From assembly GCA_018242255.1 (NCBI GenBank), contig JAFECH010000005.1, positions 1 through 39,029 on the forward strand: DNA of 39,029 nt. The letters are read 5' to 3'. The notes under the pieces were generated by a model. It made no database searches, had not been told where the DNA came from, and saw only the letters and a list, made by a program, of their open reading frames with translations. How positions within the stretch are numbered: position 1 is the stretch's first letter; every line of letters starts with the position of its first letter. This stretch comes from Pseudomonadota bacterium. GTDB taxonomy: Bacteria; Pseudomonadota; Alphaproteobacteria; Rhizobiales; Hyphomicrobiaceae. A program made the translations under genes and the position numbers. This document shows positions 1 to 39,029 of this stretch, piece after piece.

Positions 1-87
1 AAGCTGCTTCTTTTCCTCTTCGAGGCGTTCGATCTGTTCGACGAACTGGCGCAGCTGATTTTGCGCCGAGGCTTGAAGCGTGCTCAT
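1..87 (-). CDS. gapR: GapR-like DUF2312 (UPF0335) protein, N-terminal fragment
   Basis: Only the first 29 codons are inside the window; the gene continues past the left edge. The reading starts MSTLQASAQNQLRQFVEQIE and continues through RLEEEKK, matching the start of the DUF2312 family, whose members are about 80-90 residues long and begin with a coiled-coil helix of this kind. The family includes GapR of Caulobacter, a nucleoid-associated protein that binds overtwisted AT-rich DNA ahead of replication and transcription. An AGGAG Shine-Dalgarno sequence lies just upstream of the ATG on the minus strand. Family membership is fairly secure from this segment, but the DNA-binding C-terminal half cannot be seen. 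Confidence 0.8.
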   Translation of the reverse strand, partial: MSTLQASAQNQLRQFVEQIERLEEEKKQL

Positions 88-325
88 GGGAACTCCTGCT
101 GTCTTGTTGCGACGACGCTAGCGGCGAGCCTCGGCCACAGCAAGGCAGCGATCCCCTCTATCCAAAGGGATAAATTTGGTCAGACACCTTGACGTTGTAT
201 ATGTCGCGGAATGTTTTTTGAGTCGCTCCGGTGCAGGGCCTTGTGGCCGGTTCTCCGAAGGAGAGTAGCAAGGCGCAAAAAAGCCGGCCGACTGCTTGCT
301 CCAAAGCCGTCGCCGGGGACCACGA

Positions 326-634
326 TTAATGATCTCTCGGCCGGTTCTGCTCGAAGGCTGCCTGTTTATCCGGCGTCGCTTCAGTCTGATACTTGGCTTT
401 CCACTCCTGGAACGGCATGCCGTAGACGATCTCGCGGGCGTCATCCTTGGAAAGTTCGAGCCCCTTGGCCTCTGCCGCATTCGACATCCACGTCGACAGG
501 CAATTCCGGCAGAACCCAGCCAAATTCATCAAATCGATGTTCTGAACGTCCGTTCGCGACCGCAAATGCTCGACCAGACGCCGAAATACCGCGGCTTCGA
601 GCTCGATTGTCGTTTGCCGATCGAAAGTCTTCAT
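326..634 (-). CDS. DUF1244 family protein
   Basis: A 102-residue protein recognised as DUF1244 by its FCRNCLSTWM stretch (residues 41-50), with two conserved cysteines, and the following helix ending in YGMPFQEWKAKYQ. The family is small, conserved in Alphaproteobacteria and of unknown biochemical function. The start at 634 is chosen because AAGGAG sits 6 bases upstream on the minus strand. The reading frame stays open far upstream, but that part is only the antisense of gckA. The gene is divergent from gckA. Its leader contains a short inverted repeat (643-657) that reaches into the Shine-Dalgarno sequence. The length is normal for the family. Confidence 0.85.
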   Translation of the reverse strand: MKTFDRQTTIELEAAVFRRLVEHLRSRTDVQNIDLMNLAGFCRNCLSTWMSNAAEAKGLELSKDDAREIVYGMPFQEWKAKYQTEATPDKQAAFEQNRPRDH

Positions 635-642
635 GGCCAACT

Positions 643-657
643 CCTTGACCGTCAAGG
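643..657 (-). promoter_or_regulatory. Inverted repeat overlapping the DUF1244 Shine-Dalgarno
   Basis: CCTTGAC and GTCAAGG flank one central base. As minus-strand RNA it can form a 6-bp stem with a 3-base loop, and the AAGG of the right arm is part of the AAGGAG ribosome site of the DUF1244 gene. It could also be a dyad operator at DNA level. The repeat is plain in the sequence; a regulatory role is a guess. Confidence 0.35.
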
Positions 658-749
658 TCCTGTGACAGGCCTTACGACATAAGCACCATCCCGGCCACCC
701 GAAAGCCTCGCCGAAGCTGCGGCCTCTGATGCCTTGACGGATACGGAGC

Positions 750-761
750 GTTTGCGCAAAC
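750..761. promoter_or_regulatory. Perfect 12-bp palindrome upstream of gckA, possible operator
   Basis: GTTTGCGCAAAC is a perfect dyad lying 50 bases before the gckA start, between the divergent DUF1244 and gckA genes. A CTTGAC hexamer lies at 733-738 and AT-rich AATAAT at 771-776, so the palindrome sits where a promoter would be expected. Serine-cycle genes in methylotrophs are known to be controlled by LysR-type regulators such as QscR, but I cannot say which protein would bind here. Confidence 0.4.
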
Positions 762-811
762 CAGACCCCCAATAATGAGATAACAAGCAGGCATCGGCCC
801 AGGGAGACACT

Positions 812-2107
812 ATGAAAGACGGCACGAACGGCGGCGTCCGCGAGACTTTGAGCACGCTGTTCGAAACCGCTTATCGAACGGCCCACCCGGCGGTTTGCCT
901 CCCCGCGCACCTGCCGAAAGTCCCCGAAGGCGGCCGGATCATCATCATTGGTGCCGGCAAGGGCTCCGCCGCGATGGCCGTCGCAGCCGAAGAGCATTAC
1001 ATTGCGACCGGCCAAGCCGATAAAATTTCGGGCCTGATCTCGACGCGCCACGGCTTTGGACTTCCGACGAAGATCATCGAAATTCTGGAAGCCGGCCACC
1101 CCGTTCCCGACCAAAATTCCATAGTCGGCGCCGAACGCGCCATCGCACTGGCGAAAAGTGCCGGTCCGAACGACCTTGTTCTTTGTCTGCTGTCCGGCGG
1201 CGCGTCCGCAATCTGGGCAGCCCCCGTTCCCGGCGTCAGCTTCGAAGCCAAACAGGCGCTGACGAAACAGCTTCTGAAATCGGGCGCGCCGATTTCGGAA
1301 ATGAATTGCGTGCGCAAGCACCTCTCGGAAGTCAAAGGCGGCAAGCTCGCAGCAGCTGTCTATCCGGCCCGATTGCTGACACTCGCTATCTCTGACGTAC
1401 CGGGCGATAATCCCGACGAGATCGGCTCCGGCCCGACAGTCGCCGACCGCTCGACGTTGGCCGATGCGCGCGCCGTGCTCGCCAAATGGAAGATCACCCC
1501 ATCGCCCGAGATCGCGAAAGCGCTCGACGATCCGAAAAACGAAACACTGAAAGCCGGCGATCCCAAGCTCGCCAATTCGACCTATGAGATCGTCGCCGCT
1601 CCGCGGGCTTCGATCGAGGCGGCAGGCGTCATCGCCCGCAATCTCGGCTATCGCACCATCATGCTGGGCGACGACCTTGAGGGCGAAGCGCACGAGGTCG
1701 CCCGCAAGCACGCCGAGATGGCGCTCGAAGCCAACGCCAAAGGCGAGAAGGTCGCAATCATGTCGGGCGGCGAATTGACCGTCACGGTGCGCGGCAATGG
1801 TTCCGGTGGCCCCAATCAGGAATACGCGCTCGGTCTCGCCATCGCCTTGAATGGCACGCCTGGAATTGCGGGCCTAGCCGGCGATACCGACGGCATCGAC
1901 GGCGGCGGCGGCCACCACAGCGATCCGGCCGGCGCGATGGTTTTCCCCGATACTCTCGCACGGGCTGCGGCACAAAATCTCAATGCCGCCAAGTTCCTGG
2001 AGAACAACGACTCGACGGGTTTCTTTCGCCCCCTAGGCGATCTTATTCTGTGTGGCCCGACCCAAACCAACGTCAACGATTTCCGGGTCATCCTTGTCGA
2101 TCCGTAA
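812..2107 (+). CDS. gckA: Glycerate 2-kinase (MOFRL family)
   Basis: A 431-residue protein of the GckA/TtuD glycerate kinase family, which phosphorylates D-glycerate at C2 to give 2-phosphoglycerate. The N-terminal half has a nucleotide-binding-like region (IIIIGAGKGSAAMA, about residues 43-56), followed by LLSGGASAIWAAP and MNCVRKHLSEVKGGKLA. The C-terminal MOFRL domain shows GGELTVTVRG, GGPNQEYAL and the acidic GLAGDTDGIDGGGG motif. The length is typical. The ATG at 812 has AGGGAG 5 bases upstream. Members of this family act in the serine cycle of methylotrophs, including Hyphomicrobium, and also in hydroxypyruvate or tartrate use. The gene leads a run with DUF1036 and pyk, so its product could pass through enolase to PEP and then to pyruvate. 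The assignment is strong; the serine-cycle role is inferred. Confidence 0.92.
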   Translation: MKDGTNGGVRETLSTLFETAYRTAHPAVCLPAHLPKVPEGGRIIIIGAGKGSAAMAVAAEEHYIATGQADKISGLISTRHGFGLPTKIIEILEAGHPVPDQNSIVGAERAIALAKSAGPNDLVLCLLSGGASAIWAAPVPGVSFEAKQALTKQLLKSGAPISEMNCVRKHLSEVKGGKLAAAVYPARLLTLAISDVPGDNPDEIGSGPTVADRSTLADARAVLAKWKITPSPEIAKALDDPKNETLKAGDPKLANSTYEIVAAPRASIEAAGVIARNLGYRTIMLGDDLEGEAHEVARKHAEMALEANAKGEKVAIMSGGELTVTVRGNGSGGPNQEYALGLAIALNGTPGIAGLAGDTDGIDGGGGHHSDPAGAMVFPDTLARAAAQNLNAAKFLENNDSTGFFRPLGDLILCGPTQTNVNDFRVILVDP

Positions 2108-2178
2108 GGTGACGACGACGTTGGCGAATGGCTGGGACACAACCAGAACTCTCCGCTATAGGAATTGGAGCTTCTGAC

Positions 2179-2625
2179 TTGCCATCCCGCATTTCTCCGC
2201 GCGCCTTCACCCGACACGTCATCTTTTCGTTGGCCTTATGTGTTTACACATCGGCCGCACATGCCGATTTGAAGCTTTGCAACGCCACATCGAGCCGAGT
2301 TGGTGTTGCGATCGGTTACCAAGACACCACTGGCTGGGCGACGGAAGGCTGGTGGAATATCGCTTCTCAAACCTGCGAGACGCTTCTCAAGGGAGCTTTG
2401 CCGAGCCGGTTCGTTTACGTGCATGCCGTCGATTACGATCGCGGTGGCGAATGGGGCGGCAAAAACGACATGTGCACGACAGAAAAGTCCTTCGCCATCC
2501 GGGGGGTTCAGGATTGCGTGAAACGCGGATATAAGCGCACCGGATTTTTCGAAGTAGATACCGGCGAGGCGAAGGAGTGGACCATCCGCCTCACCGATCC
2601 GGGCCAAGGAAACGCAGACAAATGA
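2179..2625 (+). CDS. DUF1036 secreted protein
   Basis: A DUF1036 family protein with an export signal: a short Arg-rich start, a hydrophobic stretch HVIFSLALCVYTSAAHA, then the mature part beginning DLKLCNATSS. The conserved core includes the Trp-rich TEGWWNIASQTCETLL and the YVHAVDYDRGG stretch, plus paired cysteines (CNAT, QTCE, MCTTE, DCVK) that fit a disulfide-bonded periplasmic protein. I prefer the TTG at 2179 because GGAG lies 8 bases upstream and it gives a normal signal peptide of about 29 residues. An ATG at 2128 in the same frame would add 17 residues with a poorer ribosome site. The stop overlaps the pyk start (ATGA), so the two are probably translationally coupled. The function is unknown. 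Confidence 0.82.
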   Translation: MPSRISPRAFTRHVIFSLALCVYTSAAHADLKLCNATSSRVGVAIGYQDTTGWATEGWWNIASQTCETLLKGALPSRFVYVHAVDYDRGGEWGGKNDMCTTEKSFAIRGVQDCVKRGYKRTGFFEVDTGEAKEWTIRLTDPGQGNADK

Positions 2626-4067
2626 GACGTAATCGGCGGGTCAAGATCGTAGCGACGCTTGGACCCGCGTCTGCCTCCCCGGAGATGGTCGAGCGCCTGT
2701 TCATGGCGGGCGTCGATGTCTTCCGCATCAACATGAGCCACTCGACCCACGACGGTTCGAAGACGCTCTATAACACCGTGCGCGCCTGCGCCGCGCGCCA
2801 TCGCCACCCCATCGGCATTCTGGCCGACTTGCAGGGCCCAAAGTTCCGCATCGGCAATTTCGACGCCAGCCGCGTCAACGTACCGACCGGCGCCATCTTC
2901 AAATTCGATCGCGACGAAACACTCGGCACCGAACAACGCGTTTACCTGCCGCATGAGCAGATTTTTGAAGCCATCCAGCCGGGCCACAATCTCGTCCTCG
3001 ACGACGGCAAGCTGCGTATGCGCGTCATCGAAGCCTCGCCCGTGCAGATCAAGGCGGAGGTCACGACCGGCGGCATGCTTGCAAGCCGCAAGGGCATTTC
3101 TATGCCCGACACGCTGCTGCCAATCAGTCCGCTCACCGAAAAAGACAAGGCTGACCTGGCGCACGCGCTGAAACTCGGCGTCGATTGGGTTGCTTTGTCG
3201 TTCGTGCAGCGCGCCGAAGACGTGCACGAGGTCCGCCGCCTGATCGGCAATCGCGCCGCCATTCTCTCCAAGATAGAGAAGCCGTCCGCCGTCGCAGCAC
3301 TCGAAGAAGTGATCGCGGCGTCGGACGCAATCATGGTCGCGCGCGGCGATCTCGGCGTTGAAATGCCGGTCGAGAAAGTTCCCGGCATCCAGAAGAAGAT
3401 CACGCGTCTGTCGCGCGCCGCGGGCAAGCCCGTCATCGTCGCGACGCAGATGCTCGAAAGCATGATCTCTTCGCCAATGCCCACACGCGCCGAAGTCTCA
3501 GACGTCGCGACCGCAGTGTTCGACGGTGCTGACGCCATCATGCTGTCGGCAGAAAGCGCCGTCGGCCAGTACCCAGTCGAAGCCATCCAGATGATGGACA
3601 AGATCGCGCGCGAGGTGGAGCACGATCCGGTTTACGAGCCGATGCTCTACGCGACGCAGACCGAACCGCTGCCAACTGGCGCCGACGCGATTGCCGCCGC
3701 CGCGTCCGCCATCGCCGATACGGTGAAGCTTGGCGCCATCGTTTGCTACACAGCGACTGGCTCGACCGTGCTGCGGGTCACGCGCGAACGCCCGGGCATT
3801 CCAGTCATCGGCCTGACGCCGGTTGAATCGACCGCGCGTCGATTGGCACTGGTCTGGGGCGTTCACACCATTCTGACCGGCGATCCCGAAAATCTCTCGC
3901 ATATGGTGCGCAAGGCGTGCCGCATCGCCTTTGAGGAAGGTCTCGTCAAGGCGCGAGAGGGCATACTGATTACGGCCGGTATCCCGCTCGGCAGCCCGGG
4001 TGCTACAAACATGATCCGCATCGCCTTCGTTGACGACTCCGGTGCCCCGATAGCCGAAGAGGTTTAG
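2622..4067 (+). CDS. pyk: Pyruvate kinase, predicted K+-independent type
   Basis: A 481-residue pyruvate kinase (PEP + ADP to pyruvate + ATP). The barrel motifs are all present: FRINMSH with the substrate-binding Arg (about 34-40), ILSKIEKPSAV with the catalytic Lys and metal-binding Glu, VARGDLGVEMP, VIVATQMLESM and DGADAIMLSAESA. The regulatory C-terminal domain is full length. At the position where K+-dependent enzymes have TKGPE, this one reads LQGPK with Ile three residues after the Lys (residues 70-77), the combination described for K+-independent enzymes. The start at 2622 overlaps the DUF1036 stop as ATGA, with AAGGA 11 bases upstream. An earlier in-frame start at 2577 would lie inside DUF1036 and is rejected. 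Confidence 0.95.
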   Translation: MRRNRRVKIVATLGPASASPEMVERLFMAGVDVFRINMSHSTHDGSKTLYNTVRACAARHRHPIGILADLQGPKFRIGNFDASRVNVPTGAIFKFDRDETLGTEQRVYLPHEQIFEAIQPGHNLVLDDGKLRMRVIEASPVQIKAEVTTGGMLASRKGISMPDTLLPISPLTEKDKADLAHALKLGVDWVALSFVQRAEDVHEVRRLIGNRAAILSKIEKPSAVAALEEVIAASDAIMVARGDLGVEMPVEKVPGIQKKITRLSRAAGKPVIVATQMLESMISSPMPTRAEVSDVATAVFDGADAIMLSAESAVGQYPVEAIQMMDKIAREVEHDPVYEPMLYATQTEPLPTGADAIAAAASAIADTVKLGAIVCYTATGSTVLRVTRERPGIPVIGLTPVESTARRLALVWGVHTILTGDPENLSHMVRKACRIAFEEGLVKAREGILITAGIPLGSPGATNMIRIAFVDDSGAPIAEEV

Positions 4068-4108
4068 CCGCTCGTTGCGTCTCGCCGATCTTTACTCACC
4101 TCTTGAAA

Positions 4109-4858
4109 ATGCACAGTCACGATGACCAGAAAACCTATCCGCCACTCGACACCCTCAAGGTGGTCGCCGAGAACGTGTGGGTCGTCGATGGACCGTTAAT
4201 TTGGTTCGGCGTCCCCTGGCCCAAGATGCCCTTTCCGACCCGAATGACCATCGTGCGGCTGGCTGACGGTGCACTTTTTATTCATTCTCCCACGCGTTTG
4301 ACGCCCGCATTGAAGACGGCAATCGTCGCGATAGGGGAACCGCGATGGCTTATCGCCCCAAACCGTATCCACTATTGGTGGATACCCGAATGGAAATCCG
4401 GCTTCCCTGGCGACGAAGCCTATCTGGCTCCGCGCGTCAAAGAGCAGGCCGGACGCCGTATAGATTTTCCCTTTTTGCCGCTGGATCGAGAGCAAGGCTA
4501 TCCGTGGGATCGAGACATCGCGACGGTTCTAGTCCCGGGCAGCTACATGACCGAAGCTGACTTCTTCCATCGGCCAAGCCGAACGCTCATTGTTGCCGAT
4601 CTCATCGAGAACTTCGAGCCCACCAAAAATGGCGTATTCATGCGTTTACTGGCACGCATAGGCGGATGCCTCGACCCTCATGGCGGAATGCCGCGCGACT
4701 TGCGGGCAACATTTTCAAAGCAGAAATCGCAGTTTCGTCATGCCGTCGAAACGATGATCGGATGGGATCCCGAACGTATCATCCTCGCGCATGGCCGATG
4801 GTACGAAACGGACGGCGCAAGCGAACTGAAACGCGCCTTTCGCTGGCTGCTGACTTAG
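4109..4858 (+). CDS. DUF4336 domain protein
   Basis: A 249-residue protein matching the DUF4336 family, which has a metallo-beta-lactamase-like fold but an incomplete metal site. Visible landmarks are VAENVWVVDGPL near the N-terminus, TRMTIVRLADGALFIHSPT, WLIAPNRIHYWWIPEW (where a true MBL enzyme would have HxHxDH), VADLIENFEP and ILAHGRWYE near the end. There is no signal peptide or membrane segment, so it is probably cytoplasmic. The start is uncertain: ATG at 4109 and TTG at 4103 are two codons apart, and neither has a good Shine-Dalgarno. It follows pyk by 41 bases on the same strand and converges on the TPR gene with 17 bases between stops. Its substrate is unknown. Confidence 0.78.
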   Translation: MHSHDDQKTYPPLDTLKVVAENVWVVDGPLIWFGVPWPKMPFPTRMTIVRLADGALFIHSPTRLTPALKTAIVAIGEPRWLIAPNRIHYWWIPEWKSGFPGDEAYLAPRVKEQAGRRIDFPFLPLDREQGYPWDRDIATVLVPGSYMTEADFFHRPSRTLIVADLIENFEPTKNGVFMRLLARIGGCLDPHGGMPRDLRATFSKQKSQFRHAVETMIGWDPERIILAHGRWYETDGASELKRAFRWLLT

Positions 4859-4875
4859 GCACGAAAGTGAAGGCT

Positions 4876-5595
4876 TCAGATCCCCTGGCCTTCGACTTCT
4901 TTCTTCAGCTCGTCGCGTGCCTTCTCGCCACCCTCGATGTTGGGGTGCACCTTGAGCAGTTGATCGTAGACTTCGAGCGCGGCCTTCTTCTCGCCCATCT
5001 GCACGAGGATCTTGGCCATGCCATCGAGCGCCCGAAAATTATTGGGTTCTATCGCCAGTGCCCGCCTCAGATCGCCGAGGGCCGCCGCGTAATTATTCAT
5101 CCGATATTCGATGTAGGCGCGATGGCTCCACGCCTCCGCATACTGCGGCTCAAGCTCGACCGCTGCATCCAGGAACGGCAAAGCCTTGTCGTTCTCGTTC
5201 TTCGATGAGAAAAGTTCGCCGCGGTCGATCAGCAGATTGACGGTATCGCCGCCCTGCATGCGCCAAAGCCGCTCGATGACGCCACTGATCTCGCCCCCCT
5301 GACGATGATCGCCCTCGGTCGCGAGATAGGCGTAGAGATTGTCGAGCGTCTTGGAGACCTGTTCGGGCGTCTGCGGCCACGGCAGGCCCATCAACCCAGG
5401 TGGCCCCTTTTGAGCTTGTGCACCGGGAGACGGCGCCACCGGCGGGGCTTTCTTGACGGTAGGAGGCGGTTGCGGCGCAGGCGCCGGTTCGGCCGGGAAA
5501 GGTTGCGTCTTCAGCAGCTCATCGTCGGCGACAGCATTCGCCGCCCCGCCCGCGAGGATCAGAAGACCGAGAAGAAGGCGCCCAGGAAAAATCAT
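4876..5595 (-). CDS. Secreted TPR protein
   Basis: A 239-residue protein with an N-terminal signal peptide (MIFPGRLLLGLLILAGGAAN), a Pro/Ala-rich linker at about 38-65, and then three tandem tetratricopeptide units. The clearest is the pair at about 145-210: AWSHRAYIEYRMNNYAAALGDL, then FRALDGMAKILVQMGEKKAA. TPRs are protein-protein interaction scaffolds, and this one would act in the periplasm or at the envelope. The start codon lies inside the right arm of a 9-bp hairpin, and there is no AGGAG-type ribosome site, so initiation may be leaderless. It lies downstream of rpmJ on the same strand with an 86-base gap. No specific partner can be named. Confidence 0.8.
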   Translation of the reverse strand: MIFPGRLLLGLLILAGGAANAVADDELLKTQPFPAEPAPAPQPPPTVKKAPPVAPSPGAQAQKGPPGLMGLPWPQTPEQVSKTLDNLYAYLATEGDHRQGGEISGVIERLWRMQGGDTVNLLIDRGELFSSKNENDKALPFLDAAVELEPQYAEAWSHRAYIEYRMNNYAAALGDLRRALAIEPNNFRALDGMAKILVQMGEKKAALEVYDQLLKVHPNIEGGEKARDELKKEVEGQGI

Positions 5596-5631
5596 GCCCC
5601 GAAATTAATACGGGGCATGGCGCTTGGTCAA
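5593..5631 (-). promoter_or_regulatory. Terminator-like hairpin and promoter overlapping the TPR start codon
   Basis: CATGCCCCG (5593-5601) and CGGGGCATG (5611-5619) form a perfect 9-bp inverted repeat with a 9-base AT-only loop. On the minus strand it is followed at once by ATTTTTCC, so it resembles an intrinsic terminator for rpmJ. The same bases also read as a promoter for the TPR gene: TTGACC (5626-5631), a 15-16 base spacer, and TATTAAT in the loop (5604-5610), which would start transcription at or within a few bases of the ATG. The repeat is certain; which role is used is not. Confidence 0.5.
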
Positions 5632-5681
5632 AAAGACTCTGGTGAATTCGCCGTAACGTCGCGCACGACGCCGGCCGCGCC

Positions 5682-5807
5682 TCAACCCTGACGGGCCTTG
5701 AAGCGACGGTGAGTCTTGTTAATGACGTAGACCCGGCCTTTACGGCGCACGACGCGATTATCGCGGTGCCGCGAGCGCAGGGACTTCAAAGAGTTTCTAA
5801 CTTTCAT
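5682..5807 (-). CDS. rpmJ: 50S ribosomal protein L36, zinc-free type
   Basis: A 41-residue basic protein starting [20 protein letters not shown] and ending FKARQG. It is ribosomal protein L36 of the C-minus type: the four zinc ligands (Cys-x2-Cys-x12-Cys-x4-His) of the other type are absent, and the form has the three-residue insertion typical of alphaproteobacteria. It sits on the large-subunit surface near the peptidyl-transferase region. The ATG at 5807 gives the exact family length. The immediate leader folds into three consecutive small hairpins (5823-5870), which is unusual for so small a gene and suggests leader-mediated control. Confidence 0.95.
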
Positions 5808-5822
5808 AACGACACCGGTTAA

Positions 5823-5870
5823 AGCTGGTGAACAGCTGGAGGCTGAACCTCCAACCCCATCGAGACGGGG
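5823..5870 (-). promoter_or_regulatory. Three tandem hairpins in the rpmJ leader
   Basis: Read on the minus strand, the leader contains CCCCGT/ATGGGG (5855-5870, one G-U pair), TGGAGG/CCTCCA (5837-5853) and AGCTG/CAGCT (5823-5837), with loops of four or five bases. The last ends 16 bases before the rpmJ start codon. The middle stem holds a GGAGG that is not placed to serve rpmJ. Ribosomal protein leaders often bind their own product, so this may be an autoregulatory site, but no known L36 leader motif is recalled. Confidence 0.45.
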
Positions 5871-6213
5871 CGTAGCTGCGGGATGAAGCCTGCGTTTTAG
5901 CGATTTTTTGGCCGAGGCCAAGTGCCTTAATGAGTTTTTCTGCGAATTTAGCCGTGGTTTTTCCGCACCCCCGTCCCCAAACCCTACTGTTTCGGCAACT
6001 TTGCCCTATGACGCCCCGCGAAATTTGCCCCCGTGGGGATAAAAACGCTAACGCGACAGTCTTGGATCAAGGAAGGCCCGAGGACGTCGCCTGATTTCGC
6101 CGGCACAGGCAATTTTCCCGGCACTTCGCAGGCAAATCGCCGTTGTCACCCCAGCTCCACACCTAGTTTATGCCGTGACAAATCTGCTCGCATAGAAGAC
6201 GAGGTGATAAGAA
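5871..6213. other. Intergenic region between rpmJ and the secreted cupin gene
   Basis: This divergent spacer must hold promoters for rpmJ (minus) and for the cupin gene (plus). No clear paired -35/-10 elements, palindrome or small open frame with coding character was found. A GAGGTG ribosome site for the cupin gene lies at 6201-6206. Confidence 0.4.
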
Positions 6214-6705
6214 ATGAGCTTCAGAATTTTGGTTGCAGGATTGGCAAGCCTGGGGCTTTCGGCGCTATCGACGCATGCTTTCGCTCAGGACGACCAAATC
6301 CAGCGGTTGGCGACCGACAAAATGGAAAATTTCGAGTTGAGCAGCATCGCGTGGAAGGATGAGCCGCTGCTTCCCAAGGGTGCAAAAAGTGCACTTGTTA
6401 TTGGTGACCCCAGCAAGCCCGGCGTCTTCATGGCCTACCTGAAATTCCCGGCAAACTATGAGATCCCAGCGCACACTCATCCCTTCGCTGAAGTGGTCAC
6501 CGTTTTAAAAGGCACGGTCTCCAACGGAATGGGGGGAAAGCTGGACCGAGAGAAGGGCGCCAAACTCGGCGTTGGCGCTAGCTTCACGTTGCCCGCGGGC
6601 CATGCGCATTATCTATGGAATCAGGAAGAAAGCGTCGTACTTCTTACCGCGACCGGTCCGTGGAACATCAAATACATCAATCCTGCCGACGATCCGCGCA
6701 AATAA
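6214..6705 (+). CDS. Secreted cupin-domain protein
   Basis: A 163-residue protein with a signal peptide (MSFRILVAGLASLGLSALST, cleavage likely after HAFA) and one cupin barrel. Cupin motif 1 is clear: HTHPFAEVVTVLKG at about residues 88-101, giving two His and the Glu of the metal site plus the following Gly. Motif 2 reads LPAGHAHYLWN and supplies the last His. It is therefore likely a metal-binding periplasmic protein; small single-cupin proteins range from oxygenases and isomerases to sensors, and the substrate cannot be read from sequence. GAGGTG lies 7 bases upstream of the ATG. The gene stands alone, with no obvious operon partner. Confidence 0.8.
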   Translation: MSFRILVAGLASLGLSALSTHAFAQDDQIQRLATDKMENFELSSIAWKDEPLLPKGAKSALVIGDPSKPGVFMAYLKFPANYEIPAHTHPFAEVVTVLKGTVSNGMGGKLDREKGAKLGVGASFTLPAGHAHYLWNQEESVVLLTATGPWNIKYINPADDPRK

Positions 6706-7000
6706 GAATTTGCGATCGCCACTCTGGGCCAGTTCCGAATTTCATCAAAGCGGTGGCCCAAACGGTTCGCTGATCGCGCCGGAGCGCCGTTCAGCCCAGA
6801 TACGCCGGAGCGCCCTCAATGGCCCCTCGCTCGCGCTCTGGCGTCTTCGCCATGAAACCGCGCGCCGAGTTTATGCGCTGAGGCGATTCGGACTGATGGC
6901 CGCGATTATGCCGAAAAGCCTCGCAAGCTTCCGTTGACCGACGAGCTGTCTCTAAATCCTGCTGCCGCGGAATGGCAGCTTCCACCAGTTTTCCGGAAAC
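6706..7000. other. Intergenic region with a short direct repeat
   Basis: About 300 bases lie between the cupin gene and the terminator hairpin of the tRNA. A 12-base direct repeat CGCCGGAGCGCC occurs at 6777-6788 and 6803-6814. Open frames here lack ribosome sites and show no family resemblance, so I call no gene. Confidence 0.4.
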
Positions 7001-7016
7001 ATCCCGCTTTCGGGAT
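7001..7016 (-). terminator. Possible terminator of tRNA-Val
   Basis: ATCCCG-AAAG-CGGGAT forms a 6-bp stem with a tetraloop starting at the tRNA CCA end on the minus strand. Only a short GTTTCC follows, so it may serve as a processing or weak termination signal rather than a strong intrinsic terminator. Confidence 0.45.
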
Positions 7017-7090
7017 GGTGGGCACTAGAGGGATCGAACCTCTGACCCCTACCATGTCAAGGTAGTGCTCTACCGCTGAGCTAAGTGCCC
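7016..7090 (-). tRNA. tRNA-Val (anticodon GAC)
   Basis: The minus strand reads a complete cloverleaf: acceptor arm GGGCACT pairing with AGTGCCC, D-arm with AGCTCAGCGGTAGAGC, anticodon stem CTACC/GGTAG around loop TTGACAT (anticodon GAC), variable loop, and T-arm AGAGG-TTCGATC-CCTCT. The CCA end is encoded (7016-7018). GAC reads the valine codons GUC and GUU. A good promoter lies directly upstream. Confidence 0.96.
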
Positions 7091-7104
7091 GGAAGAAGCG
7101 AGCT

Positions 7105-7133
7105 TCTAGAGGGTTAGCGATACCAAGGTCAAG
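7105..7133 (-). promoter_or_regulatory. Housekeeping promoter of tRNA-Val
   Basis: On the minus strand CTTGAC (7128-7133) and TCTAGA (7105-7110) are separated by exactly 17 bases, a good alphaproteobacterial housekeeping sigma match. Transcription would start about 7 bases further on, leaving a leader of roughly 10 bases before the tRNA 5' end at 7090. Confidence 0.7.
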
Positions 7134-7176
7134 CCCCGGAACGCCGCAATTTGACGATTATCGTCCAAAGGCCGTT

Positions 7177-7563
7177 TCAAGCCGCCAGCAAGCGGTCGAC
7201 TTCTTTCACCAAGTCCTTGAGATGGAAGGGCTTGGAAAGAACACGTGCGTCTTTTGGCGGCTGGTTTTCGCTATTGAGCACGACCGCCGCAAACCCGGTG
7301 ATGAACATGATCTTGAGGTCGGGATCGATTTCGCTGGCGCGGCGCGCCAGTTCGATGCCGTCCATCTTGGGCATGACGATATCCGTCAGCAGCAGCGTGA
7401 ACGGCTCCGACTTGAGCCGGTCGTAGGCGTCTTCGCCGTTTTCGAAAGCGACGACATCGTAGTTCGCTTTCTCCAGCGCCTTGACGAGAAAGCCGCGCAT
7501 GGAGTCGTCATCCTCGGCAAGCAGGATGCGACGGATCGGCAGGCTAGATGGCTTAGCGGTCAT
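7177..7563 (-). CDS. cpdR: Single-domain response regulator CpdR
   Basis: A 128-residue receiver domain with no output domain, matching CpdR. It has the acidic pocket LLAEDDDSMR, the phosphoacceptor Asp61 in LLTDIVMPKMDG, the Thr/Ala switch segment MFITGFAAVVLNS and the conserved Lys in VLSKPFHLKDLV. In Caulobacter and rhizobia, CpdR is phosphorylated through the CckA-ChpT relay. The unphosphorylated form primes the ClpXP protease to degrade cell-cycle proteins such as PdeA and, indirectly, CtrA. The start at 7563 gives a short N-terminal tail before the first strand; the frame is open for another 20 codons, but that part looks non-coding. The gene is divergent from the N-formylglutamate amidohydrolase gene. 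Confidence 0.92.
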   Translation of the reverse strand: MTAKPSSLPIRRILLAEDDDSMRGFLVKALEKANYDVVAFENGEDAYDRLKSEPFTLLLTDIVMPKMDGIELARRASEIDPDLKIMFITGFAAVVLNSENQPPKDARVLSKPFHLKDLVKEVDRLLAA

Positions 7564-7846
7564 GGCTACTCTGAATGTGCGAAAACCCCGGACGAGGAAT
7601 ACCCCATATCTCGTCCTACGCAAACTTGGCTCAACTTAGGTAAACGGAGCATGAAACTGTGGAAAGGATCGCACGACTTCGTGGCGAAATGCTTATTTAC
7701 CTCGAAACACGGTTGCCACGCTCAAGCTCTGTGCAATCCGCGTGAGCCTAAAAGTCTTGCATGGACTTCGCGCCGCACCGTTGGCAATGTAGGCCGCTCT
7801 GAAACAAATATGCCTAGCCGGGATCTGAACGAGACACCGCCGCACC

Positions 7847-8746
7847 ATGCCCGACGATAGATCCCACGATGTGCCCAGCGCATTTTTCCCGTCCTACGAT
7901 GTCCTGTCGCCTCGGACCCAGGGCGTGCCTTTCGTATTCTCGTCGCCGCATTCCGGCCGATTGTATCCGCCCGAATTTCTAGCCATTTCACGGCTCGACC
8001 CGAAGACTTTGCGCCGCTCCGAAGATTGCTTTGTCGACAAGCTTTTCCGCCCCGTGGCGAGCCTTGGCGCACCGCTCATAAGTGCACGCTTTCCGCGCGC
8101 CTATCTCGATCTCAATCGGGAGCCCTATGAGCTCGATCCGGAGCTGGTGTTCGAACCGCTGCCAGCTCACGCCAATACTCAGTCGATTCGTGTCGCCGGC
8201 GGACTCGGTACTGTCGCCCGCATCGTGGCTGATGGCGAGGAGATCTATCCTTCAAGGCTGAGCCTCGAAAGTGTGTTGGCGCGAGTCGAGCAGCTTTATT
8301 TTCCGTTCCACGCTGAGCTTTCCCGTCTCGTCACGCAGACGCGCGAGAACTTCGGCTATGCCGTTCTGATTGATTGTCATTCGATGCCGTCGACGGCGAT
8401 GGCGCCCGGCGGCGCCCAGCGTCCCGACATCGTCATCGGCGATCGCTTTGGCGCATCTGCAGATCCGCGCCTCACGCTACTCATTCGCGACGAGTTCCAG
8501 CGGCGCGGCTTCAAGGTGCAGCTGAACCGCCCCTATGCAGGCGGCTACATCACCGAGCACCATGGCCGGCCGGGACGAGGCACGCATGCTATTCAGCTCG
8601 AAATCAACCGCGGGCTCTATATCAATGAGCTGACGTTCCAGGAGAACTCAGGCTATCAGCGCTTGTCGGAAGTTCTGATTGATATCGTATCGACGCTGTT
8701 CCGCGAGGTGCCGGGCATTCTCGACTACCGCGCCGCGGCTGAATAA
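7847..8746 (+). CDS. N-formylglutamate amidohydrolase family protein
   Basis: A 299-residue member of the N-formylglutamate amidohydrolase family, zinc enzymes that split N-formyl-L-glutamate (or related N-acyl amino acids) in histidine breakdown. Visible landmarks are FSSPHSGRLYP (about 31-41), RSEDCFVDKL (57-66), LIDCHSMPS, ITEHHGRPGRGTHAIQLEIN and RGLY, which include the His/Glu ligands of the metal site. There are no neighbouring hut genes, so the true substrate may differ. The ATG at 7847 has no clear Shine-Dalgarno, but conserved sequence begins soon after it. The gene lies next to cpdR in divergent orientation, and the tandem small RNA genes follow it. Confidence 0.87.
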   Translation: MPDDRSHDVPSAFFPSYDVLSPRTQGVPFVFSSPHSGRLYPPEFLAISRLDPKTLRRSEDCFVDKLFRPVASLGAPLISARFPRAYLDLNREPYELDPELVFEPLPAHANTQSIRVAGGLGTVARIVADGEEIYPSRLSLESVLARVEQLYFPFHAELSRLVTQTRENFGYAVLIDCHSMPSTAMAPGGAQRPDIVIGDRFGASADPRLTLLIRDEFQRRGFKVQLNRPYAGGYITEHHGRPGRGTHAIQLEINRGLYINELTFQENSGYQRLSEVLIDIVSTLFREVPGILDYRAAAE

Positions 8747-8786
8747 AAACCGCGCCAGATGCCGGCCAGCTATCGCCGGATTCACC

Positions 8787-8880
8787 ATAGAAAAAGGGCC
8801 GTCCGAATTCCACGAACGGCCCAAGTCTAGGGAGGAAACGCCCAAGGAGGGCTGCGAAGCGCGAGCGGAGCTCACATATC
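8787..8880 (-). ncRNA. Putative anti-SD small RNA, copy 1 of 2
   Basis: The minus strand carries, in order, a GCCC/GGGC stem (8840-8852), an unpaired run GTTTCCTCCCTAGACTT complementary to ribosome-binding sites, and a strong intrinsic terminator. The terminator is a 10-bp stem (8796-8805 with 8813-8822, one G-U) followed by TTTTT at 8791-8795. The segment 8813-8845 is identical, base for base, to 9043-9075 in the second copy, exactly 230 bases away. The terminator stems match while their loops differ, the pattern of a structured RNA under selection. Tandem trans-acting small RNAs with CCUCCC-type motifs are known in Rhizobiales (the AbcR/alpha-r15 group) and in Rhodobacter (CcsR); similarity to these is of architecture only. 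The 5' end is not determined and is set here by eye. Confidence 0.62.
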
Positions 8881-9016
8881 GCACTGCAAAAATTAAAGGT
8901 GCAGCGCATCACCAGCAAATGCGTTTTCCGCAAATCTGGTTATCAAAAAGCGCAGGACTGAAATTCAGGCATTTCAAGCTACTAGGCTTGGCGCAACCGC
9001 TGCGAGCAGCGAAATC

Positions 9017-9110
9017 CCCAATAAAGAAAGGCCGTCCGATGCCGAACGGCCCAAGTCTAGGGAGGAAACGCCCAAATTGGGCAGCGAAAGCGGTGAAGCG
9101 TGTCATCGCG
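9017..9110 (-). ncRNA. Putative anti-SD small RNA, copy 2 of 2
   Basis: This is the second copy of the tandem pair. It has the same order as copy 1: CGCTTTCGC, a GCCCA/TGGGC stem (9070-9082) with a different loop, the invariant GTTTCCTCCCTAGACTT stretch, and a 9-bp terminator stem (9030-9038 with 9043-9051) with a four-base loop followed by TTTCTTTAT. Transcription is toward copy 1, so the two may be separate units, each with its own terminator. Upstream sequence shows only weak resemblance between the copies and I cannot place a promoter. The opposite orientation is disfavoured because both T-runs lie on the minus-strand 3' side. Confidence 0.6.
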
Positions 9111-9311
9111 CTCGCAATTGTCACGATGAGCCGGTTCGGGGCGCATCGCAATCTAAACGCGTATTGCACTAGCACATTAAAAGGTAGCTGTATCCAGCTC
9201 GCCACAACTTACGTTACTAATATGTATCTAGTTCAACCTTGCTCTATAACGCGGTGGCGAGTGGCGCTATGACAGCCGCTAATCAAACAATTGAAATGCC
9301 AGGGTGAGTGC
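9111..9311. other. Intergenic region between the small RNA genes and hisN
   Basis: This is the remaining part of the 565-base gap after the amidohydrolase gene. It should contain the promoters for small RNA copy 2 (minus) and hisN (plus). A small hairpin AGCTG-TATC-CAGCT lies at 9186-9199 and a CTCTATAAC stretch at about 9242-9250. Nothing firmer can be called. Confidence 0.35.
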
Positions 9312-10124
9312 GTGGCGGAACGTGTGCCGGCTAACGAATTTCAGGCAATCGTCGGCGTCGCGCAGGAACTGGCCGATATTTCCGGCTCCGTTATCCTCAA
9401 GCATTTCCGCAAGCCTATGCCTGTGGAAAACAAGGCCGCCGGCGGGGCATTCGATCCCGTAACCAAGGCCGACAGGGGCGCAGAGAAAGCGATCGTCCAG
9501 GCTCTCTCCACTCGATTCCCGGATCACGGCATCGTCGGCGAAGAGTTTGGCACGCGCCCTGGAACAAGCTCGTACAAATGGGTCATCGACCCGATTGACG
9601 GCACTCGCGCCTTCATCATGGGCTCCCCGCTATGGGGCACACTGATCGGCGTCATGAAGGACAACGAACCAATCTTCGGCTTGGTGGATCAACCCTTTAC
9701 CGGCGAACGATTCTGGTCTGGCGACAAGGCGGCCTACCACAGCCTGCGCGGCGGCCGTCCGGCCCGCATCAAAACGCGCGAATGCACCAAGATCGAAGAC
9801 GCGATTCTGACCTCGACGCATCCCGACCTGTTCGAGACCCCGGAGCAGTCGGCGGCGCTCGCGGCGCTTAAATCGAAAGCCCGCCTCACCCGTTACGGCG
9901 GCGACTGCTACGGCTACTGCCTGCTCGCGTCCGGCTTCGTCGATGTGATCATCGAATCGGGACTGAAGCCCTACGATATCGTCGCCATCATTCCGGTCAT
10001 CCAGCGTGCGGGCGGCGTGATCACCACATGGACCGGCGGCGATCCATCATCCGGTGGCGACATCATCGCGACCGGCGATCCGCGTCTCCACGAAGACGTT
10101 CTCGCCCTGATCAACAAGATCTAG
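9312..10124 (+). CDS. hisN: Histidinol-phosphatase, inositol monophosphatase family
   Basis: A 270-residue inositol-monophosphatase-fold protein. The metal and phosphate motifs are complete: DPVTKADRGAE, GEEFG, the signature WVIDPIDGTRAFIMG with both Asp ligands, and YGGDCYGYCLLASG followed by GLKPYDIVAIIPVIQRAGG. The internal wording is that of the HisN subgroup, which removes phosphate from histidinol phosphate in histidine synthesis, rather than of SuhB or CysQ. The GTG at 9312 is chosen because AGGG lies 7 bases upstream; a TTG at 9291 in the same frame has no ribosome site. It converges on the hydrolase gene with only two bases between the stop codons. Substrate choice within this superfamily is moderately sure. 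Confidence 0.85.
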   Translation: MAERVPANEFQAIVGVAQELADISGSVILKHFRKPMPVENKAAGGAFDPVTKADRGAEKAIVQALSTRFPDHGIVGEEFGTRPGTSSYKWVIDPIDGTRAFIMGSPLWGTLIGVMKDNEPIFGLVDQPFTGERFWSGDKAAYHSLRGGRPARIKTRECTKIEDAILTSTHPDLFETPEQSAALAALKSKARLTRYGGDCYGYCLLASGFVDVIIESGLKPYDIVAIIPVIQRAGGVITTWTGGDPSSGGDIIATGDPRLHEDVLALINKI

Positions 10125-10126
10125 TT

Positions 10127-11098
10127 TTATAGCCGACCTTCCGACGGCAACGTCTCGACACCCATATAGGCGTCGAACGCTGCCCAGAATCGCTGCCGGA
10201 TTGCGTCCGTCTCTTGCAGAATCTCGTGCCGCGAGCCGGGCATCAGAACATGCCCGCCGGATTTCAGATCGACGGCAAAATCTTCGATCGCCTTCGTCGA
10301 GACGACGCGGTCGGCCCCGGCCGCAAAGAGCATCATCGGAACGCACACGTATTTCGGATAATCCGGCCGGGAAAGCATGTCGCAGCTTCTGAGCGCCGCC
10401 CGGAGCCAGCCCACTGTCGGCGCCCCAAGCGCCAAGTCCGGCGCGGCTTCGATGATTGATTTTACCCTCGACCAGCGCACGTAATCGCTCGTCAGCCTGT
10501 TGTTCTCAAATGCCATGAGATCGTTCGGTTCATCGGTGCCGCCGCGGACGTAGGCCGTCGCCAGCCCGAGCATCGCGGCCGTTGTAGCGTATGCCTTCGC
10601 CAACGGACGGCTCACGCCGAGCATGCGTTCGTCGATGTCGATCATCGGCGACAGCAGGATCATGCGCGAGAATGGGCTCGCCTCGTCTTGCGCCCCACGC
10701 AGCAGAATGTTGCCGCCGAGCGAATGACCGATCCCGACAAACGGCTCCGGCAGATTTGGCCGCACGATCTCGTCGATGAAAATTGCCAGATCGCGGTCGT
10801 ACTCGGTGAAGGCGACGACGTGTCCTTTATGCGGGTTGGACAGAACTCGCTCGGACCCGCCTTGCCCGCGCAAATCGAAAATCGCCACCGCGAAGCCCCG
10901 TCGCCTGAGATCGGCGACGACCTCGAAATACTTTTCGATGAACTCACCCCGCCCTTGCAGGATGATGGCGGTGCCGCGCACAGGCCCGCGCGTCGCCTGC
11001 CAGAGCGCCGCGCGCAGTTTGCGCCCGTCGTAGCCATCGAAAGCCAAGACCTCGGCGCCGCTCGGAACAGGGTTGATAGAGAGGGAAACCAGTTTCAT
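10127..11098 (-). CDS. Alpha/beta hydrolase, lysophospholipase-like
   Basis: A 323-residue alpha/beta hydrolase of the Hydrolase_4 (serine aminopeptidase, S33-like) group that includes PldB and monoacylglycerol lipases. It has the oxyanion segment ILQGRGEFIEKYFEV, then FDLRGQGGSER, the nucleophile elbow GIGHSLGG and, near the end, SRHEILQE carrying the catalytic His. The acid is probably the Asp in FAAGADRVVS. No signal peptide is seen, so it is cytoplasmic or peripherally membrane-bound. The start at 11098 gives a clean N-terminus; an upstream ATG at 11131 adds 11 residues with no better ribosome site. The substrate is likely a lysophospholipid or monoacylglycerol, inferred from the family only. 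Confidence 0.82.
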   Translation of the reverse strand: MKLVSLSINPVPSGAEVLAFDGYDGRKLRAALWQATRGPVRGTAIILQGRGEFIEKYFEVVADLRRRGFAVAIFDLRGQGGSERVLSNPHKGHVVAFTEYDRDLAIFIDEIVRPNLPEPFVGIGHSLGGNILLRGAQDEASPFSRMILLSPMIDIDERMLGVSRPLAKAYATTAAMLGLATAYVRGGTDEPNDLMAFENNRLTSDYVRWSRVKSIIEAAPDLALGAPTVGWLRAALRSCDMLSRPDYPKYVCVPMMLFAAGADRVVSTKAIEDFAVDLKSGGHVLMPGSRHEILQETDAIRQRFWAAFDAYMGVETLPSEGRL

Positions 11099-11190
11099 CT
11101 GCCGCTCTTCATGCTCACGCGCGCAAGGCAAAAATATCGAGGGAAGAAATGCGAACCAACGTGATTAATACACGATTTGGCGGGCCGCCT

Positions 11191-11219
11191 CTTGAAGGGA
11201 ATTTTCGGCGTCCTACCTT
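11191..11219 (+). promoter_or_regulatory. Sigma32 (RpoH)-type promoter of hsp20
   Basis: CTTGAAG (11191-11197), a 14-base spacer and CCTACCTT (11212-11219) resemble the alphaproteobacterial heat-shock sigma consensus. A start near 11225 would give a leader of about 88 bases that contains exactly the hairpins of the RNA thermometer. The match is partial at the -10 box. Confidence 0.55.
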
Positions 11220-11230
11220 TGAGGTGTGGT

Positions 11231-11312
11231 TGCCGCAAAGCGGGACCGCACAACGAAATGCCGAGCCAGTCGGCCGGTTTTTTTACATGTCGCTTCTCAT
11301 GGAGGATATGTC
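11231..11312 (+). promoter_or_regulatory. ROSE-type RNA thermometer in the hsp20 leader
   Basis: Three hairpins precede the small heat-shock gene: CCGC-AAA-GCGG (11233-11243), GCCGA/TCGGC (11260-11274), and a last hairpin that hides the ribosome site. In the last one, 11285-11296 pairs with 11301-11311 around a TCAT loop, so GGAGG (11301-11305) is opposite TCGCTTC with one bulged G at 11292. TCGCT fits the U-Y-G-C-U consensus of ROSE elements, which melt on warming and are common before small heat-shock genes of Rhizobiales. The pairing was worked out by hand. Confidence 0.75.
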
Positions 11313-11771
11313 ATGCGACACGCTGAATTTGCCCCCTTTTATCGTTCCGCTATCGGTTTCGACCGCCTCTTCCAGGCGCTTGATCGCTCGGTGAGCTTCG
11401 ATAGCGAATCTACCTACCCGCCTTATAACATCGAACGCACCGGCGAGAACGCTTACCGAATCACGCTCGCTGTGGCCGGGTTCTCACAGGATGAGTTGAA
11501 GATCGAGGTCAAGGAGCAGACTCTCTCCATTGCAGGTGAGAAGTCCGCTGAGGCTGAGGATAAAACCTACCTCCATCGCGGCATTGCTGCCCGCGCATTC
11601 GAACGCCGCTTCCAGCTTGCCGACCACGTCGATGTGACGGGCGCGAAGTTCGAGAACGGCCTGCTTCATGTCGATCTCGTCCGCAACGTTCCCGAGAGCA
11701 AGAAACCCCGTACGATTGCGATCGGCACCGGCGAACCTGTCCAGCAGCTCGAAGCCAAAGCGGCTGCTTAA
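11313..11771 (+). CDS. hsp20: Small heat-shock protein, Hsp20/IbpA type
   Basis: A 152-residue small heat-shock protein that binds unfolding proteins as large oligomers until DnaK/ClpB refold them. The alpha-crystallin domain runs from about residue 30 to 125: YNIERTGENAYRITLAVAGF, ELKIEVKEQTLSIAGEK, and the closing AKFENGLLHVDL that fits the A-x-x-x-x-G-L-L hallmark. The N-terminal FAPFYRSAIGFDRLF is typical of class A rhizobial sHSPs. The start at 11313 has GGAGG 7 bases upstream; that site is sequestered in the thermometer hairpin. Expression is therefore likely controlled twice, by a sigma32-like promoter and by RNA melting. A strong terminator follows. Confidence 0.93.
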   Translation: MRHAEFAPFYRSAIGFDRLFQALDRSVSFDSESTYPPYNIERTGENAYRITLAVAGFSQDELKIEVKEQTLSIAGEKSAEAEDKTYLHRGIAARAFERRFQLADHVDVTGAKFENGLLHVDLVRNVPESKKPRTIAIGTGEPVQQLEAKAAA

Positions 11772-11796
11772 CCTCACGTCTCCACTGTAACCTTAC

Positions 11797-11830
11797 ACGG
11801 CAGCTTTGCTTCGGCAGGGCTGCCGTTTTT
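11797..11830 (+). terminator. Intrinsic terminator of hsp20
   Basis: ACGGCAGC (11797-11804) pairs perfectly with GCTGCCGT (11819-11826), and the right arm runs into TTTTT ending at 11830. It lies 25 bases after the hsp20 stop codon. Confidence 0.85.
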
Positions 11831-12313
11831 CATCTGGCTCACCAGCACCGCTTGCGACAGGAAATTTTGTTGCCCGGCATTCGCTCAGAACTTGTCGAAA
11901 AGGATCAATGCCACGACTGCGTGTTACCGCTTGTGCCGCAGTGTCAAATCTGTAGAATTTGATAGATAGGTCAACATTGCTGTCCTTTGTGCGCCGGTGG
12001 GTGGGCGTCTGAGAACAGCTCGGACATTCGCACCGGCCGTAACGTCGCTTTACGGCTTCCGAGTGGCGGCGTGGGAGAAATGGAAGTGCTCGAATACAGG
12101 ATATGCGGTTTGCGGGGCCGTGCGATCGGCAGCGGGCTCCAGTCCATTAACCACTGCATGCTATCGCGCCCGGACCGAAAACGGCGGCGCTAGGTGTAAT
12201 ATTTTTCGACCGCGAGATTGCGCAAAGTCGAACAAACTAGGCGGCCCGCACCTGGGCAGTTTCCGAATAACGAAGTTCTGAATTTAGGCCAACGGGCCAC
12301 AACGAGGCGAGAA
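11831..12313. other. Long non-coding region upstream of gltB
   Basis: About 480 bases separate the hsp20 terminator from gltB. No convincing gene, riboswitch or sigma54 (TGGCAC/TTGCA) promoter was found. A small GGCC-AACG-GGCC hairpin lies at about 12287-12298, just before the GAGG ribosome site of gltB. The length suggests a long leader or an unrecognised regulatory element. Confidence 0.4.
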
Positions 12314-17041
<4,728 letters not shown>

Positions 17042-17092
17042 CGATCACACCGGCACATCGCGGATAGACAAGACGAAAGAAGAAGCACGAGA

Positions 17093-18532
17093 ATGGGCAA
17101 GCCGACTGGTTTTCTGGAAATCGAGCGCGCCGACCGTAAGTATCGCCCGGTCGAAGAGCGCCTGAAGCACTATAAGGAATTCGTCGTTCCGCTGTCGGAG
17201 CCTGAAATCAAAAAGCAGGCTGCGCGGTGCATGGATTGCGGCATTCCCTATTGCCACAACGGCTGCCCGGTCAACAATCAGATCCCCGACTGGAATGATC
17301 TCGTCTATCGCGGCGACTGGAAGGAAGCGGCCGACAACCTGCACTCGACAAACAACTTCCCGGAAGTGACCGGCCGCATCTGCCCGGCGCCGTGCGAAGC
17401 GTCTTGCACGTTGAACATCGACGACACCCCGGTCACGATCAAAACCATTGAATGCTCGATCGCGGATCGCGCGTGGGAGGAAGGCTGGGTACAGCCGCTT
17501 CCGCCTGAGAAGAAGACGGGCAAGAAGGTCGCCGTCATCGGTTCCGGCCCGGCCGGCCTCGCAGCCGCGCAGCAGCTTGCGCGTGCCGGTCATGAGGTTC
17601 ATGTCTACGAAAAGAACACTAAGCCCGGCGGCCTGCTCGTTTACGGTATTCCCGACTTCAAAATGGAAAAGGGCGTCATCGCTCGCCGCGTCAAGCAAAT
17701 GGAAGCCGAAGGCGTGACCTTCCATTGCGGCATCCACGTCGGCCAGGATCTCTCAGCGAAGTATCTTGAATCCAAGCACGACGCCGTGCTGATCGCGATC
17801 GGCTCCGAGCAGCCGTTCGACTTCTTCGCCAAGTCGCCGGGCCGCGATCTCGACGGCCTGCACTACGCGATGGATTTCCTGCCGCAGCAGAACCGTCGCA
17901 ACGCCGGTGAGCCGCAGAAGCCGAAGTCGAAGGAAATCTCGGCGAAGGACAAGCATGTCATCGTTATCGGCGGCGGCGACACCGGCTCCGACTGCATTGG
18001 CACTTCGTTCCGCCAAGGTGCATTGAGCGTGACGCAGCTCGAAATCATGCCGATGCCGCCTGAGAAGGAAAACAAGGCGCTCTCCTGGCCGCACTGGCCG
18101 CTGAAGCTTCGCATCTCGACGTCGCAAGCCGAAGGCGCCAAGACCGAGTATTCTATCTCGACCACTGGCTTCTCCGGCGAAGACGGCAAGGTGAAGAAGC
18201 TTCACTACACCCGCGTCAACAGCAACCTTCAGCCGGTGAAGGGCACGGAAGGCGCTCTCGACGCGGATCTCGTGCTTTTCGCGATGGGCTTCTCCGGTCC
18301 GGTCGAAACGGACATCGTCAAGGAATTCGGACTTCCCGTCGTTCCGCGTGGCCGCTTCAAGGGCCTCGACGCAACGGACCGCGACTACAAGCTAAGCACT
18401 TCACCGAAGTTGTTCTGCGCCGGCGACATCCGCCGCGGACAGTCGCTTGTCGTTTGGGCAATCCGCGAAGGTCGCCAAGCTGCGCACGCCATCGACAAGT
18501 TCCTGATGGGCTCTACCGTCCTGCCGCGCTAA
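17093..18532 (+). CDS. gltD: Glutamate synthase (NADPH) small subunit
   Basis: A 479-residue beta subunit of GOGAT. It takes electrons from NADPH onto FAD and passes them through 4Fe-4S clusters to the large subunit. The N-terminal cluster-binding domain has Cys46, 49, 54 and 58 ([13 protein letters not shown]) and Cys97, 101 and 105 (CPAPCEASC). The FAD site [20 protein letters not shown] begins near residue 145, and the NADPH site [15 protein letters not shown] near 283. The C-terminal [17 protein letters not shown] closes the FAD site. Length and motifs are canonical. It is cotranscribed with gltB and converges on the EamA gene with 16 bases between stops. Confidence 0.97.
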
Positions 18533-18548
18533 TCGACCCCTGCGCCTC

Positions 18549-19382
18549 TCACGCGAGGCGTAGCGCAACCACTCCAAGTCCGATAAGACCAGCGCCGATC
18601 ATACGCGCTGGCCCGATATGTTCGCGCAAGATCAATCCTGCGATAGCGGTTCCGAACAGGATCGACGTCTCCCGAAGGGCCGCAACCATTGCGACGGGGG
18701 CCTTCGTCATCGCGGCCAGAACAATCGCATACGAAATTGCCGTCGCACTTCCTCCGATCAGGCCTACGCGCCACTGCGCGCGAAAGAGTCTTGCGAACGC
18801 TGCTCTATTGCGCATCAAAACCCAGGCGATCAGTGGCACTCCATTGAGCATGAACACCCAGCATGCATAAGCCTCTGGAGACCCGGAACGGCGCGTTCCC
18901 TCTCCATCTATCAGCGTGTAGCCGGCGATGACGACCGCGTTGAGCAATGCCAAAATGACACCGCTTGCAGCGCCGTGCCGGCTCTCTCTCGTCATCGTCA
19001 GAATACCGAAAGAGATCAGAGCAACGCCAAACCAAGCTCCGAGTGGCGAGCTTTCTCCAAGCCAGAGCACGCTCGTCAGAGCGACCAGAAAAGGAGCAGT
19101 CCCTCGCATCAGAGGATATGTCTGCCCCATATCAGCGACTTTGTATGCCGACGCGACCAATGCGAAATAAAGAACATGCACGACAACGGAGGCGGCAAGA
19201 AATGGCCAACTCGCCCGATCCGGAAGCGTCAGAAAAGGCGTCACTGCCGCGCCAAAGAGTGCCGCCGACGTCGCGACCATGATGGTCGTCAGAGCCTTGT
19301 CATCGCCGCTTTTGATCAGAGCATTCCATGACGCATGCAGCGCTGCGGCGACCAAAACGCTTGCGAATACCAAAAACGTCAT
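18549..19382 (-). CDS. EamA/DMT-family permease
   Basis: A 277-residue integral membrane protein with about ten hydrophobic segments arranged as two repeats of five, the EamA (drug/metabolite transporter) pattern. Segments include FLVFASVLVAAALHASWNAL at the start, LMRGTAPFLVALTSVLWLGE (end of repeat one, with the conserved Arg-Gly and acidic residue) and ALRETSILFGTAIAGLILRE (the matching segment of repeat two). Such proteins export or exchange small metabolites across the inner membrane; the substrate is unknown. It starts 27 bases after the DUF459 stop on the same strand, so it may be the last gene of the mltB-DUF459 unit. A CGCCTC/GAGGCG hairpin overlaps its 3' end. Confidence 0.85.
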   Translation of the reverse strand: MTFLVFASVLVAAALHASWNALIKSGDDKALTTIMVATSAALFGAAVTPFLTLPDRASWPFLAASVVVHVLYFALVASAYKVADMGQTYPLMRGTAPFLVALTSVLWLGESSPLGAWFGVALISFGILTMTRESRHGAASGVILALLNAVVIAGYTLIDGEGTRRSGSPEAYACWVFMLNGVPLIAWVLMRNRAAFARLFRAQWRVGLIGGSATAISYAIVLAAMTKAPVAMVAALRETSILFGTAIAGLILREHIGPARMIGAGLIGLGVVALRLA

Positions 19383-19409
19383 TGCTAAGCAAAATTCATG
19401 GGAGGATCG

Positions 19410-20744
19410 TCATCCGCGCGGCGATTGCCCCATCGGCTTCGCCTCGCTCGTCGTATCCGGCTTCGGCGGCCACGTCAGATCGTCGGCGCGTCCTGGCTTC
19501 GGCCGCAACCGTTCGCCCTTCACGAGCAGGCGGAAATACGGAGCCTGCGTTGGCGACAATCGCCCACGATCGCGATTGCCGGACGGCGAGATCGAACTCA
19601 TCAGCGTGAGACCGCCCGCGATCTGATCGACCAGCAGATCTCCACGCTGGCCGGACGCTTCGCGGCGCGCCATCAGGGCGACGACAGAAGCCGGTATCGC
19701 CGGGCGAACGATAGGGATCGTCTGCGTCTCGGCCCGGCCATTGCCACTGACGATCTTCAGAATGATTTTGCCATCGTCCTGTTTCTGATCGCCGGACGCA
19801 TCCGCCGTGGCGGACGCCCGTGTGCCGTTCAAGCCGGGCGCGCGAACGATCGGCGTCTTCGCATTAGCGTCGTTGTTTGCCGCAACGGGCGATGAAGGCG
19901 CCGGCGCCTTCACCGCGTTGCCCGGATTGATCTTCGCTTGTTCTGCGTCCGAACCGAGCAGCGGAATGTTCCGGTTTTGCTTCGCCTGAATGAGATCCGG
20001 CCGCAGTTCCTTTTCAACGAAATGCGCCAGCTTGCGATTGCCCGCGACGGTGAAGTTCACGCCGTCCCTGAGGCGCAGCAATCGGATCGCGCCCTCCAGA
20101 TCCGGACCGTAAGCCGAATACCCGCCGTTATCGTCGCTGAACCCCTGATATGCGTCGATGTATTTAAAGCCGTTGAGATAAGCCCGCTCGCGGATCACGT
20201 CGTTGATGCGCTGCGCAAGGTCGTTGGCATCCGATCGCGCAAGATTGGGTAGCCCAACCCAATAGACAGCCGCACTTCGTGTCTTGAAAACGCGCATCAG
20301 CCGGTCGATGCGTCGAGTATATTCGATCAGCCAAGCTTCGCTGCCGAGGGGCAGGCGCTTACCATCATCGGTCCGGATAGAAATACGGTCTTCCTGTCCG
20401 GTCATAACGATGGCAATGTTGAACGGTTGATCCGCCACCGCATTTTCAAGCGCCGCGACTTTGGCATCGAAGTTGCGCATCGCGATTCCAGTTAGCGGCG
20501 TCACCTGCTTCTGGATGTTCAAACGCACATCGGAATTGAATGCCGCTTGCAGGCCGCTCAGCAGCCCAGGGGCAAAATCGTCACCAAAAACGCTCACCTG
20601 ATAGACGTCGTTGTTCGGAAACGGCGTGAGAAAGGTTCCGACCTGATCGTCATCGGCAGCCGAAGCTATGGGCGCAAACAAAACCGTGAGCACGACGGCT
20701 AAGGCCGCGCCCAGAAAGCGGAAATGCCGAAGCCAGAGCTTCAT
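19410..20744 (-). CDS. DUF459 periplasmic SGNH-fold protein, catalytic residues lost
   Basis: A 444-residue exported protein (signal peptide FLGAALAVVLTVLFAPIASA) whose residues 45-250 align with DUF459, an SGNH/GDSL-hydrolase-like family. The expected catalytic blocks are recognisable but altered: block I reads FGDDFAPGL (Asp56 where the Ser nucleophile should be), block III reads MTGQEDR (Glu118 in place of the Asn), and block V reads DGVNFT (Asn230 in place of the His). It is thus probably a pseudo-hydrolase or binding protein. A Pro/Ala-rich, poorly ordered tail of about 180 residues follows. It lies downstream of the lytic transglycosylase gene, a pairing I recall from other Rhizobiales, which points to a cell-wall role. 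Confidence 0.82.
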   Translation of the reverse strand: MKLWLRHFRFLGAALAVVLTVLFAPIASAADDDQVGTFLTPFPNNDVYQVSVFGDDFAPGLLSGLQAAFNSDVRLNIQKQVTPLTGIAMRNFDAKVAALENAVADQPFNIAIVMTGQEDRISIRTDDGKRLPLGSEAWLIEYTRRIDRLMRVFKTRSAAVYWVGLPNLARSDANDLAQRINDVIRERAYLNGFKYIDAYQGFSDDNGGYSAYGPDLEGAIRLLRLRDGVNFTVAGNRKLAHFVEKELRPDLIQAKQNRNIPLLGSDAEQAKINPGNAVKAPAPSSPVAANNDANAKTPIVRAPGLNGTRASATADASGDQKQDDGKIILKIVSGNGRAETQTIPIVRPAIPASVVALMARREASGQRGDLLVDQIAGGLTLMSSISPSGNRDRGRLSPTQAPYFRLLVKGERLRPKPGRADDLTWPPKPDTTSEAKPMGQSPRG

Positions 20745-20856
20745 GCCGTGATGTGCCTTTCGTGAGTTTCAAGGCGACCGAATCCGGTGGTCAGCATACA
20801 GCGTCGCGATCCCCGTTCCAACGCGCGACCGCGACGGCCTCTACGAACCGCCTCCG

Positions 20857-22116
20857 TCAGCGCTTAGCGGCCTGTGATTCCGCATGCGCCAGCACCCGCT
20901 CCGATGGCCAGCAATCGATTGAAAGCCCGTTTGCTTTCTCATAGAGGCCTATCTGCTTGCGCGTGTTGGAACCAATCTTCCCGTCGATCTTGTCCATCGG
21001 ATAGCCGAGTTGCTGCAGCCGCGCCTGAATGCCGGCCACGGTATGGGTCCTGGGCTGAGCGAAGGATGCCCAAGGCGTCACGAAGTCACCACCACCGCGG
21101 ATGCGGTCGCCGAGATTACCGACGAACAGGGCATAGAGATCGGACGTGTTGTAGAGCCGAATGACACGGAAGTTCTGCGCCGCCAGGAACGCGGGGCCGT
21201 AGGCGCCCGCTGGCATCATGAGATACGCATCGGAGGCAAGCTCCGCCTGCGTGAATGGCCGCCCACTGGCTTTCTTGAAACCCATCTTCACCCAAGCAGC
21301 AATCGGACGGGTATCGGGCGGACCTTCCAGCGAGCAATCGGCATGCAGCGGCGCGATGACCTCATACCCCCAGCGCGCGCCGGGAACCCAGCCTTTGCCT
21401 TTGAGCTGCATGGCCGTGAACGCCAGCGCATCCGCGACAGACCGCCAGATGTCGATCTTGCCGTCGCCATCGCCGTCGATTGCAAATTTGAGATACTCGG
21501 TCGGCATCGCCTGCGTCAGGCCGACGGCACCGGCCCAGGACGATTTCATATCCGAGCGCGGAATGCCCTTCTGCAGCATGACGAGCGCCGCGATAAGCTC
21601 ATCGTGGAAGCGTTCCTTGCGCTTGCCGACATAGGCAAGCGTCGCCAGCATCTGGATGGCATCTTTCGACGGATGATAGCTGCCGTAAGCCGTTTCGCGT
21701 CCCCAGATCGCAACGAGCGTATAGCGATCGACGCCTGTCAGTTTCTCGATCCGCTCAAGCGCCGCGCGATGTTCAGCGAGAAATTTCTTTCCCTGAACGC
21801 CGAGCTTCTCAAGATAGGGTTTCGACAAATAATCAGCTGCTGTCTTTGTAAACTCGGCCTGCCCAGCATTGTCGATTTTCGGGCGTCCCGGAATATCGAG
21901 ATCTGGAATGCTGTAATCCGGCTTCACGCCCGCAAACGCCGTATCGAACGTTTTACGGCTGACACCCGCGGCCTTCGCCTCAGGCCACAGGCTGGCGACG
22001 AAGCTTGGAAAATCCTGGGTCGGTTTGGCGCTGGCGGCAACGGACGTCAGCACCAGCATCACCGACGTCAGCACGGTCGCCGCGCACGCCCCAAAATACG
22101 TGTTCTTCAAGAGCAT
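20857..22116 (-). CDS. MltB-type lytic murein transglycosylase with peptidoglycan-binding domain
   Basis: A 419-residue exported enzyme that cleaves the MurNAc-GlcNAc bond of peptidoglycan to form 1,6-anhydro ends. A signal peptide (about 1-30) is followed by the SLT_2/MltB catalytic domain. Glu141 in LVAIWGRETAYG is the likely catalytic acid, supported by the downstream WAGAVGLTQAMPTEYLKF and DGDGDGKIDIW segments. The C-terminal 60 residues (IQARLQQLGYPMDKIDGKIG and on) are a PG_binding_1 domain. The start at 22116 is chosen because the signal peptide begins there, although the ribosome site AAGG is 10 bases away. It lies between galE and DUF459 on the same strand. Confidence 0.9.
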   Translation of the reverse strand: MLLKNTYFGACAATVLTSVMLVLTSVAASAKPTQDFPSFVASLWPEAKAAGVSRKTFDTAFAGVKPDYSIPDLDIPGRPKIDNAGQAEFTKTAADYLSKPYLEKLGVQGKKFLAEHRAALERIEKLTGVDRYTLVAIWGRETAYGSYHPSKDAIQMLATLAYVGKRKERFHDELIAALVMLQKGIPRSDMKSSWAGAVGLTQAMPTEYLKFAIDGDGDGKIDIWRSVADALAFTAMQLKGKGWVPGARWGYEVIAPLHADCSLEGPPDTRPIAAWVKMGFKKASGRPFTQAELASDAYLMMPAGAYGPAFLAAQNFRVIRLYNTSDLYALFVGNLGDRIRGGGDFVTPWASFAQPRTHTVAGIQARLQQLGYPMDKIDGKIGSNTRKQIGLYEKANGLSIDCWPSERVLAHAESQAAKR

Positions 22117-22199
22117 TGCAGCGCTGCCTTCCCTGAACATGACGGCCCGACACGCGCCGCTCTTATGCGCGTGCCCCATTTTGAGGGCATTTTTACGGC

Positions 22200-23201
22200 T
22201 CAGTTCGCGAGCGTGCCGGCTTTGAGCGCATCGACGCGGCGCTCCCAATTCAACGCCTGAGCCACGATTTGCTCGAGATTATCGTGTTGCGGCTGCCAAC
22301 CCAGCTGATCACGGATCTTGGCCGACGCCGCGACGATAGCCGCTGGATCTCCCGCACGCCGCGGCGACAGAAGAACTTTGAAGTCAACGCCCGATACGCG
22401 CTTCACCGCACCGATAACATCGATGACGGAATACCCCTTCGAGTAACCGCAATTGTAGATGTCGGATGCCCCGCCCCGGCGTAGATGTTTAAGCGCCACC
22501 GAGTGTGCGTTCGCCAAGTCGCTCACATGGATGTAATCGCGAATGCACGTACCGTCGGGCGTCGGATAATCGATGCCGAAGATCTCCATGTGCGGACGCT
22601 TTCCAAGCGCCGTCTCGCACGCGACCTTGATCAGATGTGTGGCACGCGGCGTCGACTGTCCTGAACGGCCTTTAGGATCGGCTCCCGCCACATTGAAATA
22701 CCGCAAAGCGACGAAGCGGAAATCGTAAGCGCGCGAAGAATCCGACAGCATGATTTCGGTCATCAGCTTCGACGAACCGTAAGGCGACATCGGGGCGGGA
22801 GGAGCGGTCTCGGAAACAGGATTTTCCGCCGGATTGCCGTACACGGCAGCGGTGGACGAAAAAATAAAATGCTTCACGCCGGATTCGACGGCGGCCGCAA
22901 TCAGTGCCCGTGATTTCACCGTATTGTTGAGATAATATCCGAGCGGATCGGCGACCGAATCCGGAACCACGACAGATCCGGCGAAATGAATGATTGCGTT
23001 TACGTTGTGCGAACGGATCGTTTCACTGACGAGGTCGTTATCTGCAATATCTCCGACGACGAGCGCCGCCCGGCGATCGACAGCCCAACGAAAGCCCGTG
23101 GACAAATTATCGATGACGACCACATCTTCGCCCGTATCCAGAAGCTCCAGCACCATGTGGCTGCCGATATAGCCGGCGCCCCCCGTGACGAGCACGCTCA
23201 T
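22200..23201 (-). CDS. galE: UDP-glucose 4-epimerase
   Basis: A 333-residue short-chain dehydrogenase-fold epimerase that interconverts UDP-glucose and UDP-galactose. It has the NAD-binding TGGAGYIGSHM at residues 6-16, the catalytic Ser/Thr at 115-117 (FSSTAAVYG) and the Tyr141-x3-Lys145 pair in SPYGSSK. RYFNVAGADP and the C-terminal sugar-binding region GTCIRDYIHVSDLA are also intact. The length matches the family. It is divergent from galU, which makes its substrate UDP-glucose, with a 202-base spacer between them. Together with the kdsD gene downstream of galU this points to LPS or exopolysaccharide precursors. Confidence 0.95.
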   Translation of the reverse strand: MSVLVTGGAGYIGSHMVLELLDTGEDVVVIDNLSTGFRWAVDRRAALVVGDIADNDLVSETIRSHNVNAIIHFAGSVVVPDSVADPLGYYLNNTVKSRALIAAAVESGVKHFIFSSTAAVYGNPAENPVSETAPPAPMSPYGSSKLMTEIMLSDSSRAYDFRFVALRYFNVAGADPKGRSGQSTPRATHLIKVACETALGKRPHMEIFGIDYPTPDGTCIRDYIHVSDLANAHSVALKHLRRGGASDIYNCGYSKGYSVIDVIGAVKRVSGVDFKVLLSPRRAGDPAAIVAASAKIRDQLGWQPQHDNLEQIVAQALNWERRVDALKAGTLAN

Positions 23202-23403
23202 AGTTGCAATGAACTCCTGACTTCTATACCCACAACAACCGTTGATTCCGCCCGAAGACCGGCTCAGACCTAATGGAGACCGCCGCTTTGTGCAAATAGC
23301 TGATTCAGATCTCTGCGCGACAACTTCGTCATTCGGGCACTATTAAATCAAAAATCGTAAACAATTGAACCTGGAGCGCCAGCCTGCGCCCTTGGAGCAT
23401 GTA

Positions 23404-24300
23404 ATGAACGCGATCAAGAAACCAATTCGCAAAGCAGTATTTCCAGTCGCCGGTCTCGGCACGCGATTTCTTCCAGCCACCAAGGCTGTGCCGAAGGAAA
23501 TGCTGACGGTCGTCGACCGCCCCGTGCTTCAGCACGTTGTCGATGAGGCACGCGCCGCCGGTATTGAGCATTTCATATTCGTCACTGGACGGAACAAAGG
23601 CGTTATTGAAGACCATTTTGATAAGCAATTCGAGCTTGAAGCGACACTCGCGGCGCGCGGCAAGAAAAAGGAGCTTGAAGCCCTCGAACGTGACCTTCCG
23701 CAAGCTGGCCAAACGAGCTTCACGCGTCAGCAGGCGCCACTTGGACTAGGTCATGCCGTTTGGTGTGCGCGCGAACTCGTCGGCAATGAACCGTTTGCGC
23801 TGCTCCTGCCCGACATGCTTCACCACGGACGCACATCTTGCCTCGCCGACATGATCGAAGCCTATTCGCAAACGGGCGGCAACCTCATCGCAGTAGCGCC
23901 TGTCCCTGAAGATCAGACGCACCAGTACGGCATCGTCGGCGTCAAAGATGTGAAGTCGAAGGTCTCTGCGATCACGGAGATGGTCGAGAAACCAAAGCCC
24001 GGTACCGCACCTTCGAATTTGCACATCACCGGCCGCTATGTGTTGCAGCCTGAGATCTTCGATCTGCTCGCCAAGCAAGAGCGCGGCGCCGGCGGTGAAA
24101 TTCAGCTGACGGACTCAATGCTCGCGATGATGGGGGGCCCCGAACAGCCTTTCCATGCCGTACGTTTCGACGGAGACATCTACGACTGCGGCTCCAAACT
24201 CGGCTTTCTCACCGCCAACGTCGCGATTGCCCTCGAACGCGACGATCTCGAAAAGGACTTCCGCCGCGAGCTGAAACGCATCATCGGCGCAAACACCTGA
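23404..24300 (+). CDS. galU: UTP-glucose-1-phosphate uridylyltransferase
   Basis: A 298-residue nucleotidyltransferase making UDP-glucose from UTP and glucose-1-phosphate. The nucleotide-binding signature [20 protein letters not shown] is at residues 11-30. [15 protein letters not shown], the metal-binding LLLPDMLHH (the family usually has LPDVL) and the sugar-binding [20 protein letters not shown] follow. The C-terminal [13 protein letters not shown] is typical. The ATG at 23404 has GGAG 6 bases upstream; an upstream TTG at 23365 lacks a ribosome site. A 300-base gap with a long inverted repeat separates it from kdsD on the same strand. Confidence 0.95.
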
Positions 24301-24356
24301 GCCTCTGGCCTGCCCGCTCGTCCCGGGCGGTCCACTTCGATGCGAATCAGAGATCG

Positions 24357-24406
24357 CCGTTCTCCGCTGCTATCGCGCCGTTCCCTGGCGAGGCAGCGGA
24401 GAACGG
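24357..24406. repeat. 14-bp perfect inverted repeat between galU and kdsD
   Basis: CCGTTCTCCGCTGC (24357-24370) is perfectly complementary to GCAGCGGAGAACGG (24393-24406). The 22-base loop has its own CGCC/GGCG stem (24376-24379 with 24387-24390). A smaller GCCCG/CGGGC stem lies just upstream (about 24312-24328). No T-run follows on either strand, so this is not a standard intrinsic terminator. It may be a factor-dependent terminator, an mRNA-stabilising hairpin after galU, or an intergenic repeat element. The rest of the 300-base gap 24301-24600 shows no gene. Confidence 0.6.
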
Positions 24407-24600
24407 GGCCTGTCAACAGCCGCAAAGTTTCGCTGGGCCCCCGCGACGACGCTTCCTCCCCTGAAAACACATGGTTAATCCACGGTTGCGGAGCCGTCGG
24501 GCTTGCGCAGACCGCGGCAGAACGCGAAAAGTATTAACGCTAGGCGCCGGGTCCTTTATGCTCTGACAGACACGGCACGCGAACGGGGGACATAGAGCGC

Positions 24601-25632
24601 ATGCAACGGGTCATTCCATTCCAGCTGCCTGAAGCTGAGCGACGGGACATCGACGTTGTCTCCGGCGAGACGACGCCCATTTCGTCTGCCCTCCGCACGA
24701 TCAACCTCGCGGCCGAAGGCCTAGCGCAGGTCGCCCACGATATTGCAGGCCCTCTCTCCGCCGCCTTCGACGAGGCTGTCAGCAGGCTGAAGGCCGTCAA
24801 CGGCCGCGTCATCGTAACGGGCATCGGCAAGAGCGGCCACGTCGCTCAGAAAATCGCCGCGACGTTCGCCTCGACCGGCACGCCGGCGTTCTTCGTGCAT
24901 CCGAGCGAAGCCTCGCATGGCGATCTCGGCATGATCACCAAGTCGGACATCATTGTCGCGTTTTCCTGGTCTGGCGAAACGGTCGAGCTGAAGCCGATCA
25001 TCACCTATTCGCGGCGCTTCACCGTGCCGCTCATCGCCGTCACGTCGCAGGCGAATTCGGCTCTCGGCAAACAGGCCGACGTCGTTCTGCAGTTGCCGCG
25101 CGTGAAGGAAGCCTGCCCGCACGGCCTTGCGCCGACTACGTCGACCACCATTCAGCTCGCCCTCGGAGATAGCCTTGCCATCGCGCTTCTCGATGCGCGC
25201 GGCTTCACCGCCCATGACTTCAAGATCTTCCACCCGGGCGGCTCTCTCGGCGCAAACCTCAAGTACGTCGCCGACGTCATGCACCAGAATGAGCGCCTGC
25301 CGCTGATCGCAAGCGGCGCCTCGATGTCGGATGCGCTCGTTGCAATAACGGCGAAAAGCTTCGGTTGCGTTGGGGTCACTGATGCCGACGGCAAACTCAT
25401 CGGCGTCATCACTGACGGCGATTTGCGTCGCCACATGGGGCCGGATTTGCTTCTGGCCAGCGTCGACGAGGTCATGACCGCCAAACCAAAAACGATCGCT
25501 CCGACATTGCTGGCGTCGGCCGCGCTGGAACTGATCAATTCTTCGCGGATTACGGCGCTCTTCGTCGTCGATAAGCAAAAGCCCGTAGGCATCGTGCACG
25601 TCCACGACTTGCTTCGCGTCGGCGTCGCCTAG
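24601..25632 (+). CDS. kdsD: D-arabinose-5-phosphate isomerase (KpsF/GutQ/KdsD)
   Basis: A 343-residue sugar-phosphate isomerase that converts ribulose-5-phosphate to arabinose-5-phosphate, the first step of Kdo synthesis for lipopolysaccharide. The N-terminal SIS domain (about 50-200) has VTGIGKSGHVAQKIAATFAS and FVHPSEASHGDLGMI with the conserved His, then SWSGETVEL. Two CBS domains follow (about 225-343): one starts VADVMHQNERLPLI, and the second is around EVMTAKPKTIAPTLL. The architecture is the standard SIS-CBS-CBS. The start at 24601 has a GGGG stretch about 13 bases upstream. It converges on the NfeD gene with 13 bases between stops. Confidence 0.93.
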   Translation: MQRVIPFQLPEAERRDIDVVSGETTPISSALRTINLAAEGLAQVAHDIAGPLSAAFDEAVSRLKAVNGRVIVTGIGKSGHVAQKIAATFASTGTPAFFVHPSEASHGDLGMITKSDIIVAFSWSGETVELKPIITYSRRFTVPLIAVTSQANSALGKQADVVLQLPRVKEACPHGLAPTTSTTIQLALGDSLAIALLDARGFTAHDFKIFHPGGSLGANLKYVADVMHQNERLPLIASGASMSDALVAITAKSFGCVGVTDADGKLIGVITDGDLRRHMGPDLLLASVDEVMTAKPKTIAPTLLASAALELINSSRITALFVVDKQKPVGIVHVHDLLRVGVA

Positions 25633-25645
25633 GAACCGCTGCGGA

Positions 25646-26107
25646 TCAAATCCGCGAAACCACGAGCACGGTTCCGTCGGCGCCCGTGACTTTGACGTTG
25701 GCGCCCTTAGGGCCGTCCTCGCCTTTCGCCACCCACACGGTATCGCCGACCCGCACTTTCCCGCGCCCGTTCACGATCGCATCCTCGATCGTCACGATGC
25801 GGCCGATGTATTGCGCGCCGCGGAGATTGAGATCCGCCACATCCGGATGCGCGGATTCCTCGCGGCTTTTCTGCCGAACCCAGAACACCGTGACCATGGC
25901 GATGAGCGCGAAGGCTATAAGCTGCCATTCCCAGGCGAGCGGCGTTGTGAGGCCGATAACGCCGACGATCGAGGCCGATAATCCGAACCACACGAAATGC
26001 ACGCCGGGAACGATAGATTCCATGACGAACAGGATGACAGCCAGCGCGAACCACAGCCATGGCCCGAATTGTGCGATCAATGCCGAAATGCCTTCCATAG
26101 ATGCCAT
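25646..26107 (-). CDS. NfeD-family membrane protein
   Basis: A 153-residue short NfeD-type protein: three or four hydrophobic segments at the N-terminus (PWLWFALAVILFVMESIVPG, FVWFGLSASIVGVIGL, LIAFALIAMVTVFWV) and a C-terminal OB-fold domain (YIGRIVTIEDAIVNGRGKVR and onward to the end). Such proteins pair with SPFH (stomatin/QmcA) proteins and help organise membrane microdomains and quality control. The SPFH gene is directly upstream with 27 bases between them, the usual partner arrangement. The ATG at 26107 lies just after GAGGGA; a TTG at 26125 and an ATG at 26098 are alternatives. It lacks the long ClpP-like protease domain of the other NfeD class. Confidence 0.88.
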   Translation of the reverse strand: MASMEGISALIAQFGPWLWFALAVILFVMESIVPGVHFVWFGLSASIVGVIGLTTPLAWEWQLIAFALIAMVTVFWVRQKSREESAHPDVADLNLRGAQYIGRIVTIEDAIVNGRGKVRVGDTVWVAKGEDGPKGANVKVTGADGTVLVVSRI

Positions 26108-26134
26108 CGTTCCCTCTGCGAGCAAGCCTCGGCC

Positions 26135-27115
26135 TTACGTCGTCGGCACCGAACCGGAGCGCGGCATCCGCGGAGACGGCGGCTTAGGAGCATTGCCACC
26201 GAACGCCTCGCCGGCGATCTGCGCGATACCACCAAGAGATCCGATGACGGACGATGCTTCCAGCGGCATCATAATGATCTTTTGGTTCGGCGACTTCGCC
26301 AAGGCTTCGAGCGCTTTCATATAGTTGTTCGCGACGAAGTAATTGATCGCCTGGACATTTCCGCCAGAGATGGCGTCGGAGACCATCTTTGTCGCCTTGG
26401 CTTCCGCTTCCGCAGCCCGCTCGCGTGCTTCGGCATCGCGATACGCAGCCTCTCGACGGCCCTCGGCTTCCAGAACGACAGCTTGCTTCTCACCTTCAGC
26501 CTTCAAAATGGCCGCTTGGCGAAGACCTTCTGATTCCAGGATTTGCGCCCGCTTCTCGCGCTCGGCCTTCATCTGCCGAGCCATGCTGTCCACGAGGTCT
26601 CGCGGCGGCGCGATATCCTTGATCTCGATGCGCGTCACCTTCACGCCCCACGATTCTGTGGCGGCATCCACGACTTGCAGCAGCCGGTGATTAATCTGAT
26701 CGCGGTTCGACAACAATTCATCAAGATCCATCGAACCCATCACGGTACGGATGTTCGTCATCGTCAGGTTCACAATGGAATGCTCGAGATTGTCGACTTC
26801 ATAGGCAGCCTTGGCCGCGTTCAAGATTTGGTAGAATGCAACGCCGTCGACTTTCACCATCGCGTTGTCGCGGGTGATGACATCCTGGCTCGGAATATCC
26901 ATCACCTGTTCTTTCATGTTGAGCTTGTGCGTCACGCGCTCGAGAACGGGGATCAGAATATGCATTCCCGGCACCAGCGTGCGCGTGTAGCGGCCAAGGT
27001 TCTCGACCGTAAAGTTCGATCCCTGCGGAACGATTTTGACGGTCGACCACAACCCCCAGATCGCAGCCGCCAAAAGAATAAAGCCAAAAAAACCGAAGCC
27101 GCCGAAATCGGACAT
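26135..27115 (-). CDS. SPFH/stomatin-like (slipin/QmcA) protein
   Basis: A 326-residue stomatin-type protein: one N-terminal membrane anchor ([17 protein letters not shown]), then the SPFH/band 7 domain (about 25-180) with [39 protein letters not shown] and [21 protein letters not shown] long charged coiled-coil rich in Ala, Glu and Lys (about 185-250) follows, then a Pro-rich tail ending SGSVPTT. These proteins oligomerise into ring-like scaffolds in the inner membrane, regulate proteases and stabilise membrane domains. GGAGGA lies 5 bases before the ATG. It heads a two-gene unit with nfeD. Confidence 0.92.
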
Positions 27116-27210
27116 GCCGTCCTCCCCTCACGAGCGAATCAAATGGGAAAATGGGAAATTCGCGCGTCAGGTTTAAGTCTCGGAAACAAACATTCCGTAA
27201 ATATTGGGTA

Positions 27211-27224
27211 ATATATCGATATAT
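27211..27224. promoter_or_regulatory. 14-bp AT-rich palindrome upstream of the SPFH gene
   Basis: ATATATCGATATAT is a perfect dyad about 95 bases before the SPFH-nfeD start. A second short inverted repeat, CGGAA/TTCCG, lies at 27181-27197. The surrounding stretch is much more AT-rich than the rest of the window, as in a regulated promoter. No known regulator is recognised. Confidence 0.35.
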
Positions 27225-27292
27225 GGCAGTAAAAAGCGGGAAATTGAACATGAATTAGTAGCCAATAAGAATAATCGGCTACCTTTTGACTT

Positions 27293-28354
27293 CTAAAGCC
27301 ATCCAGCAAGCTCGCGTCGAACGACCGCTTCTATAGCATCCACACCCTCGGGGCTGTCATTGAGCGCCGGCAAATAAGCGAATTTCTCTCCGCCGTTCGA
27401 CTCGAAGATGTGCCGGTTCTCGCCATCGAGCTCTTCAAGTGTCTCCAGGCAATCGGCGGAAAAACCAGGCGCAACGAGCGCGATCTTTTTGACGCCGGAT
27501 TTCGCCAAAGCTTCGACAGTCTTGTCGGTGTAGGGCTGCAGCCACGGGTCGGTGCCGAAACGCGATTGGAATGTCGTCAGCCACCGGTCTTGCGGAATTC
27601 CCAATTTCTCGCGCAAAAGCCGGGACGTTTTCTGGCAATGGCAATGATACGGATCGCCCGCCGCGAAATACTTCTCAGGCATGCCGTGAAATGTCGCGAT
27701 AATTTTCTCCGGCTCAAAATCGAGTTTCGCAAGCTCGGCACGCATCGAAGCCGCGAGCGCCTCGATATAAGCTGGGTGGTCGTGATAGCTCGGCAATGTT
27801 CTGATGGCCGGCTGCCAACGCATCTTCATCAAAGCCCGAAAGGCCTGATCATTTGCGGTTGCCGTCGTCGCCGCAGAATACTGCGGATAAAGCGGGACCA
27901 GCAGAATACGATCGCAGCCCTGATCCTTCAGCGCCTTGATCCGGCTTTCCGTCGACGGATTTGCGTAGCGCATCGCCCAGTCGACGATGACGCGCGGATC
28001 GTTGCCGAGGCGCTGCGCCAACCGCTCGGCCTGATTCCGAGTTATCGTCTTTAAAGGACCTTCATTCTTTTCGTTATTCCAGATCGTCGCGTAATCGCGT
28101 CCTTTGCGCGATGGGCGCGTCGTCAGGATGATAAGATTGAGGATCGGCCACCATTTCCATTTCGGCTCTTCGATCACGCGATCGTCGGATAGAAACTCTT
28201 TGAGATAACGCCGCATCGGCCAATAGCTCGTGCCATCGGGCGTACCGAGATTGAGCAGTAGAACGCCGATACGGCCGAGCGCGACGGCTGGATGCTCTCG
28301 CGGCAACGCCACCGGCTCGCTATCGAAATTGCCTTGTTTCGGAACCTCGTTCAT
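27293..28354 (-). CDS. hemH: Ferrochelatase
   Basis: A 353-residue ferrochelatase that inserts Fe2+ into protoporphyrin IX, the last step of haem synthesis. Visible motifs are VLLLNLGTPDG near residue 30, LLVPLYPQYSAATTA, the active-site ATFHGMPEKY with the metal-binding His, TTFQSRFGTDPWLQPYTD and the closing APGFSADCLETLEEL carrying the second conserved acidic pair. It is likely soluble or peripheral on the inner membrane. The ATG at 28354 has GGGAG a few bases upstream; a TTG four codons earlier is less likely. It follows the CHAD gene by 40 bases on the same strand. Haem demand would be high in a respiring methylotroph with many cytochromes. Confidence 0.95.
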   Translation of the reverse strand: MNEVPKQGNFDSEPVALPREHPAVALGRIGVLLLNLGTPDGTSYWPMRRYLKEFLSDDRVIEEPKWKWWPILNLIILTTRPSRKGRDYATIWNNEKNEGPLKTITRNQAERLAQRLGNDPRVIVDWAMRYANPSTESRIKALKDQGCDRILLVPLYPQYSAATTATANDQAFRALMKMRWQPAIRTLPSYHDHPAYIEALAASMRAELAKLDFEPEKIIATFHGMPEKYFAAGDPYHCHCQKTSRLLREKLGIPQDRWLTTFQSRFGTDPWLQPYTDKTVEALAKSGVKKIALVAPGFSADCLETLEELDGENRHIFESNGGEKFAYLPALNDSPEGVDAIEAVVRRELAGWL

Positions 28355-28394
28355 CCGCTCTCCCAACGCCGGCGTTTATTGCGATCCTACCGGA

Positions 28395-29447
28395 TCAAGC
28401 TCGGCGCTGCGATGGCGCACGCGTTTCGTCTTTCGTGGCCACTCTCGGCTTCACCGAAGCGGGCCGTTTTCCCGGTGCCAGATCCCGGACTTCCGCCGCA
28501 ACCGGCGCAGCGTCGTCCTGAACACCTACTTGGCCCAGCGGAGGCTGGACTTCAAGCCGTGGATCGAGCGAACGGCTGCAGCGCCAATAGAAGGCTACGC
28601 GGCGAACGAACGCTTGGGGTTTCTCTGCAAAGAGCCGCTGGGCGCGATATTCGGCCGTGGCGCGCAAGAGTTGCTGCTGTTGCCGGCAGAGGGCTATCGC
28701 AGCATCTTTTTGCTCATCGCTCATCGCCGGAGACTTGGTCGCCGCTGCGATCAGCACTGCCAGATCATGATCGTCGCCCAGCAATTGCGATAGTTCACGC
28801 GCCGCATGCGCCCTGACGGCAAACTCGTCGGGCCAAGCCTTCGACAAAAGCGACATCTGCCGCCAATGCCACTGCACCGCTTTCCGCAAATCGTGAAAAT
28901 TCTCGTCCGTTGGTTCTTCGTAGGCATACTTCGATGCCTTCCGCCCTTTGCGATAGCTCTCCGCGAGGCCGCCGGAGAGCGCAGCAAAACCGCGCTTGCT
29001 GAAAGGCATCTTCGCGAACTTTTCGGCTTCGCGCACCAACAGATGCTGCGCTTTTCGCGCAATGTTGGGATCGAGCGTTTCCGGCTCGTTCGGAGCCGCT
29101 GCCGTGAGCGCAGATTTCAACGGCGCCAGCGACGCACTGGCGTTGGCGACATCATTTGAAAGCTTACCGATCGTCTCCAGCATGACGGTCCGGTCGCGCC
29201 GCGCCGACAGCAGCCGGGCGATCTCACCGAGCGTCTTGTTTCGCCGACGAGCCGTATCGGCGCCAATGGCGTCGGCGGACAATCGAACAAGCGAGCGCAG
29301 ACGCTTCAGCGATTTGCGACACTCGTGGACATTTTTGGGTCCGACATCAGCCCCTGCCAGTTCGGCCAACGCGGCATCCAGCTGCTCGCGCGCAATCCGG
29401 CGAAAGCCTTTTTCAACAGGCTCGTGGGTCTTGAAGCGATACGGCAT
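28395..29447 (-). CDS. CHAD domain protein
   Basis: A 350-residue, mostly helical and very basic protein made largely of a CHAD domain (conserved histidine alpha-helical domain). The signature His residues with their basic helices are in KNVHECRKSLKRLRSLVRL (about 38-56) and ENFHDLRKAVQWHWRQMSLL (about 182-201). CHAD domains bind inorganic polyphosphate, and some are fused to or encoded beside CYTH triphosphatases; no CYTH gene is in view here. The last 70 residues are a Pro/Arg/Ala-rich, probably disordered tail. It sits between thiE and hemH on the same strand. The ATG at 29447 has no strong ribosome site, but conserved sequence begins soon after. Confidence 0.85.
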   Translation of the reverse strand: MPYRFKTHEPVEKGFRRIAREQLDAALAELAGADVGPKNVHECRKSLKRLRSLVRLSADAIGADTARRRNKTLGEIARLLSARRDRTVMLETIGKLSNDVANASASLAPLKSALTAAAPNEPETLDPNIARKAQHLLVREAEKFAKMPFSKRGFAALSGGLAESYRKGRKASKYAYEEPTDENFHDLRKAVQWHWRQMSLLSKAWPDEFAVRAHAARELSQLLGDDHDLAVLIAAATKSPAMSDEQKDAAIALCRQQQQLLRATAEYRAQRLFAEKPQAFVRRVAFYWRCSRSLDPRLEVQPPLGQVGVQDDAAPVAAEVRDLAPGKRPASVKPRVATKDETRAPSQRRA

Positions 29448-29568
29448 ACGCAGGAACGGCTCTGAACTCTGGCGAAGACGGGATAAGCGTTATCGTAAAT
29501 TCGAACCACACAAAACTGTCATAAACGAGTGCGCTGACAAGCTCCTGGTTAACACGAAATTGGCGCAT

Positions 29569-30171
29569 CTATCGAGTTTGCAACTGTCGCAACCAGAGTT
29601 CGATCCGCGCTTCGGGATCGGGGGCCGTAAAGAAGTCCGTAATCACGGCGAGGCTATCGGCTCCGGCTTCCAGCACCCCTGCGGCACGCTCAGGCGTCAG
29701 ACCGCCGATGGCGACGAGCGGCAACTTACCGAGCCTCAGCCGCCATTCCTTAACTTTATCAATGCCTTGCGGAAGCCAGGGCATTGCTTTGAGCTTGGTC
29801 TCATAGATCGGCCCAAGCGCCACGTAATCGGGCTCAGCTGCGAGCGCGATATCGAGCTCGGCAGCATCGTGCGTCGAGATCCCGAGCTTTACCCCAGCGA
29901 GCTTGATAGCTTCGAGATCGGCGTCGCGAAGATCTTCCTGCCCTAAATGGATGAAGCCGACGCCTCCATCCAGCGCCGCCTCCCAATAGTCGTTGAGCAC
30001 CAGCGTGCAGCCATGCTGCCGGCAAAAAGCATTCGCGCGTTTGGCTTGCGCCGCAACATCCGCTGGGGAAGCATCCTTGATGCGAAGCTGCACGAACTTC
30101 ACGCCAAGCGGCACGATGCGTTCGAGCCAGCCGACATCGGGCACGATGGGATAAAAGCGTTCGAGGATCAT
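29569..30171 (-). CDS. thiE: Thiamine-phosphate synthase
   Basis: A 200-residue TIM-barrel enzyme that joins the HMP pyrimidine diphosphate and the thiazole phosphate to give thiamine phosphate. Landmarks are VKFVQLRIKDAS (substrate-binding Gln and Lys), CTLVLNDYWEAAL with the Asn-Asp pair, GFIHLGQEDL, LGISTHDAAEL, YVALGPIYETKLKAM and VAIGGLTPERA. The segment after LGPIY lacks the Thr-Ser-Thr-Lys wording of E. coli-type ThiE and resembles the form I recall from Rhizobiales. It follows thiG by 25 bases in the same unit. No thiC or thiD is in this window. Confidence 0.92.
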   Translation of the reverse strand: MILERFYPIVPDVGWLERIVPLGVKFVQLRIKDASPADVAAQAKRANAFCRQHGCTLVLNDYWEAALDGGVGFIHLGQEDLRDADLEAIKLAGVKLGISTHDAAELDIALAAEPDYVALGPIYETKLKAMPWLPQGIDKVKEWRLRLGKLPLVAIGGLTPERAAGVLEAGADSLAVITDFFTAPDPEARIELWLRQLQTR

Positions 30172-30196
30172 CTGCAGTAAACTCTAATGCTGCCGC

Positions 30197-31012
30197 TCAA
30201 TCGAGATCGAAAAACGGCGTGCCCGCAACAGGCGTGGACGGCACGGCCATATCGCGCGCTGGAATGAGCCCAGCTTCATATCCAAGGCGTCCCGCCTGAA
30301 TGGCAGCCGCAAAGGCCGCGGCCATGCGGACCGGATCGGCAGCCTTGGCAACGGCCGTATTGAGCAACACGGCATCGTAGCCAAGCTCCATCGCCAAGGC
30401 GGCGTGCGACGGCGCACCGATCCCCGCATCGACGACGAGCGTCACATCGGGGAAATAAGCCCGTAAGCTTTTCAATGCCGGGGCATTTGCCAAGCCGCGG
30501 CCACTACCGATCGGCGCGCCCCACGGCATAATGACGTCGCATCCCGCGCGCTGTAGCCGTTCCGCAACCGAAAGATCTTCCGTTGTGTATGGAAGCACCT
30601 TGAACCCGTCGCGCGCTAGCACGCCGGCAGCCTCGACCAATCCAAACACGTCAGGCTGCAACGTATCGTCGTTCGCGATCACTTCGAGCTTGATCCAGTT
30701 GGTATCGAAAAGTTCACGCGCCATTTGCGCGGTCGTAATCGCCTCGCCCGCGGTCCGGCAACCCGCCGTGTTCGGCAGCACGCGCACTCCCAGATCGCGA
30801 ATGATTTCGAGAAACCGCTCACCGAGCTTGCCGCCGGCCGCCTCACGGCGCAGCGACACCGTCACGACGTTCGCGGCCGAAGCGGTAACAGCCCCCTTCA
30901 GGATGGCCGGGGACGGGTAGCCCGCTGTTCCAAGCAACAGCCGCGATCCAATCGTCTCTCCGTAGATCGAAAGGCTCTGCGCCGTGTGAAGCTTGTCGTC
31001 ACGAATGTTCAT
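30197..31012 (-). CDS. thiG: Thiazole synthase
   Basis: A 271-residue thiazole synthase, which condenses 1-deoxyxylulose-5-phosphate, dehydroglycine and sulfur from ThiS thiocarboxylate into thiazole phosphate carboxylate. The Schiff-base Lys108 is in [46 protein letters not shown] and [19 protein letters not shown] are all present and canonical for the barrel. The length is slightly above the 255-260 typical of the family because of about ten extra residues at the N-terminus, where an alternative start cannot be excluded. It lies between thiS and thiE, 33 and 25 bases apart. Confidence 0.95.
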
Positions 31013-31045
31013 ATCGACCCAAAGGCCTCATCTATCCGCCGGGAT

Positions 31046-31246
31046 CTAACCACCTTGGCGCGCGGACACGATCTCGATCCGATCGCCGCCATCGAGCGCC
31101 GTCGTAGCACGCCGGGCCTCGGGTACGAACTGGCCATTAAGCGCGGTCGCGACCTTGGCACCGGCAAGCCCCTGTTCTTCGATCAGAGCTGCGAGCGTGC
31201 GGGCCGAACTCTCAGCTTTGCGTCCGTTGACGACGAGTTCGATCAT
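31046..31246 (-). CDS. thiS: Sulfur carrier protein ThiS
   Basis: A 66-residue ubiquitin-fold sulfur carrier. It begins MIELVVNGRKAES, the usual opening of the family, and ends in the obligatory Gly-Gly (SARQGG) that is adenylated by ThiF and turned into a thiocarboxylate. The start at 31246 gives the exact family length. In-frame starts at 31264 and 31309 would add residues with no family likeness; GAGG lies close to the chosen ATG. It heads thiS-thiG-thiE. The 188 bases up to the divergent aas gene show no TPP riboswitch. Confidence 0.92.
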   Translation of the reverse strand: MIELVVNGRKAESSARTLAALIEEQGLAGAKVATALNGQFVPEARRATTALDGGDRIEIVSARQGG

Positions 31247-31434
31247 GACCTCGTGTTGTACCATCGCCCTATCTTCTGAACTGATTGCCGGACATGGGAA
31301 TTTCAACATCGTTTACCAGAGCGGATGCTGATTTTTTACCTGATATAGCCAAAATCGATCAAAAAGGCCTCGCCAATCCGCCGCATTGCTCCCTTCCATT
31401 GCTCCGGTTCCGCAGAAACAAGGACTGCTCGCAC

Positions 31435-34400
31435 ATGTTCGCCCGCCTATTGTCGTCGCGCCGTTTCGCGCCGCTGTTCTGGAGCCAGCTGCTGGCGGCG
31501 CTCAACGACAATCTGCTGAAAAACGCGCTGGCCATGCTCGTGATCTATAAACTCGCAATGGAGAATGGGCCGGCGTTGGGCACGCTGGCGGGCGCCGCAC
31601 TCGTGCTGCCGTTCTTCCTATTTTCAGCGCTCGCTGGCCAACTCGCCGACAAGTTCGATAAGGCGAAAGTCGCAGCGCGCGTCCGCTTGATCGAAATTCC
31701 GATTGCGATCGCTGCCGCCGCCGGCTTTCTCATTCCATCCGTGCCGCTGCTGTTCGTCGCGCTGATTTTATTCGGAACCTTGAGCGCCTTTTTCGGCCCG
31801 GTTAAATACGGCCTGCTGCCCTCGCACCTCGAAGTGAAGGAATTGCCATCCGGCAATGCGCTGATCGAAGGCGCGACTTTCATCGCCATTCTGATCGGCA
31901 CAGTCGGTGGCAACTTCGCGTCCGGGACCCACGCTGAGCTTATCGCCGTCTGCTGTGCCATCATCTGCATTTCGGTGCTGGGCTGGCTGTCTGCACGTCA
32001 TATCCCTCCAGCCCCATCGTCCGTTCCCGATCTCAAGATCGACCGAAATATCGCGACTTCGACGATCACTCTGCTGAAGGATTTGCGCGGCGACAAACGC
32101 ATCTGGCAAGGCGCCCTGATTACGTCGTGGTTTTGGCTCGTCGGCGCAGGTGTTCTCGCGCTGTTGCAGAACCTCATCCCGCAAGTGCTGAACGGCGCTC
32201 CGTCGGTTTACACTCTGGCGCTTTTCACCTTCGCAGTCGGCGTCGCCTTCGGATCGGTGGTCGCTGCTCGCGCCAGTTCCAACCGCCCTAATCTCGCTCT
32301 CGTTCCGATCGGCGCGTTGCTGATGGGCATCTTCCTGCTTGATCTTGCGTGGCTTGCTTCGAGAACACAGCCCGCCGCAACCCCGATGACGCCGTGGGAT
32401 GTCGTCACGTCGATCGGCGGCCTGCACATGCTGATCGCTCTCGCCGGCATCGCGATAGCAGGCGGCTTCTACATCGTGCCCGCATTTGCTGCTGTTCAAG
32501 CCTGGTCGCCGGTTGATTATCGCTCACGTGTCATCGCAGGCTGCAACGTGCTCTCGGCCGCTTTCATGACCGCCGTAGGCCTGCTGATCGCCACCCTCCA
32601 GTTCGAAAAAGTTTCAGTCTCCATGCTTTATGCCGGTCTCGGCATCGCCAACATCATCGTTGTTGCGCTCGTCCTGCGCGCGTGGGGCGCGGAGGGCGTG
32701 AAAGACGTCAGCCTATTCCTTTTCAAGACATTCTTCGGGCTCGAAGTGCACGGCCGCGAAAACCTGCCCAAGGTCGGCGAGCGGGCAATCATCGCGCCAA
32801 ACCACGTCAGCCTGCTTGACGCGGGGCTCATGCACGCCTTGACACCCTCTCACACGGCCTACGCCGTCGACACGATGATTGCTCAGACGTGGTGGGCAAA
32901 GCCGTTCCTGAAGCTTGCGCAGTTCTACACGATCGACCCGACGCGCCCGCTCGGCATGCGTGGCCTGATCAATGCGGTAAAAGACGGAACCTCAATCGTC
33001 ATCTTCCCGGAAGGACGCCTCACGGTCACGGGCGGCTTGATGAAGGTCTACGACGGTACCGCCATGATCGCCGACAAGGCCGACGCGCCGATCATCCCTG
33101 TGCGCATCGACGGTCCAGAACGGTCGCACTTCGGCTATCTCAGCAAGGCGCAGACGCGCAAAGCCTGGTTTCCGAAAACAACGGTGACGATCCTACCTCC
33201 CGTGTGGCTGAAGATCGATCCGGCTTTGCGCGGCAAAGCCCGGCGTCAGGCGGCGGGAGCTGCTTTACAAGACGTCATGACCGACACCGCAGTGCTGACG
33301 ACGCCGATCAACCAGACGCTGTTCGAAGCGCTCGTTCTTGCCCACCAGACGCGCGACACCGGCAAGCCGGCGATCGAAGACCCGCTCGGCACCAAGCTGA
33401 CGTATAAAAAATTGATCGTCGGCGCTCAGGTCCTCGGGGCCAAGATTGCACCGATGCTACCGCCCGTCGGATCGTCAGTCGGCGTCCTTCTCCCGAACTC
33501 GGCCGGCGTCATCGTTACCTTCTTCGCACTACAGACAACTGGCCGCGTGCCCGCGATGCTGAACTTCTCCTCGGGCCCGGCGAACGTTGTCTCCGCCTGC
33601 AAGGCCGCGAAGGTCGACGTTGTGCTGACGTCCCGGGTGTTCGTGGAAAAGGGCCATCTCGAACCGCTCATCAAAGCGCTCGAAGGCGTCGTTCGCATCG
33701 TCTACCTCGAAGATATTCGCCAGACGATCACCTTCGCCGACAAGGTCAAAGGCCTGACGCAAGGCACCCACCCGCAGGTGACGGTCGATTACAACGCTCC
33801 TGCCGCCATCCTTTTTACCTCTGGCTCCGAAGGCACCCCGAAAGGCGTCGTGCTTTCGCATCGCAATTTACTGGCCAACTGCGCTCAGACTCTCACACGC
33901 GTCGCCTGCAACGGCACCGACAAGGTCTTCAACGCCCTTCCGGTGTTCCATTCGTTCGGACTGACGGCGGGCGTGCTGATGCCTCTCGTCGCCGGTGTGC
34001 CGATCTTTCTTTATCCGACGCCCCTGCACTATCGGATCATTCCTGAACTCGTTTATCAGTCGAATGCCACGATCATGTTCGGCACCGATACGTTCCTGAC
34101 TGGCTACGCCCGCGCCGCTCACCCTTACGACTTTGCCCGCGTCCGCTTGGTCGTGGCCGGTGCCGAAGCCATCAAGGACCGCACGCGCCAACTCTATATG
34201 GACCGTTTTGGCGTGCGCATTCTCGAAGGCTACGGCGTTACTGAAACGGCCCCGGTCCTCGCGATCAACACGCCACTCGCGAACAAGGCGCACAGTGTCG
34301 GCCGCATGTCACCGCTGATGGACTATAAGCTCGAACCAGTCCCCGGCATCGAACAAGGCGGCCGCCTATACGTGCGCGGCCCGAACGTCATGCTCGGCTA

Positions 34401-34878
34401 TTATCGCGCAGAAAATCCCGGCGTCCTCGAACCGCCTGCCGACGGTTGGCATGATACCGGCGACATCGTCGAGATCGATGCGCAAGGGTTCATCTTCATC
34501 AAGGGACGCGCCAAGCGCTTCGCCAAGGTGGGCGGCGAGATGATTTCGCTGTCGGCCGTCGAGGCGCTCGCCGCTGAGCTTTGGCCACAGCAGATATCCG
34601 TCGTCGTTGCGCTGCCTGATCTGCGCAAAGGCGAACGCCTCGTACTCCTGACAACAGACGCCAAGTGCAAGCGTGAAGATTTCCAGAAGTTCGCACGCCA
34701 GAAAGGCGCGACGGAGCTGATGGTTCCGGCGGAAATTCTGGTCGTTAGTAAGATCCCGCTGTTGGGCACCGGCAAGCCCGATTACGTTGCGAGCCTCGCG
34801 CTCGCCAAGGAAATGGTTGCCGCCAAGCAGGCCGCGTTAGGGGGCACTGAACAGCAGCCCCTCACGCCGGCCGTCTGA
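31435..34878 (+). CDS. aas: Bifunctional acyl-ACP synthetase / lysophospholipid acyltransferase with LplT-like transporter domain
   Basis: An 1147-residue three-domain fusion. Residues 1 to about 425 are an MFS transporter of the LplT lysophospholipid flippase type (FAPLFWSQLLAALNDNLLKN at the start). Next is a PlsC acyltransferase with His457-x4-Asp462 (NHVSLLD) and FPEGRLTVTG. Last is an acyl-adenylating ligase with the P-loop-like FTSGSEGTPKG (residues 794-804), EGYGVTETAPVL, DTGDIVEI and GRAKRFAKVGGEMIS. In E. coli the same jobs are done by separate LplT and Aas proteins that re-acylate lysophosphatidylethanolamine at the inner membrane. The start at 31435 matches the family opening. The gene lies between thiO and thiS in opposite orientation, and its end overlaps the end of thiO. 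Confidence 0.92.
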   Translation: MFARLLSSRRFAPLFWSQLLAALNDNLLKNALAMLVIYKLAMENGPALGTLAGAALVLPFFLFSALAGQLADKFDKAKVAARVRLIEIPIAIAAAAGFLIPSVPLLFVALILFGTLSAFFGPVKYGLLPSHLEVKELPSGNALIEGATFIAILIGTVGGNFASGTHAELIAVCCAIICISVLGWLSARHIPPAPSSVPDLKIDRNIATSTITLLKDLRGDKRIWQGALITSWFWLVGAGVLALLQNLIPQVLNGAPSVYTLALFTFAVGVAFGSVVAARASSNRPNLALVPIGALLMGIFLLDLAWLASRTQPAATPMTPWDVVTSIGGLHMLIALAGIAIAGGFYIVPAFAAVQAWSPVDYRSRVIAGCNVLSAAFMTAVGLLIATLQFEKVSVSMLYAGLGIANIIVVALVLRAWGAEGVKDVSLFLFKTFFGLEVHGRENLPKVGERAIIAPNHVSLLDAGLMHALTPSHTAYAVDTMIAQTWWAKPFLKLAQFYTIDPTRPLGMRGLINAVKDGTSIVIFPEGRLTVTGGLMKVYDGTAMIADKADAPIIPVRIDGPERSHFGYLSKAQTRKAWFPKTTVTILPPVWLKIDPALRGKARRQAAGAALQDVMTDTAVLTTPINQTLFEALVLAHQTRDTGKPAIEDPLGTKLTYKKLIVGAQVLGAKIAPMLPPVGSSVGVLLPNSAGVIVTFFALQTTGRVPAMLNFSSGPANVVSACKAAKVDVVLTSRVFVEKGHLEPLIKALEGVVRIVYLEDIRQTITFADKVKGLTQGTHPQVTVDYNAPAAILFTSGSEGTPKGVVLSHRNLLANCAQTLTRVACNGTDKVFNALPVFHSFGLTAGVLMPLVAGVPIFLYPTPLHYRIIPELVYQSNATIMFGTDTFLTGYARAAHPYDFARVRLVVAGAEAIKDRTRQLYMDRFGVRILEGYGVTETAPVLAINTPLANKAHSVGRMSPLMDYKLEPVPGIEQGGRLYVRGPNVMLGYYRAENPGVLEPPADGWHDTGDIVEIDAQGFIFIKGRAKRFAKVGGEMISLSAVEALAAELWPQQISVVVALPDLRKGERLVLLTTDAKCKREDFQKFARQKGATELMVPAEILVVSKIPLLGTGKPDYVASLALAKEMVAAKQAALGGTEQQPLTPAV

Positions 34879-35835
34879 CAGGTAACCCAGCACCTCGCGT
34901 GCAAGCACAGGTGCCAGCAGGAAGCCGTGCCGGTAAGCGCCGTTGACGCGAATGACGCTGCCGCCGTCTTCAACCAGGATGCGCGGTACGTTGTCGGGAA
35001 ATGACGGCCGAACGCCCGCGCCCATTTCCAGCACCGCCGCTTCGCCAAATGCCGGATGTAGCGCATAGGCCGAGCCCAAGAGATCGAGCGCCGACTTGAG
35101 CGTCATCGGACCATCGTCCTCGCGCTCAACCACACTCGCGCCAACCACAAACCGCCCGTCGCCTTGCGGAACGACATAGATCGGCTGGCGCGGATGCAAG
35201 AGCCGCACGGGCCGAGCGAGGTTCACGTCTTGCGTGGAAATCATCACGCGCTCGCCGCGGACACCGCGCAACGCTTTGAGATCGCTCTGCGCGCCGATGC
35301 CCCGACAATCGATCTCGATACCGTCTGCGCCGCCCCCCCACGGCGTTCCGAAACGAACGTCTCCGCCCAGCGCCTGAATCTTATCGAGAAGCCAGTTGAG
35401 CGCCGCGCGCGCATCGAGATGCGATTCCGCTTCGAAATACAGTCCGCGCTCGAACCGGCCCGCCAGCGCAGGCTCAAGCGCGCCGATGCGCGCTGCTCCG
35501 ACGACGTCGTGCCCCTCTGTCATGCTTTGGAACCGCGCAAGATCGCCCGTATCGCGCGCATGCGCCACGACGAGCGTTCCGTTGTCGATCGTAGCCGGAT
35601 ATTCCTTCCGCCAGATCTTCAGCGACTCTCGCCCAAGGTCTCGAACGATCGGCGGCGCGCCCTCCGCCTCACATTCCGGCGCAATCATCGCGCCCGCCCA
35701 CCGGCTCGACGCCTGCGCAAACGGCGTGGCGCTCTCCTCGATCAAGCGAACGCGATAGCCGGCCTTGGCCAGCGTATAAGCTTGCCACAGGCCGAAGATG
35801 CCGGCGCCGACGACGGTGATAGTCGAATTGCTCAC
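34837..35835 (-). CDS. thiO: Glycine oxidase ThiO
   Basis: A 332-residue FAD-dependent amine oxidase of the DAO fold. In thiamine synthesis ThiO oxidises glycine to the dehydroglycine used by ThiG. The FAD-binding ITVVGAGIFGLWQAYTLAKA is at the N-terminus, with the family's ASSRWAGAMIAP, then CRGIGAQSDL, GDGRFVVGASVVERED and the C-terminal VNGAYRHGFLLAPVLA that closes the flavin site. I place the start at the GTG at 35835, just ahead of the FAD motif; a TTG at 35871 overlapping the ggt stop is an alternative. It follows ggt by 32 bases. It is cut off from thiSGE by aas, and its last 42 bases are antisense to the aas end. Confidence 0.9.
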   Translation of the reverse strand: MSNSTITVVGAGIFGLWQAYTLAKAGYRVRLIEESATPFAQASSRWAGAMIAPECEAEGAPPIVRDLGRESLKIWRKEYPATIDNGTLVVAHARDTGDLARFQSMTEGHDVVGAARIGALEPALAGRFERGLYFEAESHLDARAALNWLLDKIQALGGDVRFGTPWGGGADGIEIDCRGIGAQSDLKALRGVRGERVMISTQDVNLARPVRLLHPRQPIYVVPQGDGRFVVGASVVEREDDGPMTLKSALDLLGSAYALHPAFGEAAVLEMGAGVRPSFPDNVPRILVEDGGSVIRVNGAYRHGFLLAPVLAREVLGYLSDGRREGLLFSAP

Positions 35836-35867
35836 GTTGGGAACTCTTAGCCGCCTCCTACTTTCTC

Positions 35868-37616
35868 TCAATCGCCGAGCGCTACGCCCTCGCGGCGCGG
35901 ATCGGCTCCGCCTTCAAGCAAAGCGCCGTCGCGAGCGACCGTATTGACACCAGACGTCATCGTAGCGCCGGCAACCGTCTGACCGTATAGCGTAAGCTCG
36001 TAGCCCGGCCAAAGGATCGGCTGTGAATATTCAATCAGAAACGGGCCGCCCTGACAGCCGAAATTCGTCAACGAGGCGGCCTGCTGAGCATTCATATCCC
36101 AATCGATCATCGCAACCAGCGTCTTGACGACATAGAGAATGATCTGCGATCCGCCGGGCGAGCCGGTGACGATCTCTGGATTTCCGTCCGCACCGAGCAC
36201 GATCGTCGGCGCCATCGAACTACGCGGCCGCTTGCCACCTTCAACGGCATTAGCGAGCGCAACGCCATCATCGTCGACCGGCTTGAAGGAGAAATCCGTG
36301 AGTTCGTTGTTGAGCAGGAATCCCTTTGCCCAAAGATGCGACCCGAACGCGCTCTCGATGGTCGCCGTCATGGAAAACGCGTTGCCATCATCGTCAATGA
36401 TCGAAACCTGCGTCGTGCCGGGCACTTCATACGTCGCATCGACGCCGAACGTCTTTTTCGCCAGTCCCGGCGGCAAACCGGGCTCAGCCTTCTCCATCGC
36501 TTTCTTCGGATCGATCAGTTTCCGCCGCTCGGCGAGATAGCCATCGTCGAGAAGCCCCGATGGAACCGGAATGCGGTCCGGATCGCCGATGTAGCGATTG
36601 CGGTCGGCGTAAGCGAGCTTTTCTGCCTCCGAAATGATGTGCAGCGCTGGCGCGGTCATCGCCGCGGCCGGACCTTGCACTTGCGAGAATGGCTCAATGA
36701 GCGTCAGCACCGCGCCGACCGTTAGGCCGCCCGAAGACGGCGGCCCCATTCCGCAAACCTTTCGCCCGCGATAATTGACGCAAACGGGCGGCCGTTCCGG
36801 TGCCTTGTACTCAGCAAGATCCGCAGCAGTCATATCGCCTTTGATGCTCGTTGCGCCCTGCACCGCCGCAACGATCGCGTTCGCGACGTCGCCGGAATAG
36901 AAAGCGTCAGGCCCCTTATCCGCGATCAGGCGAAGCGTTGCCGCGTATGCCGGGTTCTTCAGCAATTCGCCTTCCGCGCGAGGCCGCGTACCGCCTTCGT
37001 AAAAATAAGCGCGTGCCTCCGGCGCAAAGTTTTGCGGATTGTCGTTGGCAAGCAAAGCTGCAAGCCGCGGCGAAACATGAAAACCGTCGTCAGCGAGCTT
37101 GATGGCCGGCTCGAACAAATCCTTCCACGGCAGCTTGCCGTGCTTTTCATGTGCCGCGTAAAGAGCGCGCAGCACCCCCGGCACACCGACGCTCAAGCCC
37201 GACAGGACGGCATCTTCGAACGCCAGTGGCTTGCCGTCTTTGGTGAGAAAGCGGTCCGGCTCTGCGGCGGCCGGTGCCGTTTCGCGACCGTCGAAAGTGG
37301 TGACCAAGCGCGTTTTCGCATCCCAGTATGTAATGAAAGCACCACCGCCGAGCCCCGACGATTGCGGCTCAACAAGACCCAGCACCATTTCAGTGGCGAT
37401 GGCGGCATCGACGGCCGATCCGCCCTTGCGGAGAATCTCACGGCCGGCTTCCGCCGCTGACGGCTCCGCCGCAGCAATCATATGCCGTTTGGCGGTAACG
37501 AGCGTCTTCGCGGTTGTTCCCGATGCGGCCTCGGGCGGCGGCCGAAACTCCTGCGCTGATGCCGCCACGGAAGCGGCGAGCAGGCACGAGGCGACAAGCA
37601 AAATTCGAAACGTCAT
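35868..37616 (-). CDS. ggt: Gamma-glutamyltransferase
   Basis: A 582-residue exported Ntn-hydrolase that transfers or hydrolyses the gamma-glutamyl group of glutathione and related peptides. The signal peptide is FRILLVASCLLAASVAASA. The large-subunit part includes GGSAVDAAIATEMVLGLVEP, SSGLGGGAFITYWD and GPPSSGGLTVG. The precursor is expected to cut itself before Thr401 in PGTTQVSIIDDDGNAFSMT, giving the N-terminal nucleophile of the small subunit; ELTDFSF and GSPGGSQIILYVV follow. The length is normal for a single precursor. GGAG lies 6 bases before the ATG at 37616. It lies between a cupin gene and thiO on one strand, with gaps of 50 and 32 bases. Confidence 0.95.
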   Translation of the reverse strand: MTFRILLVASCLLAASVAASAQEFRPPPEAASGTTAKTLVTAKRHMIAAAEPSAAEAGREILRKGGSAVDAAIATEMVLGLVEPQSSGLGGGAFITYWDAKTRLVTTFDGRETAPAAAEPDRFLTKDGKPLAFEDAVLSGLSVGVPGVLRALYAAHEKHGKLPWKDLFEPAIKLADDGFHVSPRLAALLANDNPQNFAPEARAYFYEGGTRPRAEGELLKNPAYAATLRLIADKGPDAFYSGDVANAIVAAVQGATSIKGDMTAADLAEYKAPERPPVCVNYRGRKVCGMGPPSSGGLTVGAVLTLIEPFSQVQGPAAAMTAPALHIISEAEKLAYADRNRYIGDPDRIPVPSGLLDDGYLAERRKLIDPKKAMEKAEPGLPPGLAKKTFGVDATYEVPGTTQVSIIDDDGNAFSMTATIESAFGSHLWAKGFLLNNELTDFSFKPVDDDGVALANAVEGGKRPRSSMAPTIVLGADGNPEIVTGSPGGSQIILYVVKTLVAMIDWDMNAQQAASLTNFGCQGGPFLIEYSQPILWPGYELTLYGQTVAGATMTSGVNTVARDGALLEGGADPRREGVALGD

Positions 37617-37666
37617 TCCAACTCCGGGCGGGATTTGCCGCACCCGGCCCGAAGCGCGCGCGGAAA

Positions 37667-38092
37667 TCAATAGCTCTGCTGTACGAAACTCTCTGGCGTT
37701 CCGTCTTCAGGGTTGACGAAGATGATATCCTTGGGATCGCGCCGTGGCGTATCAACCGAAAGAAACACCACTGGTCCTTCAAGGATATCTGGGAGCGCAT
37801 GAACCGTTCCCTTCTCAAAGAACAATAGCTGACCGGGACGGAATTCCGCAATCGTCGCCGGATCCTTCATCCAGAACGTGCCGCGCCCCGAAAACACGTA
37901 GAGATACTCGTCGCATGTCGCGTGATAGTGCGGCGGCGTCGCCTTATAGACACGGAAAACCCGCGCACTCGCAGCCGGTTGGTCCGTGAGGTATCGGTCA
38001 ACGAGCAGCGTGGACGCCGTCTCGGGAAACGACGCTGCGACCTCGGCAATATCGAAGCGGCCTATTGTCGATGTTTCCGGCTTTGCGCTCAT
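37667..38092 (-). CDS. Cupin-domain protein (cytoplasmic)
   Basis: A 141-residue single-domain cupin without a signal peptide. Motif 1 is PPHYHATCDEYLYVFSGRG (two His and the Glu, then the Gly), and motif 2 is PGQLLFFEKGTVHALP (last His). The metal site is therefore complete. The C-terminal part (DTPRRDPKDIIFVNPEDG) resembles the small cupins often annotated as oxygenase-like or sugar-binding proteins of unknown substrate. The start at 38092 has GAGG 9 bases upstream. It is the first gene of a likely cupin-ggt-thiO unit; a shared role, for example in glutathione or amino-acid handling, cannot be shown from sequence. Confidence 0.82.
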   Translation of the reverse strand: MSAKPETSTIGRFDIAEVAASFPETASTLLVDRYLTDQPAASARVFRVYKATPPHYHATCDEYLYVFSGRGTFWMKDPATIAEFRPGQLLFFEKGTVHALPDILEGPVVFLSVDTPRRDPKDIIFVNPEDGTPESFVQQSY

Positions 38093-38255
38093 GAATAGAA
38101 CCTCGAGTTTTTCGGGTCTCGACGCTGCGCTGGCAGTGGCAAATCCGGCACGCGGCGCGATTCCTTTGTTTATGCCACGACGAGAGTGGCTGTCTTTCGA
38201 ATGTGCTCCCACTAGGTTCCGGCCGGGGAGACCCATTTTCGATCTGGAGGGGCAA

Positions 38256-38513
38256 ATGCGCTCATTGAAACTCGGGTTCGCAGTCGCTGCAGTAACGTGT
38301 GCACTTTCCGTATCAGCCCAGGCCGGTAGTTGCGTCAGAGTTGCAGCGGTCGGAGACGGCCTGACCCACGACCTCGCCGTTATCATGTCGACCCACGGTC
38401 TCGCGAACATCATCGAGGGCAAGGGCCGCACCGGCAAAGGCCCGGTTCACACCAAGTGTGTGCCCGGCACGTTCGGCACCCAATGCACGTCCTGGCAGAA
38501 CGCCTGCAACTAA
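38256..38513 (+). CDS. Small cysteine-containing secreted protein, function unknown
   Basis: An 85-residue protein with a clear signal peptide (LGFAVAAVTCALSVSAQA) and a mature part of about 60 residues. The mature part carries four cysteines (SCVR, TKCVP, TQCTS, NACN), suggesting two disulfide bonds in the periplasm. GGAGG lies 5 bases before the ATG at 38256, a strong ribosome site. The mature sequence is rich in Gly and Thr. I do not recognise a named family. It is divergent from the cupin gene, with a 163-base spacer between the two starts, and is followed by about 450 bases without a gene. Confidence 0.72.
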   Translation: MRSLKLGFAVAAVTCALSVSAQAGSCVRVAAVGDGLTHDLAVIMSTHGLANIIEGKGRTGKGPVHTKCVPGTFGTQCTSWQNACN

Positions 38514-38964
38514 GCTGTCGCTACCGAGCTGACCAACGTCATCGCGCGGCCGATTTCATCAATTTGCTTTGCGCGATGATGTTTCACGCTTGGCGGTCGG
38601 GTCGAGGCAGAGTTTTTGCCACTCAACGGCAATCCATGCTGAACGACCGTACCAAAACGGACGCGCCGTCTCGCCACCTGCATTCGCATTTTGTTCCCCG
38701 TCCAGTGCCGTCGAGACCGGCACTGGTTCAGACAAAGAACGAACATCCACTGCTGCCGTCATCGAACCGCAACACGCAGTGCGAAAATTTCGAAAACGCG
38801 TGGAAAGTCAGGGATCCGAGCACAATCGAAAGCTCACTGTGACTTCCCTGCTCTGCCGGTAAAAACGGTCGTGAACTATACCGGCTCTTCATAATTCGGC
38901 GCACAGGATGATCGCCCGTTCTGTGCATTGTTAACTATTGTTGCCAAACCGGAGCATCCCCCCG
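38514..38964. other. Gene-free region with a 9-bp inverted repeat
   Basis: CCAGTGCCG (38702-38710) and CGGCACTGG (38718-38726) form a perfect 9-bp hairpin with a 7-base loop, with no T-run on either side. The open frames across this stretch lack ribosome sites and their compositions look non-coding. A promoter for the gene starting at 38965 should lie in the last 100 bases, which are more AT-rich. Confidence 0.4.
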
Positions 38965-39029
38965 ATGAATCTGACACGACGCCTCAGCGGATTAGCCCTC
39001 GCCGCCCTCATCATGGCTGGCGGACTGAT
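38965..39029 (+). CDS. N-terminal fragment of an exported protein
   Basis: The frame starts MNLTRRLSGLALAALIMAGG and runs off the right edge. The two arginines followed by a hydrophobic stretch look like a signal peptide. GGAG lies 10 bases upstream. Nothing of the mature protein is visible, so the function cannot be given. Confidence 0.6.
   Translation, partial: MNLTRRLSGLALAALIMAGGL

Follow-up and report, generated by a model that had tools for sequence, protein, structure and literature searches.

Predicted tandem alpha-r8 small RNA genes with different upstream regions, and alpha-r8 elements in viral contigs

A pair of minus-strand RNA units beside an amidohydrolase gene

The window (the whole stretch of 39,029 bases that was analyzed) contains two short units on the minus strand. 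They lie between an N-formylglutamate amidohydrolase (FGase) gene (7847 to 8746, plus strand; PF05013, 259.3 bits) and a divergent neighbor, a hisN/suhB-like gene of the inositol monophosphatase family (9291 to 10124, plus strand; PF00459, 176.4 bits; start codon taken as the mechanical ORF start). The units share 33 identical bases (8813 to 8845 and 9043 to 9075, minus strand) at a spacing of 230 bases, and this minus-strand repeat contains TTTCCTCCC. At the end of each unit, a G+C-rich stem leads into a T-rich run (approximately 8795 to 8791 and 9029 to 9020, minus strand). The terminator stems are alike while their loops differ in sequence and length, in the window as well as in 22 genus genomes. 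An earlier note on this DNA, made from the letters alone, had described the same shared stretch and spacing, as well as stems that were kept while loops diverged, and the window sequence and the genus genomes bear out these descriptions.

We compared the window with 4,227 Rfam families using cmscan. RF00519 (suhB, MmgR, or alpha-r8; gathering score, 41 bits) matches the minus strand twice, at 8782 to 8859 (64.2 bits; E value of 3.8e-11 for the whole window) and at 9015 to 9089 (60.1 bits; E value of 4.4e-10). Here, we will refer to the former as copy B and the latter as copy A. RF00519 is the only one of the 4,227 families to pass its cutoff at these coordinates, and the only other match over cutoff in the window is a tRNA (7019 to 7090). 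Copy B (8782 to 8859) has a hairpin 1 with the loop UCCUU, the core UUUCCUCCCU, and a terminator; copy A (9015 to 9089) has the loop AAUUU, the same core, and a terminator. These matches support the proposal of the earlier note that two small RNA genes stand here in tandem, with terminator-like 3' ends and an anti-Shine-Dalgarno core left exposed, and the covariance search answers its question of whether the family is known or new: it is the known family alpha-r8/MmgR.

Alpha-r8 RNAs are described in all Alphaproteobacteria except Rickettsiales; most species have a single gene for them, next to that for FGase, and in many genera several occur, some of them adjoining one another (PMC12559287). 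Since that source describes all three, the family, the neighborhood, and the adjacency of the window pair are already published. Its section 7 gives as hallmarks a 10-nt single-stranded core, UUUCCUCCCU, preceded by a weak hairpin, together with a Rho-independent terminator. In both copies the core follows a predicted weak hairpin and precedes a predicted terminator, and the FGase gene adjoins the pair, as is usual for alpha-r8. For lateral transfer of alpha-r8, the same source cites a 2016 phylogeny (Lagares, Roux and Valverde, Mol Phylogenet Evol 99:182-193).

Two characterized systems offer comparisons within the family. MmgR of Sinorhizobium meliloti is Hfq dependent, repressed by PhaR, activated by NtrC, and lowers PhaP1 and PhaP2 (PMC8401924, PMC12542648, PMC7143759). 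It is a transcript of about 77 nt and also lowers polyhydroxybutyrate. According to PMC12559287, a direct pairing partner had yet to be found for MmgR, the best-studied member of the family. It shares with the window the RF00519 model, the core, the terminator, and a PhaR-type box upstream (in the window, before copy B). MmgR, however, is the sole alpha-r8 RNA of S. meliloti (PMC12559287), whereas the window has two, one of them without conserved boxes, and both window copies differ from MmgR in an extra covarying 5' hairpin. SisA to SisD of Caulobacter crescentus resemble the window in that several siblings per genome have a common core; SisA adjoins the FGase gene, and the upstream regions of the siblings are unrelated (PMC12559287, section 7). 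The Caulobacter siblings are scattered, in contrast to the adjacent copies of the window. Whether alpha-r8 siblings act redundantly or separately is left open in PMC12559287.

The earlier note had likened the pair to AbcR (alpha-r15), a tandem that would control transporter mRNAs. AbcR1 and AbcR2 of S. meliloti, like the window units, form a tandem of small RNA genes whose anti-Shine-Dalgarno motifs are CU rich, and the partial homology of alpha-r15 members to RF00519 explains the resemblance (PMC7143759). The AbcR model RF02345 (cutoff, 40 bits), however, has no match at the pair up to an E value of 1, where RF00519 passes twice, and its sole match in the genome scores 18 bits (E value of 0.599) on a different contig. 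The neighbors of the pair also differ from the SMc01226-lsrB setting given for AbcR in PMC7143759. We consider an AbcR tandem extremely improbable and abandon this assignment for alpha-r8, though the window RNAs may have targets in common with AbcR.

SorY (18.4 and 17.4 bits against a cutoff of 111) and all other Rfam families listed at the pair up to an E value of 5 score far below cutoff. No CcsR-named family is among the matches listed up to that E value, and Rfam may hold no CcsR model. Elsewhere in the genome, a candidate third alpha-r8 copy (C255, 522 to 596; RF00519, 36.5 bits, below cutoff) is better matched by BjrC1505 (RF02356; L004, 447 to 588, on the same contig; 54.7 bits against a cutoff of 50), which leaves two alpha-r8 genes over cutoff in the genome (404 contigs, 97.11% complete).

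Fixed subtypes and their upstream regions

RF00519 matches 55 of 60 relatives, 50 of them over cutoff; in G029, a member of the family outside the genus, no RF00519 match was found. For comparison of the locus, 40 stretches were retrieved from relatives. All 22 genus genomes (the window counted) have two cores at this locus, 197 to 466 bases apart, with the order A then B fixed. Among 13 stretches from other members of the family, eight have two cores, three have three, and two have one. Two copies over cutoff within 1 kb occur in 3 of the 24 genomes from other families of the order (G052, G057, and G059). The exact two-core pattern was found in 23 stretches of the named genome collection, 12 from Hyphomicrobium and single ones from Methylocella, Tistrella, Devosia, and others. 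The pair is present in Hyphomicrobium facile DSM 1565.

The two copies are distinct subtypes throughout the genus. Hairpin 1 of the downstream copy B is GCCC-UCCUU-GGGC in 22/22 genomes, while in the upstream copy A the loop differs and is usually AAUUU (subtype also kept in 22/22). The core between the hairpins is identical in all 44 copies. This fixation of two subtypes goes beyond the published adjacency and explains the like stems and unlike loops that were visible in the window; it also agrees with the earlier view that the duplication is not recent. By its sequence, the UCCUU loop of copy B is a second stretch that could pair with Shine-Dalgarno sequences. Copy B looks like the older form; the single-core stretches (G026, G032, G046, and G047) are of core type B. 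G052 has one non-B core in the core comparison, though the RF00519 search lists two copies there.

The earlier note had further taken the kept stems and differing loops as a mark of selected RNA structure. We ran RNAalifold on 22 orthologs per copy, and this part of the claim fared less well: hairpin 1 and the terminator stem give scarcely any covariation, as within the genus each either stays constant or varies on one side alone. Compensated pairs lie instead in an additional 5' hairpin beyond the units that had been described. In copy B, this hairpin is upstream of the Rfam model (8860 to 8876, minus strand) and has three compensated pairs, the surrounding helix included; in copy A, it spans the 5' end of the Rfam match and continues upstream (9084 to 9115, minus strand), with four such pairs. 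The hairpin may extend the RNA or be a promoter dyad at the DNA level.

A further difference between the copies lies upstream. PhaR (AniA) of S. meliloti has a motif with the center YGCRNYGCR and is reported to bind the mmgR promoter efficiently (PMC12542648). Two boxes matching this center precede copy B in the window, TGCAGTGCG (8880 to 8888, minus strand) and TGCGCTGCA (8900 to 8908, minus strand). In 22/22 genus genomes, two such boxes are found within 140 bases upstream of copy B at near-constant positions, mostly 19 to 20 bases apart, compared with any box at all before copy A in 4/22. Over all 76 copies, at least one box precedes 37/38 of B type and 8/38 of A type, against 3.7% of shuffled stretches; boxes of this type are common in themselves, with 29 places in the 39-kb window. 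The genome of the window encodes PhaR (PF07879) and has four phasin-family matches (PF09361), and a box precedes both the best phasin gene (108 bases from the adopted start) and phaR (48 bases from the adopted start). Copy A has conserved upstream blocks of its own (GATTGCG, CCGAAGCAG, and AAGTTGT.GCG, within 9100 to 9250), which match no motif tried.

Taken together, we hold with considerable confidence that the pair consists of two paralogous, tandem minus-strand alpha-r8 (RF00519) genes, which would encode Hfq-linked anti-Shine-Dalgarno repressors with control probably divided between the copies. Family membership, the CU-rich core UUUCCUCCCU, the terminator-like ends, the A-then-B order, and the differing upstream regions can be read from the DNA itself. 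Copies A and B would be separate transcripts that work with Hfq, and the core would cover the Shine-Dalgarno sequences of target mRNAs and so lower their translation. From the upstream sequences, we infer that copy B is under PhaR and copy A is not; PhaR would repress copy B via its two boxes. Copy B is likely the counterpart of S. meliloti mmgR, with the polyhydroxybutyrate (PHB)-sensing PhaR as its repressor. The core is predicted to pair with the four phasin starts no better than with shuffled stretches.

One possibility is simple redundancy, in which the duplicates would be retained for dosage and controlled alike. Their seeds are indeed identical, as the 33-base shared stretch includes the whole core. 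Redundancy of this kind nevertheless seems rather unlikely given the box pair before B in every genus genome and the scarcity of any box before A, and given that the hairpin 1 loops are fixed per subtype within the genus. Another is that just one copy is expressed, or that the units are transcription terminators rather than genes. This would fit their intergenic position and terminator-like hairpin ends, but neither unit shares a strand with either flanking gene, and terminators need no such core as the one that is identical in all 44 genus copies; we regard it as very unlikely. Under divided control, the pair probably brings one kind of seed under two different signals, because copy A is without a conserved box. 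The pair is a known kind of small RNA, with a clean split between a copy with PhaR-type boxes and a copy without. Its differing promoters make the question of redundant or separate siblings testable in a genus where the pair is fixed.

Alpha-r8 elements in phages, prophages, and viral contigs

A blastn search of 50,697 phage records returned three matches (OP596613, OP596612, and PP395640). The first two are Bradyrhizobium prophages, in which the element (L223, 6008 to 6088, in OP596613; L224, approximately 6001 to 6090, in OP596612) lies in an unannotated gap flanked by a NusG-like gene and by HNH endonuclease, terminase, portal, and capsid genes. Their NusG-like proteins, deposited as "ABC transporter substrate-binding protein" and "hypothetical protein," are 34.9% identical to each other. 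The PP395640.1 element (L225, 5994 to 6077) is at the end of the late region. RF00519 is over cutoff in OP596613 and PP395640 (62.8 bits each) and below it in OP596612. PP395640.1 was deposited with Microcystis as host yet has an alpha-r8 RNA over cutoff; this host label may be wrong, because alpha-r8 is described from alphaproteobacteria.

Additional copies were found in relatives and on plasmids. G019, of the same genus as the window, has a third alpha-r8 copy (L272, 3440 to 3512; G019:C1, 476239 to 476311; 46.4 bits) that precedes a prophage's O-like replication gene. The prophage also has a NusG-like gene (+2597), and no large terminase subunit (TerL) was detected by profiles in 19.9 kb on that side. 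Six other extra copies in relatives have neither a NusG-like gene nor TerL within approximately 3 kb. In addition, a blastn search with copy B hit 37 plasmid records (e.g., NZ_CP066357.1 and NZ_LR743512.1); among the 20 listed, no annotated feature lies under the match. One match is near a parA gene.

The exact 18-base alpha-r8 core is present in at least 120 IMG/VR viral contigs, a collection whose contigs can include host DNA, and the reversed core has none. We examined 80 of these loci (L058 to L137), which form 54 groups by flank similarity. On the 50 whole viral records among them, RF00519 matches 50/50 at an E value of 1e-3 or better and 41/50 over cutoff. In a PHROG scan of 121 ORFs downstream of the RNA, the terminase large subunit leads among families with a named function, followed by ParB-like protein, HNH endonuclease, and terminase small subunit. 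Other contexts include head or connector genes (L059 and L062), a tail sheath gene (L095), and a RecE-like gene (L069).

Upstream of the RNA, phrog_6386, "transcription antiterminator," leads with 13 matches among 126 ORFs. When ten chosen upstream proteins were tested singly, eight matched phrog_6386, and the Pfam NusG domain was over cutoff in five, below it in three, and absent in two. As a marker of phage antiterminators, phrog_6386 had to be set aside: it also finds NusG in 11/14 control genomes and in 179/199 genomes of the order. Because this family is not specific, we term the upstream protein NusG-like only. An iterated profile searched against all ORFs finds a NusG-like gene in 22/80 loci and in two of the three named phages. 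In every case, the gene shares the strand of the RNA, and its end is 99 to 437 bases ahead of the core; in 58/80 loci, some of them short, none was found upstream.

Five terminase profiles searched against all ORFs of the 80 loci identify TerL in 31, and in 27 of the 31 it starts 26 to 1,869 bases after the core on the same strand, a placement that the profiles favor, as their seeds were mostly same-strand downstream genes (27/30 candidates). In the near-identical L078 and L116, in L120, and in L128, TerL is elsewhere or on the opposite strand. These profiles detected no TerL in 49/80 loci, 28 of which have at least 2.5 kb downstream. The order NusG-like gene, RNA, TerL is seen by both profiles in 19/80 loci and also in OP596613 and OP596612. 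TerL is downstream in 19 of the 22 loci with a NusG-like gene; the other three (L099, L101, and L107) hold 1.1 kb or less on that side.

In a reverse search, the NusG-like protein was the query. It yielded 15 loci, of which 12 have the core (three edits or fewer) downstream on the same strand, nine at 170 to 301 nt and the others at 928, 1,217, and 2,898 nt; the core was not found within these limits in L262, L265, and L266. Four of these 15 loci had already been in the first set of contigs; among the 11 new ones the core is present in eight, including L258 to L260, which are near-identical there. Across 24 phage copies selected for a CATAGG-type 5' block, the 5' hairpin has four compensated pairs, and a CATAGG-like block and a putative terminator are seen in the sequences of phage copies. 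The terminator loops of L077, L081, L101, and L131 contain CCTCC, a further possible anti-Shine-Dalgarno stretch.

A candidate late-leader RNA

In Stx phages, the stretch from PR' to tR' is transcribed and terminated in the lysogen, which gives the trans-acting small RNA StxS (PMC7873438). Phage alpha-r8 shares with StxS and other lambda-type late-leader RNAs a predicted RNA and terminator between an antiterminator or antiterminator-like gene and the late genes. The systems differ in that the upstream protein is NusG-like rather than Q, and in that the RNA, unlike the lambda 6S type, belongs to a host small RNA family; among the ten proteins tested, the NusG domain was found in place of a Q-type protein, although below cutoff in three and absent in two. 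By its position, which is seen for part of the set, phage alpha-r8 appears often to hold the place of such leader RNAs.

By analogy, we give about even chances to the reading that tailed phages and prophages of alphaproteobacteria broadly carry alpha-r8, commonly as the attenuator in a late-operon leader behind a NusG-like antiterminator gene, and as a trans-acting small RNA in the lysogen. The RNA would be a late-leader RNA whose terminator the NusG-like protein would override. In the lysogen, the terminated RNA would act like the alpha-r8 of the host, joining or disturbing its regulon. The host tandem would be the other side, a pair of alpha-r8 genes that share a seed but of which PhaR would control just one.

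Judged by titles and the beginnings of abstracts, and with subscription papers mostly outside the search, we found no earlier report of phage-borne alpha-r8. Exchange of regulatory RNA between phage and host has been seen mainly in lambdoid phages of enterobacteria. Of our findings, the pair itself is of a known kind, and the phage form is the part worth following; the two Bradyrhizobium prophages, ppBeUSDA76-1 and ppBdUSDA122-1, have public sequences that would permit a direct test of the phage reading. If phages do use a host small RNA family as a late-operon leader, phage-host exchange of regulatory RNA would extend to the alphaproteobacteria as well.
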